Of a DNA stretch of 64,000 nucleotides, positions 1 to 64,000 are shown piece by piece. How positions within the stretch are numbered: the stretch's first letter is position 1; each line of letters begins with the position of its first letter. Made by a program: the position numbers and the translations under genes. The stretch comes from Methanobrevibacter sp. V74 (GTDB lineage Archaea; Methanobacteriota; Methanobacteria; Methanobacteriales; Methanobacteriaceae), in contig NZ_CAUJAN010000002.1 in the NCBI RefSeq assembly GCF_963082495.1, positions 248,001 through 312,000 on the forward strand, given 5' to 3'. The notes below the pieces were generated by a model that saw only the letters and a program-made list of their open reading frames with translations, ran no database searches and was not told where the DNA came from.

Positions 1-187
1 TTAAAAAAATGAAATTAACATACCTCAATAAGGCATACTGTAAAAATAAATAGATGTGAATTTAAAATATACCCCTGCACAGTTCCTAATTTTTAATATT
101 TCGTTGTTTTTATACACAGTTCAGTTAGTCAAATATTAATCCTTTGTAAATAAAAAATAAGAAATCAAATATTATTAAACAGGATAA

Positions 188-484
188 TCATAAAAAAGAA
201 AATGTTTTCGGAGGTATGAATATCATATCATCTCTTTTTTCAATGCAATCTGTTTTATTTGAAACTACAATACCATAATCTGCATCATATTTATTTATAG
301 CTTTCTTTACTTGTCTTTTTGTTTTATCATCTATTCCAGATTCAATTGGTATTGCATTTCCAAATGATTTTTGAACAATGAAATCAACACCACCCTTTTG
401 AGAATCATAATACACATTGAAATCAAATGATACATTATTATTGCTTAAATTAAATAAATTTGATGCAATTTGGTTTTCAAGCAA
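188..484 (-). pseudogene. C-terminal fragment of the DUF4143 ATPase
   Basis: This 98-codon frame is the displaced tail of the ATPase above, not an independent gene. It starts without a ribosome-binding site and its first residues (ENQIASNLFNLS) continue the DUF4143 domain. The motif FDFNVYYDSQKGGVDFIVQK resembles the nuclease-like C-terminus of this family, in which an acidic residue and a lysine flank a beta strand. Confidence 0.65.
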
Positions 485-1641
485 TATCCCCTCATATTCA
501 CTTGTGATCCCGCACTATTTCCAAATTTTTTATTTATGCAATTTCTTATATTGGGTGTTGCAAAATTATATTTCCATGGTTTTTTTACTTTTTTTGAAGT
601 GCCACCATATGCTTCACTATGAAATATTAATTGTGTTTTTTCTAAAGTGTTAATAATGTTGTTAATAGTTGTTTTACTGCAATCTAAATAATTTGACAAT
701 TTATCATGAGATATTTCTCCTGGTTTTTGAGATGCTAAATATACTAATGTTTTATAAGTTAAATTTTGATTATTCTTATTTAAATTAAAAACATTGCCCA
801 TATCAATAGTTATCACTTTGGAAATTATTGACCATGATTTAGATACGATAATGTCTTCAAATTTAATGTTGAATGTTGTCGGAAAACCTCCATAATTTAA
901 ATAAATATTCCAATCATTTAAAGGATAGTTATCTAGACTTAATAATTCTTTTTGAATTGTTGATTCTTTTTCCTGTGCGTTTTCAACTTCCCCTGTGAAT
1001 ATTAAATCAAATAAATCTTTTTGAATGTCTGTCCGGTAGTTATATTTTAGGTTTAAGTGTTCACTATAATTTAAAGGCATTACTGGCAATATATTAAGTC
1101 TTCTTGCGGCATCAGGATTATAATTTAAGTGAAGTGAAGATGATCCTGTCAATATTAGAAAAACATATGGTGATTCATCAAAGATAACTTTGCCATTCAT
1201 AGCCCAATTTTTATCAAAATGAGCCTCATCAATGAAAACAAAGACTGGTTTATCTAAAAGAGCAGGAGTAGTGTTGTGAATCTTATCCAAATAGATTTCT
1301 ATTATTTTTTCGATATCGCTTTCACCTGCAAAATTTGTAGTTTCACAGGAAATATATAATAAATCATTGGAATTGAAGTTTTTTTCTTTTAATAAATACT
1401 CATAGCATTGAAATAGAATTGTTGTTTTTCCAACACCTCTAATTCCCGGCAATACAAAATACCTTTCCTCGGATTCATTATTTAAAAAACTATCAATCAT
1501 TGATTTAAGTTTTCTGAATTCATATTTACTATTAAATTCAATGCCATTATATGACAGTCTCCTGTTTAAAATCATTGGAACTTCAGATAACTGTTTCTGT
1601 ATATAATTATAAATTACATCATCCATATTAACCAAAACCAT
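188..1641 (-). pseudogene. AAA ATPase with DUF4143 C-terminus, frameshifted
   Basis: The gene reads on the minus strand in two frames. The first (445-1641) gives 398 residues with Walker A GIRGVGKTT at about 66-74 and Walker B VFVFIDEAH near 142, then a helix-turn-helix-like stretch (SNYLDCSKTTINNIINTL). This is the layout of AAA_14/DUF4143 ATPases, common accessory proteins of unknown role in methanogens and gut bacteria. Near 496-503 the frame breaks; adding one G restores a continuous reading into the C-terminal piece at 188-484. The likely start is the ATG at 1626 (MDDVIYNY), though an in-frame ATG lies at 1641. An insertion sequence sits only 16 bp upstream and separates the gene from its probable promoter beyond 3302. 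It is probably non-functional on both counts. Confidence 0.75.
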
Positions 1642-1649
1642 TTTTTACA

Positions 1650-1657
1650 TCACAACG
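1650..1657. repeat. Target-site duplication, left copy
   Basis: The octamer ATCACAAC abuts the left end of the insertion sequence and is repeated exactly at 3295-3302. This marks a transposition event still unscarred by mutation, so the insertion is fairly recent. Confidence 0.9.
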
Positions 1658-1683
1658 GGACTGTCAATTTGTTAGGACTTTTG
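1658..1683 (+). repeat. Left terminal inverted repeat of the IS
   Basis: The 26 bases starting GGGACTGTCAATTTGTTAGG match the reverse complement of 3269-3294 with one mismatch, at position 11 (A versus T). Confidence 0.9.
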
Positions 1684-1965
1684 ATAACATCTTGTGTTTA
1701 TTTTTTCAAAGTCTTTTTTCCAGCCTTCTTTTAATTAATTTTTTACTTCTTAATTTTTCGTTAAATTTATATATTGGTTATGGTTTAGTTTTTTTTTAGT
1801 TTTTATATTTTTTTATTTTTCATGAAATTATTTCGTTATATTATCGTTTAATTTTGATATATATTAACAATAATTTTTAAAATTAATTATTTATGATTAT
1901 AAACTTTTTATAGTTTATTTTAAGTGTAATTAACTATTTATAGTATGGAAGACAAATAATTATAT

Positions 1966-3287
1966 ATGTACAGCAAAATTAAATGCCTTCCATATCTTAA
2001 ATTGGTTGGCGAAGCTTATATATTTATCGGTGCATTTAAGGATCCAGTTCGAAATGGATTTTTGGTTGAAAAAGATTTTGATGAAAAAATTTATCCTCAA
2101 TTAATTTTGCCTATTGGTGCTATTCTCGACGATGATTACTTTGTTAATAGTCAGGGTATTGTTGAAGAACGTGAACCTTATTGTAAACATTGTGGTGCTA
2201 AAAAATTTTCTAGAAAAGGATATAATTGGAGATTGTTCAACTTTATTTGGATGATGGAACTCCTGTTAGAATTAAAGTTAAGCGATATAAATGTAAAAAA
2301 TGTAAAAAGAAGTTCCAAGTTGAATTCACTGAATACTGGGGAAAATTCTGCAATTATTCCAATAAAATGAAAAACAAAGCAAAAACACTCCTACAACACG
2401 GATGGAAATCACTAAGAAACATTGGAAATGATTTTAAAACGTTATTGAACTTTAGTATTTCACATGAGTCAGTTAGAAAAGCTTTAAAAACTGATGACGG
2501 ACAGTACTGGTTAAACGAAGAACTAGAACTCTCAGGATATTATGGATATGATGCCCAATGGGTCAGAAATGAAGGAAAATGGATATACAGACTAGATATA
2601 TTTGATATAATCAATAATATACCCGTAGCATGCCTAATATCCAAAAAAGAAACATCAAAAATAATTTACGATTTCATTGACATATCAATCCCTTTAAAAC
2701 ACCGCAAAGCAATAATAACTGACTTAAAAGAAGACTATGAACAAATAATGATAAAATTAGGCTTTGCACACCAACACTGCACATTCCACCTAATAAAAAA
2801 CATGACAACCAACTTAAAACCAAAAATAAACGAAGAACTCAATAAATACGAAACAGAATTACGAAAAAACAACACAAAAATCTCAGAAAACAAAATCAAA
2901 AAAATGAGAAAAAAGAAAAAAGAAGAAATATCTGATAAAATAAAAATATATGTTGGATTATTTTACGAATTATTCCACCAACAATCACTTGAAAAAGCAA
3001 TAAGTTACATAGAACTATTAAAATATGAATTAAAGAATTTTCCAAAGATGATGCAAGACTACTTAAATAAAAATTTCTTCCCAGTTTACAGAAAATATCT
3101 AATATTCCTTGAAAAAGACCATATTGGAAGATTAGATAGTACAAACAACAAAATAGAAAATTACTTCGGAAATACATTAAATAAACACACAAAAAGAATC
3201 TATAGAACTCCTGAGGGAATATTTGACTATATCACGACAAGAAAAGATGGGTGGATAGAAAATCAAAAAAAAGTCCTAACAAAATGA
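1966..3287 (+). pseudogene. DDE transposase, frameshifted
   Basis: Two overlapping frames (1966-2370 and 2226-3287) together encode one transposase. The first supplies the N-terminus and half a zinc ribbon (CKHCGAKKF). The second supplies the other half (CKKCKKKF), then the catalytic core: first Asp in YGYDAQW, second Asp in TDLKEDYEQI, a C/H signature HQHCTFHLIKN, and the last Glu in TNNKIENYFG. The break lies at 2224-2226, where one extra T would give continuous Asn-Leu-Glu. A stop at 2223-2225 in the second frame and the lack of a slippery heptamer argue against programmed frameshifting. As written the transposase is inactive unless the 353-residue second part, with its TTG start, works alone. 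Confidence 0.85.
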
Positions 3288-3294
3288 CAGTCCC
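3269..3294 (-). repeat. Right terminal inverted repeat of the IS
   Basis: This is the inverted partner of 1658-1683 (25 of 26 bases). It overlaps the transposase C-terminal codons and stop, so the coding frame runs into the element end. Confidence 0.9.
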
Positions 3295-3302
3295 ATCACA
3301 AC
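3295..3302. repeat. Target-site duplication, right copy
   Basis: This is the exact second copy of ATCACAAC, directly outside the right inverted repeat. Confidence 0.9.
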
Positions 3303-3402
3303 AGTTGTTTATAATTTATAAACATACATATATAAAAACATGTTCATAAATAGAAAACATTACTATGGTGACTAAAAAAAAATCCTGCGAGTGAATTTAA
3401 AT

Positions 3403-5289
3403 TCACTCAGTATTTTTAAAAAACTCTTTACCGCTTTTAGAAATCATCTCCTGTACAATAACACAATCAGCAATATATATAGAATCATTTTCTTTTTGAG
3501 CTAATTTTAAATGCTGTTTGATATATTTAAGAGAGAGTTCAATAAATTCCCCATCATTATTGTCCAAATATTTCGAAAAGTCATTAAAATCAAATTTATT
3601 TAAAAACGTGTCATAAAAATCAATCCATTGGTTCTGCTTTATGAATTCCTCACCATTTGGAGTTAATGTTACTTTTTCAGACCTGAATACATCCAAAGGT
3701 ATCCGGTTTTCAGCTATCCTATCAATGAGTTCCTGTTTTTTGCCGGAAATTTTCAAATTATTTTCCCTTAAAATATTTTTCAAATCCTTGATTGTTAGTG
3801 AATCATGAGCGAATTCATCCCAGTTATCATAATTAACTTCATCATTGATTAAATCCTGCATAAACAGTTGTGATTCTACTGACTGTGAAGTCATTGCTCC
3901 TTTCATTCCCGCCATTGCCTTTGCAATCTTTAAACTATTATGTTTTTTAAGTGACTTTAAAATTCTGAAGACATAAATGTCATGGCTTATCGGATAATCT
4001 TTTCCATAATATGTGTCGTCAAGTTTGTATTTGTCATCATTAGGTCCCCACATCATCTCAGCGATAGGATATGGTGAGTCAAGATTCAAACCAAGAGAAG
4101 ACATATCCAAATACTCTCCATCAGGCAATTGCAATTCATTTTCATCATGATCATCAACCAACTCAAGAAACTTGTTGGAAAACTCTTCATCATCATTCAT
4201 TGCATTAACTATTAGGTTTTCAAATTCATTTTCATCATCCGAGAGTACGGCATTGAAAATACTGGCACCCAATTCTTTATTATCACTTATCATGTCAAAA
4301 AACTCTTTCATGATTTGTATATCTTCATCCTCTGCTTCAGGCGAATCTAAAAATTCCTGAAATTCTTCAAATAACATGGAATCTGGCATTTCGCCAAGAA
4401 TCAGCTTAGTTACCCTTTCATCAATATCCTCATCACTTATCTCTCCAGCTTCATATTCCTTTATTAGTTGCTGTTTGATTTCTAAAGCCCTGTTCTGAGA
4501 AATTATTTCATTGTCAACGATTTCTTGCATAAAACCGGATAAACCTTCACCATCACCGACAATTACCTCATAACTCCATTTTTCTCTAGGCAGTTCCTCT
4601 TTCAATTCATGCAATAGTTTTTCAAACTCATTCTGATTTTTAAAAAATAATTCAGCAGTGCCCTTGAAATATTCTTCAGTCAATTCCTTTCTCTCGCCAT
4701 ACTTTCTTAAATCGTTTTCAAGCAGGTTGTGATAGATTACCTCACCGGAATCGACAAGAATGGTTGAACAGATTCCTAAATCATAAAAATTTGACAATAG
4801 CGTCTCGTTGGATATTTCATTTCTCATGTTGGATTTTACATCCCATTCATCAAAATAGAAGTCTATTCCGCTTACAACAATATCATCATTCACCTTTTTT
4901 GCAAAGGAATAATCGATTAGCAATTCAACAAGGTTTCGTGTTGGTTGTAGAATTCCAAATTGAGGTGCTGAAAAAATCATTTTACATATTTCATTGAAGA
5001 ATATTTGTTTTCCTCTAAATTCAGGTAATACATAACATTCAGTTAACACCAATGTTAATTGATCATGCAATTCAAATGTTGCAAATCCAACAACTTTATT
5101 TTCATATACTAGTTCCTCAAAAACAAAGCACATCTCATTTTCAAGATAATACTCTTCATTATTCATTGATTCTATAATGTATGGATAGTCCTTGAGAATT
5201 TCTTCAGTATCCATAGAATCAAAATCAGATTCGGCAGAAATCATTACAGGCATTCCGTCTTCATGAATTACATAATTGACATTTGACAT
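3403..5289 (-). CDS. GNAT-like acetyltransferase with C-terminal SAP domain
   Basis: The 628-residue cytoplasmic protein has three parts. Residues about 40-150 look like a GNAT acetyltransferase fold, with the acyl-CoA loop region YVLPEFRGKQIFFNEICK. A long, very acidic middle (about 200-400) has no family I recognise. A SAP DNA-binding motif (about 497-528; LTIKDLKNILRENNLKISGK) is followed by a 100-residue tail. SAP motifs bind AT-rich DNA, so the enzyme may act on chromatin or DNA-bound proteins; this is inference. The gene is monocistronic, flanked by mobile-element debris on both sides, and reads intact. A TATA-like TTATTTATAG lies upstream around 5335-5345. Confidence 0.7.
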   Translation of the reverse strand: MSNVNYVIHEDGMPVMISAESDFDSMDTEEILKDYPYIIESMNNEEYYLENEMCFVFEELVYENKVVGFATFELHDQLTLVLTECYVLPEFRGKQIFFNEICKMIFSAPQFGILQPTRNLVELLIDYSFAKKVNDDIVVSGIDFYFDEWDVKSNMRNEISNETLLSNFYDLGICSTILVDSGEVIYHNLLENDLRKYGERKELTEEYFKGTAELFFKNQNEFEKLLHELKEELPREKWSYEVIVGDGEGLSGFMQEIVDNEIISQNRALEIKQQLIKEYEAGEISDEDIDERVTKLILGEMPDSMLFEEFQEFLDSPEAEDEDIQIMKEFFDMISDNKELGASIFNAVLSDDENEFENLIVNAMNDDEEFSNKFLELVDDHDENELQLPDGEYLDMSSLGLNLDSPYPIAEMMWGPNDDKYKLDDTYYGKDYPISHDIYVFRILKSLKKHNSLKIAKAMAGMKGAMTSQSVESQLFMQDLINDEVNYDNWDEFAHDSLTIKDLKNILRENNLKISGKKQELIDRIAENRIPLDVFRSEKVTLTPNGEEFIKQNQWIDFYDTFLNKFDFNDFSKYLDNNDGEFIELSLKYIKQHLKLAQKENDSIYIADCVIVQEMISKSGKEFFKNTE

Positions 5290-5485
5290 TTATTCACAAC
5301 CTAACTTATAATTAATATTCATATATATTCGATTACTATAAATAATTTTTTCATATTTTCCAACCCAGTTAATTTAAGTTTAGCTTACTTATTTAAATCT
5401 TTTATTTGATATTATATTATATGATTTATTTTTTTACTTGTTTTATGGGTTTTTGATTATTTTTTTGATTTAGGAGTTGTTTTTG

Positions 5486-6165
5486 ATGATAAATTTCATG
5501 GAATATTGTAATGAAACTTGGGCAAACTTAGATAAATATGAAAATCGAAAATTATATAATATGATGATGGAAAAGTGCATTTTGTTCGAAATCGAAAAAC
5601 TACTTTAGAAAGTATAATCAAATATCCTTTCTATGATTGTGGTCGAACAACTGCTGTAGAAGCTATAAAATTTTATTAGAAGTGATAAGAAGGATAAAAA
5701 TATGACTTTAACTAAATCCGATATTTCTCAAAGAAGAAAATTGCTTAATCATATTTGCTATGTAGACATGAATGAAGACTTTATCGACGGAATTTACAAT
5801 GACCCGTATAGACCAGGTCTTTATAAAGGATAATCAATACTGGCAGGTGATACCAGCATCTGCGATGCACCAAATATTGGATACACAGAAAAACAACTAA
5901 AAGAATTAAATAATCCTCACCTCAATAGATTAAAAAAGGAATTAATCAGATTTTAGAGTCCTCATGCATAAGCAGATACACAAACAGATTTCATATTAAC
6001 TTCTACAATAACCAATAGTAAAAAGAGGATGTGACATGACTCAAGATTGTATAATTTTAAATGATTTAAATTAATCAAATTTGGAAACTACAATTTATTT
6101 AAAAACACTAAATATTCCAAAAAAAACATCCAATAAAATAATGTCCTTTAAAATTAAATGACAGA
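5486..6165 (+). pseudogene. Degraded IS4-type transposase remnant
   Basis: Translating all three plus frames gives one eroded transposase. 5486-5608 reads MINFMEYCNETWANLDKYE and onward to a stop. A neighbouring frame continues with VRNRKTTLESIIKYPFYD. Next comes MTLTKSDISQRRKLLNHICY, then LAGDTSICDAPNIGYTE at about 5840-5890, which carries the first catalytic Asp context (GDTS) of IS4-family transposases. Further stops and ADTQTDFILTSTITNS follow. At least four stops or shifts make it certainly dead. I could not define terminal repeats. Confidence 0.75.
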
Positions 6166-6369
6166 TTAAAGTGTTAAATATTAAAGTCCTATAAGTTCTT
6201 TAATCTTCTAATGAGTGTCCACCAAATCTCAAAAATTAATTTTTGACAAATACATAATGCTTCAATTGTAAAATAAAGAAAATTTTACCCTTAAATGAAT
6301 TTACTTTTGGAGAACACCCTAATAAAAATGAAAAAAAATGAAGTGATGGTTTTTTTAGTATGCATGAGT

Positions 6370-7284
6370 TTATTTTTTAACTTTTATGACATTAGTGTTT
6401 TTAACCCCACCGTAAAATGTTTTGATTTTATACTTACCCACTTTCAAACTACCCAATTTAATTTTCGCAACACCAAAATTATTTGTCCTAACCACATATT
6501 TCCTACCTTTAAACTTAAAAACAACCCTCTTATATTTAAGCTTCACACCCTTCTTATCCAACAATTTCGCAGAATAAATTAAAGTTTTACCTTTCCTCAC
6601 AACCTTATTCTTAGTTATTAACGTTGGCTTAACTATTATTTTATTTTTAACCCTAACACCTTTATAAATAGCAGTTATCATATACTTACCCACTTTTAAT
6701 TCAAGCCTTAAATTAACATAACCATTACCATCACTTTTCACTTTAACACTTCTTTTGTTTATTTTAATAGTGACAATTGCATTTTTAACCGGAACATTAT
6801 TATTCAATATACGCAGTTTATAATTCTTATACCCACCATAATACTGAATAACATCCTTATTTCCAAAAATCCTATAATTATCCAACTTAACATTAAAATT
6901 ACCAGCAGCCATTGCCATTGCATTAGAATCAGACCCCTGATAAGTAGCAGTGAAATTATAAAAACCATTTTTAAACTCACCAAGATTCCTAAAACCCACA
7001 CCATTTACAACAACAACCTTATAAATAATACCATTAATCTCAAGAACAACATCACCAGTTATTTTACGATTATACCCATCAACTAAATTCACATGAACCA
7101 TCAAATCATCATCCTCATTAATACTGGCAATACTCACTTTCAATACACTTTCAATCTGATTCAAAATAAGAATTTTAGATATTGTTTCTGATTCATAATT
7201 ATCATCACCACAATAAGTAACAATTAAATTATAAGAACCTTTACCTAACGGACTGATCAACCATGAACTAACACCACCACTCAC
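6370..7284 (-). pseudogene. Adhesin-like fragment, C-terminal anchor region
   Basis: This 304-codon frame carries the last Ig-like units and a Lys/Val-rich C-terminus (RVVFKFKGRKYVVRTNNFGV, then VGKYKIKTFYGGVKNTN). That matches the C-terminal design of the intact adhesin at 16200-16460. One added A in the A5 tract at 7292-7296 joins it as SPRKNKTVSGGVSSW. Confidence 0.6.
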
Positions 7285-8285
7285 TGTTTTATTTTTCTTG
7301 GCGAATACTGACCCTGAATATGAAAAGTAACATTACCTTTAGCATCAACATTTAAAAAAGCATCAATACGAATATTTTTATTCAACACCAAAGAACTAGT
7401 ATTAACCATCAATGAAGGCTTTGCTTTTTTAACATTAACCTTAACAGCATTTGTTGAACCCTGATAAATTTCATCACCATTATACTTTGCACTTAAAAGA
7501 TATTCACCAGCAGGAATATTCCTAAACACAGCACTTACCTGATTACCAGTTAAATTCAATATTTTAACCTGATTATTTAAAGTAAACACCACAGTACCAC
7601 TCGCACCAGACGTAACAGTTGCTCTCACCACAATATCCTCACCATAACTAATAAACTCAGATGCAGATACCACAATCTGAGACAAATGAGATTTAATACT
7701 AAACTTAGTACTCACAGTCTGATTCGTATACTTACAATCCCCACCATAACATATTACCAAATCATGCTCACCTAAACTCAAATCAGAAATTGAAACATTC
7801 ACCTTCACCCTACCATTCACCAATGCCTTATTAATTACAACACCATCTATTTTAAAAGTAATATTACCAGTTGCATCAACCGGCAATGTTACAATAATCG
7901 TTTCACTCACACCAAAAATAACATCCTCAATATTAACATTCATAACCGCAGGCTTTACTGTAATCACATCAAATTTAGTTATATTCTTATAAATAACAGT
8001 CACATCATACTTACCTACACTAGTAACAACCGGCAATTTAGCAATACCATTTACATCAGTAGTTAAATATATTGTTCGATTCTGGAATAAAACAGTTAAA
8101 TTAGCATGTTCATAAGGATTACCCTCACTATCAAATAAACCAATAATATAATAACCCACCTCATGCTCATTAATATCCAAACAACTACAATTGATAACAG
8201 CCTTTCCTTCAATAAAAGTTGTCACATTCCAAGAAGCATAGGAATAATGACTATCCCCACCATAATGCACATAAATATAATTCAC
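7281..8285 (-). pseudogene. Adhesin-like fragment, Ig-like repeats
   Basis: This 334-codon frame overlaps the preceding fragment by four bases with a GTG that is part of the continuing reading rather than a true start. It holds about four Ig-like units (VHYGGDSHYSY, ICYGGDCKYTNQTVS, KYNGDEIYQGSTNAVKV). One added base near 8287-8292 joins the frames as NSREGVNYIYVHYGG. Confidence 0.6.
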
Positions 8286-9004
8286 ACCTCTCTTGAATTT
8301 AGAACAGAAAAATTACATGACCCATTAGTCAAATTCATAATCAACATATCATTATTAATATACAATCTCACCTCACCAGTACAATCAACATAATCTGTTT
8401 TAACAAAAACATTACCAGTCAAATCATCATTACTAATAAACACTGACAAAGCAGTAGTCCTCATAGAAACAGTAAAAGTAGCACTGGCACTAGATTGATC
8501 ATATTTTTCATCACCAGGATAAAAAACACTAACATGATATGTACCATTACTAAGATTAGTAATAGTAATCGGAGTCACAGTATTGTTAATGAAAACTGTA
8601 ATATTCTCACCATTAATAGATAATTTTGCCTCCCCGCGAACATCCCCTGGATCAATTGTAAGATTAATAATTGCATCCTCACCAGCACCAATATCCTCAA
8701 CATTTAAAGTTAAATTGGTTTTCCATTTACTCACAATAAAAGTAGTATATGCAACACCACCCTCATAATACTCATCACTATCAAAAACCACACTAATATT
8801 ATACACACCAACATTTCTCCTAATTTTTAAAATCCTCATAGACTGAGTACTGGCATCTTTAGCAAAATGTCCATTAACATATAACTTACCATTTAATTTC
8901 GCAGAACCCGGTGAAATAGTAATAATTATCTGACCCTCTTCACCATATTTAACTTCAGGAGCAACTACACTAATATTAGTAGGTATCTTATACACAAAAA
9001 ACAA
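8282..9004 (-). pseudogene. Adhesin-like fragment, Ig-like repeats
   Basis: This 240-codon frame would need a TTG start and has no ribosome-binding site or signal peptide. It continues the Ig-like array (VVAPEVKYGEEGQIIITISP, then YPGDEKYDQSSASATFTV), so it is the displaced middle of the adhesin. Deleting one T from the T6 tract joins it to the upstream fragment as LKRCFVFVYKIPTN. Confidence 0.6.
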
Positions 9005-11876
9005 AACACCGCTTCAATATTTTAAAATACTCACCATCACCACCATAATCAATCCACATAGTATAATTATTAGGTTTTAATACATCAGGAATAGTAAAAC
9101 TGCACTCAGAATCTTTCAGACCCAATATAACTTTCTTATTATTATATCTCAAAGTTATATTCCCAGTCGGTTGCATGGTGAGATTTCCATTGATTTTCAC
9201 ATGAAACGTTATATTCCCATCATTATATGTTATATTATTATAACATACATCCATTTCAGCAAATTCTTTACCCACATCAACCAAAGCACTACTCTTAAAA
9301 TTCAAAATATTACTATAAATAACATATTCACCTTTAACATGAGTATAATTGAAACTAAACGTATACTTATCTTTTAAAAGAGTGGTTATATTCTTATACT
9401 CACCATTCTCATCAATTGTTGTAATAGTTGTATTTAACCCCGGTGTTAATAACTTATCCCAATCATTAAAAACCATATAATCAACACCATTAGTCAAACC
9501 CAAAGACAAAGTAATATTCCTAGTTTCATTAAGCTTAATCGGAACATACTCATCAAAATAAGGAACAAAATAATAATTAGGATTCGCATGTATAATAACA
9601 CTAGACGGATTCAAACAGTAGAAATTATAATTAATATTGCATACTCCATCCATAGTATTATATAAAAGGCTACATAGACCATATACTCCTGAATAGTATT
9701 CTGTGTTTATCATGTAATTGTACATGTATGTTAACTTTCCAGTATTATATATATTAATTGAACCCTCAAGTCTATCATTTTCTGCTGGTCGATTATTGTC
9801 AAGAATACAACCAGTTATTTTCATTTCTCCATCGTTTTTAATGAGTCCATAAAATACATGCCAGTTATTATTGGTTTTTTTGTAAATATAATTGTTTTTA
9901 ATAATAGATTTGGTTATATTCATTTTAGCATTTTTATAATTATAAATTACACCAGAATATACTTCAACAATATATACAAATATTTGACCATCAGGTTGTT
10001 CAACATAGTTACGCTTATCATCAGCACGCCCATGGCTTTGTATAATTTCACAGTTTTCAATATTTGCAACATTATTATTCCATACAGCTGCACCAACACC
10101 ATTACATTCACTAAATATTGTATTATTAATATTTAATTGATTATTATTATAGATACCTCCACATTTATTTATTACAGCATTATTTACGGTTAATACTCCA
10201 TTATTATATATTACTCTTCCTGTGGATCCATTTATTAATGTATTGTTTATGTTTAGTGTTTCTGCATTGTATAATGTTCCACCATTCCTTCCAGTGATTT
10301 TCTGGAATGTGGAGTTTAATATTGTTAAATCCTTGTTGTTGTATATTGCTCCACCATCTCTTCCAGTTATTGTATTAAATGAGCAATTTTCAATGAGAAT
10401 ATTGTTATTGTTATATATTGCCCCACCATCTCTTCCAGTTATTGTATTAAATGAGCAATTTTCAATGAGAATATTGTTATTGTTATATATTGCCCCACCA
10501 TCAACGGGTTTACTTACTATATGAATACCATCATATACAGTTTTAATTCTATAGTTATTATAAAAATATTCATGATTTATTTGTTGGTTAGTGGATTTTA
10601 CTTCTATTGTTGAAGTAGTTGAAGATAATATGTTATTGAATATTGTATTTCTTTGTATTATATTTCCCTCATTATAAATTATCCTATAGTTTATATTGGT
10701 GAAATTCACATTATTAAGCGATAATTCCGCCCTATTGTAAATTATTCCCTTTAATATATTAGCATCTAACGCTAGATTGAGGAGCATTAAAGTATTTTTG
10801 AATTGTGTATTTGTTATTTTTAAGTTTCCGTTGTTGGTTATTAACCCATTTTCATTTGTGGTGGGCACTTGGTAGTATTGGTTAATATTTTCTATTTTAC
10901 AATTTATAATTTCTAATTCAGCATCATTTTTTATTAAACCTATACTATTTTCTTTAAATGTACAGTTTATTAATTGTAGTTTTCCTTTATTTGAGATTAT
11001 GTAGTGGTTGTTTCCACTGAATGTTAAATTAATTAAGGTTATCTGTATGTTATTGTTTACTTCAAGTAGTGTTTTTGTTTTTTGAAGTATGAATGATGCA
11101 TTGTTTCCTATGATGGTGATGTTTTTATTGATTTGTAATGTTTCAACATCATCTTGTATGAATTGTATGTTGTTTAATTTTATTGTTCCATTATTTTTAG
11201 CTTGTTCTATTGCTTTTTTTAGGGATTTTACACTATTGTTCCAAGTTCCATTTGAAGAAATATTGTTATCTACTAGTATTTGTGTATTATTTAAGTTATT
11301 TATTATTGTATTTATGTATTTTTTGAAGTATAATGGATTAGAATATGTATGGAATAGGTGCGTTGTTAGGTGACTATTTTCATGAACGGTGTAATTAAAT
11401 AGTATATCTGCATGATATTGTTTCCATGTTTTTATTTCAGGTAAGTTTTGTTCTCCAATATTTATTTTTTTGATTATGGTGTTGTTTTCATAAATTGTGA
11501 CGTTGTGTGTGGGAAATTCTCCATCGTGTTCCGTTGCTAAAAATGTTAAGTGCATATTTATTGTTATGTTTCCAGTTGTTTCAAAATTTGTTGTGTCATT
11601 CACTGTTAATGTAATTATTGTGTTCCATGGTTCGAATTTTCTTAGTATTTCTTCATTATTTTTTTTTAATATGTCTTGTTGATTTATATTTTGCTTATGT
11701 TGTGATAGTGCATCTTTCATATTTCCGGTGGCATCTATCGTATTTTCATTAAATTGTATTATATTTTCGTCTGTTGATTCTAAGGTTTGGTTGTCGTTTT
11801 CGGTTGCATTAATACTAGTTATATTTACTAATATTATTAGGATCAAAATAATTATAAAATATTTTTTTATTCTCAT
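8988..11876 (-). CDS. Adhesin-like protein, N-terminal part (signal peptide and beta-helix)
   Basis: This 962-residue fragment begins with a hydrophobic signal peptide (MRIKKYFIIILILIILVNIT, cleavage likely near SINA). Residues about 200-700 form a beta-helix of short Asn/Ile repeats (IYNNNNILIENCSFNTI), including a perfect 24-residue duplication. The first Ig-like unit follows, ending at WIDYGGDGEYF before the premature stop at 8988. If translated it would be a secreted, truncated adhesin without a C-terminal anchor. The promoter probably lies in 11877-12065, shared with the divergent adhesin. Confidence 0.6.
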   Translation of the reverse strand: MRIKKYFIIILILIILVNITSINATENDNQTLESTDENIIQFNENTIDATGNMKDALSQHKQNINQQDILKKNNEEILRKFEPWNTIITLTVNDTTNFETTGNITINMHLTFLATEHDGEFPTHNVTIYENNTIIKKINIGEQNLPEIKTWKQYHADILFNYTVHENSHLTTHLFHTYSNPLYFKKYINTIINNLNNTQILVDNNISSNGTWNNSVKSLKKAIEQAKNNGTIKLNNIQFIQDDVETLQINKNITIIGNNASFILQKTKTLLEVNNNIQITLINLTFSGNNHYIISNKGKLQLINCTFKENSIGLIKNDAELEIINCKIENINQYYQVPTTNENGLITNNGNLKITNTQFKNTLMLLNLALDANILKGIIYNRAELSLNNVNFTNINYRIIYNEGNIIQRNTIFNNILSSTTSTIEVKSTNQQINHEYFYNNYRIKTVYDGIHIVSKPVDGGAIYNNNNILIENCSFNTITGRDGGAIYNNNNILIENCSFNTITGRDGGAIYNNKDLTILNSTFQKITGRNGGTLYNAETLNINNTLINGSTGRVIYNNGVLTVNNAVINKCGGIYNNNQLNINNTIFSECNGVGAAVWNNNVANIENCEIIQSHGRADDKRNYVEQPDGQIFVYIVEVYSGVIYNYKNAKMNITKSIIKNNYIYKKTNNNWHVFYGLIKNDGEMKITGCILDNNRPAENDRLEGSINIYNTGKLTYMYNYMINTEYYSGVYGLCSLLYNTMDGVCNINYNFYCLNPSSVIIHANPNYYFVPYFDEYVPIKLNETRNITLSLGLTNGVDYMVFNDWDKLLTPGLNTTITTIDENGEYKNITTLLKDKYTFSFNYTHVKGEYVIYSNILNFKSSALVDVGKEFAEMDVCYNNITYNDGNITFHVKINGNLTMQPTGNITLRYNNKKVILGLKDSECSFTIPDVLKPNNYTMWIDYGGDGEYFKILKRCFVFCV
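10351..10494 (-). repeat. Two tandem 72-bp repeats in the adhesin beta-helix
   Basis: Two adjacent 72-bp units (10351-10422 and 10423-10494) look identical over their length and encode a 24-residue rung, GGAIYNNNNILIENCSFNTI plus TGRD. Diverged copies follow on either side (IYNNKDLTILNSTFQKITGR). The identity suggests a recent duplication and a site of repeat-number variation. Confidence 0.8.
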
Positions 11877-12065
11877 TTTTCACATTCCCCATTATACCCC
11901 TTCTTAAAATATGTAATTTTTCATTCCTATTTTACTATAAGTAAAGATAGAATTATATACCTTTCCCAATATATTATAGATTATTAGATATAATTATTAA
12001 AATATTGTTAACAAATTATCTTAATAAAATATCTAATATCAAATAATATTAAATAGGAGATATTT
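11877..12065. promoter_or_regulatory. Divergent adhesin promoter region
   Basis: The 189-bp spacer between the two divergent adhesin genes is nearly pure A/T with several TATA-like stretches (for example TATATA near 11954 and TATAATTATTAAAATATT near 11990). Which box serves which gene cannot be settled by eye. The plus-strand gene has a clear ribosome-binding site, AGGAGAT, at about 12055. Confidence 0.4.
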
Positions 12066-15000
12066 ATGAAAAAAATGCTTTTATTAATTGTTTTCATGAT
12101 GTTTTTTGTAGGAATATCCTGTGTTTCAGCAGAAAACATGAATGAAATAGGTGCTTCATCATCGGATGATGTGATTTCTCTAGATGATGATTCAAATTTT
12201 ATTGTTGCAAAAGAGGTTAATGAAACTAACTTAAATACAGATTCATTTGAAATAAATAATGAAAATTCAATTTCTAGTTCATATAATACAAATTTACAAG
12301 AGTTAAATCAAAACGATATTGTAAAAACAGACGAATTATTAAAAAAATCAAATAATCAATCAAATAGAATCTTAAAAGAAGATAATGATGGAAATGGATT
12401 GTTAGGTGATGGTGTTAATTTAAAACACATTTATGTTTCACCAAATGGTAATGGCAGTGGTTTAGATGAGAATACTCCGGGAGATTTTATAACAATATTA
12501 AAAAATATTGAAGATAATACTGTTATCCATATGCTTAATGGAAATTATACACTTTTAAATATTACTCCCTATTGGGATGGAAATTTCTATCATTATATTA
12601 AAATTGAATCAAAGAATAATATAAGTATTATTGGAGAAAATCCAGATAAAGTAAAAATAATATTTTCCAAACTAAACCAAAAAAAATACAGACCAGCATT
12701 AATATTTAGTTTGATTAATAATAATAATTTTAAATTTGAAAATATTACATTTAGTGCTACTAAAGATGATCCCAAAATAAGAATGTTGCGTTCTTATTTC
12801 TGGTTGAATAGGCATAGTTATATTTTTGAAAATTGTAGATTTATAAATGCCCGTTCAGAACAAGCACTTATGGAAAGGTGTTGGATTACTAATCTAACTA
12901 TTAATAATTGTTATTTTACCTCCACGGATGGAGAACTTATAGGATATGAAATTATGGGAGGTGTTGATGGAATAGTTTTAATAAATAATACTATTTTTAA
13001 AAATTGTTGCAGATATCCTGACGGTAAACTAATACTTGTTGGTAATTGTAGTATTTTCAATTCTCAATTTCTAGAATATGAAAACAATTATTTAATTGAT
13101 CTATATGGAGGCAATTTAACTATTGAAAATAATACTTTTGATCGCCCATATATTATTACTCTTACCGAGGATTATGGCACCTATCCTAATTGTAAAAATT
13201 TCCGTTCACATTCCACTCTTACTTTTTTAAATGGTGAGGATAGTGTTAATGTTACTTGTGGTGATGTTATTAATCTTAATGCTTCTTTAGTTGATGATTC
13301 AGGTAATATTCTTAGTCTTTATAAATTGAGATTCACTCTTTTCGAAAAAAACCTTGCATATACTAAGGGAGTTTATAATATGGAAGTTACTGTTCCTGAT
13401 GTGCCTGGTGAATACTACCTTGATGTTAATGATGAAATGTTTACCAAATACCTAGGCAACTGCACTGTAAAAATTCCTACTTTTATTGTTAAAGAAGCCC
13501 CTACATTCACATTCGAAGATAAAAACAATAGCATTTATGGTGAAGAAGTTATTATTAACATAGATTCACCAGACATTGAAAATGGAAAATTAACTTTCAC
13601 TTTTAACAATACAAAAATCATTAAAAATTTCACCAACAATCACTGCAGCATTAATCTAGGAGTATTACCTGCCGGAAAATACACCATTAACGCTTACTAT
13701 GCAGGTGATGAAACATTCGGCGCAAAATCATACTCAAAAACATACGAAGTAAACAAAGCAGAATCAACAATTACATTAACCAAAAATAAAGTTAATGCCA
13801 TCAAAGAAAACGGTGAAGTTGGATTCTACTTCAGCCTAACTGAAATTGACAATGAAAACACAATAGGAATTATTTTACCAAACAATGCAACCGGCAAATT
13901 AACATTTAAAATAAACAACAATACCAAAATCATAGATATCAATAAAAGAAAAGTACTATTAGGCACTTTAGACAATGGCAATTACACCATTACCGTTAAA
14001 TATAATGGTGATAATAATTACAATGAAAGCGAAGAGTATAATTTTACCCTAATCAACAATAAACCAAATGTTAATTTAACCCTAAATTACAATAATATAA
14101 GTTATACAAATCCATTTAACATCAATGTAACTTTAAACCAAAACGTGGTTAAAAACACCATCCTGTTTGAAGTTAGGGATTTAGAAGGTAATCTTATTAA
14201 CTCCACCACCGGAATTATTAACAATAAAATCGCCAGCGCCACTTTCACTGGTTTAAACGCTGGAGAGTATAATATTGTTGCTATTTATGAAGGTGATGAA
14301 ACTTATTGCAATTCCATTGTAAGTCAAAGATTTAAAGTTGATAAAATCGATTTAGAATCATTTACTTTAAAAACAGAAAAAACAATTAGTATTTATGATA
14401 ACATTAAAGTGGAAGCTTTAATCCCAGTAAATGTAACAGGCACTGTAACTTTCAGATTAAATGGTTATTATGAAATAACTGCTGATCTTTCCAATAATCA
14501 CGCTGAAGCCATTTTCAACAGTTTAAGTGAAGGCAACTACACAATATATGCAATCTTCAACGGTGATAACAATTATAACCCCCACGAAGAGAACATTAAC
14601 ATTAGCGTTGTTAAAGCTGATGTTAATTTAAATATATCTGTTGATGATGTCGATTGGGGAAACGACCTAGTAGTAGTCGTTAAAACTGATCCTAGATTCA
14701 CAGGCAATGCAAGTATTAAATTAGATGATTTGGAAAAAATAGTTGAAATCACAGAAGGCATAGGTAATGCTACATTCACTAATCTTAAAGCAGGCACTTA
14801 TACTATTGTTGTCAGGATTAATGAAACTGAATTTTTCAACTCCACACAAAAAAACACAACTGCAACCGTTAATAAAGTGAATTCCACTTTAACCCTAGAT
14901 GATGAAATTACATTTAACTACGGAGAAACTGGCCTAACCACAGTAGAATATACCGGTGCAACAAACATTACAGCAGAAGTGACAGAACACCCTGAAGCAA

Positions 15001-16463
15001 CAATTAGCATTGAAAACAATAAAATCATTATTTCCAATCTAAACGCAGGAAAATACACATTAAAAGTCACAACAATACCTGATGAAAACCACACCAGTAT
15101 AGATAAAACAACACAAATCACCGTCAATAAATTGGATTCCAATTTAACCCTAGGTGATGAAATTATCTTTAACTACGGAGAAACTGGCCTAACCACCGTA
15201 GAATATACCGGTGCAACAAACATTACAGCAGAAGTAACAGACCACCCTGAAGCAACAATTAGCATTGAAAACAATAAAATCATTATTTCCAATCTAAACA
15301 CAGGAAAATACACATTAAAAGTCACAACAATACCTGATGAAAACCACAATAGCATATATGGAACAATCAACATTACAGTAAATAAAGTAAACGCCATTCT
15401 TGATATTAGAAATGAAATCATATACAATTACGGAGGCGTTGGTTACTGTGATATCTACTCTAGTGGCGTTGATGATTTAATCTTAAGTATTGTTGATCAT
15501 CCAGAAGCAATAATCAAAATTAACGAGAACGGCATTGTTAACCTTACCGGTTTAAATGCTGGATCATATATTTTAGAAGTTGTTGCTGTTCCCGACAACA
15601 ATCATAATCAGGTTACCGGCAAAACTAATGTTACCGTTAATAAAATTGACTCCAAACTCACCATTCCAAATATAATATTCAATTATGGTGAATCAGGTAA
15701 TGTCACCGCCAATGTTTCAAATGCCACAGGCCTTAGCAATGTTAGTGTCATAGGACATCCTGAAGCAGACATTAAAATTAATGGTTTCAAAATAATCGTT
15801 TCAGGTTTGAACATAGGCACCTATACTTTAACAGCCACTACAATTGTAGACAATAATTATAACCCAGTTACAGTTAACACTAACATCGTGGTTAACAAAC
15901 TACCTACAGTAATTAGTGTAAATAATGTTAATACAGTTTACGACAGTTCCGGCAAGATCATCGTCACCTTAAAAGATATTAACGGCAATACCTTATCCGG
16001 CGAAAGTGTAACTGTTAAAGTAGGCAGTATTTCTAAAACTTTAATTACTAATGCTAAAGGTCAAGTTAGTGTTAATGTTGCAAGTTTAGTTCCTAAAAAT
16101 TACATTGCAAGTATTATTTTTGCAGGTAATGATAAATTAAACATGTCTTCAAATACCGCAAAAGTAACCATCAATAAAGCAACCCCTAAACTAACAACAA
16201 AAACTTTAAAGACAAAAACTAAAACAAAAATAAAAAAAGTTACCATAACTTTAAAAAACAACGGCAAAAGTCTTAAAAAAGTCAAAGTTACTTTAAAAAT
16301 CAAAGGTAAACTTTATAAAGCAAAAACCAATAATAAAGGTGTTGCTAAATTTAAAGTAACCAAATTAAACAAAAAAGGAACATACAAAGGCACTGTTAAA
16401 TTCACAGGCAATACCTACTTCAAAGCTGTAAGTAAAAAAGTAAAAATTATTGTAAAAAAATAG
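12066..16463 (+). CDS. Adhesin-like secreted surface protein, 1465 aa
   Basis: The protein has a signal peptide (MKKMLLLIVFMMFFVGISCV, cleavage near SAEN), an Asn/Ser-rich linker to about residue 120, and a beta-helix region (about 120-390). About ten Ig-like repeats follow, with motifs such as YAGDETFGAKSYS and YNGDNNYNESEEY. It ends in a strongly basic segment (KLTTKTLKTKTKTKIKKVTI and on) that probably contacts the pseudomurein wall. Start choice is supported by AGGAGAT six bases upstream. An 85-codon unit is repeated almost identically at 14914 and 15169. It is intact, unlike its divergent partner. The family is known as adhesin-like proteins of Methanobrevibacter; a ligand cannot be inferred. 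Confidence 0.85.
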   Translation: MKKMLLLIVFMMFFVGISCVSAENMNEIGASSSDDVISLDDDSNFIVAKEVNETNLNTDSFEINNENSISSSYNTNLQELNQNDIVKTDELLKKSNNQSNRILKEDNDGNGLLGDGVNLKHIYVSPNGNGSGLDENTPGDFITILKNIEDNTVIHMLNGNYTLLNITPYWDGNFYHYIKIESKNNISIIGENPDKVKIIFSKLNQKKYRPALIFSLINNNNFKFENITFSATKDDPKIRMLRSYFWLNRHSYIFENCRFINARSEQALMERCWITNLTINNCYFTSTDGELIGYEIMGGVDGIVLINNTIFKNCCRYPDGKLILVGNCSIFNSQFLEYENNYLIDLYGGNLTIENNTFDRPYIITLTEDYGTYPNCKNFRSHSTLTFLNGEDSVNVTCGDVINLNASLVDDSGNILSLYKLRFTLFEKNLAYTKGVYNMEVTVPDVPGEYYLDVNDEMFTKYLGNCTVKIPTFIVKEAPTFTFEDKNNSIYGEEVIINIDSPDIENGKLTFTFNNTKIIKNFTNNHCSINLGVLPAGKYTINAYYAGDETFGAKSYSKTYEVNKAESTITLTKNKVNAIKENGEVGFYFSLTEIDNENTIGIILPNNATGKLTFKINNNTKIIDINKRKVLLGTLDNGNYTITVKYNGDNNYNESEEYNFTLINNKPNVNLTLNYNNISYTNPFNINVTLNQNVVKNTILFEVRDLEGNLINSTTGIINNKIASATFTGLNAGEYNIVAIYEGDETYCNSIVSQRFKVDKIDLESFTLKTEKTISIYDNIKVEALIPVNVTGTVTFRLNGYYEITADLSNNHAEAIFNSLSEGNYTIYAIFNGDNNYNPHEENINISVVKADVNLNISVDDVDWGNDLVVVVKTDPRFTGNASIKLDDLEKIVEITEGIGNATFTNLKAGTYTIVVRINETEFFNSTQKNTTATVNKVNSTLTLDDEITFNYGETGLTTVEYTGATNITAEVTEHPEATISIENNKIIISNLNAGKYTLKVTTIPDENHTSIDKTTQITVNKLDSNLTLGDEIIFNYGETGLTTVEYTGATNITAEVTDHPEATISIENNKIIISNLNTGKYTLKVTTIPDENHNSIYGTINITVNKVNAILDIRNEIIYNYGGVGYCDIYSSGVDDLILSIVDHPEAIIKINENGIVNLTGLNAGSYILEVVAVPDNNHNQVTGKTNVTVNKIDSKLTIPNIIFNYGESGNVTANVSNATGLSNVSVIGHPEADIKINGFKIIVSGLNIGTYTLTATTIVDNNYNPVTVNTNIVVNKLPTVISVNNVNTVYDSSGKIIVTLKDINGNTLSGESVTVKVGSISKTLITNAKGQVSVNVASLVPKNYIASIIFAGNDKLNMSSNTAKVTINKATPKLTTKTLKTKTKTKIKKVTITLKNNGKSLKKVKVTLKIKGKLYKAKTNNKGVAKFKVTKLNKKGTYKGTVKFTGNTYFKAVSKKVKIIVKK
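14914..15423 (+). repeat. Two 255-bp repeats in the intact adhesin
   Basis: Units starting at 14914 and 15169 share nearly identical DNA for about 180 bases, encoding NYGETGLTTVEYTGATNITA and the following Ig-like domain, then diverge. A third, more diverged unit starts near 15423 (NYGGVGYCDIYSSGVDDLIL). The pattern indicates growth of the array by recent duplication. Confidence 0.8.
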
Positions 16464-17213
16464 AAAAAACAAACACTTTCTATTTTTTTCTATTTATTTT
16501 TTAAAAAAAACACACACAAAAGGGATTGAAACACTAATATTTACCCAATACTTCATAACATATTCTTATTTTATTATAAAACCAAAATTCCAACCAGACA
16601 TACAAAAAAAAATCCAACCAACAACTTTTAAAATTACACCAAAACACAATTACCAAAAACAATCCTTAACTTAACTATCATAAAGTCTTCTAAAAATAAC
16701 CAAACAAAATAAACATCAAAATATAAATAAAAACAACCCTTTTCCCAACTAACCCAACAGAATCCAAATATAAACAAAAAGAAACCTTTTAGAAACCCTC
16801 TTCTAAAAAACTTGTATGCTGTAAATGTTATATGATACATCTTTGAGTTTTGTTTCTTTATTCTGTAGTCTTGTATTTCCATGTTAAAATTAAAAATAAA
16901 GAATTTATATGACTTATTAGACAACAACTAAATAGATTCGATGTTACCATAAATTTTGATATGGTTTCTACAAGGTTCAAAAAGAAATAAAATTAATTGC
17001 CTACAGCATGATCTTATTAAAATTTCTCTCAACATGCCATATATAATATTTAAATAATAAAATAGAATAGAAGAAACTATTATAAATTTAACACTTAAAA
17101 TTAATTATAACAATGAAAATAAATTCCAGAATCTATTAATTGGTGAAGATTCAATGGTTTTGAAAAAAAAAAAAAAAAATAAAAAAAGAAATAGAGAAAT
17201 TTAATCTCTAAAT
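16464..17213. other. 750-bp AT-rich spacer without a supported gene
   Basis: After the adhesin stop there are oligo-T runs at about 16482-16504 that may end its transcript. The rest is A/T-rich with short frames lacking ribosome-binding sites and family resemblance; the longest is 97 codons on the minus strand, 16634-16927. A 17-base A run at 17163-17179 is described separately. I see no RNA gene or repeat. Confidence 0.5.
17163..17188 (-). terminator. Oligo-T terminator downstream of hdrA
   Basis: On the minus strand the transcript leaving hdrA enters seven T then, after one A, seventeen consecutive T. Such oligo-T tracts terminate archaeal RNA polymerase without needing a hairpin. Confidence 0.6.
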
Positions 17214-19205
17214 CTATTTACCTAAGTCTTCAAGAGCAGCACTGATTTGTGCCATGATTTGCTCGGTTTTGAAGTGTTGTTGGTTCATTGCACCAGATGG
17301 ACAAGCACCTACACAAGTACCACATCCTTTACATAATGCGGAGTTAATTTGTGCAAATTCTTTACCACCTACACCGGTTGCGATAGCAATAGCACCGTAT
17401 GGGCATAATTCAACACATACTTGACAAGCACCACAAATAGTTTCATCGTTAGATGCAATAATAGGTTCGATTTCCACTTCTCCTTGAGCCATTGGGATTG
17501 CTGCTCTGGATGCTGCAGCAGAACCTTGAGCTACGGAGTCAGGAATATCTTTAGGACCTTGAGCTACACCAGCAATGTAAACACCGTCTGTTAAAGTGTC
17601 AACAGGTCTAAGTTTAGGGTGAGCTTCCATATAGAATCCGTCTGCTGATTTGGAAACACCCAAAGTTTGTCTGAGATCGTCAGATCCTTCGGAGTGTTCG
17701 AGACCTACACTTAATACAACTAAATCGTAAGTGTATTCAGTTACCTTACCAAGTAAAGTATCTTCTGCTCTTATAGTTAAGGTTAAATCGTCATTTTCGA
17801 TTATTTGTGCAGGTTTACCTCTGACAAATTCAATACCATATTTTTCTTGAGATGTTTTGTAGAACTCTTCGTAACCTTTACCGAATGCACGGATATCCAT
17901 GTAGTAACAAGTTACTTCAGTATCAGGTTCGTGATCAATACATAATTGAGCGTTTTTCATGGAGTACATACAGCACACTCTTGAACAGTATGGTTTACCA
18001 ATTTGTTCATCTCTGGAACCAACACAGTGGATAAATGCTACACGTTTAGGTTCAATACCATCGGAAGGTTTGATAACATGTCCTCCAGTAGGACCAGATG
18101 CATTAATCATTCTTTCAATTTCCATTGCAGTAATAACGTTGGAAAAACGTCCGTATCCGTATTGATAAATTCCAGAAGGATCAAATGGATCGTAACCGAT
18201 AGCAGCAATAATAGTACCCACTTCTAATTCAATAGTAGATGCTTTTTGGTTGTGATCGATTGCTTCAGGTCCGCAAGCTTGCACACATAAATTACAGTCG
18301 ATACAGTAATCTTTATCAATAGTTGCACATAATGGTACAGCTTGAGGGAATGGAATGTAAGCAGCTTTTACCATACCTACACCTTCATCGTAGTAGTTAG
18401 GTATTTCGATAGGGCAAGCTTCTACACAAGCTCCACATCCGGTACATAAATCTTCATTTACATATCTAGGTTTTTTCTCAACAGTTACTTTGAAGTTTCC
18501 GATGTATCCATCAACCTCTTTAACTTCTGCGTAAGAAATTAATTCGATGTTTTCATGTTTTGCACAGTCTACCATTTTAGGTGCTAAAATACACATTGAA
18601 CAGTCAAGAGTAGGGAATGTTTTATCTAATTGTCCCATTCTTCCACCAATGGTTGGGTTTCTTTCTACCATATAGGTTTTGAATCCCATGTCACCTAAAT
18701 CTAATGCAGTTTGAATACCGCACACTCCACCACCGATAACTAATGCTTTATTATCTACTGCAACTTTAGTAGCTTCTAATGGTTCGAGTAATCTAGCTTT
18801 AGCAACAGCCATACGAGTTAAATCTTTAGCTTTAGCAGTTGCCTCTTCAGGCTGACTCATGTGTACCCAAGAGTCTTGTTCTCTTAAGTTAGCAAATTCA
18901 AATAAGAATTTGTTTAATCCTGCTTCTTCTACACATCTACGGAAAGTAGGTTCGTGAAGACGAGGAGAACATGCTGCAACAACAATTCTGTTTAAGTTTT
19001 TCTCTTTGATGTCCTCTTGAATCATTGCTTGACCTGGGTCGGAACACATATATTTGTAGTCAGTTGCATATACTACGTCAGGTAAAGTTCTAGCGTATTC
19101 AGCAACATCAGGACAGTCGACTACTCCCCCAATGTTCACACCACAGTGACAGACGTAAACACCTATCCTTAATTCTTCATTATTATCTCTTTTTTCTTCT
19201 GCCAT
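17214..19205 (-). CDS. hdrA: CoB-CoM heterodisulfide reductase subunit A
   Basis: HdrA is the FAD- and iron-sulfur subunit of the cytosolic HdrABC-MvhADG complex, which bifurcates electrons from H2 to ferredoxin and to the CoM-CoB heterodisulfide at the end of methanogenesis. The 663 residues match the family length. Visible are the N-terminal Cys region ([13 protein letters not shown]), the FAD-binding GGGVCG at 158-163, DCSMC at 201-205, and four ferredoxin-type clusters: [35 protein letters not shown] and [12 protein letters not shown]. The start has AAGGTGA six bases upstream. The gene stands alone, with hdrB and hdrC elsewhere, as is common in Methanobacteriales. Codon use looks like that of a highly expressed gene. 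No selenocysteine is apparent. Confidence 0.97.
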
Positions 19206-19321
19206 ATTAATTCACCTTGTACAAGTCGTGAAAAATATCTAATATACATAAATTGCAATTTTTAAAAGCAGTTGTAAAAATTTTTACATATTATTAGATA
19301 TACTAATGTAGTTAATACACA

Positions 19322-19329
19322 TTTATAAA
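19322..19329 (-). promoter_or_regulatory. Candidate TATA box for hdrA
   Basis: The minus strand reads GCTTTATAAATG here, which would place a transcription start near 19300 and a leader of about 95 bases. A second candidate (TATATATAAAGG) lies further upstream at about 19352-19366, so the choice is tentative. Confidence 0.35.
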
Positions 19330-19502
19330 GCTTTCTATAAAAATCTTGGAGTAACCTTTATATATAATGAAAAAAAATAGGATTATTTAAATCTTTAAAT
19401 CCAAAATTAAAGCTAAATTTAAATTATTAAGTAAAATAAAGAATATTCTTACTTTTTTAATAAAATAAAAAATTTAAGTTAAGATAAATTTTCCATTTTT
19501 TG

Positions 19503-20408
19503 CTAAATTAACATGATTATTATCGGAAGTGTAATCAAAGAGATTACAGTGTTGATCAATATGCAGTCTGAAGTTAATTCATAATCTAATTTATATGTTA
19601 TTGCAAGCAACAAAGACATCATTCCAGATGGCATGGCCGCTTCAACAATAGAAACATTATACTGTAAGTCAACTAAAGAGATTTGAGAGGCAATAACAAA
19701 TGCAACTAATGGGAAAAATGCCAATTTAATAACTGATGTGAAAGCAATCATTGATTTAGATCTAGAAATTGCTGAAAAATCAATTGATAAACCTAAAGCA
19801 ATCATGATTAAAGGAATTGCCCCCTGACCTAAATAATTAGTAGTATTATCAATAACCGGCCCCAGAGAGATATTTAATAAATTAAATCCTAAACCTAAAA
19901 TTACAGCCCAAAGAGGTGGAAAAAATGTTATTTTTTTAACAGCAGCCTTAACAGTTCCTCCAAATTTTAAGATTAAAACAAAAGACAGCATTAAAAATAT
20001 AATTAAAGTAGCGATATCACAAAATATTGCTCTTAAAAAACCTTCCTGACCATAAATTCCTAAAGTAACAGGATAACCCATAAATGCAGTATTAGCTATC
20101 ATTACAGTTACTAAAACACTCCATAATTTGATATCATCTAATTTTAATCGTTTTAAAATGAAATATGAAACTATTCCTGTGGCAAATGAAGATGCTAAAA
20201 TAACAAATGGCAAAACACCTAATTTTGAAAGTGCAGATATATCGGCAGTATACAATGCATGAAATATCATGCAAGGCAATAAAATATACATTACCACTTT
20301 ATTAAATGGATCAATGTCTTTTTCACTTAAAAAATCGATTCGTTTAAGGAAATATCCAAGACCAATCATTATAATGATTGATAAAATTGTTACTTCAATT
20401 GTATTCAT
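19503..20408 (-). CDS. AEC (auxin efflux carrier) family permease
   Basis: This 301-residue membrane protein has about ten hydrophobic segments in the 5+5 arrangement of AEC/PIN-like carriers. Typical elements are the N-terminal LSIIIMIGLGYFLKRIDFLS, the broken helix NKVVMYILLPCMIFHAL, and IPLIMIALGLSIDFSAI in the second half. AEC members move organic anions or amino-acid-like compounds; the substrate here is unknown. It lies between the radA cluster and hdrA on the same strand, with 297 bp separating it from hdrA, so it is probably its own unit. Confidence 0.85.
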   Translation of the reverse strand: MNTIEVTILSIIIMIGLGYFLKRIDFLSEKDIDPFNKVVMYILLPCMIFHALYTADISALSKLGVLPFVILASSFATGIVSYFILKRLKLDDIKLWSVLVTVMIANTAFMGYPVTLGIYGQEGFLRAIFCDIATLIIFLMLSFVLILKFGGTVKAAVKKITFFPPLWAVILGLGFNLLNISLGPVIDNTTNYLGQGAIPLIMIALGLSIDFSAISRSKSMIAFTSVIKLAFFPLVAFVIASQISLVDLQYNVSIVEAAMPSGMMSLLLAITYKLDYELTSDCILINTVISLITLPIIIMLI

Positions 20409-20471
20409 AAATAAATATTAGTAAAAATAATATAAAAAGATTAAGAAAAAAGTTAAAAAATAAAATTAAAA

Positions 20472-21407
20472 TTAACTAACGATACCTTCGCTAGTAATTT
20501 TAAATACACATTCCCCTTCAGGCAAATGAGGAGAATCCACTAAACGCGCAATTCTTTTTCCTGCCAATCCTTTTTTAAGCCATATTCTATAAGTAGATGC
20601 ATGGCCTAAAACGTGTCCTCCAATAGCTTTGGTAGGACTTCCAAAAAAGGAATCAGGTTTAGCTTGAACTTGATTAGTTAAAAATATTGCAACATTGTAA
20701 GTATTTGCGATTTGTTGAAGAGAATGTAAATGTTGATTTAATTTCTGTTGTCTTACAGCTAAAGATTCCCTTCCAACATATTCTGCTCTAAAATGAGCCA
20801 TTAATGAATCCACAATAACTAATTTAACATTAGCTCCACTTTGAATAAGTTCATTAATTTTATCAACCATTAATATTTGGTGTGCGGAGTTAAATGCACG
20901 GGCAACATGAATTCTGCTTAATACTTCTTCAGTATCCAATTCAAATCCTTCAGCAATTTGTCTAACTCTTTCTGGACGGAAAGTGTTTTCGGTATCGACA
21001 AATACACATTCCCCATCAAGTCCTCCAAGTTCTTCGGGCAACTGAACAGTTACTGCCAATTCATGTGAAATTTGACTTTTACCAGATCCAAATTCTCCGA
21101 ATACTTCGGTGATGGATTGGGTTTCAATTCCCCCACCAATTAAATCATTGAATTCCTGGCTTCCAACAGTGATGTGTCCTACATCTTTTCTTCTTTCATC
21201 TACTTCTAATGCGGTTTCAAAAGTAATATTTTCAGCTCTGCGTGCTGCTTCAATAACTTTTTCTGCAACGCCTTCACCAATTTCTGCTTTTACTGATAAT
21301 TCTTTTGGAGTAGCGGTAGCTAATCTCATCATATCAGCAAAACCTGCATCTTTTAATTTTTCTGCTGTTTTTTCACCAACACCTGGTAAATCACTTAATT
21401 CGACCAT
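20472..21407 (-). CDS. radA: DNA repair and recombination protein RadA
   Basis: RadA is the archaeal RecA/Rad51 recombinase that forms filaments on single-stranded DNA and catalyses strand exchange. The 311 residues contain an N-terminal helix-hairpin-helix domain ([18 protein letters not shown]), Walker A GEFGSGKS at 104-111, Walker B KLVIVDSL, and the L2-like region [14 protein letters not shown]. The chosen ATG (21407) follows AGGAGTGATTATT; the in-frame GTG nine bases upstream lies inside that ribosome-binding site and is rejected. The RPA gene ends 20 bases upstream, so the two recombination genes are probably one transcript. Confidence 0.97.
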
Positions 21408-21427
21408 AATAATCACTCCTCATTTAT

Positions 21428-24025
21428 TTAATAATATTTTTTCAAGAGTTTTTTAGGATTTAACCTATTTGTTTCAGCATATTCGTCAAAGCTAACATTA
21501 GCAATTATTTCAATTGTATATCCCACTAAATCTTCAAGTTTATCTTCGATTCCCAATCCATCTTCCATAAGGGAAACTACTTTCTCTTTATCCATTCCAA
21601 TAAGTTCTTCAGCTAAATTATCAAAGAAAGTAGCTTGGATTTCACCAGTGTCGTCTTCAATTCTTGTAGGGATCATAAGAGTATAACTCGGTTCATCAAA
21701 CACATGTCCACAGTTATCACATGAAAATTCATCGCCAGAATCTTCAACACTTGCACGGCAATTTGGACATTTTACAAGTATTGTTTTTTCACTGCTGACT
21801 TCTTTGATTTGAGCAGTGATATGGACATTAGTATCATCTTCTAATAATGATTCGATAGATTTAGGAACAAAAATAATTTCCATCAATTCTTCATAAGAAG
21901 GTAATTTTTCTAATTCAGATTCACTTGGCTCTAAAATAGTAGTGGCTCCAGATACATTAGCTTCTACACGATTATTTCTATCATTATATCTGAAACGAGG
22001 ATTTTGCAATTTAATTGCTTGACCTAATTCAAATTCTTTGTTTGCATCATCATTCCATAGAACAACAACAACCGATCCGGTATCATCAGCAATTTCTATA
22101 TTTTTAACCTGTCCTTCACCATCGTCTCTTTCAAAGGTGCGTACATCAAATATTTCTATTACTCTACCAATGATTATCTTATCCATTTCGTCTTCTTCGA
22201 CTTCATCAATACTGATGTAGTCATAAAGTGTTTTTTCCAATGATTCTAATTTAGGGATGAACATGGAAGATGCTTCTTCTTCAGATAATCTGATGATTCT
22301 GGAACTTCCGCCGATGTTTAAATCTACATTATACATTCCAAGCCTAGTTCTTGCATTTTCAATCCTGTAAGCTTCACCTACCTCATAATCTCCTTGAGCT
22401 TTTACATCCCATAAAGATAATCTTACTTTGCCGGATTCATCAGCAAACATTGCTGAACGGACAATTCCTTTATCTCCACTATCTCTTTCAAATTCTCTAG
22501 GATCTTCAAGAGACAGGAATCTTCCAACAATATCAATTTCAATACCGTCATCATCCATTAGTTCTATTTCACCAATTTTGGTTGGGCGTAATTCATTTCT
22601 TAAATTGTCCAATTCATCAAATTCTTCAGCAGATAAATTTTCAGGATTGATTGTGATTTGAGTATTGAAATTAGTATTCATTGAGTATTGGCTTTGAGTG
22701 TATTCATCATAACGGACATCCCCACCAATGATTTTAACAATGTCTCCTTTGCTTATTGGTAAAGCTGTATCATCACCCCAAACTGTTACCCTTATTTCGC
22801 CGGTGGTGTCCCGGACATCGAAGTTCCTTAATTTTCCTTCAGTATTATCAGTTTTTCTTGTGAAAATTTTAACATCCTGAAGTCTTGAAACGATACCTTT
22901 AATTGAAACATCTTTTTTTTCTCTTAAATCCCCAATAGGACTGTATTCTATATTAATTTCCGGCACATCAAAGTCGCCTGTTATAATTCTGCCATCCCAG
23001 TGAGTTAAATTTATTTCAGATTCCCCATCTCTGTTTGCCCTTTCACGAGCCTGAGCTTGGAGAATTTTAATGGTATCTCCATCTTCAAGTTTTAAATCAT
23101 CAATTAAGTCAACATTTTTATTCCATAATGTATAAGAGATTTGTCCTGAACTGTCTTGTAATTCAAGAGATGCAACTTTTCCTTCTTTTCCGTTTTTCTC
23201 ATAGCTTCTTATGGTTGGAATTCTAACGATTCTTGCAATGATATTGACTTTCGTATCTGCTTGTATATCTGCAATGTTTGTAATTTCTTCTTCATATACT
23301 GGGAATTTAGAAGAATCCTCTTCTAATTTAACAACCGTTGATCTTGGTCTTAAATTTGCCTCAAGGCCTGAATATCCCTCTTTGATATCTACATTTTTAA
23401 TTTGAATAATGTCTCCTTCTTTAACATGATCAAGTAATTTAATATTTTGAGTCCAAAAAACTGCTTTTAACTCACCGGTGCTGTCCTTTAACTCAACATT
23501 GCAAACTTTACCACTTTGACCTTTTCGGGTTTTAAATGATTTTTTGTTTGAAATTGAGATTATTCTACCTGCAACAGTGACATCCCTGCTTCCCTTCTCA
23601 AGTTTATCAATAGTATTAACATTAAATTCTGGTTTTTCAGAAATCATTTCATTTTTTTCATCTACTAGTTCGCCAACAACCATGTCGGCCAAACTAACAT
23701 CTGTCATAAAGGGGTTATGACTTTCTTGCTGTCTAAAATGTTCCATTCTAGAAAAGAATTCATCTTGGGAAAGTTTATCGCTGACCTTATCATATCTTTC
23801 TTGAAGATCTTCTGTCATTACATTGGAAGATTCTTCTACTTTATTTTCAAATATTGATGTATCAACTCCGTTGTGATTTTGCACTACCATCTGTGCAGCT
23901 CCAAAATCATCAATGAAATCAATGCCGTTATTGTCAGCTTTTAAATTTTCCATTTCTTCTAAGAACTCTTCTTTAGAAAGTTTATCTTTAACTTTTTCGT
24001 ATTCTTGTAAAATTTTTTCTTGCAT
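21428..24025 (-). CDS. rpa: Replication protein A, multi-OB-fold with zinc finger
   Basis: This is the single-stranded DNA-binding protein of Methanobacteriales type, 865 residues. It has at least four OB-folds in tandem, recognisable by repeated strands such as DSTGELKAVFWTQN, DSSGQISYTLWNKN, DTTGEIRVTVWGDD, DESGKVRLSLWDVK and DDTGSVVVVLWNDD. A C-terminal zinc finger (CPNCRASV ... CDNCGHVF, about 750-772) leads into a last OB-like region. The N-terminus holds a helical motif twice (residues 9-48 and 78-117), which may bind partners. It is co-directional with radA 20 bases downstream, fitting joint action at recombination and replication intermediates. Confidence 0.93.
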   Translation of the reverse strand: MQEKILQEYEKVKDKLSKEEFLEEMENLKADNNGIDFIDDFGAAQMVVQNHNGVDTSIFENKVEESSNVMTEDLQERYDKVSDKLSQDEFFSRMEHFRQQESHNPFMTDVSLADMVVGELVDEKNEMISEKPEFNVNTIDKLEKGSRDVTVAGRIISISNKKSFKTRKGQSGKVCNVELKDSTGELKAVFWTQNIKLLDHVKEGDIIQIKNVDIKEGYSGLEANLRPRSTVVKLEEDSSKFPVYEEEITNIADIQADTKVNIIARIVRIPTIRSYEKNGKEGKVASLELQDSSGQISYTLWNKNVDLIDDLKLEDGDTIKILQAQARERANRDGESEINLTHWDGRIITGDFDVPEINIEYSPIGDLREKKDVSIKGIVSRLQDVKIFTRKTDNTEGKLRNFDVRDTTGEIRVTVWGDDTALPISKGDIVKIIGGDVRYDEYTQSQYSMNTNFNTQITINPENLSAEEFDELDNLRNELRPTKIGEIELMDDDGIEIDIVGRFLSLEDPREFERDSGDKGIVRSAMFADESGKVRLSLWDVKAQGDYEVGEAYRIENARTRLGMYNVDLNIGGSSRIIRLSEEEASSMFIPKLESLEKTLYDYISIDEVEEDEMDKIIIGRVIEIFDVRTFERDDGEGQVKNIEIADDTGSVVVVLWNDDANKEFELGQAIKLQNPRFRYNDRNNRVEANVSGATTILEPSESELEKLPSYEELMEIIFVPKSIESLLEDDTNVHITAQIKEVSSEKTILVKCPNCRASVEDSGDEFSCDNCGHVFDEPSYTLMIPTRIEDDTGEIQATFFDNLAEELIGMDKEKVVSLMEDGLGIEDKLEDLVGYTIEIIANVSFDEYAETNRLNPKKLLKKYY

Positions 24026-24070
24026 ACCAAACCCTCATAGAAAAGTTAATTATAATTTTATAATCATAGC

Positions 24071-24080
24071 GTATATAAAG
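24071..24080 (-). promoter_or_regulatory. Candidate TATA box of the RPA-radA unit
   Basis: The minus strand reads CTTTATATAC. With the usual 25-base spacing transcription would begin near 24050, leaving a leader of about 25 bases that includes GAGGGTTTGGT before the ATG. Confidence 0.5.
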
Positions 24081-24181
24081 TATTAGAGAGAGCATTTGAA
24101 AAGTATTCCCAATACAATTTTTTTAAAAAATTCAATATAAATATTGGTAAAGTGCACACATGTGCAAATTACACAACAATG

Positions 24182-25585
24182 CTAATATGCATTAGGATTT
24201 TTCTTTAATGCTGTTTTAATCATTATAGCCAGGTCTAAACCCATGTGCCAATTTTCCACATACTCAATGTCATATTCTATGCGCTTTTTGATGGAAGTAT
24301 CTCCACGGCAACCATGAATCTGAGCCCAACCTGTCAGACCAGGTTTTACTTGGTGTTTGACCATGTATTTTGGAATTGTTTCTTTGAACTGCTCTACAAA
24401 ATACGGCCTTTCAGGCCTTGGACCCACAACACTCATTTCACCTTTTAAAACATTGAAAAACTGAGGCAATTCGTCAATGCTGGTTTTTCTAATGATGTCT
24501 CCAACTTTTGTTTTTCTTGGATCGTCTCTTGTTGTCCATTCAGATTTTTCCTCACTTGGATCTTGCACTTTCATGCTGCGGAATTTATACATCATGAAAG
24601 TTTTACCATTATGCCCCATTCTCTCTTGTTTAAATATGACAGGTCCAGGAGAGGTAAGTTTAATCGCAACAGCTGTAATAATCATTATAGGTGATGTAAT
24701 AATAATTGCTATTATGGAGATAACGTAGTCTGACATGAATTTTAAAAATTTATTAAAATCATCGTCAATGGGAACATAGCGAATGTTGATAATCGGAATA
24801 TCCTCAATCATGTCAATAGATGGTTGAGCAGGGAAATATCTTATGTAATCCGGAATAATCTCTGCCTTAATTCCTACTTTTTCACAGCTCTCCACTAGTT
24901 CATTAATCTTATAATAATATTTTAAAGGAATAGCTAAAACAACCCTATCATAACTATTAGTTTCAAGTATATAGTCTAAGTCTTCAAATGTTCCAATAAT
25001 CTGACTTCCTTCAATCTCCGCACCAACATGATCTGCCCTTCCCAAGAATCCGCTAATAACAAATCCCAAATATGAATTGTTCCTGATTTTTCTTGCAAAT
25101 GAAAATGCTAAATCATTATCTCCCACAATCAGGATATGTTTTAAATTACGATGATGAACTCTTAAATTCTTTAAAATACTCCTAATGATGAATCTTTCAA
25201 TGATTCCAAAGAATGTTGCTATAATCGCCAGTAAAAATAGCATTATTCTTGAAAAATCAGGTTGGTGTATAATAAACAGTATGGAAACCAAAGTGATGAA
25301 TGCTAAGATATTAACTTTAATAAGTTTAGTGGCTTCTGAGAAAATATTTTTATAAGTTCTGCGAGGTTTATATAACCCAAATGCAAAGTATAAAATCAGA
25401 TAAACCGGAATAATAGCCAACAATAAAAATAAAGCGTAGCTATAAAAGCCCAAATGACCTCCAATCGGGCCGAATAAAGTAGTTTTAAACCTTAACCAAA
25501 GTGAACACACAAGCGATATGGATATCACTAAAACATCAATAAAAACCAATATTACGTTTAATATTCTTTGATTCTCCTTTATCAT
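24182..25585 (-). CDS. Polyprenyl-phosphate sugar-phosphate transferase
   Basis: This 467-residue membrane enzyme would transfer a sugar-1-phosphate to a polyprenyl phosphate and so start a surface glycan. Four N-terminal membrane segments come first, then a Rossmann-like soluble region (HILIVGDNDLAFSFARKI), another membrane helix near 280, and the PF02397 catalytic domain. That domain has KQERMGHNGKTFMMYKFRSM, RKTSIDELPQFFNVLKGEMS, VGPRPERPYF and PGLTGWAQIHG. The ATG at 25585 is preferred over the TTG at 25597 because the protein then starts with a usual charged N-terminus. It closes the minus-strand glycan cluster that begins at 30072. The sugar cannot be told from sequence. Confidence 0.9.
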   Translation of the reverse strand: MIKENQRILNVILVFIDVLVISISLVCSLWLRFKTTLFGPIGGHLGFYSYALFLLLAIIPVYLILYFAFGLYKPRRTYKNIFSEATKLIKVNILAFITLVSILFIIHQPDFSRIMLFLLAIIATFFGIIERFIIRSILKNLRVHHRNLKHILIVGDNDLAFSFARKIRNNSYLGFVISGFLGRADHVGAEIEGSQIIGTFEDLDYILETNSYDRVVLAIPLKYYYKINELVESCEKVGIKAEIIPDYIRYFPAQPSIDMIEDIPIINIRYVPIDDDFNKFLKFMSDYVISIIAIIITSPIMIITAVAIKLTSPGPVIFKQERMGHNGKTFMMYKFRSMKVQDPSEEKSEWTTRDDPRKTKVGDIIRKTSIDELPQFFNVLKGEMSVVGPRPERPYFVEQFKETIPKYMVKHQVKPGLTGWAQIHGCRGDTSIKKRIEYDIEYVENWHMGLDLAIMIKTALKKNPNAY

Positions 25586-25637
25586 AATAACTACCAAAAA
25601 AACTAGTTTCCAATAATATATATGTAAGAACCATTAA

Positions 25638-26495
25638 TTAACCTTTCTTTTTAAACAAATTTAGAAAAAGTTTTAAACAGCATAAAAAGGCAATTCCCAA
25701 ATAAACAATCCAATTAATCATGAAAAATGATTCATTAGCATGGTGTTTTTTATAATAAATATACATTGCACGGTAAAACTCATAAATTAATTTGGATTTC
25801 TGTTTTTTGCTGCTTGCTCCCTTAAGATGGGTGATTTTAGATTGGCCATGATAAATTATCTTCCAGCCAGCTTGCTTAATGCGATAACACAAGTCAATGT
25901 CCTCACCATACATGAAAAATGTTTCATCAAGCAAACCCACCTCATCAAGAGCTGATTTTCTCATGAAGATAAATGCTCCTGTAAGGCAATCGATTTCATA
26001 AACTCCATCGTCCGGAAGGTTGGTTAAATTATAGTCATCGCCGCTTGTTTTTGTTGGAATATGAAACAGCCTGAAAAATGAATTTTTGACATTTGGAAAA
26101 GACCTTTTGCATGCAAGGTCAAGGTCGCCATTTTCCAAAAGAACCCTGCAGCCACATGCACCTACATCAGTGTGCTTTTCCATGTAATTATAGATATTTT
26201 CCAGCGTATTTTCCCATACAATTGTGTCTGAGTTTAGCAGAAGTTGATATTTGCCATTTGCTTGTCTTAAAGCTTGATTGTTTCCTGCTGCAAAACCATT
26301 GTTTTCAGCTGATGCAATGAATTTTACCTTATCTGAAAAATAATCCTGCAGGCGAGCCAAGCTATCGTCACTAGATGCATTGTCAACTACAAATATCTCT
26401 AAATCAAATGGATAGTCATAATCCATAATAGAATTTATAGTGTTTTTTGTTAGCTCAAAGGTTTGATAATTTACAACTACAACAGAAAGATCCAT
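25638..26495 (-). CDS. Family 2 glycosyltransferase
   Basis: This 285-residue GT2 enzyme has the nucleotide-sugar fold (DLSVVVVNYQTFELTKNTI, VDNASSDDS, LLNSDTIVW) and the acceptor-side motif FFMYGEDIDLCYRIKQAGWK seen in rhamnosyl- and related transferases. A C-terminal hydrophobic stretch (INWIVYLGIAFLCCLKLFLN) probably tethers it to the membrane. I chose the ATG at 26495, since the GTG at 26504 lies within GTGAG, which looks like the ribosome-binding site. With a dTDP-rhamnose operon nearby, rhamnosyl transfer is plausible but unproven. Confidence 0.88.
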   Translation of the reverse strand: MDLSVVVVNYQTFELTKNTINSIMDYDYPFDLEIFVVDNASSDDSLARLQDYFSDKVKFIASAENNGFAAGNNQALRQANGKYQLLLNSDTIVWENTLENIYNYMEKHTDVGACGCRVLLENGDLDLACKRSFPNVKNSFFRLFHIPTKTSGDDYNLTNLPDDGVYEIDCLTGAFIFMRKSALDEVGLLDETFFMYGEDIDLCYRIKQAGWKIIYHGQSKITHLKGASSKKQKSKLIYEFYRAMYIYYKKHHANESFFMINWIVYLGIAFLCCLKLFLNLFKKKG

Positions 26496-26507
26496 GAAAC
26501 TCACTGG

Positions 26508-27467
26508 CTATTTTTTAATAAATTTGAAAGTGTTGATTATTAGTCTGTATTCTATTTTAAAATAATTTTTCGCATTGGATGATTTGAATTTGACTTTTTT
26601 GATTTTGCCTCTAGTGGATAGACCTTCGCGAATGCCTGCCAGGTAAGCTGAACCAAAGCCTTTCTTTATAAAGAATATATATTTTATTAAAAATCCCAAA
26701 AACAAAAATATGAAGTTGGCAATTTTCAATGGTATTGGCAGATTTTTATAAACTACCCAAACATTATTTCTAGCGGCTAGCTTTACCTTGAATTCATTAT
26801 AACGGCTCCCGCTTGTTGCACTTCCAATGTGATATACTATCGCATTTGGACATAAAACATTTTTGTACCCATTAATCCTTGATCTAACTGCAAGGTCCAC
26901 ATCTTCCATATAAGCAAAGAAATTATCATCAAACATTCCAACTTTACCCAATAATGATTTCTTATACATTGCAGCTCCCGCACAGGCTGAAAATATCTCA
27001 CAAACTTCACTAAATTCTGTGGATTTGTGATTTTCTCCTCTCTTTTTAGTCCATGCAAGTAAATTATACTCGTCTCCAACATCATCGATTAAATCTTTGT
27101 TGCTGTATTGAAGCATTTTTGCTTGGGCGGAAAATATTTTATCGTCACTAGACATTAAATCAACCAAAGCCTTAATTGAACCTTCCTTAACTTCAGTGTC
27201 GTTGTTCAGGGAAAATATATATTCATATTTAGCTTCACGGATTCCTTGATTGACCGCCGGCGAAAAACCTAAATTTTCACTGTTCTCTATTATCCTGACC
27301 GGAAAATTAAATGAATTATTTTTAATGAAATCCAGGCTATTATCGCTGGATCCATTATCCACTATAACTACTTCGCCAATATATTCAAAATCATCATTTA
27401 GCGATGCAAAAAAAGTTTTTAGGAATTTTTCCCCATTATAATTCGGAGTGACTACAGAAACCTTCAT
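26508..27467 (-). CDS. Family 2 glycosyltransferase
   Basis: This 319-residue GT2 enzyme starts with MKVSVVTPNYNGEKFL, has VDNGSSDNS and SLNNDTEVKEG in the donor site, and FFAYMEDVDLAVRSRINGYK as the acceptor-side motif. Its closest layout is again that of rhamnosyltransferase-like enzymes. A longer reading with ATG at 27500 would overlap the upstream gene; I prefer 27467, five bases after that gene's stop, because the fold begins there. A C-terminal hydrophobic segment precedes a basic tail. It sits within the co-directional glycan cluster. Confidence 0.87.
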   Translation of the reverse strand: MKVSVVTPNYNGEKFLKTFFASLNDDFEYIGEVVIVDNGSSDNSLDFIKNNSFNFPVRIIENSENLGFSPAVNQGIREAKYEYIFSLNNDTEVKEGSIKALVDLMSSDDKIFSAQAKMLQYSNKDLIDDVGDEYNLLAWTKKRGENHKSTEFSEVCEIFSACAGAAMYKKSLLGKVGMFDDNFFAYMEDVDLAVRSRINGYKNVLCPNAIVYHIGSATSGSRYNEFKVKLAARNNVWVVYKNLPIPLKIANFIFLFLGFLIKYIFFIKKGFGSAYLAGIREGLSTRGKIKKVKFKSSNAKNYFKIEYRLIINTFKFIKK

Positions 27468-27472
27468 ACTAA

Positions 27473-28429
27473 TCAGATTGAATTTTTTAATTTCATCCAC
27501 ATTTTATAATATAATTTTGGATTTAATAAGAATAACCTTATTTTTAATTTAAATTTGCTATCCCCTTCATATTCAGATAGTTTTTCAAACAAATTTAATT
27601 CCTTCATTTTTCCCATCACTTCATCAAAATCATAACCCTTGTGAAAGAAGAAGTTCATATTTCCAAATATTGCTTTTGGAATCCTTGAGGTTATGATTAA
27701 ATCTGAAAATTCTTGTTTATTGTTATTTTTATAAAATTCAGCCAAATTCTCGAAAACTTTTACAATGTCAAATCGTCTATAGTCAGTTGTGTTAATGGCT
27801 GAGTTAGGGTGTTGGACATAATAATAAGTAACATTATTGTTGATGGCGATTTCCCCTCCGTAATTGAGAGCCTTATGGGCAAATTCCGTGTCTTCACCGT
27901 AAACAATTCCAGGTGTAAATTTAATGCCATTATCTTTAATTATATCTGATTTATACATCAGTTGGAAAAAATTAAAGGTTATTTGCATATTTAATTCCAT
28001 TTCAATAAATTCATGAGCTGTGATTAAGTCTTTTGAGTAAGTATCTATACTTTTTAATTCGTCTAGCTCTTTTTTAGCATATAATGTTAAACTAAAGTCT
28101 GTCTTGCCATTGTATAAACTTGAAAGGTGATTTTGTGAAATATAATCGTCTGCATCAACAAAAACCAGATAATCCCCATCTGCACCGTCAATACCCCGAT
28201 TTCTTGCAACGCTGACTCCGGCATTTTCTTGATGGATGACCTTATGCGGTATCCTGCAGTCTTTTAGAGTTTCATTAATGATTTTCAGGCTATTGTCAGT
28301 TGAGCCATCATCTATGACAATCATCTCGAAATCATCAAAATCTTGAGAAACAATTGAATTTAAAGTATTGCCTATATATTTTGAAGCATTATAAACTGGA
28401 ACAATTACACTAACCTTATAATTATCCAT
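27473..28429 (-). CDS. Family 2 glycosyltransferase
   Basis: This 318-residue GT2 enzyme has KVSVIVPVYNASKYIGNTLN, IDDGSTDNSL, and the metal-binding LVFVDADDYIS. The region GIVYGEDTEFAHKALNYGGE is the usual catalytic-base segment of this subgroup, as in enzymes that decorate wall teichoic acids and capsules. Its stop and start lie within a few bases of both neighbours, so it is operonic. Donor and acceptor are unknown. Confidence 0.88.
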   Translation of the reverse strand: MDNYKVSVIVPVYNASKYIGNTLNSIVSQDFDDFEMIVIDDGSTDNSLKIINETLKDCRIPHKVIHQENAGVSVARNRGIDGADGDYLVFVDADDYISQNHLSSLYNGKTDFSLTLYAKKELDELKSIDTYSKDLITAHEFIEMELNMQITFNFFQLMYKSDIIKDNGIKFTPGIVYGEDTEFAHKALNYGGEIAINNNVTYYYVQHPNSAINTTDYRRFDIVKVFENLAEFYKNNNKQEFSDLIITSRIPKAIFGNMNFFFHKGYDFDEVMGKMKELNLFEKLSEYEGDSKFKLKIRLFLLNPKLYYKMWMKLKNSI

Positions 28430-28430
28430 T

Positions 28431-29519
28431 TTACCTTCCTCTATTTAACAAGTAATTAACAATTCGCTCAGATGAATGGCCATCAATTTCATCAAATTGC
28501 ATCTTAACAAATTCTGATATTCTGCTTTTATCAAAATCACCATCTTTGATTACATCAATTAGTTCATCGGAAGTATGAACAATCGGTCCCGGAACAGTAG
28601 TTTCAAAATCATAGTAAAAACCGCGCTCATTGGCTAAATAATCATCTAGATCATAAGTGAAAAAGACAGTAGGCTTATCTAAAACCGAATACTCAATCAT
28701 TATAGAAGAATAATCAGTTATCAGAATGTCACTGATTAACATCAGCTCCTGCTCACTTTCATAATCGCTGACATCAATATACTGCCCATTAGCTGATATG
28801 TCCTTCCCATAGAAGTTTCTGATTTTAGGATGAAGTTTTAAAGCTAAAATATAATCATCCCCCAATTCCTGATTGAATTTCTCCAAATCAAGGTAAGTGA
28901 AGACATTGTTGTATTTGGCCTCTTCCCTAAAAGTCGGAGCATAGAGAATGATTTTCTTATCTGAAGACACATCATATTTACTGCAAAAATCCGATTTTAA
29001 TTGGTCTGCATCATGATTTTCAAAGTAATAGTCCATTCTTGGAAGGCCCAAAGGCTTGATTTTGGTCTTGGATATCTGAAATGCTTCACCGTAATATTCC
29101 ACAATATTTCGAGAAGTAACAATTAAATAATCAGTTTTTTCAGAAATTTTCCTTAAAATGCCTCTGCTTTTAATATCAACAGATCCTCCGAATTTTTTAG
29201 ATGCTCCCGGAGCATGCCACAATTGGACAATGATGTTTTTAGGTTTAAATTCCATAAAAGCCAATGCAAAGAAATTGTCATTTAAAAATATATATCTAGA
29301 ACCTGCTAACTTTTGTAAACTAGAATAGGATAACTTATCCTTATAAAAAAAGTGAAAATCATAATCGCCTTTTCTTTCAAACTCTCTTTTAATATATTCT
29401 AAGTTACCTTTAAAAGATTCGCGGGAATCCATAATAAATGAAATTCTGTTTGGCTCAACATAAGTATATCTAAATAATCTAAAGAGTAAACCATAGAGTC
29501 TATGTTTTAAATATGACAT
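28431..29519 (-). CDS. CDP-glycerol glycerophosphotransferase family protein
   Basis: This 362-residue protein belongs to the TagB/TagF family (PF04464), which transfers glycerol- or ribitol-phosphate from CDP-polyol to build teichoic acids in Gram-positive bacteria. Visible landmarks are QLWHAPGASKKFG, ILYAPTFREE, LALKLHPKIR and LITDYSSIMIEYSVLDKP, the last two holding the His and Ser/Thr residues of the active site. The basic amphipathic N-terminus would sit on the membrane. Archaeal members are known in Methanobrevibacter, but a product has not been inferred here. It is followed by the GT2 gene with a one-base gap. Confidence 0.88.
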   Translation of the reverse strand: MSYLKHRLYGLLFRLFRYTYVEPNRISFIMDSRESFKGNLEYIKREFERKGDYDFHFFYKDKLSYSSLQKLAGSRYIFLNDNFFALAFMEFKPKNIIVQLWHAPGASKKFGGSVDIKSRGILRKISEKTDYLIVTSRNIVEYYGEAFQISKTKIKPLGLPRMDYYFENHDADQLKSDFCSKYDVSSDKKIILYAPTFREEAKYNNVFTYLDLEKFNQELGDDYILALKLHPKIRNFYGKDISANGQYIDVSDYESEQELMLISDILITDYSSIMIEYSVLDKPTVFFTYDLDDYLANERGFYYDFETTVPGPIVHTSDELIDVIKDGDFDKSRISEFVKMQFDEIDGHSSERIVNYLLNRGR

Positions 29520-29525
29520 GATTAC

Positions 29526-29804
29526 CTAAAAAGCTGCTAACAGTTCAGGAAGAACTCCAAGCATCGCCTGAATACCTAAAATGAAAATTGCTAAACCACC
29601 AATAAAATTAATAAATCTAGCATATTTCATGGCTATTTTTGTACCAAAAGTTCCGATTAAAAGCCAGCAAATAACAGCTGCAATACTTAACAAGGACAAT
29701 CCAACTGGATCAACATGTGCTGAAACACCTTGAGCTGCTAAAATTAAGTTTTCAATATTGCCAAAAATTAATAAAGGAAGAAAATTCATTAATTCTGAAT
29801 CCAT
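29526..29804 (-). CDS. Small three-helix membrane protein, paralogue of the next gene
   Basis: This 92-residue protein has three hydrophobic helices (about 7-27, 33-53 and 68-88). It shares IFGNIENL, GTFGT and FIGGLAIFILG with the adjacent 88-residue protein. The fold of two 3-helix halves resembles the internally repeated LysE, MntP and Gdt1 transporter group, of which this would be one half; that link is inference. The loop between helices 2 and 3 is basic (TKIAMKYAR). The ATG at 29804 follows AGAGGTGAATAGT, which lies inside the end of the upstream gene, so translation is coupled. Confidence 0.75.
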   Translation of the reverse strand: MDSELMNFLPLLIFGNIENLILAAQGVSAHVDPVGLSLLSIAAVICWLLIGTFGTKIAMKYARFINFIGGLAIFILGIQAMLGVLPELLAAF

Positions 29805-29805
29805 A

Positions 29806-30072
29806 CTATTCACCTCTAATGGAAGCAATCATTGCTTGGGCTCCTAAAATAAAAATAGCCAATCCTCCAATGAACTCAATGAAATCAACATATTCAATTA
29901 AAAACTGTGTTCCAAAAGTTCCTATAACCAACCACAAAACAACCCAAAAAATACTCGCAATTCCTAATTTAACCGGATTAACACCAGCTACAACACCTTG
30001 AGATGATAAAACTAAGTTTTCAATGTTTCCAAATATTATTAATGCTACAAAAGGTAAATATTGTTCCAACAT
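29806..30072 (-). CDS. Small three-helix membrane protein, paralogue of the previous gene
   Basis: This 88-residue protein has the same three-helix plan (LPFVALIIFGNIENLVLSSQ, then WVVLWLVIGTFGT, then FIGGLAIFILGAQAM). The loop between helices 2 and 3 is acidic (QFLIEYVDFIE), opposite in charge to its paralogue. The start at 30072 follows GTGATTTGG; an earlier in-frame ATG at 30111 would add a hydrophobic extension without a ribosome-binding site. It is the first gene of the unit that runs into the glycan cluster. An exporter or lipid-linked substrate carrier is possible, but nothing in the sequence proves one. Confidence 0.75.
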   Translation of the reverse strand: MLEQYLPFVALIIFGNIENLVLSSQGVVAGVNPVKLGIASIFWVVLWLVIGTFGTQFLIEYVDFIEFIGGLAIFILGAQAMIASIRGE

Positions 30073-30130
30073 CCAAATCACTATTTCCCAAAAAATAAAT
30101 TTTAATTTCAAATTAATTATTAAACAATTA

Positions 30131-30142
30131 TAATATATAAAA
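30131..30142 (-). promoter_or_regulatory. Candidate TATA box for the small-membrane-protein unit
   Basis: The minus strand reads TTTTATATATTA, about 60 bases before the ATG at 30072. It is the only strong TATA-like element in the 214-bp gap after rfbB. Confidence 0.45.
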
Positions 30143-30286
30143 GTATCTTAAATTTAAGAATAAAAATAGATTTTAAATTGAATTATTTTAAAATGAACAA
30201 AAAACAGTATAGCAAATATTAAACAAAACAGCCCAAAAAAAGAATAAAATTGAATATTATAAAAGAGAGGTGTTTCAAATGTAACA

Positions 30287-31294
30287 CTATCCACCCCCAT
30301 ACATCTTTTCATAATATTCCATATATTGACCACTTTTAACTTGAGCCGTCCAATCCTGATTATCCAAATACCACTGAATAGTTTCTTTAATACCTAATTC
30401 AAAAGAGTATTCCGGAACCCATCCCAATTCTTGCTGAATTTTACTTGAATCAATAGCGTATCGTCTATCATGGCCTAAACGATCACTAACAAATTCAATT
30501 AAAGATTCATCTTTACCTAAAGTTTCAAGAATTAATTTGACAATATAAATATTTTCTTTTTCATTGTTACCACCAACATTGTAAACTTCACCAAGTTTAC
30601 CATCATGTAAAACTAAATCAATAGCTGTACAGTGGTCATGGACATGTAACCAATCCCTAATGTTTTTTCCATCCCCATAAATAGGCAATTTCTCATCTTC
30701 AAGAGTATTTGAAATCATCAACGGAATTAATTTTTCAGGAAACTGATAAGGCCCGTAATTATTAGAACAGCGAGTAATATTAACAGGCAAGTCAAAAGTT
30801 TCAAAGTAAGCTCTTGTAATTAAATCCCCACCGGCTTTAGAAGCTGAATATGGGCTGTTCGGTTGTAAAGGAGTAGATTCTACAAAGTATCCTGTTTTTC
30901 CAAGCGTTCCATAAACTTCATCAGTGGATATTTGAATATATTTATCGACACCATGTTCTTTTGCTGCATTTAAAAGTACTTGTGTGCCTAATACGTTAGA
31001 TTTAATAAAGATTTCCGGATTATTTATACTTCTGTCAACATGACTTTCAGCTGCAAAATTAATAACATAATCAGATTTTTTAACCAACTCATCAACAATA
31101 GATTTATCTCCGATATCCCCCTTAACAAATGAGTAATTGTTCTTATTTTCAATATCTTTTAAGTTTTCAAGATTTCCACAATAAGTTAAAGCATCTAAAT
31201 TTATAATATGATAATCAGAGTATTTGTTAACCATATATCTTACAAAATTACTTCCGATAAATCCTGCTCCGCCGGTAACTAAAATATTTGTCAT
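30287..31294 (-). CDS. rfbB: dTDP-glucose 4,6-dehydratase
   Basis: RfbB/RmlB converts dTDP-glucose to dTDP-4-keto-6-deoxyglucose, the second step to dTDP-L-rhamnose. The 335 residues show the NAD-binding GGAGFIGSNFVRYM, the SAAESHVDRSI-like segment (FAAESHVDRSINNPE), the catalytic YSASKAGGDLI and the RCSNNYGPYQFPEKLIP signature. The ATG at 31294 follows a TGATTATC spacer; the upstream GTG is part of the ribosome-binding site. It is the last gene of the six-gene operon starting at 34258. Confidence 0.96.
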   Translation of the reverse strand: MTNILVTGGAGFIGSNFVRYMVNKYSDYHIINLDALTYCGNLENLKDIENKNNYSFVKGDIGDKSIVDELVKKSDYVINFAAESHVDRSINNPEIFIKSNVLGTQVLLNAAKEHGVDKYIQISTDEVYGTLGKTGYFVESTPLQPNSPYSASKAGGDLITRAYFETFDLPVNITRCSNNYGPYQFPEKLIPLMISNTLEDEKLPIYGDGKNIRDWLHVHDHCTAIDLVLHDGKLGEVYNVGGNNEKENIYIVKLILETLGKDESLIEFVSDRLGHDRRYAIDSSKIQQELGWVPEYSFELGIKETIQWYLDNQDWTAQVKSGQYMEYYEKMYGGG

Positions 31295-31302
31295 GATAAT
31301 CA

Positions 31303-31860
31303 CTAATATTTAATATTTACTTGTTTAAATGATTTTAATTTTTTATCTTTCTCGGATAAAATAATCTCATCAATTTCATCCAATGGCCAGTCAATAGCTA
31401 TATCTTCATCATTCCACATGATTCCACATTCATCTTCGCCATGATAGAATTCTGTACATTTATATAAAAATTCCGCCTCATCAGACAACACCAAAAATCC
31501 ATGTGCAAATTTCGGTGGAATGTAGAGCTGTTTTTTATTTTCATCAGATAGAATCTCGCCATGCCATTTGCCATAAGTTGAAGAGTCCCCCCTAAGGTCA
31601 ACGCCAACATCAAAGACCTTGCCCCTAATAACACGAACTAATTTGCCCTGAGGATATTTCAATTGCAAATGCAATCCTCTAAGCACTCCTTTTGATGATT
31701 TTGATTGGTTATCCTGAACAAAAGTTAAATCATAACCTGCCTTTTTAAAATCATTTTCATGATACGTTTCCATGAAGTATCCCCTATTGTCTTCAAAAAC
31801 CTTAGGCTCAACAACAAACATACCCTCTATATCAGTTTTCCTAAATTTAAATTTTCCCAT
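31303..31860 (-). CDS. rfbC: dTDP-4-dehydrorhamnose 3,5-epimerase
   Basis: RfbC/RmlC epimerises dTDP-4-keto-6-deoxyglucose at C3 and C5. The 185 residues are a usual length, with FRKTDIEGMFVVEPKVFEDN, RGLHLQLKYPQGKLVRVIRG (catalytic His in RGLHLQ), the VFDVGVDLR strand and FAHGFLVLSDEAEFLYKCTE. I set the start at 31860 because the longer frame reads back through the rfbA stop; only four bases separate the two genes. Confidence 0.95.
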   Translation of the reverse strand: MGKFKFRKTDIEGMFVVEPKVFEDNRGYFMETYHENDFKKAGYDLTFVQDNQSKSSKGVLRGLHLQLKYPQGKLVRVIRGKVFDVGVDLRGDSSTYGKWHGEILSDENKKQLYIPPKFAHGFLVLSDEAEFLYKCTEFYHGEDECGIMWNDEDIAIDWPLDEIDEIILSEKDKKLKSFKQVNIKY

Positions 31861-31864
31861 AATA

Positions 31865-32731
31865 TCATCTGTCAGCCAAATCAAATAAGTATTGCCCATA
31901 ATCTGTCTTTTTAAGCTCATTAGCTGTTTTTAATAGCTGCTTTTCATCAATATAACCCTTGAGGTATGCAATTTCTTCAAGACATGCAATATACAGACTT
32001 TGCCTTTTTTGAACAGTTTCAATGAAATTTGCCGCTTCAAGCAATCCTTCATGAGTTCCCGTATCCAGCCAAGCCATGCCCCGACCCAATAATTCCACTT
32101 TAAGCTTGCCACGTTTTAAATACTCTTCATTAACAGATGTAATTTCAACTTCACCCCTATCAGAAGGTTTAACATTTTTAGCTATATCAATAACATCATT
32201 ATCATAAAAATATAGTCCGGGCACTATGTAATTCGATTTCGGTTTTTCTGGTTTTTCTTCAATTGACAGCACATTCCACTCATCATCAAATTCAACGACA
32301 CCAAAAGCTTCTGGATTATTAGTATAATAACCAAATATTATTGCTCCTTCTCCAATATTGGTCGCCCTTTCAAGTATTTCAGTGAATCTATGGCCATGAA
32401 ATATATTATCTCCTAAAATAAGCGCAACATTGTCATCACCAATGAAGTCCTCACCAATAACGAATGCTTCGGCAAGCCCATTAGGGTTTTCTTGAACCGC
32501 ATACTCGAAGTTAATTCCAAGAGAAGATCCATCGCCCAACAAGTCCTTATACATTGGCAAGTCTCTAGGAGTTGAAATAATTAGAATATCTTTAATTCCT
32601 GAAAGCATTAAAACTGAAATTGGATAATAAATCATTGGTTTATCATATAGTGGCAATAATTGCTTAGAAACCGCTTTAGTAATAGGATATAATCGAGTTC
32701 CGGAGCCCCCTGCAAGTACAATTCCTTTCAT
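31865..32731 (-). CDS. rfbA: Glucose-1-phosphate thymidylyltransferase
   Basis: RfbA/RmlA makes dTDP-glucose from dTTP and glucose-1-phosphate, the first step to dTDP-L-rhamnose. The 288 residues start with [20 protein letters not shown], the nucleotide loop, and carry [22 protein letters not shown] and the [13 protein letters not shown] motif of the family. The ATG at 32731 follows GGTGATTATT, nine bases beyond the barstar stop. The family is allosterically inhibited by dTDP-rhamnose in bacteria; nothing here shows otherwise. Confidence 0.96.
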
Positions 32732-32740
32732 AATAATCAC

Positions 32741-32968
32741 CTATATTATTTTAAATTTTAAATAATCATTTTCACTAGCTGCATCTTCAAAAGTGTCTAA
32801 AATATCTTTATCAACTTCACTAGCATTAATTAATTCAATTTCACCATCTATCTCACATAAACAATCATATAAAGCATCTAAATTTTTACCATAATAATCT
32901 GGAAAATTTAGCGCTTCCATCAAGTAAACATGTCCCTGTCGATTAATTAGTTTGCCATCCAATTGCAT
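32741..32968 (-). CDS. Barstar-family ribonuclease inhibitor
   Basis: This 75-residue protein matches barstar, the tight protein inhibitor of barnase. It has the core helix FPDYYGKNLDALYDCL, with Tyr25, Asp31 and Asp35 at the positions of barstar Tyr29, Asp35 and Asp39, the residues that plug the RNase active site. Barstar Trp38 is Tyr here. It is slightly shorter than the 90-residue Bacillus protein and has no signal peptide, so it protects the cytoplasm. The ATG at 32968 lies one base after the barnase stop, with GAGGT in the barnase tail as ribosome-binding site. An in-frame TTG at 32983 is less likely. Confidence 0.9.
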   Translation of the reverse strand: MQLDGKLINRQGHVYLMEALNFPDYYGKNLDALYDCLCEIDGEIELINASEVDKDILDTFEDAASENDYLKFKII

Positions 32969-32969
32969 T

Positions 32970-33422
32970 TTAGACCTCTTCAAATGTATTATAATGGTTC
33001 TCAGTATAATAGACTTTATAATCTCCAGTATTATAAACTATTCTTTTAGCACCGCGAATGGTTCCATTGGCATCAATATCACATTCAATGTATTTAGAGT
33101 CGCTGTCTGGCAATACATGTTGTCTGTTGGTAAACGTGTCTCCACCTATGCTTTTTCCAGGCGCGTATTTTTTAAGCGGTCCACCATGCCAACCCAACTC
33201 CCTAGCTTCGCTTTTTGTAATGTAATTGCCAGGGAGCTTGTGAAACTCTTTAATGTATGATGAAACCTCATCAACTGTACAATATTCCCCACCTTCAACT
33301 ACGCTAACATCACCTGAATCATCACTTCCAAAGTTTAAAAAGTCAAAAAATCCTGCACTTACAGCTGAAATGGAAAATAAAGCAATTACCAATGCAATGA
33401 TTAAAACTAGTTTCTTATTCAT
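32970..33422 (-). CDS. Secreted barnase-family ribonuclease
   Basis: This 150-residue protein is a guanyl-preferring RNase of the barnase type with an N-terminal signal peptide (LVLIIALVIALFSISAVSAG). The mature part aligns closely with Bacillus barnase through HKLPGNYITKSEARELGW, APGKSIGGDTFTNR and ENHYNTF. All catalytic positions are kept: Lys70 (barnase Lys27), Glu113 (Glu73), Arg123 (Arg83), Arg127 (Arg87) and His143 (His102); Arg100 matches Arg59, the main barstar contact. Its ATG overlaps the rfbD stop by four bases (ATGA), and barstar follows one base after its stop. It probably acts outside the cell against neighbours; that is inference. Confidence 0.93.
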   Translation of the reverse strand: MNKKLVLIIALVIALFSISAVSAGFFDFLNFGSDDSGDVSVVEGGEYCTVDEVSSYIKEFHKLPGNYITKSEARELGWHGGPLKKYAPGKSIGGDTFTNRQHVLPDSDSKYIECDIDANGTIRGAKRIVYNTGDYKVYYTENHYNTFEEV

Positions 33423-34258
33423 TTAATCAACTCAATATATTCTTTTATAGCTTCTTTATAATCTCTTAAAGGTTCAAATCCCTTTTCTACCCAATTTCTA
33501 TTTTCTAAAACAGAATAACTTGGCCTTGGGGCTGGTCTTGCATACTCAGATGCAGTAACCGGAATAACATCAACATCAATTTCAGCTATTTCAAAGATAT
33601 ACCTTGCAAATTCACACCATGAACAGCTTCCAGAATTAGTTAAATGGTAAATACCATAATAACCAGTTTCGATTAATTGAGATATTGCTCTAGCCAAATC
33701 CAGAGCATAAGTTGGAGTTCCAACCTCATCATAAACAACCCAGATTTCAGAATGCTTTTTAGCTAACTCAAGGATTGTCTTTGGAAAATTCCTGCCGTTG
33801 ATTCCATAGAGCCATGCGGTTCTTAAAATAAAATATTTATCCAATATTTTTTGAATAGCTTCCTCCCCTTTGAGTTTGCTTTTTCCATAAACACTTAATG
33901 GACATATTTCATCGCATTCAACCCATGGACGGGTATTCTTACCATTGAAAATATAATCAGTACTAATATGAACTAAAGCACAGTCAATTTTTCGGCAAGC
34001 AAGAGCTAAATTTTTAACTCCATCGCTATTTACACTATATGCAAGCTCTCGGTTTTCCTCACAACCATCAACATTTGTATAAGCAGCTGAATTAATAACA
34101 ATATCCGGATTATTTTCACAAATAGCATCCATGACTTGTTTTTCATCAGTGATGTCTAATGTTTTTGATGTTGTAAGAATTAATTCATGACTATCACCTA
34201 AAACTTCAGCCAAATCATGCCCCAACATTCCATTAGAACCCGTAATTAAAATTTTCAT
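33419..34258 (-). CDS. rfbD: dTDP-4-dehydrorhamnose reductase
   Basis: RfbD/RmlD reduces dTDP-4-keto-L-rhamnose to dTDP-L-rhamnose with NAD(P)H. The 279 residues begin at MKILITGSNGMLGHDLAEVL, which gives the usual N-terminal nucleotide loop and fixes the start at 34258 (TAAGTGATACA upstream); a 32-residue extension to 34354 would read through the promoter. The catalytic YGKSKLKGEEA and HISTDYIFNG are present. It leads the operon rfbD, barnase, barstar, rfbA, rfbC, rfbB, all with gaps of nine bases or less or small overlaps. Confidence 0.95.
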   Translation of the reverse strand: MKILITGSNGMLGHDLAEVLGDSHELILTTSKTLDITDEKQVMDAICENNPDIVINSAAYTNVDGCEENRELAYSVNSDGVKNLALACRKIDCALVHISTDYIFNGKNTRPWVECDEICPLSVYGKSKLKGEEAIQKILDKYFILRTAWLYGINGRNFPKTILELAKKHSEIWVVYDEVGTPTYALDLARAISQLIETGYYGIYHLTNSGSCSWCEFARYIFEIAEIDVDVIPVTASEYARPAPRPSYSVLENRNWVEKGFEPLRDYKEAIKEYIELIK

Positions 34259-34330
34259 TGTATCACTTAAAACTTTTAATATATTAAAATATATATTATA
34301 CTTTATATTTATAGAAGGGGAGTTGAAATC
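34259..34330. promoter_or_regulatory. Divergent promoter region, rfbD operon and UDP-HexNAc dehydrogenase
   Basis: The 72-bp spacer is nearly all A/T. On the plus strand CTTTATATTTATAG near 34300-34313 is a TATA candidate, followed by AGGGGAG before the ATG at 34331. On the minus strand AGTATAATATATATTTT in the middle of the spacer could serve rfbD. The two glycan units are therefore likely co-located for shared regulation. Confidence 0.5.
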
Positions 34331-35566
34331 ATGAAAATATGTATTGTTGGCCAAGGCTATATCGGACTTCCAACAGCGGCATTATTCAGCCGTAACCATT
34401 GTGAAGTCCTTGGGGTTGATGTTAATGAAAAAATTATTGAAAACTTGAATAAAGGAATAATTCATATAGAAGAACCGGGAATAGCCGACATTATCAAAAA
34501 AGCAGTTGAGAGAAAAATATATGCTGCCAGTTTAACTCCTCAAAAAGCGGATGCATTTATCATAACTGTTCCAACACCATACATTGCTGAAAATTACAGC
34601 TGCGATTTAAGTTATGTTATTAATGCATGCGAATCTATTTTACCTTATCTTGAACAGGGAAATACTGTTATTATCGAATCTACAATTGCTCCGATGTCAA
34701 CAGATGAAACCATTAAACCAATATTTGAAAAGGCCGGATTTACAATAGGCAAAGACCTGTATTTGGCACATTGTCCTGAAAGAGTGCTTCCCGGCAAAAT
34801 AATTGATGAACTGATCCACAATGACAGGATTATTGGTGGAGTAACTCCTGAATGCGCCATTAAAGCTAGTGAAGTTTATGGCAAGTTTGTTGAAGGAGAG
34901 TTAATGCTTACAGAAGCAAAAACTGCTGAATTATCAAAATGTATGGAAAACACTTTTCGTGATGTGAACATTGCACTTGCAAATGAATTAACTAAAATTT
35001 GTGCTGAAATTGGTGTTAATACACTTGACGTTATTGAAATGGCCAACAAACATCCAAGAGTAAACCTGCACTCACCAGGTCCCGGTGTTGGAGGACATTG
35101 CCTTGCAATTGATCCTTACTTTATTTATGCAAAAGCCCCAAAAACCGCTAAAATTATCAAATTGGCACGCGACACCAATAAATCCATGCCCACATTCGTA
35201 TGTGACAATGTTAGGAAAATTATTTCAGAAGGCAAAATAGCTGTTCTGGGTGTTTCTTATAAGGGAAATACTGGAGATGACAGGGAAAGCCCGGCTTATG
35301 AAATAATTGCTGATTTAAGTAAAGATTATGAAATAGCCATTCATGACCCACATATTGGAAATCCTAATTTTCAAAATCTAAAGGAGGCTACAAAAGATGC
35401 TGATTTGATTTTGATTTTATGTGATCATGATGAGTTTAAAAACCTCGATTATGGTTTAATTTCAAAAAACATGTCTGAAACAATAATATTCGATACTAAA
35501 AATATAATTAAAGAAGTTCCGGATGAAATTAAATTATTTAATTATGGAAACTTATATGAAATTTAA
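34331..35566 (+). CDS. wecC: UDP-N-acetylmannosamine dehydrogenase type nucleotide-sugar dehydrogenase
   Basis: This 411-residue enzyme oxidises C6 of a UDP-HexNAc to the uronic acid with two NAD. It shows the N-terminal MKICIVGQGYIGLPTAALFS, the VPTPYI segment, the ESTIAP and CPERVLPGK signatures, the catalytic Cys in GPGVGGHCLAIDPYF, and the C-terminal LGVSYKGNTGDDRESPA. The sequence fits the UDP-ManNAc group better than UDP-glucose dehydrogenase. Methanobacteriales pseudomurein contains a talosaminuronic acid, so this family could feed either wall or capsule; I cannot decide. AGGGGAG precedes the start. Confidence 0.88.
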   Translation: MKICIVGQGYIGLPTAALFSRNHCEVLGVDVNEKIIENLNKGIIHIEEPGIADIIKKAVERKIYAASLTPQKADAFIITVPTPYIAENYSCDLSYVINACESILPYLEQGNTVIIESTIAPMSTDETIKPIFEKAGFTIGKDLYLAHCPERVLPGKIIDELIHNDRIIGGVTPECAIKASEVYGKFVEGELMLTEAKTAELSKCMENTFRDVNIALANELTKICAEIGVNTLDVIEMANKHPRVNLHSPGPGVGGHCLAIDPYFIYAKAPKTAKIIKLARDTNKSMPTFVCDNVRKIISEGKIAVLGVSYKGNTGDDRESPAYEIIADLSKDYEIAIHDPHIGNPNFQNLKEATKDADLILILCDHDEFKNLDYGLISKNMSETIIFDTKNIIKEVPDEIKLFNYGNLYEI

Positions 35567-35573
35567 ATAGTGC

Positions 35574-35598
35574 AAAAAAAAAGTTCCAAATTGGAACT
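35574..35598 (-). terminator. Hairpin plus oligo-T terminator of the DUF2264 gene
   Basis: On the minus strand the hairpin AGTTCCAATTTGGAACT runs straight into nine T residues. This is a bacterial-style intrinsic terminator between two convergent genes. Confidence 0.65.
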
Positions 35599-35602
35599 GA
35601 AA

Positions 35603-36814
35603 TCAAAAATTAATTGGTTGGTCGGTTTCTATTTGATGGCCACTCCATGCTTTTAGACTACTCCATTCTTCATAAGGTGCGCTCCAAAATACATCATCAG
35701 CATTCAAACCTAAAGGCAAGAATACTGTACAACATAGATAAATACTGCCAGTTCCTATATTATTTTCACAAAATTCAAGTTGTGAACCATTAAATCCACA
35801 AATTAACCATCCATTAGAGTTAAAATTTTGATTGCCTGAAAATTGTTTTTGCAATACTTTTGTAAGTCCACTTCTAACTTGTCCGGGCGTGATGTTTCTT
35901 GGCAATATTTTTAATAATGCCGCCTGTGAAAGTAAGTGAAAAACACCGCAGCGATAAGCCAGGGACTTTCCAACAATTGGATAAGTTCCTTCAGGAGAAA
36001 TCATTCTTTCTAATTGTGAAGCTAATCTAGAAGACCTCATTAATTGAACATCTAAAAGTTCACCTTCCTGAAGACCGTATTTTCTCATAACAGTTAAAAT
36101 ATCATTAAGCATTGGATGAATAACTAAACTATTTAGATAATTTACCTCAAATTCTTTACCTTCAGAGTATAGGGCATCTCCAAGATAGAAATCGTCTCTA
36201 AATTTAGAAATAGCATAGACCAATCTTTCTTTATCGCATTCACCTGTGAATTCCAAAAGTGCTGCTTCAATCATTGATGTATATAATAGCCAATAATTCT
36301 CATAAGGTGCTAAAATCCTAGTATTTTTAAGTTCACGGATAATTCTTGCTTGAATATCCATTGGTAAATTAAGCCAAATTTGATTTTTAGCTCTAAGCAA
36401 ACCTTGAGCAAATAAAGCAACCTCAACTAAAGATTGTTTAGGTTCTACGACAAAAATATAATCATCACTATTTGGATTAACAGCATTTGAAATCGATTTT
36501 AATGCTAATTTAATGTATTTTTCACGTGTTTTTCCCTCATCAGAATTGTCAACACCCAATTCTAACCACGGTGCAATCCCATTAAATACACGGGCAAACG
36601 CTTCAAGATATGTAAATTTTTGTCCTTCCATATCATTTGATTCATAAGGCATGTTTTTTCTAAGTGTGCCTTTAGATAAGTTATCTAAAACAGGATATGC
36701 TATTTTTTGTAATGTTAAAACCCAAAAAATCCTATCTTCCCAAACAGGAAGTTCTTCCTCAATTATATGAGGTTTTTCTTCTTTTTTAAATCTTTTAAAA
36801 AATGAGTTGCTCAT
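35603..36814 (-). CDS. DUF2264 domain protein
   Basis: This 403-residue protein matches the DUF2264 family (PF10022). The pattern LTLQKIAYPVLDNLSKGTLR, AFARVFNGIAPWLELG, and the later IVGKSLAYRCGVFHLLSQAA and LKAWSGHQ is that of (alpha/alpha)-barrel glycoside-hydrolase-like proteins. Some relatives act on rhamnogalacturonan-type sugars, which may fit a rhamnose neighbourhood; this is inference. I start at the ATG at 36814, because a TATA box sits 26 bases before it and no ribosome-binding site exists, which implies a leaderless message. Confidence 0.75.
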   Translation of the reverse strand: MSNSFFKRFKKEEKPHIIEEELPVWEDRIFWVLTLQKIAYPVLDNLSKGTLRKNMPYESNDMEGQKFTYLEAFARVFNGIAPWLELGVDNSDEGKTREKYIKLALKSISNAVNPNSDDYIFVVEPKQSLVEVALFAQGLLRAKNQIWLNLPMDIQARIIRELKNTRILAPYENYWLLYTSMIEAALLEFTGECDKERLVYAISKFRDDFYLGDALYSEGKEFEVNYLNSLVIHPMLNDILTVMRKYGLQEGELLDVQLMRSSRLASQLERMISPEGTYPIVGKSLAYRCGVFHLLSQAALLKILPRNITPGQVRSGLTKVLQKQFSGNQNFNSNGWLICGFNGSQLEFCENNIGTGSIYLCCTVFLPLGLNADDVFWSAPYEEWSSLKAWSGHQIETDQPINF

Positions 36815-36833
36815 AAGTAATATATTGTTAAAC

Positions 36834-36845
36834 ATTATATATAAA
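36834..36845 (-). promoter_or_regulatory. TATA box implying a leaderless DUF2264 transcript
   Basis: The minus strand reads TTTATATATAAT, centred about 26 bases before the ATG at 36814. That is the normal TATA-to-start distance in archaea, so translation would begin at the first transcribed base. Confidence 0.5.
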
Positions 36846-37216
36846 CAATCTGTCACTTTGGAGACTGTAAATATGTTGGCTCCCGATTACTTTTTTCAAT
36901 ATCAGGAGTTAATGAAGTAGTGCGTTGATAAATATGCCTATCATGGATTGGAATTTCTTTTTATGTACTTCTGGTGCCGCATTAGTTATTTAATTTTCTA
37001 TATGGGGTTGGTATTGTCCAATTTTCATTTATGTCATCCATCAGCGAATAAATTTCATGATTCTGTAAAAGCTTTAAAAAAATAATAGATTCAATTTTCA
37101 ATAATTCAACACATAACATCAAATGGCATTCAATAAAATCCACCACTGAAAAAATAACCTGATGAAAAAAATAAAATCTCAACTAAATTGGCAAAACCTG
37201 CAAACATTAAAAAGAA
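36846..37216. other. Non-coding stretch upstream of leuC
   Basis: This 371-bp interval has only short frames without ribosome-binding sites. A minus-strand frame of 66 codons (36982-37182) shows no family features. A plus-strand segment (MLAPDYFFQYQELMK then stop) could be a relic of a lost gene. I see no RNA gene. Confidence 0.4.
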
Positions 37217-37225
37217 TTTATATAT
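37217..37225 (+). promoter_or_regulatory. TATA box of the leu operon
   Basis: TTTATATAT is preceded by a purine-rich AAAAAGAA that resembles a BRE element. Transcription would start near 37248, giving a short leader with AAGAGG before the leuC ATG. Confidence 0.6.
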
Positions 37226-37268
37226 CTTGTTAAACAAATACATCTACCATTATTAAGAGGTTTGATAT

Positions 37269-38513
37269 ATGCCAACTATGTCTGAAAAAATATTAGCTAG
37301 AGCTTCTAAAAAAGAAAACGTGGAAGCTGGAGATATAATTATAGCAAATATTGATGTTGCAATGACCCACGATTTAACTGGCCCTCTTTCTGTTCAATCA
37401 TTTGAAAAAATTGGAGTTAAAAAAGTATGGGATTCATCAAAAATTGTTATACCTTTTGATCATCAAGTCCCAGCCGATTCCATAGATTCTGCTAATAACC
37501 ATATTTTAATGAGAGACTTTGTAAAAAAACACAACATTGAACATTTTTATGATGTTAATGCAGGAGTTTGTCATCAAATACTGCCTGAACTTGGCCATGT
37601 CGTGCCCGGAGAAGTCATTGTAGGTGCTGATTCGCATACATGTACCCATGGTGCTTTAGGCGCATTTGCAACAGGCATTGGTTCGACTGATATGGCGATG
37701 GTGTTTGCTGAAGGCAATTTATGGTTTAAAGTTCCTGAAACTAATAGGTTTAACATTACCGGCGAATTGAAAGACAATGTTTATGCTAAAGATGTCATCT
37801 TACATATTATCAGCAAAATGGGCGCCGATGGATCTACTTATAAAGCATGCGAATTTGCTGGTGAAACAATCTCAAATATGAGCATTTCAGATAGAATGGT
37901 TTTATGTAACATGGCTATTGAAATGGGTGGGAAAACCGGTTTAGTAGAACCTGATAAAAAAAGCATTGATTATGTTGAAAAACGTTCCAATAAACCATAT
38001 AAAGTATTTAAAACTGATTCAGACTCCCCATCTCTTAATATAATTGATATTGATGTTAATGATTTAGAACCTCAAATTGCTTGTCCTCACAATGTTGATA
38101 ATGTAAAACCGATCAGTGAGGTTGACATAGAAATCGACCAAGTATTTTTAGGTTCATGCACTAACGGTAGACTTAGCGATTTAAGAGATGCTGCAAAAAT
38201 CCTAAAGGGAAACAGAATAGCTAACGGAACTAGAATGTTAGTTATTCCAGCATCAAAAGAAGTCTATACTAAAGCATTAGATGAAGGATTGCTTAAAATA
38301 TTTGTTGAATCTGGAGCTCTTGTATCTGCTCCTTGTTGTGGTCCGTGTCTTGGAGGGCACACTGGAATAATTGGACCTGGCGAGGTAAGTCTCTCTACAT
38401 CCAACAGAAACTTTAAAGGAAGACAGGGTTCACCTGAAGGAGAAGTTTACCTGTCTTCAGCAGCGGTTGCTGCCGCTTCTGCTATTGAAGGAAAAATTGT
38501 AGCACCGGAGTGA
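37269..38513 (+). CDS. leuC: 3-isopropylmalate/homoaconitate dehydratase large subunit
   Basis: This aconitase-superfamily large subunit has 414 residues, the short archaeal type. The iron-sulfur cysteines are in [13 protein letters not shown] and [34 protein letters not shown] and HDLTGPLSV are further signatures. With the small subunit it isomerises 2- to 3-isopropylmalate for leucine, or the homoaconitate analogues in coenzyme B synthesis. The neighbouring small subunit's loop favours the leucine role. It starts a three-gene unit leuC, leuD, leuB with four bases between the first two genes. Confidence 0.92.
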
Positions 38514-38517
38514 GATT

Positions 38518-39000
38518 GTGAAAGGAAAAGCTTGGAAATTTGGAAACGACATAGATACTGACATAATTGTTCCTGGGAGATATCTAATTTATACAGATGA
38601 AAAAATCCTAGCCAAACATTGTATGGAAGGTTTGGATTCGAATTTTGATAAAAAATGTTCAAAAGGTGACTTTATCGTTGCAGGTAAGAATTTTGGATGT
38701 GGTTCATCACGTGAACATGCTCCAATAGCCCTTAAAGGAGTTGGAGTGGCTGCTGTAATAGCCGAGTCTTTTGCAAGAATATTTTACAGAAATGCTACAA
38801 ATGTTGGAGTTCCTCTTTTAGAGGCTCCGGGAATTAGTGAAGCTATTGAAAATGAAGAGGAAATTATCGTGGATATGGAAAATGCTACAATCACATCCCA
38901 GAATGGAAAAATCATTGAATTTAAAAAATTACCTCCATTCATGTTAGAAATACTAAATCAAGGTGGTTTAATTGAGTACCTCAAAAACAAACAGTTATAA
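38518..39000 (+). CDS. leuD: 3-isopropylmalate dehydratase small subunit
   Basis: This 160-residue subunit carries the substrate-recognition loop and the swivelling domain, with [34 protein letters not shown] and [15 protein letters not shown]. In methanogens the loop after GRYL distinguishes substrates: YLVY-like loops go with isopropylmalate and YLRT with homoaconitate. YLIY here points to isopropylmalate, so LeuD rather than HacB. The GTG start lies just beyond the leuC stop. The gene overlaps leuB by 29 bases. Confidence 0.9.
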
Positions 39001-39976
39001 AATTGCAGTAATTCCAGGAGATGGAATCGGAAAAGAGGTAATGGAAGCAACATTGGATGTGTTAAACGGATTGGATATTGATTTTAAATATGTTTATGGT
39101 GACGCAGGAGATGAATGCCTCGAAAAGACTGGAACAGCACTGCCTAGTGAAACTTTAGATTTGATTAGGGATGCTGATGCTTGTTTATTTGGCGCTGCCG
39201 GTGAAACTGCAGCAGACGTTATTGTTAAAATACGCCAAGAAATGAAACTGTTTGCTAATTTAAGGCCGGTTAAATCTTATCCCAATACTAACTCATTATT
39301 TGAGGATATTGACTTTATGATTGTGCGTGAAAATACTGAAGGAGTATATATTGCTGATGAAGAGTCCTATACTGACGATGGAGCGATTGCGAGACGCATT
39401 ATCACGAAAAAAGCTGAAAAACGTATTATTGAATATGCATTTGAATATGCTAAAAACAATAATAAAACAAAGGTTACGGCTGTTCATAAAGCTAATGTAT
39501 TGAAAAAAACTGATGGATTGTTTAAAAAAGTTTTCTATGAAGTTGCAAAAGACTATCCTGATATTGCAACCGAGGACTTTTACGTGGATGCAACTGCAAT
39601 GTATCTTATCACCCAACCAGAAAGTTTTGAAGTTATTGTAACCACCAATCTTTTTGGAGATATTTTATCTGATGAAGGAGCCGGTCTTGTTGGAGGACTT
39701 GGTTTGATTCCATCAGCAAATATTGGTGAAGATGGCGCATTATTTGAACCTGTTCATGGTTCGGCACCGGATATTGCAGGCAAAAACATAGCCAATCCAA
39801 TAGCTATGATGCTTTCAGCCATCATGATGCTTAGATATTTAGGCGAAAATGAATCGGCGAATAAATTTGAAGCTGCAATATTAAAAGTACTAAAGGATGC
39901 AAATACTTTAACTGGTGATTTGGGTGGTTTGGCTACCACCACTGAAATAGCTTTTGAAGTTAAAAATAATTTATGA
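38972..39976 (+). CDS. leuB: 3-isopropylmalate dehydrogenase (or homoisocitrate dehydrogenase)
   Basis: This beta-decarboxylating dehydrogenase of 334 residues has VIPGDGIGKEVMEATL, VRENTEGVYIADEE, the catalytic Lys in AVHKANVLKKTDGLF, TNLFGDILSDEGAGLVGGLG and PVHGSAPDIAGKNIANPIA. It acts after LeuCD in leucine synthesis; the close paralogue AksF works in coenzyme B synthesis, and I favour LeuB from the operon. The start is a TTG at 38972, inside leuD, preceded by GGTGG. Confidence 0.88.
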   Translation: MSTSKTNSYKIAVIPGDGIGKEVMEATLDVLNGLDIDFKYVYGDAGDECLEKTGTALPSETLDLIRDADACLFGAAGETAADVIVKIRQEMKLFANLRPVKSYPNTNSLFEDIDFMIVRENTEGVYIADEESYTDDGAIARRIITKKAEKRIIEYAFEYAKNNNKTKVTAVHKANVLKKTDGLFKKVFYEVAKDYPDIATEDFYVDATAMYLITQPESFEVIVTTNLFGDILSDEGAGLVGGLGLIPSANIGEDGALFEPVHGSAPDIAGKNIANPIAMMLSAIMMLRYLGENESANKFEAAILKVLKDANTLTGDLGGLATTTEIAFEVKNNL

Positions 39977-39991
39977 AGGAGAAAAGAAAAT

Positions 39992-40096
39992 ATGAATTTC
40001 AAAAAATTAACTAAAATACAATTTGCAGCACTTTTTATCATATTTATTATGGTAATAAGTGGGGTGGCAGGATTTTTACTCATTATATTTGCATAA
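39992..40096 (+). CDS. 34-residue single-helix membrane peptide
   Basis: This short gene encodes MNFKKLTKIQFAALFIIFIM followed by VISGVAGFLLIIFA: a basic N-terminus then one long hydrophobic helix. AAGGAG lies ten bases before the ATG, and it sits 15 bases after leuB and 18 before ribH, so it is translated as part of a compact unit. I do not recognise a family. Small membrane peptides of this kind often associate with a larger membrane complex. Confidence 0.65.
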   Translation: MNFKKLTKIQFAALFIIFIMVISGVAGFLLIIFA

Positions 40097-40114
40097 AATA
40101 AAGGATTGATAAAT

Positions 40115-40531
40115 ATGGTAAAATATGAAATCGCAGCAGTAGTTGCGGAATTTAATTATGATATTACACAAATGATGTTAGAACTTGCAAAAGCGGAAGC
40201 GAAAAACAGAGACTGTGAAATTACTAAAGTAATTGCAGTTCCAGGCGTATTTGATATGCCTCTTGTAATTAAAAAATTATTACAAAAAGATGAATACGAT
40301 GCAATTATCACTCTTGGTGCCGTGATTGAAGGTGCAACTGACCATGATCAAATAGTAGCACAGCATGCTTCCCGTAAAATAGCGGATTTGGCTTTAGAAT
40401 ATGATACTCCAGTAGCACTTGGTATTACCGGTCCCGGTATGACTAGAATGGATGCTCACAGACGTGTTAAAAACGCGAAAAGCGCTGTTGAAGCAGCTAT
40501 TAAAATGTGCGACAGATTAAAAGAAATCTAG
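40115..40531 (+). CDS. ribH: 6,7-dimethyl-8-ribityllumazine synthase
   Basis: RibH joins 5-amino-6-ribitylaminouracil with a dihydroxybutanone phosphate to give lumazine, the step before riboflavin and hence FAD/FMN. The 138 residues start at the ATG at 40115 (MVKYEIAAVVAEFNYDITQM). The phosphate- and ribityl-binding stretches VPGVFDMPLVIKKLL and LGAVIEGATDHDQIVAQHA carry the catalytic His. The archaeal short form has this length. It follows the small membrane gene by 18 bases. Confidence 0.92.
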   Translation: MVKYEIAAVVAEFNYDITQMMLELAKAEAKNRDCEITKVIAVPGVFDMPLVIKKLLQKDEYDAIITLGAVIEGATDHDQIVAQHASRKIADLALEYDTPVALGITGPGMTRMDAHRRVKNAKSAVEAAIKMCDRLKEI

Positions 40532-40538
40532 TGATTAA

Positions 40539-41477
40539 ATGGAAATATTAAAACCTAAGGAATTAAAAGAGAAATTCAATGACCCATGGATTGCACCATA
40601 CAAAAAAGTATTGACTATGGTAGATGGAGATAAAGTAGAACTCATAGAGTACCATCCATGTATTTCAGGGTCACATTGGTTATTACATCAATATAAAAAT
40701 AATTCCAAGTTAATTGACTCAACCTATCGTGATGGAAACAAGCATGTTTACAAATGCCATGCCGGCTGTGCTCCGCTTGATTTGAAAGCTAGCTTTAATG
40801 CTGCTGGAATTGATGAGATTGTTATTGATGGAGATGAAGTCAAAATTACACATGCCGGTCTTGCAGGAGCAGGTGTTGGAGCTGGAATGTGTAGGGGAAT
40901 GGGTGAAGGTGTTAAATATATTGAGCTTCTTGAAGTTGGTGGAGGCTCAAAAGTTGGAAGAGCGACTGTTGTAACACCTAAACTTGAAAAGGTAGTTATT
41001 GGTATCGATGATACCGATACCAAAGATGCAGGTGCTACTTGGACAATGGCTCATAATTTAGGGGTTGAACTTGCAAATGAAGGATTTGAATACTTAGATC
41101 ATATTATCGTTCAATTATATCCTCATAACCCCCATAAAACTCAAAATTGCGTATCAATTGCTCTTAGTTTTGCTGTCGAATCATTAAAAAAACAAGAATT
41201 AATTGATAGAATTATTGAAATCCTTAAAAGAGATACTTTATCTGATAAAACCGCAATAGCCATCTTAGAAGGTTTAGATATTCCTGAAAAATTAAGAAAA
41301 TATTCTATCGCTACAAAATCCGGAATGATGGATATTGAAACTGCAGAAAATGTTGCAGAAGAATTAAATATTCCATTAATTGCAGTTACAGGCGAACAAG
41401 GAAAAGTTGGCGCTCTTGCAGCTCTTGGTCTTTATGATGATGTTGAAGAGGCTGTAAAAGCCTATGACAAAAAATAA
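40539..41477 (+). CDS. Methanogenesis marker protein 11
   Basis: This 312-residue protein matches methanogenesis marker 11, found in nearly all methanogens and absent elsewhere; its biochemical role is unknown. The first half has PKELKEKFNDPWIAPYKKV, SGSHWLLHQY and a Gly-rich loop GLAGAGVGAGMCRGMGEG. The second half has VIGIDDTDTKDAGATWTMAH, a signature shared with tRNA(Ile2) agmatinylcytidine synthetase, so a nucleotide-binding fold is likely. It starts seven bases after ribH. Convergent with the gene at 41514. Confidence 0.9.
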   Translation: MEILKPKELKEKFNDPWIAPYKKVLTMVDGDKVELIEYHPCISGSHWLLHQYKNNSKLIDSTYRDGNKHVYKCHAGCAPLDLKASFNAAGIDEIVIDGDEVKITHAGLAGAGVGAGMCRGMGEGVKYIELLEVGGGSKVGRATVVTPKLEKVVIGIDDTDTKDAGATWTMAHNLGVELANEGFEYLDHIIVQLYPHNPHKTQNCVSIALSFAVESLKKQELIDRIIEILKRDTLSDKTAIAILEGLDIPEKLRKYSIATKSGMMDIETAENVAEELNIPLIAVTGEQGKVGALAALGLYDDVEEAVKAYDKK

Positions 41478-41513
41478 TATCTGCATAGTTTGCAGATACG
41501 CTTATTTTATTTT

Positions 41514-43208
41514 TTATAAATTAAAGTCAATGAAATTTTGGCTGACAAAATGCTTTATAGAAGTTGAATTTGTATCCTTAAAGAATATTGAAACGTCATG
41601 CCCTTCATATGAAAATGTTTTATTAGAATTCTCTTTAAAGTCAAAGGAAGTATAAAATTCGCCATTTACAGAAATATCATAACTAGATTCGTTTTTAAAA
41701 ATTCCTGTTGAATTAGCAACAGACACATTATCCAAGAATACTTCATAAACAGACGCATTTTTATTTCTTGAAGATATAGTGAATTTTTCCTTAAATGCGG
41801 TAGAATCATTATGCCTATAACTATGACTAACAGTAGCCTCCTCAAAAATCTCTTTTAAACGACTGTTTTGAATAACATCCTTAGGTTCAAGTTCTAAATC
41901 TTTTTGAACTTCTTTTGGCAATCTCAATACATCTGATTCACCATATCTTGTTTCATTTATCATATATGGTTCGCCAGATATGAAGATCGTGTCATTTATA
42001 TTAATACCAAGCGTCATCATTGCATCAGCAGGCATTCTGATTTGGTCAGATTCGCCTTCAATAGCTGCATCGATTTTATAGGGACCCCTTACAGAAATAG
42101 AATTGTCATTTGGCGTATCATCAGCATAGATTATTAAATTTCTTGAGTTGGGCTCAATTGATAATACTCCATTTTCAAAGTGTGCTGCACCAAGAAATGT
42201 CGAAATCATTAAAAGCAAAACAATGATGGATATAATCATTGGAAAATGAATTTTAATAAAAGATCTCAATAAATTCCCTCGCGGAATCTTTTTAAACATT
42301 ACAATTGATTTTATAACAACCTTAATAATATAATAAATTGCCATTATAAGACCGATTAGCGAAATCATTATTCCCACAGTTAATGGAACTAATTTTACGA
42401 AAAATATGGTGAATAAACCTAGGATGACCAATGACAATCCGACAATAGACATTCTAATATAATATCCAATATCATCAATCATCACAACCCTACCATACTT
42501 ATTAGCACGGTTTATAATTGTTCTTACAACTTCATTAGCCATTAAATTCAAATCAGAAAGTGAAGACATGTCATGCTCAATTGCACCAATATCTACTTCA
42601 GTTATGGAAATACCTAATACATCAGCATCAATAACAATACCTACATCCACACCATAATCTTTTTCGAAATTAATCTTTTTTAATATCTCTTTACGTGCTG
42701 CAAACTGACCGCTTAACGGCTGTTCAAATGAAATTTCCGGGAAGAAAAAGTTTAAAAGCGGTTTTGCTGTAAGCTCAGTTACACGTCCACTAGCACGTGA
42801 AAATTTGGTTTTTGTAATATCTGTTTTACCGCTTAAAATTGGTTTAATCATTGCTTCTACTTTACTGGAAGTTAAATTATAAATATCTGCATCAATAAAT
42901 GCAATAATATCACATTCAACTTCTTTATAACCTGTGTGTAATGCCTCCCCTTTACCTTTATTAAATTCATGAGAGATTACACGAGCACCTGCTTTAATAG
43001 CTTCAGCTTCGGTATTATCCGAAGATCCATCATTAACAACGATGATTTCATCAACAAATGATACTTTCTTAACAACCCCAACAACCTGAGCCACAGTATC
43101 CTCTTCATTAAAAGCGGGAATGATTACTGAAACTTTTTGATATTCATTAGCTTTTTCAGTTTTTAAACCAGCCAGTAAAAATACAATAATTACTAAAAAC
43201 CAAGACAA
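41514..43208 (-). CDS. Membrane GT2 glycosyltransferase with exported C-terminal domain
   Basis: This 564-residue protein starts with a membrane helix and a GT2 domain (KVSVIIPAFNEEDTVAQVVG, VVNDGSSDNTEAEAIKAGA, KGKGEALHTGYKEVECD, AFIDADIYNL) most like polyprenyl-phosphate-mannose or glucosyl-3-phosphoglycerate synthases. Three further membrane helices lie between about 245 and 345. The last 200 residues are hydrophilic and probably outside; two stretches (SDQIRMPADAMMTLGININD and SDVLRLPKEVQKDLELEPKD) look like a duplicated beta-barrel motif. The TTG start follows GGTGAATTTATA; the nearby ATG is out of frame. The combination is unfamiliar to me. Confidence 0.8.
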   Translation of the reverse strand: MSWFLVIIVFLLAGLKTEKANEYQKVSVIIPAFNEEDTVAQVVGVVKKVSFVDEIIVVNDGSSDNTEAEAIKAGARVISHEFNKGKGEALHTGYKEVECDIIAFIDADIYNLTSSKVEAMIKPILSGKTDITKTKFSRASGRVTELTAKPLLNFFFPEISFEQPLSGQFAARKEILKKINFEKDYGVDVGIVIDADVLGISITEVDIGAIEHDMSSLSDLNLMANEVVRTIINRANKYGRVVMIDDIGYYIRMSIVGLSLVILGLFTIFFVKLVPLTVGIMISLIGLIMAIYYIIKVVIKSIVMFKKIPRGNLLRSFIKIHFPMIISIIVLLLMISTFLGAAHFENGVLSIEPNSRNLIIYADDTPNDNSISVRGPYKIDAAIEGESDQIRMPADAMMTLGININDTIFISGEPYMINETRYGESDVLRLPKEVQKDLELEPKDVIQNSRLKEIFEEATVSHSYRHNDSTAFKEKFTISSRNKNASVYEVFLDNVSVANSTGIFKNESSYDISVNGEFYTSFDFKENSNKTFSYEGHDVSIFFKDTNSTSIKHFVSQNFIDFNL

Positions 43209-43355
43209 TATAAATTCACCATTTTTAATTTTTACATTAATATTTTTTTAGTTTAAATAGTTATAAATGTTATTATTAAACTAAACAAAAAATTATTAAT
43301 TGATAATCAATAATATTGAATTAAAAAGAAAAAAGATAATTTTAGGTTGAATTTA
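43209..43355. promoter_or_regulatory. Divergent spacer between the membrane GT2 gene and tex
   Basis: This is 147 bp of A/T-rich DNA. TTTAGGTTGAATTTA just before 43356 supplies the tex ribosome-binding site, and GGTGAATTTATA precedes the GT2 start on the other strand. TATA-like runs exist but cannot be assigned confidently. Confidence 0.35.
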
Positions 43356-45503
43356 ATGATTGTTAAAACACTCCAAAAAGAATTAAACTTAGATAATTGG
43401 CAGGTTAAAAAAGTAATCAAATTAATTGATGAAGGAAACACAATACCCTTCATTGCAAGGTATAGAAAAGATGTTACCGGTTCACTTAACGATGAAACTT
43501 TAAGAAAATTTGATGAAAGGCTTAAATATTTACGTAATCTAGAAAATAGAAAAGAAAAAATCATTAAAAGAATTGATGAAATAGGTAAGCTAAATGAGGA
43601 TTTGAAAACTCAAATCATGAAAGCCGAAACACAAGTTGAGCTTGAAGATATTTACAGGCCTTTTAAAAGTAAAAAACAAACAAAAGCAACCAAAGCACGT
43701 GATAAAGGCTTAGAACCCCTTGCACAAATTATTCTAAAACAAAACGCCAAAGAAAGTATTGAAAAAATAGCTAAAAAATATGTCACAAATGAAGTGAAAA
43801 CTCCTGAAGAAGCTATTGAAGGTGCACAAGACATTATTGCAGAAATCGTTTCAGACAATTCCACATTCAGAAAAAAAATCCGTCAAAATACATTCTACAC
43901 AGGCCAGATTGAAACAAAGGCAAAGAACTGTGAAGTTTCAACAGAGTATGATATTTATTACGATTATTCGGAAGCTGTTAAAAAAATACCCCCACATAGA
44001 ATACTGGCTATTAACCGAGGGGAAAATGAAGGAATTATCAGGGCAAAAATTACCTGCAGCAGCGATGAAATTATAAAATATTTAAACAGACATATGTTGA
44101 AAAATATCTCAAAAATACCTGAAAAAGTCGAATACAATAACTACACTACTCCAATTATTAAAGAATCAGTTCGTGATGCTTATAAACGTTTAATTTCACC
44201 CACTATCGAGAGAGAAATTAGAAAGTTTTTAACCGAGAAAGCTGAAGAAAAATCAATTAGGGTATTTGCAAAAAACCTTAATCAATTATTAATGGAAAGT
44301 CCGTTAGTCGGTAAAACAATTCTTGGTTGGGATCCTGCTTTTAAAACAGGCTGTAAACTTGCAATTGTTGATGAAACAGGCAAGGTGCTTGATACTAGCT
44401 TAATTTATCCAACCGCACCACAAAATAAAGTTAAAGAATCAATTAAAACTGTTCGAAGCTTAATTGAAAAGTATGAAATTAATGTTATAGCTATTGGAAA
44501 TGGAACTGCTTCAAGAGAGTCTGAAGAAATAGTAGCTCAAATTATCAGAAACACAACTGTCGAATACATTATTGTTAATGAAGCTGGTGCATCAGTGTAT
44601 TCGGCTTCAAAACTTGCAGATGAAGAATTTCCAGATTTTACAGAAGGTGAGAGAAGTGCAGTTTCAATTGCAAGAAGACTTCAAGACCCATTAGCTGAAC
44701 TTGTTAAAATCGACCCCAAATCAATTGGCGTGGGCCAATATCAGCATGATATGAATCAAAAAGTGTTATCTGAATCTTTAACTGGTGTTGTCGAAAAGGT
44801 GGTGAATGAAGTTGGAGTTGACCTTAACACTGCTTCTGTAAGCTTATTAAATTATGTATCAGGAATAGGTGCCACTACAGCTAAAAACATTATTAGATAT
44901 CGTGAAGAACATGGTAGTTTTGAAAACAGAAAAGAACTTTTAAATGTGGAAAAACTTGGAAAGAAAACTTTTGAACAATGTGCAGGTTTTGTTAAAATTG
45001 ACAATCCAAACTATCCTCTCGACAATACCACAATACATCCCGAATCATATGACGCCACATTTAAATTATTAGACAAGGTGAATTACTCAATAACAGACAT
45101 TGGCACCAATTCTCTAAAATTAGATAATATTGACATTGATAAATTATCTAAAGAGCTGGGCCTTGGAGCTGAAAGCCTAAAAAACATTATTCACGAACTT
45201 AAAAAACCTGGCCGTGACCCCCGTGAGGAAATGCCGAAACCTATTTTGAGAAAAAATGTAATGTCGATTGATGATTTAGAAGAAGAAATGATAATGCAGG
45301 GAACAGTTAGAAACATTGTTGATTTTGGAGCATTTGTTGATATTGGCGTTCATCAAGATGGATTAGTTCATATTTCACAATTGGTGGCTGATAAGTTTGT
45401 TAAACATCCTCTTGATATCGTCAGCGTTGGAGATATTGTTGATGTGAAAGTTATCGAAATAGATACCCAGAGAAATAGAATTAATCTTTCAATGATAGTT
45501 TAA
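43356..45503 (+). CDS. tex: Tex-family S1 RNA-binding protein
   Basis: This 715-residue protein follows the bacterial Tex plan: an N-terminal helical region (LDNWQVKKVIKLIDEGNTIP, FIARYRKDVTGSLND), a YqgF-like RNase H fold (ILGWDPAFKTGCKLAIVDET, NVIAIGNGTASRESEEIV), helix-hairpin-helix repeats (NYVSGIGATTAKNIIRYREE) and a C-terminal S1 domain (GTVRNIVDFGAFVDIGVHQD). Tex binds nucleic acid and affects transcription in bacteria. It is mostly bacterial, so a transfer into this lineage is plausible. The ATG at 43356 follows AGGTTGA; the TTG nine bases upstream is less likely. It precedes purE by 57 bp. Confidence 0.93.
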   Translation: MIVKTLQKELNLDNWQVKKVIKLIDEGNTIPFIARYRKDVTGSLNDETLRKFDERLKYLRNLENRKEKIIKRIDEIGKLNEDLKTQIMKAETQVELEDIYRPFKSKKQTKATKARDKGLEPLAQIILKQNAKESIEKIAKKYVTNEVKTPEEAIEGAQDIIAEIVSDNSTFRKKIRQNTFYTGQIETKAKNCEVSTEYDIYYDYSEAVKKIPPHRILAINRGENEGIIRAKITCSSDEIIKYLNRHMLKNISKIPEKVEYNNYTTPIIKESVRDAYKRLISPTIEREIRKFLTEKAEEKSIRVFAKNLNQLLMESPLVGKTILGWDPAFKTGCKLAIVDETGKVLDTSLIYPTAPQNKVKESIKTVRSLIEKYEINVIAIGNGTASRESEEIVAQIIRNTTVEYIIVNEAGASVYSASKLADEEFPDFTEGERSAVSIARRLQDPLAELVKIDPKSIGVGQYQHDMNQKVLSESLTGVVEKVVNEVGVDLNTASVSLLNYVSGIGATTAKNIIRYREEHGSFENRKELLNVEKLGKKTFEQCAGFVKIDNPNYPLDNTTIHPESYDATFKLLDKVNYSITDIGTNSLKLDNIDIDKLSKELGLGAESLKNIIHELKKPGRDPREEMPKPILRKNVMSIDDLEEEMIMQGTVRNIVDFGAFVDIGVHQDGLVHISQLVADKFVKHPLDIVSVGDIVDVKVIEIDTQRNRINLSMIV

Positions 45504-45560
45504 TATATATTAAAATCAATACCTTAAACTGAACAAATTTTTTTAAGAGAGGATTTTTAT

Positions 45561-46586
45561 ATGACACCAAAAATAATGATTATTCTTGGAAGTGGATCGG
45601 ATATTGCTATTGCAGAAAAGGCCATGGATATTTTAGACAAGTTGGAAATATCATACAGCTTAAAGATTGCATCAGCACATAGGACTCCCAATTTAGTTCA
45701 GTCAATTGTAATGAAAGGTACTGATGCGGGAATTGAAGTATTTATTGGAATTGCAGGACTGGCCGCCCACTTACCAGGTTCAATTGCTGCCTATACACCA
45801 AGACCGGTTATTGGTGTGCCAGTAGATGTTAAAACAAATGGTATAGATGCATTAGAATCAATTGTTCAAATGCCTTATCCATCCCCAATTGCCACTGTTG
45901 GAATTGATAGAGGAGACAATGCAGCAATACTTGCAGCCCAATTTATTGGTCTTCATGATGAAGAAGTCCATCAAAAAGTTATTAGTTTAAGAAAGGAATA
46001 TGCTAAAAAAGTAATAGATAGCAATGAAAGGATTATTCAATCAATTGACAGACCTTATATCAACAATGACTTCCTAAGAATTAAAAATATTGAAATAAAT
46101 AAAGCTGAAGTCGACGAAAATGAGGGCGGCTGCTGTAAAAACAAAGATGCAGAAGTAGCAATCATTGTTGGAAGGCAAACTGATTTGGGAACTGCTAAAA
46201 ACGTTACAAAAATATTAGACAGACTTAAAATTACTCATGATACCAAAGTAGTCTGTCCAATCAGATCTACTCGAAAATTCATCAATTATGTTAAATCAAT
46301 GAAAAAAGCTAAAATTTTCATTGGAATTAGTTCTAACTCATCACAGGTTACCGGAGGAATCGTAGGGCTTACTGCAAGACCGGTAATTGGTGTTCCATGT
46401 ACTAATGAAGACGGAGACAATTATATGCTAACAACCGTTAACATGCCGCCAGGAGTTCCTGTTGCAACTGTAGGTATTAATAACGGTAAGAATGCTGGAG
46501 TGTTAGCTGGTGAAATATTATCTATTGATAATCCGGAAATTGTAGATTTATTAGATAAATTAAAAGATAAAAAAATTACATTTTAG
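45561..46586 (+). CDS. purE: N5-CAIR mutase / AIR carboxylase PurE, two-domain form
   Basis: PurE works in purine synthesis at the carboxylation of aminoimidazole ribotide. The first domain (about 1-155) has all key motifs: [23 protein letters not shown] and [20 protein letters not shown]. The second domain (about 196-335) keeps the fold ([40 protein letters not shown]) but lacks the SAHR and AAHLPG residues, so it is probably structural or regulatory. Fused double PurE proteins are known in methanogens. AGAGAGGATTTTTAT precedes the ATG. It ends seven bases before the UbiD-like gene. Confidence 0.92.
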
Positions 46587-46593
46587 TGATAAT

Positions 46594-47850
46594 ATGAACA
46601 TTGAAGATGAAAATATTATTGAAATTACAGAAGAGCTTTCAAGCGAATATGAAATTTCTAAAGTCCTAAGAGAATATCCTAAAGACACAGTTATTATTAA
46701 AAATGTTAAAGGATTTGACATGCCGGTTATTTCAGGAATCTGCAATACTCGTGACAAAATAGCTGAATCTATTAATTGTGAAGTATCTGAAATTACTGAA
46801 AAAATTATTGATGCAATGGAAAAACCTATAAAAGTGGATAAATTCACTGATTTTTCCGAATATGATACTTTAGATATTAATTTAGATAAAATACCTATTT
46901 TAACTCATTATAAACGTGACGGCGGAGAGTACATTACTGCCGGCGTTGTATTTGCACGTGACCCTGTAACTGGTATTCAAAATGCTTCAATCCACCGCAT
47001 GATGGTGCTTGACAATAAAAGATTAGTCATTAGGATTGTACCAAGAAATCTTTATACTTACTTCCAAAATGCTCAAAAAGTAGGAAAAGATTTAGATATT
47101 GCAATAGCTATTGGAATGGATCCTGCAAGTTTACTGGCAAGTACTACTTCCATTCCTATTGATTATGATGAAATGGATGTTGCAAATGCATTTAAAAATG
47201 GGGAGCTTGAATTAATCAAATGTGGGGATTTAAAACTTCCTCAAGCAGACATTATCCTTGAAGGTAAAATATCTGTAAGTGAAACTATTGCTGAAGGACC
47301 ATTTGTTGATTTAACCGATACTTATGACAGTATCCGTGACCAACCAATAATTAATTTAAGCAAAATGCATATTAAAAAAGAAAATCCATGCTATCATGCT
47401 ATTGTTCCAGCCGGATTTGAACATAAATTATTGCAAGGTCTCCCGCAAGAGCCAAGAATATATAAAGCCGTTAAAAATGCAGTTCCAACAGTTGAAAATG
47501 TTGTTTTAACTGAAGGTGGATGTTGTTGGTTACATGCAGTTGTATCCATTAATAAACAAACTGAAGGTGATGGTAAAAATGCCATTATGGCAGCGTTATC
47601 TGCTCACCCTTCACTTAAACATTGCACTGTTGTAGATGCTGATGTTGATGTATTTGATGCTGAAGATGTTGAATATGCAATAGCTACACGTGTAAAAGGT
47701 GACCATGATATCATTGTTGTCCCTAATGTACGTGGTTCATCCCTTGATCCTGTAGCTGAAAGTGATGGTACAACTACTAAAATTGGAGTAGATGCTACCA
47801 AATCACTTAAAACATTGGAAAAATTTGAAAGAGTTAGTTTTGGAGAATAA
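46594..47850 (+). CDS. UbiD-family decarboxylase, candidate anhydromevalonate phosphate decarboxylase
   Basis: This 418-residue UbiD-type enzyme depends on prenylated FMN. It has [20 protein letters not shown], the [20 protein letters not shown] strand pair, [12 protein letters not shown] with catalytic Glu, and [15 protein letters not shown]. In archaea with the modified mevalonate pathway a UbiD homologue decarboxylates trans-anhydromevalonate phosphate to isopentenyl phosphate; this gene is a good candidate, although other UbiD paralogues may exist. It is the last gene of the tex, purE, ubiD series and ends in a strong hairpin terminator. Confidence 0.85.
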
Positions 47851-47863
47851 ACTAACTTTTTTT
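47833..47863 (+). terminator. Hairpin plus oligo-T terminator after the UbiD gene
   Basis: GTTAGTTT pairs with AAACTAAC across an 8-base loop, followed by seven T residues. The stop codon TAA lies at the foot of the second arm, so the hairpin forms within the coding end. Confidence 0.75.
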
Positions 47864-48330
47864 ATTGTAATCTACATAAATATTTAACTCGACTTATGAT
47901 TATGGATTAATTTAATTAAAAATAGCTAGTATAATTATTAAGATTATTAAAATATAATCAAAATAAAAGCAGGAATCTATTATTTAAATAAAGTATAATG
48001 ATAATCAGAAAATAGAATTTATGGAAATATTTAGTGATTTTTTCTTATTTTTACTTTAATTTTACAGTATTGCCCTTAAATATAAATATTCTATTTTATA
48101 TTTGAAATTTTATATTGAATTAAAAAAACAAGCATTAAACGTGTATAATAGAGAATTTAATCCCTATTTTTTAAAATTATGAATAATATAGATTGTATGA
48201 AATTAAAGCAAGAAAATTAACTCAAAAATTGAAAAATTATGACTAAAATTTAAAACAAGTAAATTTAACACATTCGCAGATTAAAAAAAAGATTAGGATT
48301 TAAAAAAAATCCTAAGAGATTATAAGTTAT
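47864..48330. other. 467-bp AT-rich spacer
   Basis: I see no gene, RNA or repeat here. It is extremely A/T-rich with short frames only. Confidence 0.5.
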
Positions 48331-48945
48331 TTATTCATAATAACTTTCACCAGTGACCCAGTTATAAACCTGAATCCTGTAAAGTGAAACATAAAATTTA
48401 TAAGAGGTCTTATAACTTCCTATACGGTACTTATAAAATACATTATTATAATGCCATCCCTTTTTAGCATATTTTTTTAGTATTTTTATCAGGTTTTTCT
48501 TCATTTTTTTCTTCATTTTTTTTGATATTTTATTTAGCTTTTTCTTATATTTGTTTTTAAACCATTTAGTTTTAATTTTAAATTTCAATATGGTAACTTT
48601 AGTCCAAGATGTTGTTTTCTGAACTGTATTTGAAGTATCCACACCTGTAGAAGATAATGTGTTTTTATTTGTTAATAAAACAGGAGCATTATTTTCCATG
48701 TTTACTGCTAATTTATTTGAAGTATCTGGTGAACTATTATTTTCAGCATTAGTGCTTAAAGGTTCATCCTCAGCATTGGACAATGAATAATTCTCATCAA
48801 CACTAGCACTTAAAGGTTCATCATCAACACCAGCGACAACATCTTCATCAGCGCTAGATACGGTATCATTTATATCATTTGTAGCTGAAACAATGCCGAC
48901 AGCTAAACTGAATATTACAAGAAATATTATTATTTTCTTTATCAT
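48331..48945 (-). CDS. Secreted protein with acidic N-terminal half and Lys-rich segment
   Basis: This 204-residue protein has a signal peptide (MIKKIIIFLVIFSLAVGIVS, cleavage near ATN). An acidic Ser/Asp-rich part follows with a loose repeat (DEPLSASVDENYS, EDEPLSTNAENNS). Then comes a long strongly basic segment (KTKWFKNKYKKKLNKISKKM and on), and a Tyr-rich C-terminus (YKYRIGSYKTSYKFYVSLYR). The ATG at 48945 follows AAGGTGTTAATA. The basic part recalls the wall-binding tail of the adhesins here. I do not recognise a family. It stands alone between long spacers. Confidence 0.75.
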   Translation of the reverse strand: MIKKIIIFLVIFSLAVGIVSATNDINDTVSSADEDVVAGVDDEPLSASVDENYSLSNAEDEPLSTNAENNSSPDTSNKLAVNMENNAPVLLTNKNTLSSTGVDTSNTVQKTTSWTKVTILKFKIKTKWFKNKYKKKLNKISKKMKKKMKKNLIKILKKYAKKGWHYNNVFYKYRIGSYKTSYKFYVSLYRIQVYNWVTGESYYE

Positions 48946-49195
48946 TATTAACACCTTTATATATTTTTTATAATAGCTTATATAAGTATTTAATTATATG
49001 ATTATTAATGACTCTTTCAAAAACTTGTGTGATAACTAATTTTTTCGATTAATCTATTCATTTAAATTTTTCAAAATAACTGATTAATTAGCTTTAAATT
49101 ATAAAAATAACTCCAAATATTAAGAAAAAGTTTTTAATAAAAAACTTGCAAATATTTAAATCAAACAAGTTTTTGAAAGTGCCTTATTAATAATA

Positions 49196-50068
49196 TTAAA
49201 TATTTCCTAAATAAACATTCATGATTCCTTTATCAAATGCAATTTCACGAGCTTTAAACAATGTGTCAGGATTAGTAGGAGTAATATTTAACATTTTATA
49301 ATAAGGAAAAGCTCTTGAAAAATGTAGTGGAACATCTGAACCCAGATTATTTACAATGAAATCACATAATTTTTCAATCTCTTGGGTGGAATCATTATAA
49401 CCATCAATAATAAGATTTGTAATTTCCAAATGTTTTCCATCTTGATATATTCTTTCTATATTCTCTAAGACAACATCTAAATCTGCACTGCATATTTTTT
49501 TATAAAACTTTTTAGACATGGATTTCAGATCTATATTGAATGCATCAACAAATCCCAAAACCTCATCAAGGGATTTTGCTGAATAATATCCATTACTTAC
49601 ATAGATAACTTTTAAACCTTTATGTTTTGCTAAAATAGAGGTTTTTTTAGAAAAAGGTAAGTGTATAGTAGGTTCATTATAGGTCCAAGAAATTGACTTG
49701 CAATTATAATTAATTGCATTTTCCACAATCGCTTCTGGTGTTATTTCAATGCCCATGGACAATTTATCATATTCTTGTGAAATAAGATAGTTCTGACAGT
49801 GCAGACAGGCCATATTGCAACCAAATCCACCTATCGAATATGTAAATGTTCCAGGTAAAAATTTGTTTAAAGGCTTTTTTTCAACAGGATCCGATGAAAG
49901 TGATGAAACAATACCATAAGACTCATCAAATAACTCGCCATTAATATTTTTGTATTGACGGCATATTCCCACATTACCTTCAGCAATTTTACAGTAATTT
50001 GCACAAATTTCACATCGAATCTTTTGAGTTTTAGAACTCTTTTTGTACAATTCCCTACTCACTAACAT
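49196..50068 (-). CDS. Radical SAM protein, AmmeMemoRadiSam/PFL-activase-like
   Basis: This 290-residue protein has the radical SAM cluster motif CNMACLHC (GFGCNMACLHCQN) near residue 80-90, preceded by an N-terminal Cys-rich box (CEICANYC ... VGICRQY), the layout of the AmmeMemoRadiSam radical SAM family related to pyruvate formate-lyase activating enzyme. The SAM-binding SWTYNEPTIHLPF and NIDLKSM follow. The substrate is unknown. It overlaps the end of thiL by 14 bases if started at 50068; longer frames into thiL are rejected. Confidence 0.85.
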   Translation of the reverse strand: MLVSRELYKKSSKTQKIRCEICANYCKIAEGNVGICRQYKNINGELFDESYGIVSSLSSDPVEKKPLNKFLPGTFTYSIGGFGCNMACLHCQNYLISQEYDKLSMGIEITPEAIVENAINYNCKSISWTYNEPTIHLPFSKKTSILAKHKGLKVIYVSNGYYSAKSLDEVLGFVDAFNIDLKSMSKKFYKKICSADLDVVLENIERIYQDGKHLEITNLIIDGYNDSTQEIEKLCDFIVNNLGSDVPLHFSRAFPYYKMLNITPTNPDTLFKAREIAFDKGIMNVYLGNI

Positions 50069-50978
50069 AATGTTCATAGCCTTTATTTTTAATCCTTTCA
50101 ACAAAACCGTTTTCTAAAGTAAGTTCTACAACATCAGAATCAGTTACCTCACCAATGACCAAACAATTAATTGGTAATTTTTCTAAATTATCTTTTGAAA
50201 TGGTGAACAATAGCTCAAAGTCTTCACCAACGTGTAAAATTAAGTCCAAGTAATCTAAATTTAAATTGCAAGACAGTGATTTGAACTCCTCGGTGATATT
50301 CAACATGTCTTCATGAATCATGAATCCGAAATTATCTTTTTTTATCTCATATAATTCACTTGCAAGCCCATCAGTTATATCAGTTGCAGATGTGGCAAAA
50401 TCCTTTAAAACTAAACCTTCATTAATTCTGGCTTTAGGCTTTAGAGCTTTTTTAGAGTAAATATTATCTAAAGAATCTAATTCAAAACCAAGAGCTGCAA
50501 GACCTATGCTGCCTGTGATGGCTATTAAATCACCTTTATTGTAAGTATCCTTCATTAATGGCTTATCGGTTAGGCCTAAGGCAGTTCCAGTTATGATAAT
50601 TTCAGATGCTTCATTAGTATCCCCGCCGATTAATGGAATATGATAATATTCACAAGCTTTCAAGACACCGTCAATTATTTCTTTAAAAGAGTCAATTGTT
50701 AAATCCTTTGGAAGAGCTATTGCAAGTAAAAAACCTAATGGTTCTGCTCCCATGGCTGCAAGATCACTTACATTAACTGTGACGGCCTTAAATCCCATGT
50801 CAAAATAAGACATGTTTTTTGGGAAGTGTCTTGACTGAATCAGCATGTCACAAGTTGAAATTATATTTGTAGAACTAAATTCAGTAATGGCTGTGTCATC
50901 GGGAGTAATATATTTTGAATTGGCAATAATATATCTTACCAATTCCTTTTCACCAATATCAGAGACTTTGAGAGTCAT
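50055..50978 (-). CDS. thiL: Thiamine-monophosphate kinase
   Basis: ThiL phosphorylates thiamine phosphate to the active diphosphate. The 307 residues contain DDTAITEF and STCDMLIQSRHFPKNMSYFD of the N-terminal Asp-rich ATP/metal site, VSDLAAMGAEPLGFLLAIAL, PLIGGDTNEASEIIITGTAL, TDITDGLASELYEI and HVGEDFELLFTI. These are all expected of the AIR synthase/ThiL fold. It is followed by the overlapping radical SAM gene. Confidence 0.94.
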   Translation of the reverse strand: MTLKVSDIGEKELVRYIIANSKYITPDDTAITEFSSTNIISTCDMLIQSRHFPKNMSYFDMGFKAVTVNVSDLAAMGAEPLGFLLAIALPKDLTIDSFKEIIDGVLKACEYYHIPLIGGDTNEASEIIITGTALGLTDKPLMKDTYNKGDLIAITGSIGLAALGFELDSLDNIYSKKALKPKARINEGLVLKDFATSATDITDGLASELYEIKKDNFGFMIHEDMLNITEEFKSLSCNLNLDYLDLILHVGEDFELLFTISKDNLEKLPINCLVIGEVTDSDVVELTLENGFVERIKNKGYEHYVSE

Positions 50979-51031
50979 GAATATTAGTATAAATTTTAAA
51001 ATAAATAAATATAATTAAAAAAATTTCAGAA

Positions 51032-51520
51032 CTATAAGTGTTCTGAAACTCTCTCTTTTATAATTTCATACATTCTTGAATCAATTCCAAGAGGATCGGT
51101 TAATACAATTTCACCATCAAATTCAACCGGTTCATCATCATGGTCATGGTGGTGATGATGATGTCCGTGATTATGATTATGGTCATCGTGGTGATGATGG
51201 TGATGATGATGACCACCAGAGACTTCACTTTCATCAAAATCACTTTCAATACCCAGCAACCCCGGAATATCCCTTTTTGTATGTAGTCCATGTGCAACAA
51301 AAACCGGTACAACAACGATTTTATCTAAATCGTTTTCTTCACTTAATTTTTTAATAGTTTCTGGAATACCTGGTTTTCTGATTTCCATAAATCCATATTC
51401 TACTGGCATATCTGGAAATTCTTCTGTATACATTTCTTTATACGATTTAATTACTTCTTCGCCATCGTCCAATCTTGAGCCATGACTTAAAAGTAATATT
51501 CCTGTTTTCTTATCAGACAT
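51032..51520 (-). CDS. cfbA: CbiX-type sirohydrochlorin chelatase with His-rich loop
   Basis: This 162-residue archaeal small-type CbiX fold inserts Ni (for F430, CfbA) or Co (for cobalamin) into sirohydrochlorin. Metal-ligand His13 (LLSHGS) and His80 (VAHGLHTKRDIPG) are in place. Residues 104-127 are almost pure His with Asp and Asn, in a loop that probably stores or delivers Ni or Co. The small size fits CfbA. TAGGTG precedes the ATG. A two-domain paralogue lies 96 bp upstream on the same strand. Confidence 0.88.
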   Translation of the reverse strand: MSDKKTGILLLSHGSRLDDGEEVIKSYKEMYTEEFPDMPVEYGFMEIRKPGIPETIKKLSEENDLDKIVVVPVFVAHGLHTKRDIPGLLGIESDFDESEVSGGHHHHHHHHDDHNHNHGHHHHHHDHDDEPVEFDGEIVLTDPLGIDSRMYEIIKERVSEHL

Positions 51521-51616
51521 ATTTTAACACCTATTAGTCAATAATAATTAATTTTAAAGTTAAATTCACTTAAGTTACCTTGAATAAAAAATTTTTCAAA
51601 AAAATATATGGAAAAT

Positions 51617-52528
51617 TTATAATTTTTCATTTACCATGTCAATTAAAATGTCAATTAAGATATCATCAGCCTTAATTGGTTCCGGATAGAGTATTTCACC
51701 ATCAAAGTCCACTGGAGTTAAATCATGAGTGTGGTCATGACCGTGTCCATGGTCGTGATGATGATGCTCATGCTCATGGTCATCTAAAAAGCCTAAGATA
51801 TGTGGAATATCATGAGTGGTGTGCATTCCAGGAGCAATGAATACTGGAACAACGACTAATCTTTCCAAATCATTTTCATCGACTAATTTATCGATAGATT
51901 CTGGAATGCTAGGACCACATAATTCCATAAATCCAAAACTTGATGGAACATCACAATTTTTTTCAAATTTATTATATAATTCCGTTGCAAATTCTTTATT
52001 ATAATTTAATCTAGACCCATGAGTTACAAGCAAAATACCAGTTTTTGCACTGTCATCTAGCTTAGATTCAGCTAATGCTTCTTTGATTCTTTTATCTATA
52101 ATATCTAAAAGTTCATCGCATGGCCCAATAGAACCTAATAACTCAATATCTCCGTCAAAATCAACATCGTCTGCAATAGATAAATAATGTTCATCCGGAT
52201 AATTACCATCAGGACATCTTGGGTCTTCTTCTAAAGGATCTAAACCTAATAATTGTGGAATGTCAATATTAGTGTGAATTCCTGGAGCTAAAAATACAGG
52301 TAGCGCAAGGATTTTATTTAAATCATCTACTTCATCTTTTAGAATTTCTACAGCCCCTGCAATAGCAGGTTCAGATACTTTCATATATCCAATTTCAGTT
52401 GCAAGACCTGATTTTTTGATAAACTTTTCTTTTATTTCTCCAAATACCTTTTCGGCATAAGGCAAAGTACTTCCATGACTTACAAGAATAACTGCAGTAT
52501 TATTTGATAACCTTGAATTTGTATCCAT
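51617..52528 (-). CDS. Two-domain CbiX-type chelatase with His-rich tail
   Basis: This 303-residue protein is a tandem duplication of the CbiX fold. Domain 1 has VSHGS (His18) and LAPGIHTNIDIPQ (His85). Domain 2 has VTHGS (His170) and IAPGMHTTHDIPH (His235). Both sites look complete. A His/Asp-rich run at about 251-269 follows domain 2. The double form resembles bacterial CbiXL and SirB. With its single-domain neighbour it gives three chelatase domains in 1.5 kb; nickel, cobalt or iron specificity cannot be read from sequence. The ATG at 52528 follows CGGAGTTATC and overlaps the DUF35 gene by 29 bases. Confidence 0.85.
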   Translation of the reverse strand: MDTNSRLSNNTAVILVSHGSTLPYAEKVFGEIKEKFIKKSGLATEIGYMKVSEPAIAGAVEILKDEVDDLNKILALPVFLAPGIHTNIDIPQLLGLDPLEEDPRCPDGNYPDEHYLSIADDVDFDGDIELLGSIGPCDELLDIIDKRIKEALAESKLDDSAKTGILLVTHGSRLNYNKEFATELYNKFEKNCDVPSSFGFMELCGPSIPESIDKLVDENDLERLVVVPVFIAPGMHTTHDIPHILGFLDDHEHEHHHHDHGHGHDHTHDLTPVDFDGEILYPEPIKADDILIDILIDMVNEKL

Positions 52529-52898
52529 AAGAGATAACTCCGTCTTTTCCATCCTCTCTAATTCTTCTGAATACCATTTCCACATCGTCACCAATTTCTA
52601 AGCTTTCAACGTCACAATCCACAAGTTGTGAAGTTAATTTTGCACCTTCTTCAAGTTCGATTACAGCTACAGCATATGGTGCGGCCTTTTTAAAATCATC
52701 TGGTGCTGATCTGATAACAGAATAAGTATATATTTTACCTTTTCCTGAAAATTGGAAAGGTTCAAGATCTCCTTTTCTTCTACAATTAGGACAAACTACA
52801 CGAGATGGGAAGAATAATTCACCACAGGTGTTACATTTGGAACCTATAAGATTGTATCTTTGTTGTATATGTCTCCATGTTCTTACAGTATCGGACAT
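52500..52898 (-). CDS. DUF35 zinc-ribbon OB-fold protein
   Basis: This 132-residue protein has a rubredoxin-like zinc ribbon (CNTCGELFFPSRVVCPNCRR) and an OB-fold (GKGKIYTYSVIRSAPDDFKK). In archaea DUF35 proteins bridge acetoacetyl-CoA thiolase and HMG-CoA synthase and hold the shared CoA tunnel, usually from the same operon. Here no thiolase gene is next to it. AGGAGG sits seven bases upstream of the ATG at 52898, so the 45-codon extension is rejected. It overlaps the chelatase downstream. Confidence 0.85.
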   Translation of the reverse strand: MSDTVRTWRHIQQRYNLIGSKCNTCGELFFPSRVVCPNCRRKGDLEPFQFSGKGKIYTYSVIRSAPDDFKKAAPYAVAVIELEEGAKLTSQLVDCDVESLEIGDDVEMVFRRIREDGKDGVISYGYKFKVIK

Positions 52899-53040
52899 GT
52901 AAATCCTCCTATAATTTTCAATATGTATAGTATATTCACAATAATATAAAAAACTATTTTTTTTATTACATTTTTTTGGGATTTTTAAAATAAGTATTAC
53001 ATAATTGTGTAAAATCATAGAGTCACACTTCAAAAATTAA

Positions 53041-53050
53041 TTTATAAATT
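53041..53050 (+). promoter_or_regulatory. TATA box for a leaderless transcript
   Basis: TTTATAAATT is centred about 25 bases before the ATG at 53070, with no ribosome-binding site between. Transcription should start at or next to the initiation codon. Confidence 0.55.
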
Positions 53051-53069
53051 ACTAGCTAAACTTTTAAAA

Positions 53070-54023
53070 ATGAAAAGAAAGAAACCCGACTCAAAAGGCA
53101 ATATTATTGCAGGCACTACGGCAATCCTGATTGTATCTTTAATATTGATTTGTGTTTTTGTTGTTGGCTCATTAAACTATATTCAAAACTCAAACATTAA
53201 TTCTGAAGCCAACGATAATTTTAAATATATTATTGAAGACTATTCAAGGAATTTAGAAGTGCTCGCAGGTCAATCAATATCTGAAGCAACCGAAAAAGTA
53301 TACAAAGGACTGCCTGTATGGAACAGTGAAGACCAAATTAAAAAGAACTTAAACAGACATTTAGATGAAAAAAACAAAGAATATAAAGATAAATATGATA
53401 TTGACTTATCATCTGAAACAATTTCAGTTGAACCAACAGATTCGCCATGGCATGTGCTATTTAAAGTAAAATTGAATGGTAAAAAAAGCTGTGAATCATT
53501 TTCACATGTTATTGAAAGAAATGCATCAATTGAAGGTTTGAGAGACCCGTTGCCTGTTGCAAAGCTTACAATAGCTTCTGGTATTATGGCTTATGACAAT
53601 AAAATACATTATAAAACTGCCCTATCTGCTTATATGTTACTGCATAACTTTGACTCTCCAGAATCCTATATTGAAGCAACGGCACCATTAATAATAAAAA
53701 AATGCCCTTATGATCCTTATGTTCATCATGGTGATCCCGGTGTATTGAAAGATTGCCTAGATAGTGGATATTTTCATGAAAGTGCTGATGGAAGCTGCTA
53801 TTTATGCAGATTGGAAGGTAAAGGCAAATGCCCCCATTATGGCATGGAAGTATTTATTCAGACACATACTCCTTTAAATAATGAATCATTATCCTGTTCA
53901 GATCATGTGGTCTTTGCAGATCACTATAATGGAAAAAAGATTGATCCTGATGATTGGGACAGTCTGATTTTAGACAGCTCACATAGAAAAAAGTATGGGT
54001 TGAGAGGAAATGAAAGTTATTGA
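53070..54023 (+). CDS. Membrane-anchored Cys/His-rich exported protein
   Basis: This 317-residue protein has a basic N-terminus then one hydrophobic helix (about 13-34; AGTTAILIVSLILICVFVVG), with the rest probably outside. A Cys/His cluster follows (CPYDPYVHHGDPGVLKDC, then CYLCRLEGKGKCPHYGMEVF). The N-terminal helix directly behind SKGN recalls type IV pilin-like proteins, but the usual archaeal motif is not clear. I do not recognise a family. It overlaps the next gene by 14 bases. The two are likely partners. The transcript appears leaderless. Confidence 0.7.
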   Translation: MKRKKPDSKGNIIAGTTAILIVSLILICVFVVGSLNYIQNSNINSEANDNFKYIIEDYSRNLEVLAGQSISEATEKVYKGLPVWNSEDQIKKNLNRHLDEKNKEYKDKYDIDLSSETISVEPTDSPWHVLFKVKLNGKKSCESFSHVIERNASIEGLRDPLPVAKLTIASGIMAYDNKIHYKTALSAYMLLHNFDSPESYIEATAPLIIKKCPYDPYVHHGDPGVLKDCLDSGYFHESADGSCYLCRLEGKGKCPHYGMEVFIQTHTPLNNESLSCSDHVVFADHYNGKKIDPDDWDSLILDSSHRKKYGLRGNESY

Positions 54024-54861
54024 AATAAGTATAATTTTAATAATGGTTTTGTTAATCTTTGGCGTGATTTTAACATCTGCTGAAAATTCTCTTGATAAGG
54101 TTATTAAAGCTCAAGAAATAAACAATATGGAGAAATTAACTTCAGAAGTTATTGACAGTTTAATTAATAATCCTGGAGTGCCCGATAATTGGAATGATTA
54201 TGGAAAAGGAACCCCAGGTCTTGCAATAGTTAATACTGACGGCCAAATAGTGCCAAATAGTGTTAGCTATCAAAAATTAATAGCTCTTGGAAATGATTAT
54301 AACAAGTTAGTATATGACAAGTTATTTAATTCCAAAATCCACACGTCAATGGAACTGATTCCAAAAGAGAGTACTGTTTCAAGTGTAAAAATTGGGGAGT
54401 TAGACGAAAGTGATGATGTTTTTTTACTTTCAAGACTAGTGAAATGCGACTTTTACAAAAGTTATGTTTTAAAAGATTTTCAAAATGAAGGAAAATGCAA
54501 CAAACATCACAATCAGGATAAACACAGCTGTAATTACTTTAAAGTATTTAAAGGCAATCTTAAAAATTCAGATTACTACTTATTAATTGATAACACTGAA
54601 AAATATGATTTATCATATATTATTGGCTCAACAAGGGTTGTTAAAGAACAATATTGGAGTAAAGCAATAATCGACACAATATACTTAAATGACAAAATAG
54701 AATTTTATGATGATACAAGTGCTGTTGTGTTCATTCATCTAGATAAAGCAAAACCTAGAGCATTGCTTGTTTCTGTTCCAAAAGACTTCAATAAAGACTT
54801 TTTAGAATATGACTACTTTAGAACAAATGACTGTCAATTTGTTTTAAGGGCATGGTATTAA
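54010..54861 (+). CDS. Membrane-anchored exported protein, partner of the previous gene
   Basis: This 283-residue protein has an N-terminal hydrophobic helix (IEISIILIMVLLIFGVILTS) and an exported body. A Cys/His region (CNKHHNQDKHSC) lies at about 173-184. The first 40 residues resemble a pilin-like anchor followed by a long amphipathic helix. No family is recognised. Its start lies inside the preceding gene, and its end almost meets the convergent MgtE gene. Confidence 0.7.
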   Translation: MKVIEISIILIMVLLIFGVILTSAENSLDKVIKAQEINNMEKLTSEVIDSLINNPGVPDNWNDYGKGTPGLAIVNTDGQIVPNSVSYQKLIALGNDYNKLVYDKLFNSKIHTSMELIPKESTVSSVKIGELDESDDVFLLSRLVKCDFYKSYVLKDFQNEGKCNKHHNQDKHSCNYFKVFKGNLKNSDYYLLIDNTEKYDLSYIIGSTRVVKEQYWSKAIIDTIYLNDKIEFYDDTSAVVFIHLDKAKPRALLVSVPKDFNKDFLEYDYFRTNDCQFVLRAWY

Positions 54862-54863
54862 AA

Positions 54864-56132
54864 TTAAACTAAAACCCCTAAAAAAAGTAAAGACATGCTA
54901 ATCAATATTAAACTAGAAATTGAATCGGTTATGCTGGTTGAAATTGGAATTACAATATTATCAGGATCTAAATTATTATTGTAAGATGTAACTGACACAT
55001 AATAAACAATGAGAATGATGATACTTACTAAAATAACTCCAGATGATGTTGATATTTCAACCAGTTTATCAAATCCAACACCTACAACACCTAAAGCATA
55101 AGAAGAGGCTTCAGCTAAAAGACCAATTACCGGAAAGATAATAACTGCTAAAATCAAACTGATTATGAAATTATGAATAGACTCCCCTTCCGGTTTTCTT
55201 AACGGTTCAATTAAACCTGAATGAAGACCAGAAGATAATCTAGCTCCTAAAATACTTATTAAACTTCCACTTTCCCCTGAAAACAATGGAACTAATGTTA
55301 ATAAGCTAGGATTAGTTAATAATGTTTCGACCGCTGAGTTTAAAATCCCTCCTGCTGCCCCTCCTAAAAATGAACACAAAAGCAAAACAGGAGTGGATTG
55401 TTTTAAAATTGCATTAGTTTCATAAGATAGTTTATAGCAATGAATAAAACTAACAACAATTGTTATTAATAGCATAATAAGAACAACATCTTTAACAATG
55501 AAATTAAAACTAATAAAATTTAAAATAAATACAGATAAAATTATAGCTGGAAGGGTAAATAAATCGCCGAATGCTGCAATAATTGGACTTGTTATATTGT
55601 CTGGATCCCAGCCATGTTCAAAACTTTTAAATGAAACAAACATAGTAATTGGAAGCATAATCAAGTTTGAAATTATGCCTGCAACAATACTAATCAATAT
55701 AAAATCAATTAAATCCATTGAAGGTTGATGTAATAAAACACACAATATTTTTGCTATAATACCTAAAAATAAAGACAGCACTAATGTTAAAACAAAGGAT
55801 GAGAATATATTATAATTTAAATCTTGTGAAAACTCAAATTTTGGTGATATTATACCGATGTGAAGATTGCTTGATAATCTTGAAGCAAATGAACCAAAAA
55901 TATTTCCTCTCATGCCTATGGCTCCAGGAATTATTACTAAAAGTCCTGGAAATGTTTCAAGGAAAAAAGTCATTTTACCAAGTATAATACCGGCGATTAA
56001 ATCTCCTATAGCACAAATTAACAGAGCTATGAGACTTTCTTTTATAATTGATTCGTGTTCTTTGAGAAAATCAGGAAATGTTGAAAGTACAGATAGTGAG
56101 CTGCGAATCTTCTTCTGCTGTCTTTTTTTCAC
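54864..56132 (-). CDS. MgtE/SLC41-type divalent cation transporter, no CBS domain
   Basis: This 422-residue membrane protein contains two MgtE membrane domains in tandem, each with the pore signature: PGAIGMRGNIFGSFASRLSS with WDPDNITSPIIAAFGDL in the first, and SGESGSLISILGARLSSGLH with LDPDNIVIPISTSITDSI in the second. It lacks the N-terminal and CBS sensor domains of bacterial MgtE, as in animal SLC41 proteins. The GTG at 56132 follows AGGTAGTGATAATT. It lies 32 bp after a PhoU/TrkA-C gene that probably supplies the regulatory domain. Confidence 0.88.
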   Translation of the reverse strand: MKKRQQKKIRSSLSVLSTFPDFLKEHESIIKESLIALLICAIGDLIAGIILGKMTFFLETFPGLLVIIPGAIGMRGNIFGSFASRLSSNLHIGIISPKFEFSQDLNYNIFSSFVLTLVLSLFLGIIAKILCVLLHQPSMDLIDFILISIVAGIISNLIMLPITMFVSFKSFEHGWDPDNITSPIIAAFGDLFTLPAIILSVFILNFISFNFIVKDVVLIMLLITIVVSFIHCYKLSYETNAILKQSTPVLLLCSFLGGAAGGILNSAVETLLTNPSLLTLVPLFSGESGSLISILGARLSSGLHSGLIEPLRKPEGESIHNFIISLILAVIIFPVIGLLAEASSYALGVVGVGFDKLVEISTSSGVILVSIIILIVYYVSVTSYNNNLDPDNIVIPISTSITDSISSLILISMSLLFLGVLV

Positions 56133-56164
56133 AATTATCACTACCTATCATATTATCAACTCTT

Positions 56165-56764
56165 TTAAATTTCATCATCTAATTCTTCTGAAATATCTTC
56201 AAGAGAACATGTTCCTGCAGCTAATTTTTCAAGTAAATCTGCACCTTCATCTGTTCCCTTTAAAATTAATGTATCACTTGCAAGTAATGTGGTATGTTTA
56301 TCAGGTCCATAAATCCATGATGTGCCTCTTCTAATTGCAATTACTCGCATACCAGTACGATTAACCAATAATAAATCACCTAATGTATTATTGGCTAAAT
56401 CAGAATCATCATTTATTGTTACTCTAACAATACTTTTATCAGATTCCTCCATGACTCTTTTAAATACAGGATGTGGTTTAAACCCAGTGATTACTAAATC
56501 AGCTAAATCTTTAGCCGCATTTGCAATACTTTCAGCGGCTTCTGCAATCTCAAGAAGTGCAGTTAACTTTTCTGCATCTTCATAAGACCTTGCCGCTACT
56601 AACGACTCTTTTTTAATTTCATAATTCATGGAGTTAACTTCATTTTCTAAAGCTAATACCTCTTCAGCGGCTGCTTTGCTATTAAATAAAACTGCTGAGT
56701 AAGCTAAGTCAACCATTAACTCCGACATATTTTTCATTTCTATTAATAAATTTTTAATTGACAA
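56165..56764 (-). CDS. PhoU-like protein with TrkA-C (RCK_C) domain
   Basis: This 199-residue cytoplasmic protein begins with a PhoU-like helical bundle ([40 protein letters not shown]) and ends in a TrkA-C ligand-binding domain ([34 protein letters not shown]). In archaea such proteins are found beside MgtE-type transporters, as here, and are thought to gate them. The TTG start at 56764 follows AAGGGGTATT. It lies 11 bases after cbiH. Confidence 0.85.
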
Positions 56765-56775
56765 TTAAATACCCC

Positions 56776-57849
56776 TTAAAAATCCTTTGGATTATTGTTT
56801 AATAAACATGCTCGTCTAATCTTTAATAAAATTTTTTTCTTTGTTTTTAAATCTTCAACATTTTCAAGAATGCTTTCTAAAGGTTCTCTTAAACATTCAA
56901 CTGCTTTTTGAGTATGTAACCAAAGGCAATCTTTGCAGTTCCATACCCCTTTGCCTTTAATCCATTCCCCACCGGTTGAAGAATCTCCACATGGATAAAA
57001 CGGACAATAACAGAAATCACAATATTGACCCTCAAAATGACATGGATAAAATTCACATTCTCTGTTTGGTCCATGTACTATTTCACCATTTAAAAATTTT
57101 TCATAATGATTCTGTGATAGCGGATGTATTTTAGACCTAATTACATATCCTCTAGGTGTTACTAACTTATCATCCTGAACATACGTAAGATCATTTCCAA
57201 CAATTAAAGTACAAGACATATTAACAATGTCTTCAGTTAAATCTTTAATTTTAACAATAGTTGTTTTAGGAGGTTCAAAAGTACTATCTATAATACCAAT
57301 TAATGAATTCTCCCCTTTAACATCTAAAACACATTGTTTAAACCTTCTAAATGGTTCTTTACGTGTTTTACTTATTGGATTATAAATTGCAACAATTAAA
57401 TTTGCTTCAAGTGCATATCTTAACTTCTTTTCTATTTCAGATAATGGAGTTAAAATATTACTCAAACTTATTGCTGCAAAATCATTTAATGGAGCGCCTA
57501 AATGGCTTGATGCATAATTTAGTGCAGATACTCCTGCATAAACCTTAATATCAACATCATCATATTTACTTACTATTTGATATAATACATTAGCCATTCC
57601 AAAGACCCCCGGATCTCCAGAGCTAATTAATGAAACGGTTTGGCCTTCTTTACTTTTTTTAATTGCAAACTCAGCTCTTGCTATTTCGTCACCCATTCCT
57701 TTTTTAACTATTTCTTTACCTTCAATTAAATCTTCTATTTGGTTAATATATTTCTTATAACCAACGATAACATCAGATTCTTCAATAGCTTTTAGGGCAC
57801 CTAATGTCATGTTTTCTCTATTTTGACCAATCCCTATTACATTAATCAT
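56776..57849 (-). CDS. cbiH: Cobalt-precorrin-3 C17-methyltransferase with Cys-rich C-terminal domain
   Basis: The N-terminal 240 residues are a SAM-dependent corrinoid methyltransferase that contracts the ring in cobalamin synthesis, with VIGIGQNRENMTLGALKAIE, SLISSGDPGVFGMANVLYQI and YNPISKTRKEPFRRFKQCVL. A further 100 residues hold at least nine Cys (CEFYPCHFEGQYCDFCYCPF, then CGD, CKDC and AVECL), which look like the small zf-like domain of PF04071 fused in methanogens. It may bind metal or a cluster. The start follows AGTGATATT, seven bases after the stop of the previous gene. Confidence 0.9.
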   Translation of the reverse strand: MINVIGIGQNRENMTLGALKAIEESDVIVGYKKYINQIEDLIEGKEIVKKGMGDEIARAEFAIKKSKEGQTVSLISSGDPGVFGMANVLYQIVSKYDDVDIKVYAGVSALNYASSHLGAPLNDFAAISLSNILTPLSEIEKKLRYALEANLIVAIYNPISKTRKEPFRRFKQCVLDVKGENSLIGIIDSTFEPPKTTIVKIKDLTEDIVNMSCTLIVGNDLTYVQDDKLVTPRGYVIRSKIHPLSQNHYEKFLNGEIVHGPNRECEFYPCHFEGQYCDFCYCPFYPCGDSSTGGEWIKGKGVWNCKDCLWLHTQKAVECLREPLESILENVEDLKTKKKILLKIRRACLLNNNPKDF

Positions 57850-57856
57850 AATATCA

Positions 57857-58354
57857 CTAGTACAATTTTAAAACAGAGGTAATTGTTAAAGTATCTTCTT
57901 CAACTTTTAAACCTGTATCTTTATATGCAGCGTTGGCTGTTGCTATTACTTTATATGATGGATCCTGGCTAATCACAATTTGTCCTGAAGTTGAATTTGG
58001 TGAAGCATAACCTAAAGCTTCAATATTCACGGTTAAATTACTATTATCCGTATCATCATAGGTTGTAATATTCATTGAATCAACATTAACTCCGTCTACT
58101 TTCGATAGCTCTTCCATTTTCTGTGCAACATCCTTTTTATTTGTAATGTTTACAGGTGTTGGATCTTTAATTAAAGCATCATTAACTTTTTCAGGGTTAA
58201 AAATCTCTTGGATTTTAGTGACCTGCATATCAATTAACCCATGAATGTTTGGAGCTTCAGCTGTAACAATAGTATAGGAACTAAAAAGACCTAATTCAAA
58301 AAATACAACAAATAACACTACAATTAAAATAATTTTAAGTATTTTATTCGCCAT
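57857..58354 (-). CDS. Membrane-anchored exported protein of unknown function
   Basis: This 165-residue protein has an N-terminal hydrophobic helix (MANKILKIILIVVLFVVFFE and on) and an exported beta-rich domain (KVIATANAAYKDTGLKVEED). I recognise no family. It is co-directional with cbiH and ends seven bases before it, so the two share a transcript. The ATG at 58354 follows GTGATAAAA; the ATG nine bases earlier is less likely. Confidence 0.65.
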   Translation of the reverse strand: MANKILKIILIVVLFVVFFELGLFSSYTIVTAEAPNIHGLIDMQVTKIQEIFNPEKVNDALIKDPTPVNITNKKDVAQKMEELSKVDGVNVDSMNITTYDDTDNSNLTVNIEALGYASPNSTSGQIVISQDPSYKVIATANAAYKDTGLKVEEDTLTITSVLKLY

Positions 58355-58512
58355 TTTTATCACAAACTGAATTTCTAAATATAAAATATTATAATATGCT
58401 AAATTATATTTTTAATAGATAATAAATATAACCCAAATCATAAGGTCAAATTAAAATTGTAATCCTAAATTCTCAAAGTTTATTAACATAGAAAAATAAA
58501 ATTTTTATCAAT

Positions 58513-60174
58513 ATGTCAACTAATAAAATTCTATTAAAGTTTGCAAAAAAAGGAATAAACCTATCACCTGAAGCATATGATAAGGTCATTAATGCAGAAA
58601 ACCCTATAGATTTTGCATCTAATTTAATAGTTAAATTAAAAAGTGATAGATTCACATCAAAAGACTTGGTTTCCGTTAGTGCTGAAACTGTCGATGAACT
58701 AACAGAAAATAAAACTACTTCTAAAAAAGATAATCAGGAAACTTTAATTAATGTTAAAAAAACAGTTGATGAGACACCACAAATAACAAAGATTAAATCC
58801 GGCAAAACAGAAGTTAAAAAGCCCATTTCAATTGAAAATCTTAAAAAAGAAAATGATAAACCGGAAAAACATGTTAATAAAGAGATTCTAGAAGCTTCTG
58901 AAACTATTAAGGATACTAAAATTAAATTTAAAAGAAATGAACAAAAAACCGATGTTAAATATGATTTTAAAATCATCCAAGATACAAGTAAAAAATCATA
59001 TACTAGTGGTGAACTTGAAAACTTAATTTCTTACTTTAAAAGTAGATATGAAAAACTGGCCAATATCTTATCAAAAAGACCAGAACTCAGGAATTATACT
59101 AAAATTAATGATATTGACGATTCACAACAGAGCTTAAGTTTGATATTGATGGTCAGAGAAATTAGATCCAGTAAAAATGGTCATAAAATCGTCGAATTTG
59201 AAGATGATACTGGTGAAATTTCCGTTTTGTTTTCAAATAAAAACGATGAACTGTTCAGAGAAGCTGAAAAGCTTGTCAAAGATGAAGTTGTTGGAGTTAT
59301 TGCAAATAAAAGTGATGATCCGCACTTTGCTTTTGGTCAAGAAATCATTAATCCCGGTGTTTTAAAAGTTCCAGACAAAAAAATGGATTTCAGCATCGTG
59401 TTTTTATCTGACGTTCACATTGGAAGCCTAACATTCCTTGAAGATGCGTTTCAAAGATTTATTGATTGGATTAACTGTGATTTTGGAGATGAAGAACAGA
59501 GAAGAGTTGCTGAAAGTGTTAAATATCTTGTAATTGGTGGGGATATTGTAGATGGTATTGGTGTATATCCAAATCAAGATAAAGAACTTGCAATTAAAGA
59601 TATTACGGAACAATATAATGAAGCTGCAAGGTTTTTAGGTAATGTTAGAAATGATATTAAAATAATTATTGCTCCTGGAAACCACGATGCATCAAGAGTA
59701 GCTGAACCACAGCCTGCTGTTCCTGAAGAATATGCAAAAGCATTATATGAACTTGATAATGTGGAATTTATTTCTAATCCCGGTGTCGTGTCCCTAGATG
59801 GAATTAATGTATTAATTTACCATGGACGTAGTTTTGATGACATGGTGATGGCTGTTAAAGATTTCACATATGAGAAAAATGATGAGATAATGAAAGAATT
59901 ACTATTGAAAAGACATCTAGCACCGTTATATGGTGAACGTACTCCCCTTGCTTCAGAACTTGAAGATTATCTCGTAATAGATGAAGTGCCAGATGTGTTC
60001 CATACAGGTCACGTTCACGTTAACAGTTATAAAAAATTCAAAGGTGTTCATTTAATCAATTCAGGTACGTTTCAGACTCAAACTGAATTCCAAAAAATTT
60101 ATAATATTGAACCTACTCCTGCTCAAGTTCCAATCCTTCATAAAGGAAAATATAGACATTTCAAATTTGTATAG
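58513..60174 (+). CDS. polB: DNA polymerase D small subunit (DP1)
   Basis: DP1 is the proofreading 3'-5' exonuclease subunit of the euryarchaeal replicative polymerase PolD. The 553 residues have a helical N-terminus, an OB-fold (about 195-275; [20 protein letters not shown]) and a calcineurin-type phosphoesterase with metal motifs SDVHIGS (about 297), GDIVDG (342), GNHDAS (388) and GHVHVNS (498). The DP2 gene is not in the window. No ribosome-binding site is visible; a TTTATTAAC stretch about 30 bases upstream may support a short or absent leader. It is followed by fucA. Confidence 0.95.
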
Positions 60175-60184
60175 AGGTTATTTA

Positions 60185-60757
60185 ATGGAAAAAAATGTTG
60201 CTGAGATTATTAGTGTTTCAAAAAATGTTTATGATAAAGGACTAGTTTCCGGTAAATCTGGAAACATTAGTGCAAGGTTTGGAAATGTAATTGGAATAAC
60301 CCCTACTTTAAAATCGTTATCTGAATTAAAAGAAGAGGATATTGTATTAGTTAATATGGATGGTGAAGCATTAACAAAAGGATGCCCTTCTTCTGAAGTT
60401 GATATGCACTTAAAAATCTATAAAAAAAGACCTGACGTTAATGCTATTGTACATACACATTCTCCATATGCAACTGGCTTTGCTTTTTCAGATAAAAAGC
60501 TCAAAAGATTAGAAGGTTTTGGAGAAATAAAAAAACCATATTTACCATCAATTGAATATGAAAAACCTGGAAGTAAGGAACTTGCAATAAATGCCTGTGA
60601 AGGACTTGGCAATGGAGATGTATTGCTTCTAAAAAATCATGGTGTGATTTGTGTAAGCGATCAATTAAAAGAAGCTATGTTACTTGCAGTTTTTGTTGAA
60701 GAGACCGCAAAAACTCAATTTATTACATTGATGTTGAATTCAGCTGAAGAGATTTAA
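60185..60757 (+). CDS. fucA: Class II aldolase, L-fuculose-1-phosphate aldolase type
   Basis: This 190-residue zinc aldolase has GLVSGKSGNISARFGNVIGI, PSSEVDMHLKIY with the catalytic Glu, the metal-binding VHTHSPYATGFA and LKNHGVICVSD. In methanogens the homologue (MJ1418 type) makes L-lactaldehyde, proposed as precursor of the lactate in coenzyme F420. The ATG at 60185 follows AGAGGTTATTTA and lies ten bases after the DP1 stop. The longer frame starting inside polB is rejected. Confidence 0.9.
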   Translation: MEKNVAEIISVSKNVYDKGLVSGKSGNISARFGNVIGITPTLKSLSELKEEDIVLVNMDGEALTKGCPSSEVDMHLKIYKKRPDVNAIVHTHSPYATGFAFSDKKLKRLEGFGEIKKPYLPSIEYEKPGSKELAINACEGLGNGDVLLLKNHGVICVSDQLKEAMLLAVFVEETAKTQFITLMLNSAEEI

Positions 60758-60925
60758 TTAATTCTCTTCTGAAATTACATCTGATTTATTTCTACTTTCT
60801 AATCCTTCTTTAATCATTTTAATGATTAATCCTGATAATGAAGTATCTTCATCAATTGCTAATTTTTTCAATTCTTTTTTTAAATCTTTAGGTAAATTTA
60901 TTGTAGTTTTACTTATATCTGACAT
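60758..60925 (-). CDS. Ribbon-helix-helix protein, 55 aa
   Basis: The minus strand encodes a 55-residue CopG-like protein: a beta strand KTTINLPKDLKKELKKLAID with DEDTSLSGLIIKMIKEGLES behind it, the strand-helix-helix plan of RHH DNA-binding domains. Its stop directly abuts the fucA stop, so the genes are convergent. Such small proteins act as dimeric repressors or as antitoxins; no toxin-like gene is adjacent. Confidence 0.75.
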   Translation of the reverse strand: MSDISKTTINLPKDLKKELKKLAIDEDTSLSGLIIKMIKEGLESRNKSDVISEEN

Positions 60926-60995
60926 GTATAATAGTTCAATTTATTTTAATATATATTTTTCTAAAAATGTAAAATAAATACAACACCACAAAGTA

Positions 60996-61005
60996 TTTAA
61001 ATATA
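60996..61005 (+). promoter_or_regulatory. Candidate TATA box for UPF0147
   Basis: TTTAAATATA, about 70 bases before the ATG at 61073, would give a leader of some 45 bases with GGAGGGAG as ribosome-binding site. The strength of both signals fits a well-expressed gene. Confidence 0.45.
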
Positions 61006-61072
61006 TTACGAACAAATATTTATCTACTAGTTATTTTACTTATTTTAAATATTATATTTTGGAGGGAGTATA

Positions 61073-61321
61073 ATGAGTAATGAATCAGTTGACGAAGTAT
61101 GTGAAATTCTTAAATATATTGCAGGTAATAACACTGTTCCTCGCAATATTAGAGAGGCCGCGAATCAATCTTGTGATTTATTAAACAATAAAGAGCAAGA
61201 TCAGTCCGTAAAAATTAGTGCTGTTTTAGGAAAATTAGATGAGATTAGTAATGATCCTAACATTCCAGTACATGCCAGAACTTTAATTTGGGAAGTTTTA
61301 TCTAAATTAGAAGCTATCTAA
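61073..61321 (+). CDS. UPF0147 family protein
   Basis: This 82-residue helical protein belongs to UPF0147, which is conserved in archaea with unknown role. Two similar halves can be seen (YIAGNNTVPRNIREAANQSC and ISNDPNIPVHARTLIWEVLS), suggesting a repeated helical hairpin. GGAGGGAGTATA precedes the ATG. Monocistronic, ended by T-rich DNA at about 61326-61345. Confidence 0.88.
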   Translation: MSNESVDEVCEILKYIAGNNTVPRNIREAANQSCDLLNNKEQDQSVKISAVLGKLDEISNDPNIPVHARTLIWEVLSKLEAI

Positions 61322-61352
61322 TTTACTTTTTACTATTTTTTTATTATTTTAA

Positions 61353-62363
61353 CTAACAAACAGCAATAGCTATTGTAACACCATTGTAAGAAGTTTTTTT
61401 ATAAATCAGTTTTGAATCAAAACCGGCGGTTATTAAAGCTGAAGGTTCACAAACACCATAAATTCCAAATTTTGATTTTACAAATTCAGATTTACTAACA
61501 TCATTTGAACTAAATAGCTTTAATTTATCCATTTCAACAAAATTAACCGGTACATTTAATTTATCAGATAATTCCAATATGCCTTTTTCGTCCTTCTTAA
61601 TTTCAGCTGATGCCAGCATGTTTACTCTTTCAGTTGAAATATTCAATTCAATTAATGATTTTTTTAAGGCATCATAAATAAATTTACATTCCTTGTTTCT
61701 TTTACATCCAATTCCAACAACTATTTTTCTCTCTTTTAATATTATTTTATGTTCATCTAAGCAAACATGTATTTCATGTGTATTTATTTTTGATGAATAA
61801 TAAATTGAGACATTGATTTCAAGTGTATTATTATTTAAATATTCATGTAAGTAGTCAAAATTGCAATTGGGATTAATTGTTAAAGAAATTTCCCTGCCGT
61901 CTAAAATAGCTTTATTAAAGTATAAAATCTCTTTTGTATTGTCAATTGATAAATACAAGTCACGTGCAAAAATATCAATGCCTAATTTTTTATTCACATC
62001 TGTTGACGTTGTAATGACAGGTGTTGCGTCAATTAAGTTGGAAATTTTATGTGTTAACTCGTTTGCACCACCAAGATGACCTGAAAGTGTGGATATTACA
62101 AAATTACCATTATCATCAATATTCAATACAGCAGGGTCAGTTACTTTAGATTCTATTAATGGTGCAATAGATCTAATCAATATTCCAGATGCCATAATAG
62201 CTACAATTGCATCATATTCATGGAATAATATTGGAAAATAATTTTTAACATTTTTATGATATAAATCAGTTTTAATTATAGTTGAATCTAACTCTAACCT
62301 TTTTTTTAAATCAATTGCTAATTTTTGACCTTTATCCGATACAGAAATTATTGCTATTTTCAT
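61353..62363 (-). CDS. cbiG: Cobalt-precorrin-5A hydrolase
   Basis: CbiG opens the delta-lactone of cobalt-precorrin-5A and releases acetaldehyde in anaerobic cobalamin synthesis. The 336 residues show a central ILIRSIAPLIESKVTDPAVL and NIDDNGNFVISTLSGHLGGA, then the C-terminal domain with VVGIGCKRNKECKFIYDAL and YGVCEPSALITAG. Its ATG overlaps the cbiB stop by four bases, so the two are translationally coupled. Confidence 0.93.
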   Translation of the reverse strand: MKIAIISVSDKGQKLAIDLKKRLELDSTIIKTDLYHKNVKNYFPILFHEYDAIVAIMASGILIRSIAPLIESKVTDPAVLNIDDNGNFVISTLSGHLGGANELTHKISNLIDATPVITTSTDVNKKLGIDIFARDLYLSIDNTKEILYFNKAILDGREISLTINPNCNFDYLHEYLNNNTLEINVSIYYSSKINTHEIHVCLDEHKIILKERKIVVGIGCKRNKECKFIYDALKKSLIELNISTERVNMLASAEIKKDEKGILELSDKLNVPVNFVEMDKLKLFSSNDVSKSEFVKSKFGIYGVCEPSALITAGFDSKLIYKKTSYNGVTIAIAVC

Positions 62364-63397
62364 AATATCACAAATATTAATATAAATAATAAAACAATTG
62401 TCAGAGTATATAATGAAATACTTAATTTTGACAATTTAACTGCTTTTGAAATATCTTCCTTAGTTATACATTTGTTATTGTCACCTAAAATATATGTTCC
62501 CTTTTTAATCAATTGGATATTCAATGCTCCTGCAGTAGTGGCCATTGTATAACCGGAATTAGGTGAAGGACATTTTCTTGCATCTCTAATCATTACTTTA
62601 AATGCATTTTTTCCATCTAACTTAAGCAGATAAGCTGAAAACACGATGAATATTCCTGCAATTCTTGATGGAAGATAATTTAAAACATCATCGATTTTAG
62701 CTGGAAAAAAACCAATGTTGATCAGTTCGTCTGTTTTATAACCAATCATCGCATCAAGTGTATTTGAAATTCTATACAACATTGGAATTAACAACAAATA
62801 AAACAACTGATTATTTATAGTACAATGCAATATTACTATGCCGAAAATAAAATAATAGAAAATTGGAGCAACATATGAATCTGTTATATTTTCAGTTAGA
62901 CTTTCAATTGCAGCTGAAACAATAAATGATTCTGTTAATTCATCAGTATCACGACTTACAAGATATGATACTAACTGTCTTGCTTTATCAATATTATCGT
63001 ATAATGCGGTTTTAATGTCAGCAGCAGTTTGTAAAAGCATGTTAACAGAAAATGTGGATGACAACAGTATTGTGAATATGATAAATAAAAATATGATGTT
63101 TATTGATGAAATTAAATATATAATGTATAATATTACACTTGAGACACAGCACACACAAGCAATAACCAACAATCCGGATAATCTGTTTTCAATTTTTATA
63201 AATATTTTTTTGAAAAAATTGGCTATTAATCCTATTATAACAACAGGATGAATTTTTGTTGGCAATTCACCAAATACAATATCAATAGCTAATGAAAATA
63301 TTAAAGCTGAAACAATAAATATAAATATGTTTAGAGAGGTGATATTGTTTATTTTTATTAATAATATATCATTAAATAAATTAATATATTCAATCAT
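62360..63397 (-). CDS. cbiB: Adenosylcobinamide-phosphate synthase
   Basis: CbiB/CobD joins aminopropanol phosphate to adenosylcobyric acid at the membrane. The 345 residues include ALAIDIVFGELPTKIHPVVI-like segments (SLAIDIVFGELPTKIHPVVI), LVSRDTDELTESFIVSAAIE, ESLTENITDSYVAPIFYYFI and CPSPNSGYTMATTAGALNIQ, plus four to five membrane helices. It is the first gene of the cbiB-cbiG pair and is divergent from the DUF2299 gene. Confidence 0.93.
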   Translation of the reverse strand: MIEYINLFNDILLIKINNITSLNIFIFIVSALIFSLAIDIVFGELPTKIHPVVIIGLIANFFKKIFIKIENRLSGLLVIACVCCVSSVILYIIYLISSINIIFLFIIFTILLSSTFSVNMLLQTAADIKTALYDNIDKARQLVSYLVSRDTDELTESFIVSAAIESLTENITDSYVAPIFYYFIFGIVILHCTINNQLFYLLLIPMLYRISNTLDAMIGYKTDELINIGFFPAKIDDVLNYLPSRIAGIFIVFSAYLLKLDGKNAFKVMIRDARKCPSPNSGYTMATTAGALNIQLIKKGTYILGDNNKCITKEDISKAVKLSKLSISLYTLTIVLLFILIFVIL

Positions 63398-63461
63398 AGT
63401 TTAATATATATAATAAAAAAATAAATAATTTATTATATATTTTTTTAAATAAGATGATATT
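63398..63461. promoter_or_regulatory. Divergent promoter region, cbiB and DUF2299 gene
   Basis: The 64-bp spacer has TATTATATAT at 63431-63440, 26 bases before the plus-strand ATG, and an A/T-rich run (TTATTATATATATTAAA on the minus strand) near cbiB. The plus-strand message could be leaderless. Confidence 0.45.
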
Positions 63462-63944
63462 ATGAGCATTGAAGAAAATGTAAAACAATGGTTATCTGAA
63501 GAAGATTTCATACGTGAAGTCAGATATGATGAAAATGCAGATTTTCATTTTATTATTGAGTTTCCAAAAGATAATATAATGGAAGTTATTAAACCAAAAG
63601 GTAAAGATTTTATTCTTATTGCCTGTGCTACTAAAGTTGCTCAAGAACATTTAAATTTAATGAATAATGCTGACGCTTTAACTAAAAAGGATTTCATCAT
63701 GGCATTAAATTTTAGTTTAAACAGTTATTTAGTTGATTTTGAACTTAGAGTTGTGCAAGATATATTACAACAATTTGTTGTTACAGATCAGATATTTGAA
63801 GATGGTTTGACCAAACATGAATTAATTAAAACCATTAAAAGAGTATTTAAAGCTAAATTACAATGTGTTTGGTTAATTGACCAAAAATTCACCAGACCTA
63901 ACATTACTGGAACTTCCTCTAATGAAAATGACATGTTCATTTAG
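63462..63944 (+). CDS. DUF2299 family protein
   Basis: This 160-residue cytoplasmic protein resembles DUF2299, found in archaea. It starts with SIEENVKQWLSEEDFIREVR and has a beta region FHFIIEFPKDNIMEVIKPKG, with further helices (LTKHELIKTIKRVFKAKLQ). The role is unknown; the fold looks like a small alpha/beta chaperone-like domain, which is a guess. A Ser/Asn-rich tail follows. Confidence 0.75.
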   Translation: MSIEENVKQWLSEEDFIREVRYDENADFHFIIEFPKDNIMEVIKPKGKDFILIACATKVAQEHLNLMNNADALTKKDFIMALNFSLNSYLVDFELRVVQDILQQFVVTDQIFEDGLTKHELIKTIKRVFKAKLQCVWLIDQKFTRPNITGTSSNENDMFI

Positions 63945-63954
63945 AGACAGGGGG

Positions 63955-64000
63955 GTGCATTTCAAGTGTAACCTTTTTGAGGATATATTAAGATTGAAGA
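63955..64000 (+). CDS. Possible start of a downstream gene, cut by the window end
   Basis: A GTG preceded by AGGGGG opens a frame (MHFKCNLFEDILRLK) that runs off the window. The ribosome-binding site is close to the start codon and only 15 residues are visible, so this is tentative. Confidence 0.3.
   Translation, partial: MHFKCNLFEDILRLK

Follow-up and report, generated by a model that had tools for sequence, protein, structure and literature searches.

A barnase-barstar pair carried between dTDP-rhamnose genes by most genomes of a methanogen genus

The barnase and barstar of Bacillus amyloliquefaciens (families PF00545 and PF01337) are a textbook protein pair: barnase is a secreted RNase, and barstar is a cytosolic protein that plugs the active site of the enzyme very tightly. 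The reason that organisms carry the pair is poorly settled. Simple barnase-barstar-like systems of a few methanoarchaea were in print in 2012 (PMC3482391), and a Methanosphaera barnase has been named among laterally transferred genes (PMC3445992); as the relevant passages of these two papers present them, the methanogen systems are of the same kind as the pair that we analyzed here, which lies in a window of 64,000 nucleotides from Methanobrevibacter sp. V74. Two genes of this window had initially been annotated as a complete barnase-barstar pair, an identity that our sequence comparisons confirm. The pair stands within a run of six minus-strand genes arranged head to tail in the order rmlD-barnase-barstar-rmlA-rmlC-rmlB:

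34331..35566, plus strand: UDP-sugar dehydrogenase gene (PF03721/PF00984/PF03720), divergent, the usual upstream neighbour
33419..34258, minus strand: rmlD, dTDP-4-dehydrorhamnose reductase (PF04321, 329.7 bits), first gene of the operon, start chosen by eye
32970..33422, minus strand: barnase-type RNase gene, 150 residues, ATG at 33420-33422, named from PF00545, the PDB barnase match and the catalytic residues
33354..33422, minus strand: putative Sec signal peptide, residues 1-23 of the RNase, ending SAVSA, read by eye
32741..32968, minus strand: barstar-type inhibitor gene, 75 residues, named from PF01337, the family profile against PDB barstar and the spacing
31865..32731, minus strand: rmlA, glucose-1-phosphate thymidylyltransferase type (PF00483, 256.5 bits)
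31303..31860, minus strand: rmlC, dTDP-4-dehydrorhamnose 3,5-epimerase (PF00908, 244.4 bits), start chosen by eye
30287..31294, minus strand: rmlB, dTDP-glucose 4,6-dehydratase type (PF16363/PF01370), start chosen by eye

The 150-residue protein had been described as a barnase over the whole mature domain, and in accordance with this PF00545 matches it at 59.8 bits (cut-off 24) over profile positions 5-97 of 98, residues 49-149 match PDB barnase with an E-value of 2e-24, and 49 of 105 aligned residues are identical to those of Bacillus barnase. Like the Bacillus enzyme, it consists of a signal peptide and an RNase domain, with no second domain above the cut-off in a Pfam scan, and the five catalytic residues and Arg59 that had been reported as kept were all found in the alignment, where barnase Lys27, Glu73, Arg83, Arg87, His102 and Arg59 correspond to K70, E113, R123, R127, H143 and R100. 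All 39 own-genus rows, all 20 rows from other archaeal genera and all 112 bacterial rows have the five catalytic residues, counts in which the outlying locus L071 (which also has all five) is set apart, the broken L093 is omitted and one bacterial gene is entered twice (L195 is identical to L248). Arg59 is kept in 39/39 own-genus and 19/20 other archaeal rows but in just 38 of the 112 bacterial rows.

Position 60 likewise differs between most archaeal rows and the bacterial ones. Glu60 of barnase contacts guanine, and the equivalent position of the window protein is Gln101; of the 39 own-genus rows 33 have Gln here and 6 have Glu, and Gln is also found in 19 of the 20 rows from other archaeal genera, whereas all 112 bacterial rows have Glu or Asp. 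The base specificity of the Gln60 enzyme may differ from that of barnase, and because Gln replaces Glu60 we do not claim guanine specificity for it. Cys5 and Cys74 (barnase numbering) co-occur in every own-genus row (39/39) and could form a disulfide; Cys50 and Cys74 are found instead in 8/8 rows of the M. ruminantium-like genus, as well as in 11 of the 112 bacterial rows. (Here and throughout, M. ruminantium-like and Methanosphaera-like are genus labels that we have assumed.) The N-terminus of the window protein, MNKK followed by a hydrophobic core and by SAVSA directly before a Gly, fits a Sec-type signal peptide when read by eye, as had been proposed. By the same reading the own-genus barnases are signal-peptide-like, the M. 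ruminantium-like ones carry a lipobox (..SGCIG) and the Methanosphaera-like ones a hydrophobic helix, with L120 ambiguous.

The neighbouring gene encodes 75 residues from its ATG, or 80 if an upstream TTG is the start. PF01337 matches it at 45.8 bits (cut-off 23.4), covering residues 18-49 of the 80-residue reading only, and the window protein alone matches PDB barstar with an E-value of 1.4e-4 across 26 residues, whereas a profile built from 44 barstars, with the window protein first, covers almost the whole of PDB barstar (E-value 3e-22, chain residues 1-89). As in the Bacillus inhibitor, and as first noted, the residues that plug the active site are present: Tyr29, Asp35 and Asp39 align with Y25, D31 and D35, and all three are kept in 38 of 38 barstar rows counted, a set that leaves out L084 (missed by the motif filter, with His at the Tyr29 position), L068 (which ends at a contig edge) and L071 (set apart). 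Unlike the B. amyloliquefaciens pair, in addition to Gln60 in the enzyme, the window barstar has Tyr for Trp38 and Asp for Glu76, and the alignment shows it to be short by about 9-10 residues in the region of helix 3. The changes at Glu60 and Trp38 and the missing helix 3 region were points absent from the initial annotation. The barstar positions that we take to form the barnase-binding face are better conserved in the genus than the remainder of the protein (mean majority 0.893 vs 0.714). An exported RNase with a cytosolic inhibitor, the arrangement originally suggested, is supported at the level of sequence.

The two genes are 1 nt apart, measured from the barnase stop to the barstar start, and lie inside the rml operon. 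rmlD runs from an ATG at 34256-34258 to a TGA at 33419-33421, and the barnase ATG overlaps this stop by 4 nt (ATGA); at the other end, 9 nt separate the barstar stop from the rmlA ATG. Across 41 loci the rmlD-barnase spacing is -4 in 30, -8 in 1 and between +1 and +9 in 9, and is not applicable in L071; 29 of the 30 four-nucleotide overlaps read ATGA, and that of L091 reads GTGA by its chosen start. We read the neighbourhoods of all 56 own-genus barnase carriers, and rmlD lies directly upstream of barnase in 55 of them, the window included, the exception being L071. In 49 of the 56 carriers rmlA follows further downstream in the same orientation, and in 37 it lies no more than 600 nt from the end of barnase; the seven carriers where it is not visible are L071 and six whose stretches break off 0.04 to 4 kb downstream. 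Eight loci (L069, L073, L078, L079, L088, L091, L096 and L100) have a polysaccharide ABC exporter-like gene pair (clusters c18 and c19, named by eye from their sequences) directly after barstar; rmlA lies beyond this pair in six of them, and the stretches of the other two end before it. The cluster of the divergent UDP-sugar dehydrogenase, c4, has 39 members across 41 own-genus loci. A scan for bacterial-type promoters and terminators, to which archaeal promoters are out of reach, stayed at chance level (28 vs 30.3 expected and 2 vs 3.0). Gene order and spacing suggest that the six genes are co-transcribed, and the order and overlap imply that RNase output would follow surface-sugar output.

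Two further minus-strand features of the window lie in the same surroundings. A pair of hydrophobic proteins of ~100 residues (29526-30111), which by eye resemble a tandem duplicate, has no Pfam match, and a CDP-glycerol:poly(glycerophosphate) glycerophosphotransferase-type protein (28431-29519, PF04464) belongs to the archaeal surface-sugar cluster, which suggests a teichoic-acid-like polymer.

Membership of the rml operon, carriage by most of the genus and purifying selection are aspects of the pair that the initial annotation had missed. Of the 67 genomes examined in the genus, 56 have a PF00545 gene, always as a single copy and in one case broken (G040). At the order level it occurs in 89 of 150 genomes and 5 of 19 genera, all from one family, and at the phylum level in 88 of 143 genomes and 5 of 20 genera. 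The search that had been proposed for adjacent archaeal pairs, with PF00545 and PF01337, found the two genes together: among 81 relatives, barstar lies beside barnase in 40 of the 41 barnase-bearing genomes and occurs in 0 of the 40 others. In G008, where barnase has no barstar match, barnase sits at the contig end. In G040 (locus L093) a stop interrupts the barnase frame and barstar is still open, which reflects either an enzyme that is decaying first or a sequencing error.

Selection was compared as Nei-Gojobori dN/dS, with L071 and L093 (the broken barnase) left out. At 0.1<dS<1.2, the only range from which pairs were taken, most comparisons being near saturation, median dN/dS is 0.069 for mature barnase (44 pairs), in the same range as rmlA (0.051, 80 pairs), rmlC (0.093, 25 pairs) and rmlD (0.118, 81 pairs), and higher for the barnase N-terminus (0.307, 181 pairs) and for barstar (0.331, 53 pairs). 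Mature barnase is under strong purifying selection, about as strict as that on the sugar enzymes. Mirror correlations of evolutionary distance with barnase are 0.78 for barstar, 0.63 for rmlC, 0.55 for rmlD and 0.24 for rmlA, and such mixed values alone do not prove co-inheritance with the whole operon.

Eleven of the 67 own-genus genomes lack the pair. A close rmlA is present in nine of the eleven, and two, G017 and G032 (84 and 94 percent complete), have neither the pair nor a close rmlA. In seven of the nine pair-less rmlA loci rmlD lies upstream, with rmlD-rmlA gaps of 62, 163, 115, 45, -1, -1 and -1 nt. What remains in the 163-nt gap (L123, genome G004) is the beginning of the barnase frame with some of the signal-peptide region, and the final codons of barstar. 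When each of the two parts of this scar was compared with 1000 shuffles, no shuffle matched the pair region of L070 as well; the pair was therefore once present in G004 and was then lost. Mapped on a quick tree built from rmlA, rmlD and rmlC, presence and absence of the pair require 4 changes. In the remaining two loci, L124 (G034) and L125 (G011), no rmlD precedes rmlA, and the open reading frame in its place carries, in L125 at any rate, bacterial Ig-like domains.

Contamination or binning error is ruled out, since 55 of 56 genomes have the same archaeal gene, rmlD, beside the pair, and recent mobile insertion in the genus is ruled out, L071 excepted, by the fixed site, the purifying selection and the deletion scar of one lineage. 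Searches of mobile elements returned no match for the pair among phage records, 4 pattern matches but 0 relatives among viral contigs, and 5 records in a plasmid collection, of which two come from one species and three are chromosome-sized.

The pair had also been proposed to derive from Firmicutes by gene transfer, to be judged by a tree that includes Firmicutes sequences. In a 75-row tree (35 archaeal and 40 bacterial rows), the bootstrap of which had not settled, the barnases of archaea group in a single clade (ultrafast bootstrap 100, SH-aLRT 98) among Clostridia-type rows, not beside Bacillus barnase, which supports the proposal, with Clostridia as the relevant Firmicutes. A 94-row quick tree, flagged for long branches, recovers the same archaeal clade (SH-aLRT 96). 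Both trees use 110 columns; the 94-row tree comprises 93 of 173 extracted domains and one typed Bacillus row, and the 75-row tree 75 of the 173. Rooting on seven Bacilli- and Clostridium-type rows places the archaea inside the remaining bacterial rows, and the nearest of these, L237 and L238, are from genomes of the class of a Lachnospiraceae genome. A barstar-like gene follows barnase in 64 of 80 bacterial loci (the best 80 of 562 confirmed stretches, all titled as bacteria, in a scan led by a bacterial sequence), in 25 of 30 further bacterial loci and in 19 of 20 archaeal loci of other genera; since this holds across bacteria and archaea, the two genes probably moved as a pair.

Within the archaeal clade, all own-genus rows except L071 nest among the Methanosphaera-like rows (95/85), which hints at archaeon-to-archaeon transfer, although a clade uniting the own genus with the M. 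ruminantium-like genus, as vertical descent from an ancestor common to both would give, is neither demonstrated nor rejected (AU p 0.068); for all own rows including L071 as one clade, the AU p is 0.082. L071 (G012) is the sole own-genus barnase outside the rml operon, is divergent, has no Cys5 and groups with G105 (93/81), and probably represents a separate acquisition or a misplaced contig. The barnase of G105 itself (L121, from another archaeal genus) has no barstar-like gene within 700 nt downstream. Of the 8 loci in the M. ruminantium-like genus, 7 have threonyl-tRNA synthetase downstream of the pair and 7 have a glycosyltransferase-like gene next to it, and in Methanosphaera-like genomes its neighbours vary.

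The explanation that best fits these observations, and that we regard as probable, is a working exported module of Clostridial derivation that is tied to the dTDP-rhamnose operon. The archaeon would make an RNase with a signal peptide and export it, and cytosolic barstar would plug the active site of any RNase that folds before export. The module would have entered the family of gut methanogens from Clostridia-like bacteria, probably once, and would have settled between rmlD and rmlA in this genus. Because of the operon position and the 4-nt overlap, RNase production would be tied to the synthesis of dTDP-rhamnose for surface polysaccharide, and outside the cell the RNase would most likely act on other cells or on cell-surface RNA. 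Several observations pull against this explanation. Since the pairs of the M. ruminantium-like and Methanosphaera-like genomes lie elsewhere, the rhamnose link is dispensable for function; the 11 of 67 genomes without the pair manage without it, 9 of them with a close rmlA; Gln60, the Tyr in place of barstar Trp38, the missing helix 3 region and the faster evolution of barstar depart from a standard pair; and the distance correlation between barnase and rmlA is weak.

What the exported enzyme would do, for which a weapon against neighbouring microbes, a defence or a nutrient role had initially been suggested, can be read in more than one way, and with low certainty we slightly favour competition or protection over feeding. 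A secreted effector that kills competitors after entering their cells, with barstar protecting the producer, is a real possibility that falls short of an even chance. In a passage of PMC3482391, simple barnase-barstar pairs are treated as an incipient toxin-immunity gene order, and the genes here are kept and lost together, with no barstar among the 81 genomes that lacks a barnase gene, intact or broken. The protein nevertheless consists of a signal peptide and an RNase domain with no other Pfam domain above cut-off, occurs in single copy and evolves slowly, and the conserved barstar face argues against kin discrimination, as members of the genus could probably cross-neutralise one another.

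A feeding or clean-up RNase, which would break down nearby RNA to gain phosphate or nucleosides, or remove RNA from the surface matrix with barstar as a guard during export, is a tentative alternative. Bacillar extracellular RNases are commonly read in this way, and a housekeeping role would suit an enzyme that evolves slowly and keeps its place in a biosynthetic operon, but no nucleotidase or nucleoside-transport family was found among the ten window neighbours scanned. That the pair is instead a passenger in a well-expressed operon, unconnected to rhamnose and slowly being lost, would account for the pair-less genomes (11 of 67), the scar in G004 and the broken barnase beside an open barstar in G040; strong purifying selection, invariant catalytic residues and a position kept in 55 of 56 genomes make this unlikely. 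Very improbable is an intracellular toxin-antitoxin or abortive-infection system in which infection frees barnase from barstar, for which the adjacent and almost gapless RNase and inhibitor genes speak, but against which stand the signal-peptide-like, lipobox or hydrophobic-helix N-termini of the archaeal barnases (by eye, and where a type II toxin would have no export signal, the N-terminus is signal-peptide-like), the surface-sugar gene neighbours, and PADLOC, in which no defence model matches the pair or its eight neighbours (ten proteins).

The exported, operon-tied module could be carried further, to an inter-domain acquired RNase toxin that was domesticated as a surface or extracellular RNase in the surface-rhamnose operon of the genus, is translationally slaved to RmlD and, because the base-recognition residue has changed from Glu60 to Gln, possibly has a new RNA specificity and a role towards the envelope or bacterial neighbours; taken as a whole we consider this extended version doubtful. 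The pair itself is real, well conserved and functionally plausible, and its operon-embedded, genus-wide state and Gln60 are worth testing. A genus-wide pair under purifying selection in a dTDP-rhamnose operon offers a direct handle on the role of barnase-barstar, aided by cultivated members among these archaea, by close relatives without the pair and by one deletion scar. The pair also looks like a clean example of toxin-immunity genes that passed from bacterium to archaeon and later became ordinary equipment.

Among known systems, the pairs of Lachnospiraceae and other Clostridia are the nearest relatives of the archaeal pair in our trees. They make up most of the bacterial relatives (in the best 80 of 562 confirmed stretches), many are from gut samples by title, and most have a barstar-like gene downstream. 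Several of these barnases have longer N-terminal parts than the window protein, and their position 60 and Arg59 set them apart from the archaeal enzymes as given above. Anywhere within the fetched stretches, Rml genes are found in only 1 of 110 Lachnospiraceae/Clostridia loci and in 2 of 132 non-own loci in total, kilobases away; 30 of these stretches are just ~2-3 kb long. In two loci of the Clostridia class (L239 and L240), the barnase domain lies by eye C-terminal to an alpha/beta hydrolase-like part and is followed by barstar. Polymorphic toxins with C-terminal barnase domains have the catalytic fold family in common with the window barnase; unlike them, the window protein has 150 residues, one Pfam domain and no delivery or repeat domains. 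One locus with the polymorphic-toxin arrangement, L154 of Proteus mirabilis, has its barnase domain at the C-terminal end of an RHS-like frame (by eye).

On the methanogen systems already in print, the relevant passages of PMC3482391 and PMC3445992 say nothing about operon position, spread across a genus, selection or individual residues. By title and the start of the abstract, nothing among the open-licence papers listed placed an archaeal barnase in an rml operon. Barnase-barstar in methanogens is therefore known in kind, and what is new here is its link to dTDP-rhamnose synthesis.
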